A DNA stretch of 6,780 nucleotides from Chloroflexota bacterium (GTDB lineage Bacteria > Chloroflexota > UBA6077). Shown here one piece after another: positions 1 through 6,780 of this stretch. Every line of letters starts with the position of its first letter. Position 1 is the stretch's first letter. The position numbers and the translations under genes are program-made. The stretch lies in assembly GCA_023380955.1 (NCBI GenBank), contig JAMCTB010000246.1, forward strand, positions 1 through 6,780, given 5' to 3'. Under the pieces are notes generated by a model. It made no database searches, was not told where the DNA came from, and saw only the letters and a list, made by a program, of their open reading frames with translations.

Positions 1-113
1 GCGAGGAAGCCTCCCGTGCCGCCGCAGCCCACCAGGACGATGGTCGCCTCCCACTCGTAGCGAAACAGCTGTCCCTCTGCTTGGCTCGGGGTCGGGTCAA
101 TCCTGTAGGCCAT
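1..113 (-). CDS. PRTRC ThiF-family (E1-like) protein, N-terminal fragment
   Basis: Partial gene running off the left edge; 37 complete residues are visible. The ATG at 113-111 has a GGAGG six bases upstream, which fixes the start. Residues about 27-37 read IVLVGCGGTGG, the glycine-rich nucleotide-binding loop that opens the Rossmann-like fold of ThiF/MoeB/E1 enzymes. These adenylate the C-terminus of a ubiquitin-like protein using ATP. The start lies inside the end of the JAB gene (17-base overlap), so the two are probably translated together. In PRTRC cassettes a ThiF protein regularly follows protein A, which supports the call. The catalytic cysteine and zinc-binding cysteines would lie outside the window, so activity cannot be judged. 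Confidence 0.85.
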   Translation of the reverse strand, partial: MAYRIDPTPSQAEGQLFRYEWEATIVLVGCGGTGGFL

Positions 114-735
114 CGCCGACCTCCATCGGTTCCTGATCATCGATCGGGTCGAAGTTGACGTCGCGGAAGACTCCCAGGTCGCCGTCGAACACGGAGTCCC
201 AGGGGACCGGCAGGAAGTAGCCGTAGGCGCCGACCCGCAGGGCCACCTCCGGGCAGTCACCGTCGAGCTTACCGAGGACCCCGTAGAGACAGAGCCCCTG
301 CTCGTCGGCGTCGTCGGTCGGGCTGAAGTGGGCGGGGTAGTTGCGGTGGGAGTGGATCTGGAGCACCACGTGCGACGGGGGCCGGTAGAAGATGTTCTCC
401 GGACCCACCACCTGCTGTGGCAGAAGGAATCGATAACCTGAGGGCCCCTCGAAGGTAACGGCCAGTAGGACTTCGCGGCCATAGAGACTCCACAGGCGAG
501 GTGCATCCACGATCCTGTCCCATAGGTCCACGGGCAGCCGCCCCGCTCGAAGGGTGCAGTTAGGGTAGATCGGCGGAAGGCCTCTAACCTGGGCAGTGGC
601 GACCGGCACTCTGACCTCCAGGTACCGATTCTCCGCAGCGAGGTAGAGGCCGTCGCCTGCGAGAACGTAGTCGTAGGCCTGCCCGCGCCGGGCCGGAAGT
701 CCCTCTCGGGCGATCAGGTAATCCACCAGAGGCAT
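97..735 (-). CDS. PRTRC system protein A: JAB/JAMM metallopeptidase
   Basis: 212 residues from the ATG at 735-733. Residues 128-141 carry a full JAMM signature: HSH, seven residues, then SPTD (His128, His130, Ser138, Asp141), the zinc ligands and catalytic serine of the Mov34/MPN/JAB family. Glu96 or Glu88 upstream may be the catalytic glutamate. JAB enzymes cut isopeptide or peptide bonds after ubiquitin-like proteins; in PRTRC cassettes this protein sits beside ThiF. The likely substrate is the ubiquitin-like protein encoded in the same operon (inference). Start choice: a GTG at 741 overlaps the stop of the upstream gene (GTGA), but a GGAG lies seven bases before the ATG at 735, so the ATG is preferred; the difference is two residues. 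Confidence 0.85.
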   Translation of the reverse strand: MPLVDYLIAREGLPARRGQAYDYVLAGDGLYLAAENRYLEVRVPVATAQVRGLPPIYPNCTLRAGRLPVDLWDRIVDAPRLWSLYGREVLLAVTFEGPSGYRFLLPQQVVGPENIFYRPPSHVVLQIHSHRNYPAHFSPTDDADEQGLCLYGVLGKLDGDCPEVALRVGAYGYFLPVPWDSVFDGDLGVFRDVNFDPIDDQEPMEVGDGLQD

Positions 736-737
736 CT

Positions 738-1469
738 TCACGCTCCAATCCGGAAGGCATCGCCGACCCGAAGCTGCGGTACCAGGTCCTCCAGGGGATA
801 GGTAGGCTGCCCGTCCAGTTCCGCCCAGAGCAGCCCGATATCCTCCATGTGCCGCTGGGACTTCCCCCGAGCTGTGTCACCGGTAACGGAGAAGTAGCTC
901 TCGAAGAAGGCCTCGGGCACCTTCGCCGGGTCGGCGGGGAAGAGGTGAGAGCCGGTGCAGACCCTGCCGGAGTCGAAGGCGTTGTAGGCGGGGCAGTGGT
1001 AGAGTTGGTCGTCCTCCGAGCGCGGCCTGGCCCTGGCGGCGAAGACGTAGGGAGCCTGGCGCGCCGGCATGCACACGAAGACCAGGCCGGGCATGGGGAG
1101 CCGCAGGCGGCGCGGCTTCGTGTCGTACCTCTCTCGCAGCCGCACCTTCCAGACCCGGGGCTCCCGCCAGAGGGCGACGCGCACCCCGCTGGAGGTCTTC
1201 GCCCACCACAGGACTTCGGGGGGAAGGAGCCCGGTGCTGAGGTCGAGCTCGCTGGCCAGGGCGTGGGCGACGTCCAGAGCTGAGACCAGCTTGGTCCGAA
1301 CCACGCCCTTTGCGTAGTCGTGGACCACGACGCTGTCCTGGTGGAAGTCCAGGCGGAGCCGAAGCGGATCCTCCTCGACCTCCGCCTCAGGAGGCAGCGT
1401 CCAGCGGTAGGGTGATCGGTTCGTCGTGGAGGATGGGGACGAGCCCCTCCTGGGTGATCTCGCAGGCAT
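738..1469 (-). CDS. PRTRC system protein B: E2-like fold protein
   Basis: 243 residues from the ATG at 1469. Residues 81-101 (LLPPEVLWW, then a VALW strand) and residues 159-178 (CPAYNAFDSGRVCTGSHLFP) match the PRTRC B pattern, in which a Gly-Arg-Val-Cys block follows a 'P-x-x-N-x-x-D' segment. I recall this family being assigned to a prokaryotic E2/UBC-like group; Cys171 would then be the thioester cysteine. Role: probable carrier between the ThiF enzyme and a target (inference). Start: AGGAGG lies seven bases before the ATG, a very strong site, giving an 83-base overlap with the end of the upstream gene. The alternative is a weak start inside the family domain with no ribosome binding site. 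It ends in a TGA that overlaps a GTG of the next gene. Confidence 0.75.
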   Translation of the reverse strand: MPARSPRRGSSPSSTTNRSPYRWTLPPEAEVEEDPLRLRLDFHQDSVVVHDYAKGVVRTKLVSALDVAHALASELDLSTGLLPPEVLWWAKTSSGVRVALWREPRVWKVRLRERYDTKPRRLRLPMPGLVFVCMPARQAPYVFAARARPRSEDDQLYHCPAYNAFDSGRVCTGSHLFPADPAKVPEAFFESYFSVTGDTARGKSQRHMEDIGLLWAELDGQPTYPLEDLVPQLRVGDAFRIGA

Positions 1470-2250
1470 GAAACCTCCTGATCCGTTGGTACTCGAGGTG
1501 AGCGTCGCGACCGAGGGCGGCGTGGAGGAGCTGGGCGAAGTGGGCCGGAGGGTCAGCCTCCAGCCAGGAGGCGAACTCGGCGATGCGGTCGAGGATGCCG
1601 CTGGCCCGTCGCCACTGCTCGGCCAGCTCCAGGACGAGCTCTCTGGTCCAGTCGGCGTCGATGACATCTACCTCGTCATCGAGATCGAGGAAGACGGTGT
1701 CCGTGGCCCCCCAGAGCCAATCGGCGAACTCGGCGGCAGCGACGTAGGGGGTCCCGTCCAAACGCTCGTGCAGATTGACTGGGTCGAACCCCTGCTCCGG
1801 GATCTCCGAGAGGACGTGCCGGGGGACGTGCGTCTCGGCGGCATCGAGGATGGAAAGCCGGGTGTCGTAGCCCGGCTCGAAGGGCTGGGCGCACAGGGCG
1901 AAGAGAAGCAGCTCGCCCGTCCTGAGATCCAGCTCGTGGAAACGTTCGTAGCCCCACGCGTTTCTGACAAAGGGGATGCCGCAGGCTATCTGCCCGTAGT
2001 CGTCAACCTCGTAGACCGGGAAGTACCGAGCCTCCACCAGATGGAGGAACTCCCAGACTCTGGCGTTCTCCCGACTGCCGCCTTCCTGGTGCGCGGCCAG
2101 GATCTCGGCCTCGTCCTCCGGGAAGATCTCCCGCAGGATGCGCCGGAAGGCCTGGTAGGCCTCGTGGCTCTCCAGGAGGGCCGCGACGGACGCCGGGGAG
2201 ACCGGCGCCCGCCGCAGCTTCCGCCCGAGGGCCTGCAGGCCGGGGATCAC
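1387..2250 (-). CDS. Uncharacterised protein in the PRTRC F position
   Basis: 287 residues, start GTG at 2250 overlapping the TGA of the upstream gene (GTGA), with no clear ribosome binding site of its own, so translation is probably coupled. The protein is acidic and looks mainly helical and soluble, with no signal peptide or membrane segment. A central aromatic-rich block at about residues 70-105 (FLHLVEARYFPVYEVDDYGQ and following) and helices at about 205-255 rich in Trp, Leu and Glu are the main visible features. In PRTRC cassettes a helical protein called F lies between C and B, so position points to F or to the helical partner domain seen with ubiquitin-like bacterial operons. I do not recognise a diagnostic F motif. 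The call rests on context; function unknown. Confidence 0.6.
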   Translation of the reverse strand: MIPGLQALGRKLRRAPVSPASVAALLESHEAYQAFRRILREIFPEDEAEILAAHQEGGSRENARVWEFLHLVEARYFPVYEVDDYGQIACGIPFVRNAWGYERFHELDLRTGELLLFALCAQPFEPGYDTRLSILDAAETHVPRHVLSEIPEQGFDPVNLHERLDGTPYVAAAEFADWLWGATDTVFLDLDDEVDVIDADWTRELVLELAEQWRRASGILDRIAEFASWLEADPPAHFAQLLHAALGRDAHLEYQRIRRFHACEITQEGLVPILHDEPITLPLDAAS

Positions 2251-2651
2251 CGGGGCGGCAAGCGCCGGATCGCCTCCACAGCCTGGCGAGTTGCCCGGGT
2301 GTACGCTTCGACCTCGGCTATGGCGAGGTTGATCTCCGGCCGGCGAGTCGCCGCGGCATCCAGGTCGAGCTCGCCACTGTCGTCGAGCAGCTCCGCGGCC
2401 AGTTCCAGAACCCGAAGCCGCATCTCCGGTACGCGGCGCAGTACTGCCACGACCTCGGGTGGACGGCGCCCCTTGGTGCCGATCCGCTTGCTGAAGGTGT
2501 AGGCGGTGTCCTCGCCGCGCTTCTCCTCTCGGGTGTCGGCGTTACCTAGCTCGGGGAAGAACTCGGACAGCTGCTTGCGGACCTCTTCCACGGGGAGCTT
2601 GGGGTCGGGGTCGGGGAACTCGCGGCCATCGTAAATGAATATCCGGGCCAT
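2247..2651 (-). CDS. PRTRC system protein C: ubiquitin-like protein with C-terminal extension
   Basis: 134 residues. The ATG at 2651 has GAGGAGG seven bases upstream, which excludes a longer reading that runs upstream into the previous gene. Residues 5-61 match PRTRC C closely: YDGREFPDPDP near the start, a helix with 'VEEVRKQLSEFFPEL', a YTF strand and a closing IGTKG at 57-61. This short protein family is thought to have a ubiquitin-like beta-grasp fold. Members I know end about where GTKG occurs. Here a further 73 residues follow, predicted by eye to be two or three charged amphipathic helices (about 65-90 and 105-130). The free glycine end needed for adenylation would thus be exposed only after cleavage, possibly by the JAB protein of the operon (inference). 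Confidence 0.8.
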   Translation of the reverse strand: MARIFIYDGREFPDPDPKLPVEEVRKQLSEFFPELGNADTREEKRGEDTAYTFSKRIGTKGRRPPEVVAVLRRVPEMRLRVLELAAELLDDSGELDLDAAATRRPEINLAIAEVEAYTRATRQAVEAIRRLPPR

Positions 2652-2671
2652 GGCTACCTCCTCACGACTTG

Positions 2672-3226
2672 CTAACCGAATAGCTTGAGCTGGCCACCCG
2701 CGGCTTTCGGCGCGGCAGCTGGCACGCCTTGCCCACCAGTTGAAGCTGCGGGGGGGGCGTCGCCTCGCCTGGACGAAAGCTCCCTGGATCGGCCCCCGGG
2801 CGAGGAGTCGGCCCTTGCCCGCTGTGCGGCGGGATAACGGGAATGCTCTCTCCACTGCTCCTCCGCCTCTTCCACCAAACCCACGAGTGCGCCCAGCGCG
2901 TCTACGAGATCCTCGACTTCTGCCGAGCGCACTAGCGGATCGCACCCTTCGGCGCCCACGGCCAGGAGGGCCTGGAAGCGGTTTTCGGCCGTTGGGTGCA
3001 GGGTCACGACGAGCTTGAGTGCTCGCCGGATGCCGGGGGACGCGGCACTCGTTGCCTCTTCCCCCGAGCCTTCCACCCCTTCCTGCGAGCTGCCTTCGAT
3101 GTCGGCCGCTCGGCCCGTGCAGGGTACCGGGGACCTGCTTGGCTCGGGCTCACCGCCAGGGCGGGCTAACCCGGTTTGTCCTTCGTCTTGTGCCGAGAAG
3201 TTGGCAGTCTCGTCCTGTATTTCCAT
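2672..3226 (-). CDS. PRTRC system protein E-like, with C-terminal sliding-clamp motif
   Basis: 184 residues; ATG at 3226 with GGAGG ten bases upstream. Three parts are visible: an acidic, Gly/Ser/Glu-rich disordered N-terminus (1-65), a small folded domain (about 69-132) with a beta segment LKLVVTL, then 'CDPLVRSAEVEDLVDALGAL' and a helix ending in SRYP, and a disordered Ala/Pro/Gly/Arg tail. The folded part and the position just before protein C fit PRTRC E, a family with a small domain followed by a low-complexity tail; the match is suggestive, not certain. The last residues are GGQLKLFG (177-184). QLKLF (179-183) fits the QLxLF clamp-binding consensus, and the next gene upstream encodes a clamp. 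It could therefore tether PRTRC functions to the clamp (inference). Confidence 0.65.
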   Translation of the reverse strand: MEIQDETANFSAQDEGQTGLARPGGEPEPSRSPVPCTGRAADIEGSSQEGVEGSGEEATSAASPGIRRALKLVVTLHPTAENRFQALLAVGAEGCDPLVRSAEVEDLVDALGALVGLVEEAEEQWREHSRYPAAQRARADSSPGGRSRELSSRRGDAPPAASTGGQGVPAAAPKAAGGQLKLFG

Positions 3227-3289
3227 CGTAGGAGTTCCTCCAGTCCTACCCAGCGTGGAGAACGGCGGCTCGTTTTCGACGCGCGTCCC

Positions 3290-4426
3290 TCACGCCGCTT
3301 CCGCCTGGCGTCCAGCGAGGGCACGATCCCAAATTGGCATTATTACCCAGAGGTCCGCCCCCTCGGCATTTCCTGCCCCCCGAACCACCACCGGGGTCTG
3401 AGGGCTGTTCCAGCTCAGAAGCAGCTCGGGACCATCCGGGGCCTCCAACAGGTCGGAGAGGAGCCGGGTGTCGAGAGCCACGGCCCCGGGGTCGCCCTCC
3501 AATTCGGCGGCCAGCTCACTCCTGGCATCCCCGGTGTCATCTCCCTTCGCCAGCAGGGTCAGCTTCCCACGTGCGGCATCCAGAAGCACCGGCCTTGCTT
3601 CCCCACCCCCGAAAAGCCCGGCGACCCGGACAGCCTGGCGGAGGTCCGCGGCGCTTGTCCGCACTCGTGTGCGCCATCCCTCAGGGATAACTCGGTCGAT
3701 GTTCGGGTACTGGCCCTCGACGAGGCGGCTGAAGAGCCTGGTATCCCTGGTGGCGAAGTAGATTCCCCTGCCGTCGTGCGTGAGAATGAGGCGAACAGCT
3801 TCGGCGCCCTGCAGAAGCCGACCGCCCTCGAGCACGGACCGGCCCGGAACCAGCAATTGGTGTACAGATCCGGCCATCTCGGGAATGCGAACTCGCGCGA
3901 GGCGAAGGCCGTCGGCAGCCGCCAGGGTGAGCCCCTCGGGGCCGAAGGCGAACAGCACGGAGGTTAGGATCGGCCGCGAATTGTCCCGAGCGGCGGCGAA
4001 GGCCACCCGTTCTATCGCACGGCCGAGCTGTCCGGCATCGATGTCGATGACCCCGGACTCATCCGCGGCCGGGAAGACCGGGAATTCATCTGGATCGAGC
4101 CCTGCCAGGTTGGCGGTGAACCGGCCGCAGCTCACCTTTGCCCGGTCACGCCCGCTTACGGAGAGACGGAGCGGTTCTGCCGGCAGCTGCCCGACGTACT
4201 CGGCAAGAAGTCTGGCAGGAATGGCGGCCCGTCCAGGAGAGGCTATCTCCGCCGCCACGGACGTCGAGACGCCGATCTCCACGTCCGTGGACGCGAGATT
4301 TAGCCGTCCGTACTCGCATTCCAACAACACGGCCTGCAGGATGGGTACTACCGGCTTGGCCGGCACCGCCCGCCCGACGAGGCGCAGGGCGCGGGCGAAG
4401 CTCGACTGATCTACGGTGAAGTCCAA
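3290..4426 (-). CDS. dnaN: DNA polymerase III beta subunit (sliding clamp)
   Basis: 378 residues, the usual clamp length, with all three domains. Recognisable family blocks are PILQAVLLE and LASTDVEIGV near the start, IPARLLAEYVGQLP, DEFPVFP at about 135, NSRPILTSVLF and ADGLRLARV in domain 2, SRLVEGQYPNIDRVIP, and a C-terminal WVIMPI (360-365) matching the conserved 'VIMPM' end that helps form the partner-binding pocket. A 13-residue tail follows this, longer than in most clamps. The ring encircles DNA and tethers polymerases and repair proteins. Start is TTG at 4426, with AAGGAG nine bases upstream. It lies 45 bases after the radical SAM gene and 63 bases before the PRTRC E-like gene, not beside dnaA or recF, so it is probably an extra, element-borne clamp. 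Confidence 0.93.
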   Translation of the reverse strand: MDFTVDQSSFARALRLVGRAVPAKPVVPILQAVLLECEYGRLNLASTDVEIGVSTSVAAEIASPGRAAIPARLLAEYVGQLPAEPLRLSVSGRDRAKVSCGRFTANLAGLDPDEFPVFPAADESGVIDIDAGQLGRAIERVAFAAARDNSRPILTSVLFAFGPEGLTLAAADGLRLARVRIPEMAGSVHQLLVPGRSVLEGGRLLQGAEAVRLILTHDGRGIYFATRDTRLFSRLVEGQYPNIDRVIPEGWRTRVRTSAADLRQAVRVAGLFGGGEARPVLLDAARGKLTLLAKGDDTGDARSELAAELEGDPGAVALDTRLLSDLLEAPDGPELLLSWNSPQTPVVVRGAGNAEGADLWVIMPIWDRALAGRQAEAA

Positions 4427-4471
4427 GGGCTTGTTCTCCTTTTGCGCTGACTGTCGGCCTGTCTGGACAGT

Positions 4472-5026
4472 TCAAGGGCGTGCGATCGAAAGGCCGTGCT
4501 TATGGGTGTGCGGCGACGACGCCAGGGCTGAGGCAGGATTGGCGATGAGCCGTTGGTTGCGCGATCCCCTCCACTCTCCAGCTCCTTCGGAGAGCGCCGC
4601 CACGAAAGGACCCTCTATCAACAGGTCGGTGAGATGAAGGGACTCGGCGACCTGCACTTCGGAGCATCGGGCCAGCGCCTCCAGGGTGTACCCCGTGTAC
4701 ACCACGATGTGGAGCCCGCGCTCCTTGATCTGGCGCAGCAGCGTCAGCAGTCCAACCGGCTGGAAAAAGGGCTCGCCCCCATTCACCGTCATCCCGTCAC
4801 GGGGTTCGCCGAAGCGGTCGAGCACGGCGGCGACCGCGTGGGCCACGCTCATCTCGACGCCGCCGGCCGGATCGTGGGTCTCCGGGACGTAGCAGCCGGT
4901 TATCTGTAGTCTGGCGTCTGATGGGATGGCGCAGCTTCCGCTGCCGGGTGCGATCCACAACAAGATCGTTGGAGCTAGTCCGTGGACTTGGCACCCAACG
5001 GGTCTTCGGTAGTAGCTGGTCGGCAC
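4472..5026 (-). CDS. NrdG-like radical SAM family protein lacking the usual CxxxCxxC
   Basis: 184 residues if started at the GTG at 5026. Residues 83-86 (GGEP, in VNGGEPFFQP) are the SAM-binding motif; VVYTGYTLEAL and WRGSRNQ (152-158) are typical of the anaerobic ribonucleotide reductase activase (NrdG) group, which uses a 4Fe-4S cluster to make a radical. At the cluster site, family members have GC-xxx-CxGC followed by a Pro-Glu-Thr; here only one Cys directly precedes YVPETHDP (Cys45), with others at 12 and 32. No neighbouring frame restores the motif. The start is unsure: candidates are GTG 5026 (52-base overlap with the zinc-ribbon gene), TTG 4963 (no overlap), or further upstream; none has a good ribosome binding site. 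No nrdD is present, so the partner is unknown. Confidence 0.75.
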   Translation of the reverse strand: MPTSYYRRPVGCQVHGLAPTILLWIAPGSGSCAIPSDARLQITGCYVPETHDPAGGVEMSVAHAVAAVLDRFGEPRDGMTVNGGEPFFQPVGLLTLLRQIKERGLHIVVYTGYTLEALARCSEVQVAESLHLTDLLIEGPFVAALSEGAGEWRGSRNQRLIANPASALASSPHTHKHGLSIARP

Positions 5027-5163
5027 TTCATCGCCGCGAGTCTCTCCGGCCAGATGTGGCGGTGGTAGCATCGCTTGCAGATGCCGGGTGGGCAGTTCTT
5101 GTAGTGCCATGGCGGCCGTTTCTTGCAGATGCGACACACCCGTTGCTTGCCCTGTCGCGTCAT
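4975..5163 (-). CDS. Small zinc-ribbon protein
   Basis: 62 residues, basic. ATG at 5163 with GGAGG eight bases upstream. Residues 10-36 hold CRIC (Cys10, Cys13), a His at 20, Cys24, then CKRC (Cys29, Cys32) followed by HRH, a pattern of a two-knuckle zinc ribbon or treble clef with an extra cysteine. Such small basic zinc proteins bind nucleic acid or act as adaptors; no family is recognised. It is the first gene of the minus-strand array and overlaps the probable start of the radical SAM gene, so it is likely cotranscribed with the rest. The cysteine spacing and the good ribosome binding site are the reasons for treating it as real rather than chance. Confidence 0.65.
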   Translation of the reverse strand: MTRQGKQRVCRICKKRPPWHYKNCPPGICKRCYHRHIWPERLAAMKCRPATTEDPLGAKSTD

Positions 5164-5236
5164 GTGTTCGTCCTCCGTCCACGTAGCTCCTTCGGCTCGG
5201 CGATCCCTGCCGCACTCGACTGAAGGCGCCTGGCCC

Positions 5237-5258
5237 GGTTGCATTTCAGGTTGCATTT
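5237..5258 (+). repeat. Tandem direct repeat GGTTGCATTT, 12-base period
   Basis: Two perfect 10-base copies at 5237-5246 and 5249-5258, separated by CA. A 12-base period is slightly more than one helical turn, so both copies lie on nearly the same face of DNA. It lies between the divergent minus-strand array and the toxin-antitoxin genes, about 45 bases before the antitoxin start. An operator for the Xre-type antitoxin is the most natural reading (inference). Confidence 0.6.
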
Positions 5259-5268
5259 GCGGTAAGAT
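5239..5268 (+). promoter_or_regulatory. Possible promoter of the toxin-antitoxin pair
   Basis: TTGCAT (5239-5244) and TAAGAT (5263-5268), 18 bases apart, resemble a weak sigma-70-type -35 and -10 in an otherwise GC-rich region. The -35 falls inside the first direct repeat, which would allow autorepression by the antitoxin. Each box matches only in part (3 of 6 and 4 of 6), so this is tentative. No clear promoter was seen for the divergent minus-strand array in the same gap. Confidence 0.3.
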
Positions 5269-5301
5269 GGCCCGCAGATAGCCGAGCGCGTGGAGGTACC
5301 T

Positions 5302-5667
5302 GTGGCCCTGGCATTTGATCGGGCGGCACATAATCAGGCGACTCGAACCGATCTGCCGACGGTGGTGCGATACCTTCAGGATGTTCTGGGTCAGCGCCTC
5401 ACGGCAGTCATCGCCGGTGTGAGCGACGCCAAGGCAGTGGGTAGGTGGGGCCGGGGCGTCCAGACCCCGCATCCCGAGGCCGAGAAGAGGTTGCGCCTCG
5501 CCTTCCAGATCACGCAGTTGCTGCTCAGCGCCGAGTCTCCCGGCACCGTCAGGGCCTGGTTCATCGGGATGAACCCTGAACTGGACGACGAATCGCCGGC
5601 CCTGATGCTGGCCAAGGAACCCGCAAAGGTGCTCCAAGCCGCCCGTTTCTTCCTGGCCAACCCTTGA
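5302..5667 (+). CDS. Xre/MbcA/ParS-type antitoxin of a RES toxin
   Basis: 121 residues. Start is the GTG at 5302, with GGAGG five bases upstream; an in-frame GTG at 5290 lacks a site. An N-terminal helical region (about 15-70) contains a helix-turn-helix-like stretch, RLTAVIAGVSDAKAVGRWGR, and the C-terminus (about 85-121) has WFIGMNPELDDESPALMLAK and a closing VLQAARFFLANP, the pattern of the MbcA/ParS/Xre C-terminal toxin-binding domain (DUF2384). It should bind and block the RES toxin encoded next and repress the shared promoter. The TGA stop overlaps the TTG start of the toxin gene, which fits coupled translation and tight stoichiometry. Confidence 0.85.
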   Translation: MALAFDRAAHNQATRTDLPTVVRYLQDVLGQRLTAVIAGVSDAKAVGRWGRGVQTPHPEAEKRLRLAFQITQLLLSAESPGTVRAWFIGMNPELDDESPALMLAKEPAKVLQAARFFLANP

Positions 5668-6308
5668 CTGACATCGCTGAGGCAGTGCCTCCGTCGCAGC
5701 CGCTTTGCCGAATAGGCTACCTCCCCGATCCCCTTGCCTGGCCGCCGCTGCGATACGTTGGCTCCGGTCGGTTTGACGACCCGATGCGCCGGTTCCGCAC
5801 TCTGTACGCGTCGGAGCGGCGCCTGGGGTGCTTCGTCGAGTCCCTGGCGCGGTACCGGCCGAGCCCTCGGGCCCTGGTAGAACTCCGCAACGTGATAGGG
5901 GCTCCCGATTTTTCTCTCCTTCCCGTGGTGCCCGGCGACTGGTGGGTGAGACGATGTGTCGGACGGTTCCACTTGAATCCCGGCCAGAAATGGCTCGATC
6001 TGCGCGTGCTCGGAACCCGCGAGGCGCTGCGTGTGGAACTGGCCGATACCCTTCTCCGGCTCGATCTGCCCGATCTGGACGTGAGCAGCGTCCGAAGCCT
6101 GAACCGCGATCTCACCCGCGCCATAGCCAGGTGGGCCTACGAGCATTCCTACAACGGGGTCGCTTACACGAGCCGATTCGATGACGGCCTGGATTGCTGG
6201 GCGCTCTTCGAGGGGGCCTCCCTCCGGCCAGCGGGCCCCCCGGAGGTGATCCTTCCCGACGACCCTGATCTCAGGGAGACCCTCCGTCTGTTCAACCTGA
6301 GTTTCTAA
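5664..6308 (+). CDS. RES-domain toxin (NAD+-degrading family)
   Basis: 214 residues, start TTG at 5664 within TTGA, overlapping the antitoxin stop; no separate ribosome binding site. RES toxins are named for a conserved Arg, Glu and Ser and destroy cellular NAD+. All three can be placed: Arg36 in RYVGSGRFDDP (30-40), Glu59 in CFVESLARYRP (56-66), and Ser170 in GVAYTSRFDDG (165-175). FVESLARYRP and the SRFDDGLDCWALFE block are family hallmarks. Length is close to typical RES proteins and there is no frameshift, so the toxin looks intact. A GTG at codon 8 is an alternative start. It faces away from the replication and PRTRC genes and probably stabilises the element that carries them. Confidence 0.88.
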   Translation: MTDIAEAVPPSQPLCRIGYLPDPLAWPPLRYVGSGRFDDPMRRFRTLYASERRLGCFVESLARYRPSPRALVELRNVIGAPDFSLLPVVPGDWWVRRCVGRFHLNPGQKWLDLRVLGTREALRVELADTLLRLDLPDLDVSSVRSLNRDLTRAIARWAYEHSYNGVAYTSRFDDGLDCWALFEGASLRPAGPPEVILPDDPDLRETLRLFNLSF

Positions 6309-6618
6309 ACGCGCAAGCCCGCTCAAGCCGCTCGGGCAGGTTTGGCATACCCATTGGACCCTTCCAAGACAACCAGAGCTATCCCCCATGCCTTGAAAAC
6401 GCCCTACCCCTTCCGACACCCGTCTGTCGCGGCTCAGGCAACCAACCCCCGGTACACAGCCTCTGGCGCCCCATGCCCGCAAGACCGGTGAACCCTCTCG
6501 ACCATCAGGCTTCAGATGTCGATGAGTTCACTCGTTGGATCCCGCCCGCCCCACCAACGAATCGACTTCGCCGAACCTGGCTTGCCTGCAAGTTAGAAGG
6601 CTCGCCCGGCCCATTGGG
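6309..6618. other. Gene-free gap with short hairpins
   Basis: 310 bases between the convergent ends of the toxin gene and the right-edge radical SAM fragment. No convincing coding region, tRNA or repeat array seen on either strand. It holds a weak GCCCG/CGGGC hairpin just after the toxin stop (6317-6337), and a perfect 7-base inverted repeat TCGTTGG/CCAACGA at 6532-6538 and 6554-6560 with a 15-base loop. Composition is C-rich on the plus strand, unlike the flanking genes. Confidence 0.5.
6317..6348 (+). terminator. Weak possible terminator after the RES toxin gene
   Basis: GCCCG (6317-6321) pairs with CGGGC (6333-6337), followed by AGGTTTGG. The five-base stem lies nine bases after the toxin stop codon. 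The stem is short and the T-run poor, so position is the main support. Confidence 0.22.
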
Positions 6619-6632
6619 TCAGGCGGGCAGCC
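6599..6632 (-). terminator. Hairpin at the end of the second radical SAM gene
   Basis: GGCTCGCCCG (6599-6608) pairs with CGGGCAGCC (6624-6632), nine base pairs with a single bulged C. It spans the stop codon (6619-6621) of the minus-strand gene and is followed, in that direction, by TTCTAACTT, a modest T-rich stretch. A rho-independent terminator is possible, though the right arm lies in coding sequence and may be chance in GC-rich DNA. Confidence 0.3.
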
Positions 6633-6780
6633 CCATGTCGATGACCCGCTGGTTGCCGCTCCCGGTCCAGGGTCCGGCACTCGAGGCGAGGGCTTGAATG
6701 TAGGGTCCGTCGATCAGCATGTCGATGCTGTCGAGGACAGCGCCGACCGCTGGCTCCAACCGCGCCCGGGCGAGGAGATC
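6619..6780 (-). CDS. Second NrdG-like radical SAM protein, C-terminal fragment
   Basis: The gene enters from the right edge and only its last 53 residues are visible, ending in TGA at 6621-6619. It reads IDMLIDGPYIQALASSAGPW followed by TGSGNQRVI, the C-terminal signature of the NrdG-like group (a DGP/EGP turn, then Trp-x-Gly-Ser-x-Asn-Gln). Over 29 aligned positions it shares 16 identities with the equivalent part of the radical SAM protein encoded at 4472-5026, so the two are paralogues. The iron-sulfur and GGEP motifs are outside the window. It lies on the same strand as the PRTRC array but is separated from it by the divergent toxin-antitoxin pair. Confidence 0.75.
   Translation of the reverse strand, partial: DLLARARLEPAVGAVLDSIDMLIDGPYIQALASSAGPWTGSGNQRVIDMGLPA

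Follow-up and report, generated by a model that had tools for sequence, protein, structure and literature searches.

The window analysed here, a stretch of 6,780 nucleotides from a Chloroflexota contig, carries a ubiquitin-like gene cassette headed by its own sliding-clamp gene, and the protein in the E position of this cassette ends in a clamp-binding-type pentapeptide that is conserved among its homologues. With confidence slightly better than even, we read the cassette as a ubiquitin-like conjugation system tied to replication via the clamp, with the E-position protein (hereafter E) acting as the adaptor. The enzyme set itself is known (operon type 6d); its coupling to a clamp via a conserved tail of clamp-binding type appears to be undescribed.

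Organization of the cassette

The genes lie on the minus strand in the order dnaN, E, C, F, B, A and ThiF, the last of them cut (Table 1). The first-pass annotation had placed a full-length dnaN just upstream of the gene for E, and this is borne out: the two genes share a strand with 63 bases between them, and the encoded clamp scores 200 bits against TIGR00663 (cut-off 137.65) and exceeds the cut-off of each of the three Pfam clamp domains. The C protein scores 44.9 bits against TIGR03738, just short of the cut-off of 45.95, the B protein 60.6 bits against TIGR03737 (below the cut-off of 131.45), and the A protein 57.5 bits against TIGR03735 (cut-off 101.8) and 19 against PF14464 (cut-off 25). 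The exact start of the E2-like gene B is uncertain, the F-position protein is without a Pfam or NCBIfam family match, and no PRTRC ParB partner gene was seen within the window.

Table 1. Features of the window discussed in the text
Feature	Position	Strand	Basis
dnaN, dedicated beta sliding clamp, 378 aa	3290..4426	(-)	TTG start; PF00712/PF02767/PF02768 and TIGR00663 over cut-off
E-position protein, 184 aa	2672..3226	(-)	ATG start; disordered N-tail, core, disordered linker
QLKLF, clamp-binding-type pentapeptide, E residues 179-183 of 184	2678..2692	(-)	translation
Ubiquitin-like protein C (PRTRC C-like), 134 aa	2247..2651	(-)	PF14454, 48.8 bits, over cut-off
F-position protein, 287 aa, one lysine	1387..2250	(-)	position as in canonical PRTRC loci
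E2-like protein B (Prok-E2_D, PRTRC B-like), catalytic-type Cys157	~738..1427	(-)	PF14460, 64.3 bits, over cut-off
JAB/JAMM peptidase-like protein A (PRTRC A-like), HSHRNYPAHFSPTD	97..741	(-)	TIGR03735 and PF14464, both sub-cut-off
E1-like ThiF protein, start only (GCGGTGG), cut by window edge	3..113	(-)	translation

Judged by alignment with relatives, the cassette retains the catalytic features expected of a conjugation system, and conjugation itself is predicted. The K and G columns of the ubiquitin-like protein are invariant across 13 aligned sequences, the E2-like cysteine is invariant in 11 of 11, the JAB signature HxHx7SxxD is kept in nine of nine, and the GxGGxG motif and a cysteine of the E1 are invariant in 8 of 8 sequences (the whole proteins of loci L009 and L012, from which the E1 residues were taken, the window copy being cut, and six relatives). 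The beta-grasp part of the C protein terminates in GTKG and is followed by an extension, which may be a removable or added part, because the ubiquitin-like protein of a Pseudomonas aeruginosa relative stops exactly at GAKG. No report of conjugation by this type of cassette was found in the literature searched.

The E tail and its association with dnaN

The translation of E closes in KAAGGQLKLFG, confirming the ending GGQLKLFG given by the first-pass annotation. The family label attached there, PRTRC E-like, was not supported by the family models, as E had no Pfam or NCBIfam match at an expectation value of 1 or below, and we use the label as a positional one only. QxxLF is described as the commonest bacterial clamp-binding motif (PMC12309361), and enzymes, transposases among them, often carry it at the C-terminus (PMC4549789).

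A first homologue search with the window E returned one near-copy and one distant homologue, the latter with the core in common, little of the linker and the ending GQLSLFP. A profile of 11 sequences then gave 114 homologues among the 7998 candidates with most words in common. A strict motif, Q[LM]x[LM]F ending at most four residues from the C-terminus, was present in 99 of the 114, and QLSLF accounted for 53 of these 99. Under a relaxed definition (Q[LMFP]x[LMF][LF] with at most 12 residues after the motif) the count rose to 113, the sole exception being a 104-aa fragment; the relaxed variants include QLSFF, QFTLF, QLPLL, QMTFF and QPSLF, and two copies lie slightly further in. A profile restricted to the core also recovered all 114 homologues at significant scores, so they were found independently of the tail. 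Shuffling of the tails gave an expectation of 0.002 strict motifs against the 99 observed in 113 sequences, a count that does not represent independent events because the homologues are related; at 60 % identity they form 31 clusters, 27 with at least one strict member and 23 with strict members only. Judged from these sequences, the E tail is not a product of chance.

The AlphaFold2 (AF2) model of E, built from 58 sequences, has a beta-beta-beta-alpha core at about residues 69-128 and disordered tails on both sides, with pLDDT values of 84-97 for the ten-residue blocks of the core over residues 71-130. The linker between core and motif is variable (39-78 residues, median 49), and within this flexible region the glutamine at position 1, the hydrophobic residue at position 4 and the aromatic residue at position 5 are conserved. 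This architecture, in which a short conserved motif closes a long linker of variable make-up, has the appearance of a docking peptide. When clamp and E were folded as a single chain, the clamp was modelled confidently and the E tail had a pLDDT below 50.

An alignment of the E2-like protein, searched against one genome per species, yielded 32 loci, mostly from Chloroflexota assemblies. Ten window-like cassettes have a readable E end, namely the window itself, eight of the 32 loci (L009-L013, L015, L018 and L019) and one locus from a later genome search (L095), and in all ten E ends in QL[KST]LF. Eight of them (the window, L009, L010, L011, L012, L015, L018 and L095) have dnaN immediately upstream. 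In L019 the distance to the upstream dnaN is 5.6 kb, and the intervening genes encode TniQ and a Mu-type transposase, an insert that we take to be Tn7-like; no dnaN was found at the L013 locus, and the single dnaN match of that assembly lies elsewhere. An SF2 helicase encoded further along the same region ends in GQL[AGS]LF in all four complete copies (L012, L013, L018 and L095).

Among more distant cassettes the picture is more varied. The first-pass annotation had made its docking idea depend on the motif being present in dnaN-linked relatives: none of the nine dnaN-holding window-like cassettes lacks it, and a distant locus (L036) does, with an E homologue that ends in PRMFE directly before a dnaN. 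The motif is also absent from the E homologues of L035 and L089. In a far Chloroflexota group the gene for the E homologue has a downstream position, which in L020 and L030, the two loci whose genes were listed, is behind E1; all 13 homologues found there end in [QE][TA][LP][RK]LF, and the genomes G009-G011 of this group have one dnaN match each. These tails may be a weaker form of the clamp motif or a different motif, and may correspond to the QAMSLF hexapeptide of Escherichia coli delta. A further Chloroflexota locus, L079 (genome G344, on a 3.97 Mb contig), encodes an E-place protein that ends in QMTLF near a gene for a divergent clamp whose pocket is partly altered. In L082 and L084 the sequence QLGLF occurs elsewhere in the E-place protein, and was noticed after the extra dnaN copies of these genomes were already known.

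The association was also assessed at the genome level. A draw of 400 Chloroflexota genomes included 31 with a Prok-E2_D match (27 over the cut-off), from which G008 was left out, its E being unreadable. At least two dnaN matches were present in all five strict-motif genomes (G001, G003, G004, G076 and G344) versus 5 of the remaining 25 (Fisher p 0.0018, uncorrected for kinship), many of which hold distant E2-D loci where no E was seen. Counting L082 and L084 as motif loci gives 7/7 versus 3/23 (p 5.9e-5, again uncorrected for kinship). Some of the dnaN matches in this test, including the extra matches of G344, are fragments or fall below the family cut-off. In G231, G267 and G274, which combine Prok-E2_D with a second dnaN, the motif was absent from the stretches read. 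An extra dnaN without the cassette is not rare, as at least two matches occur in 48 of the 400 genomes (counted by eye, fragments included). Across these genomes, the C-terminal motif tends to accompany an extra dnaN.

The combination extends to another phylum. On nine cyanobacterial plasmids (8 of 11 records, plus Gloeothece) the E-position protein ends exactly in QLSLF (eight Nostocales) or QLNLF (Gloeothece), and all nine plasmids carry their own dnaN on the same strand, approximately 7-22 kb from E. One of the E homologues is encoded on the Trichormus/Anabaena variabilis ATCC 29413 plasmid NC_007412.1. In the Trichormus plasmid that was mapped, the cassette lies amid genes for a helicase, a primase-polymerase, dnaN, dnaX, an exonuclease, delta and delta'. 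No confident alignment was obtained between cyanobacterial E and window E; homology between the E proteins of different phyla is putative, and the motif appears to recur in E-position proteins that cannot be confidently aligned.

The dedicated clamp and the role of the cassette

The clamps of the other eight dnaN-bearing window-like cassettes are 51-66 % identical to the window clamp, and for 20 further clamps, drawn from these genomes and their relatives, the identity to it is 27-38 %. One branch of a clamp tree separates the nine operon clamps from 19 others; the latter are the best-scoring copies of 16 genomes, assumed to be host clamps with their neighbours unchecked, plus three further copies. 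A single change of label between operon and other clamps sufficed in all 200 bootstrap trees, and the branch that parts the operon clamps has weak to modest support (60/76). The residues that we take, from E. coli work, to line the peptide pocket (L155, D173, R176, L177, F/Y241, P242, M362 and P363, E. coli numbers) are kept in all nine operon clamps; T172 is replaced by A, and H175 by L or F, as in most of the Chloroflexota clamps aligned. Because the pocket is kept, binding of E to the operon clamp is likely. The other clamp of these genomes has a similarly intact pocket, and E may therefore bind there instead.

The operon clamps are poor in lysine, with four in the window copy, four in L009, three in L010, four in L011, two each in L015, L018 and L019, and none in L012 and L095. 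The eight loci besides the window come from six genomes, whose best-matching other clamps have 16, 8, 15, 9, 11 and 12 lysines, so that the operon clamps are the poorer in six of six genomes, with similar GC3 (0.78-0.97 for operon clamps versus 0.85-0.89 for the others). No alignment column holds lysine in six of the nine operon clamps. Each of the five F proteins examined for lysine (window, L009, L012, L095 and L020) has at most one, and the JAB protein has 0-2 in the window, L009 and L020; in the same loci, lysine mostly makes up a larger share of the basic residues in the ubiquitin-like, B, helicase and AAA proteins. Lysine poverty is a feature of one clade, because the cyanobacterial plasmid clamp has 34 lysines and the F proteins of two canonical PRTRC loci have 7 and 16. 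With 0-4 lysines versus 8-16 in the other clamp, the operon clamp is more likely to be a platform than a target.

Our data are consistent with a model in which the core of E would contact the cassette, and the QLxLF of its flexible tail would occupy the peptide pocket of the cassette's own clamp, the product of the neighbouring dnaN. The clamp, once loaded on DNA, could then serve as a platform that brings the E1, E2, ubiquitin-like and JAB proteins to proteins on replicating DNA, be it that of the element or of the host. The conjugation target would be another DNA-bound protein, for which the SF2 helicase with its QLxLF end is one candidate, and conjugation to a lysine of the window-like clamp itself is unlikely. 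The part of the first-pass reading that had E docking on this clamp is favoured by the conserved motif, the linker, the recurrence, the extra dnaN and the pocket; membership of E in PRTRC_E is not supported by the NCBI models. A more far-reaching form of the model, possible in our view but tentative, is an independently evolved clamp-directed signalling of ubiquitin type, in which E and the helicase dock via QLxLF on an inert, nearly lysine-free clamp platform, proteins of the fork are tagged and untagged, and the avoidance of lysine in the clamp, F and JAB protects against self-tagging. For a protein that stays beside active lysine-tagging enzymes, a lack of lysine would be an advantage.

The same observations can be read in other ways. 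E could simply help the element to replicate or persist, drawing on the clamp for its processivity or loading, with the ubiquitin-like genes serving another purpose. We regard this as rather unlikely, even though the Trichormus cassette lies among replication genes, extra clamps occur without the cassette too, and the nearby SF2 helicase bears the motif as well. Against it, the gene next after E is the ubiquitin-like one in all cassettes read of the window-like, cyanobacterial and proteobacterial kinds; the far Chloroflexota homologue has a downstream position instead. In addition, dnaN and the helicase were the only replication genes recognised in the ORF lists of L009, L012, L013 and L095 (Pfam was run on nine ORFs of L009 and L012 in those lists).

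The lysine counts bear on a PCNA-like arrangement, in which the E2, recruited by E, would modify the clamp. Such an arrangement could draw on the complete catalytic residues of the E1, E2, JAB and ubiquitin-like proteins, on an adaptor with a clamp motif and on the lysine-rich cyanobacterial clamp; the near-absence of lysine from the window-like clamps, two of which have none, and the lack of a lysine column common to six of the nine make it improbable, and a lysine-bearing host clamp, or a non-lysine site, may be modified instead. Some phage and transposon proteins compete for the host clamp, and E might likewise be a host-directed inhibitor or hijacker whose tail competes for that clamp, the extra clamp being a resistant replacement. 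The joint occurrence of motif and extra clamp, the intact pocket of the other clamp, and L013, which has the motif in an assembly with a single dnaN match, would all suit this idea. However, the cassette clamp would be bound by E too, because the same pocket is kept, no IMG/VR relative was confirmed with clamp, E or E2-like queries, and several cassette copies sit on contigs of 0.1-2.7 Mb; we consider it very improbable. The preferred reading remains that of E as an adaptor between the conjugation cassette and the clamp.

Comparison with known systems

The closest known relative in gene order is PRTRC (TIGR03735-TIGR03742), a system of proteobacterial plasmids. The order E-C-F-B-A-ThiF is identical when the window and L009 are set against the canonical loci L001, L002, L111 and L112, and the Prok-E2_D and Prok_Ub domains are likewise present; the window adds dnaN in front, and its A, B and C proteins all fall under the curated cut-offs of the PRTRC models. 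The PRTRC_E model (TIGR03741) had no match to window E at an expectation value of 1 or below, and a profile of window E against six canonical E proteins reached a P of 0.0087 only. Unlike window E, canonical E lacked QLxLF in 10 of 10 proteins read, the tails being mostly short hydrophobic ones of the DLxSLL, ASF or ELF types (for example TDLASLL, LDASLF and ASFELF). dnaN was absent from all three canonical PRTRC plasmids searched (W02, W11 and W14), and from W12 (Chlorohelix) and W13 (Deinococcus), in both of which E is unread.

The enzyme set corresponds to operon type 6d of Iyer, Burroughs and Aravind (2006; PMC1779556), which, in the sections on it, has in common with the window a ubiquitin-like protein with a C-terminal glycine, a helical protein, an E2-like protein with a conserved cysteine, a JAB protein with an N-terminal domain and a separate E1. 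Those sections make no mention of a clamp-binding tail, in contrast to window E; a term search of the text of that paper, figures aside, found neither dnaN nor replication, and "clamp" solely as the name of an author. The text of PMC11354881 contains no mention of clamp, PRTRC, PCNA or DnaN, and PMC4963859 concerns a different ubiquitin-like cluster. Among publications that name PRTRC, none was on mechanism as judged by title or the start of the abstract. No report was found of a ubiquitin-like cassette coupled to a dedicated clamp by a conserved tail, in a search that left preprints and most subscription journals uncovered.

The conserved tail and the dedicated clamp together give a concrete hint as to where a PRTRC-type cassette works, namely on clamp-loaded DNA, and the question is now testable with peptides, purified clamps and the plasmid of a cultured cyanobacterium. 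If the proposed model is true, the cassette would represent a bacterial counterpart, separately arrived at, of ubiquitin signalling at the eukaryotic clamp. In eukaryotes, PCNA is ubiquitinated through Rad6-Rad18 and SUMOylated through Ubc9, which likewise couples conjugation of the ubiquitin family to a sliding clamp, as proposed here; PCNA and bacterial clamps differ in domain number, and the window-like bacterial clamp is, by contrast with PCNA, almost lysine-free. Lastly, the pentapeptide at the C-terminus of E is the same as that reported for transposases and polymerases with a C-terminal QLxLF (PMC4549789, PMC12309361). Unlike those proteins, E belongs to a ubiquitin-like cassette that encodes a clamp of its own.

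Genes flanking the cassette

Two radical-SAM pieces lie in the window, and a radical-SAM gene is a recurring neighbour of dnaN, on its upstream side. The NrdG-like piece looks like a broken gene, because it lacks the CX3CX2C cluster motif that is present in the corresponding genes of other cassette loci (L010, L011, L012, L015, L016, L018 and L095). The small gene and the RES-domain gene of the window are likely to constitute a toxin-antitoxin pair of the RES type; a similar small gene/RES pair also flanks the window-like cassette L009. Two window-like cassettes (L012 and L095) carry an AAA ATPase gene paired with a DUF1257 gene, which, judging by position, is possibly part of a larger cassette.

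Features in and around the cassette loci
Locus	Position	Strand	Feature	Remarks
Window	4472-4994	-	Radical-SAM piece	NrdG-like, Fer4_12
Window	5290-5667	+	Small partner gene	Precedes RES gene; divergent from cassette
Window	5664-6308	+	RES-domain protein	Divergent from cassette
Window	6619-6780	-	Second radical-SAM piece	Cut by window edge; judged by eye
L012	217-2235		AAA ATPase + DUF1257 pair	Upstream of radical-SAM gene and dnaN
L095 (reverse)	147-2716		AAA ATPase + DUF1257 pair	Upstream of radical-SAM gene and dnaN; sequence similarity only
L018	10451-12858		E2-like gene split by group II intron-type insert	Insert has reverse transcriptase and maturase domains
L048	1972-24654		Much of a replisome around ubiquitin-like cassette	Trichormus variabilis plasmid
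L079	7990-8715		E-place protein of Chloroflexota genome G344	QMTLF end

Decaying and replisome-associated copies

Decay is under way in some copies of the cassette, since in L018 the E2-like gene is split and E contains an in-frame stop, while in L016 neither E nor C is recognisable and the retained clamp is truncated. The replisome set of the Trichormus plasmid comprises dnaN, dnaX, delta, delta', an exonuclease, a polymerase-like protein, a primase-polymerase and a helicase.

C-terminal tails

Read by eye, the G344 E-place protein seems to carry two tandem core-like segments ahead of its terminal motif. The SF2 helicases of the far Chloroflexota group (L020-L039; 18 loci seen) have a C-terminal stretch in common, S[LM]F[EQA]W[AG], instead of QLxLF. 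Of the canonical PRTRC E proteins in L001, L002, L008, L111-L113 and L118-L121, most have a short, hydrophobic C-terminus in common (xDLxSLL, AASF or xELF). It may be a clamp motif that has degenerated, or else a docking peptide of a different kind.
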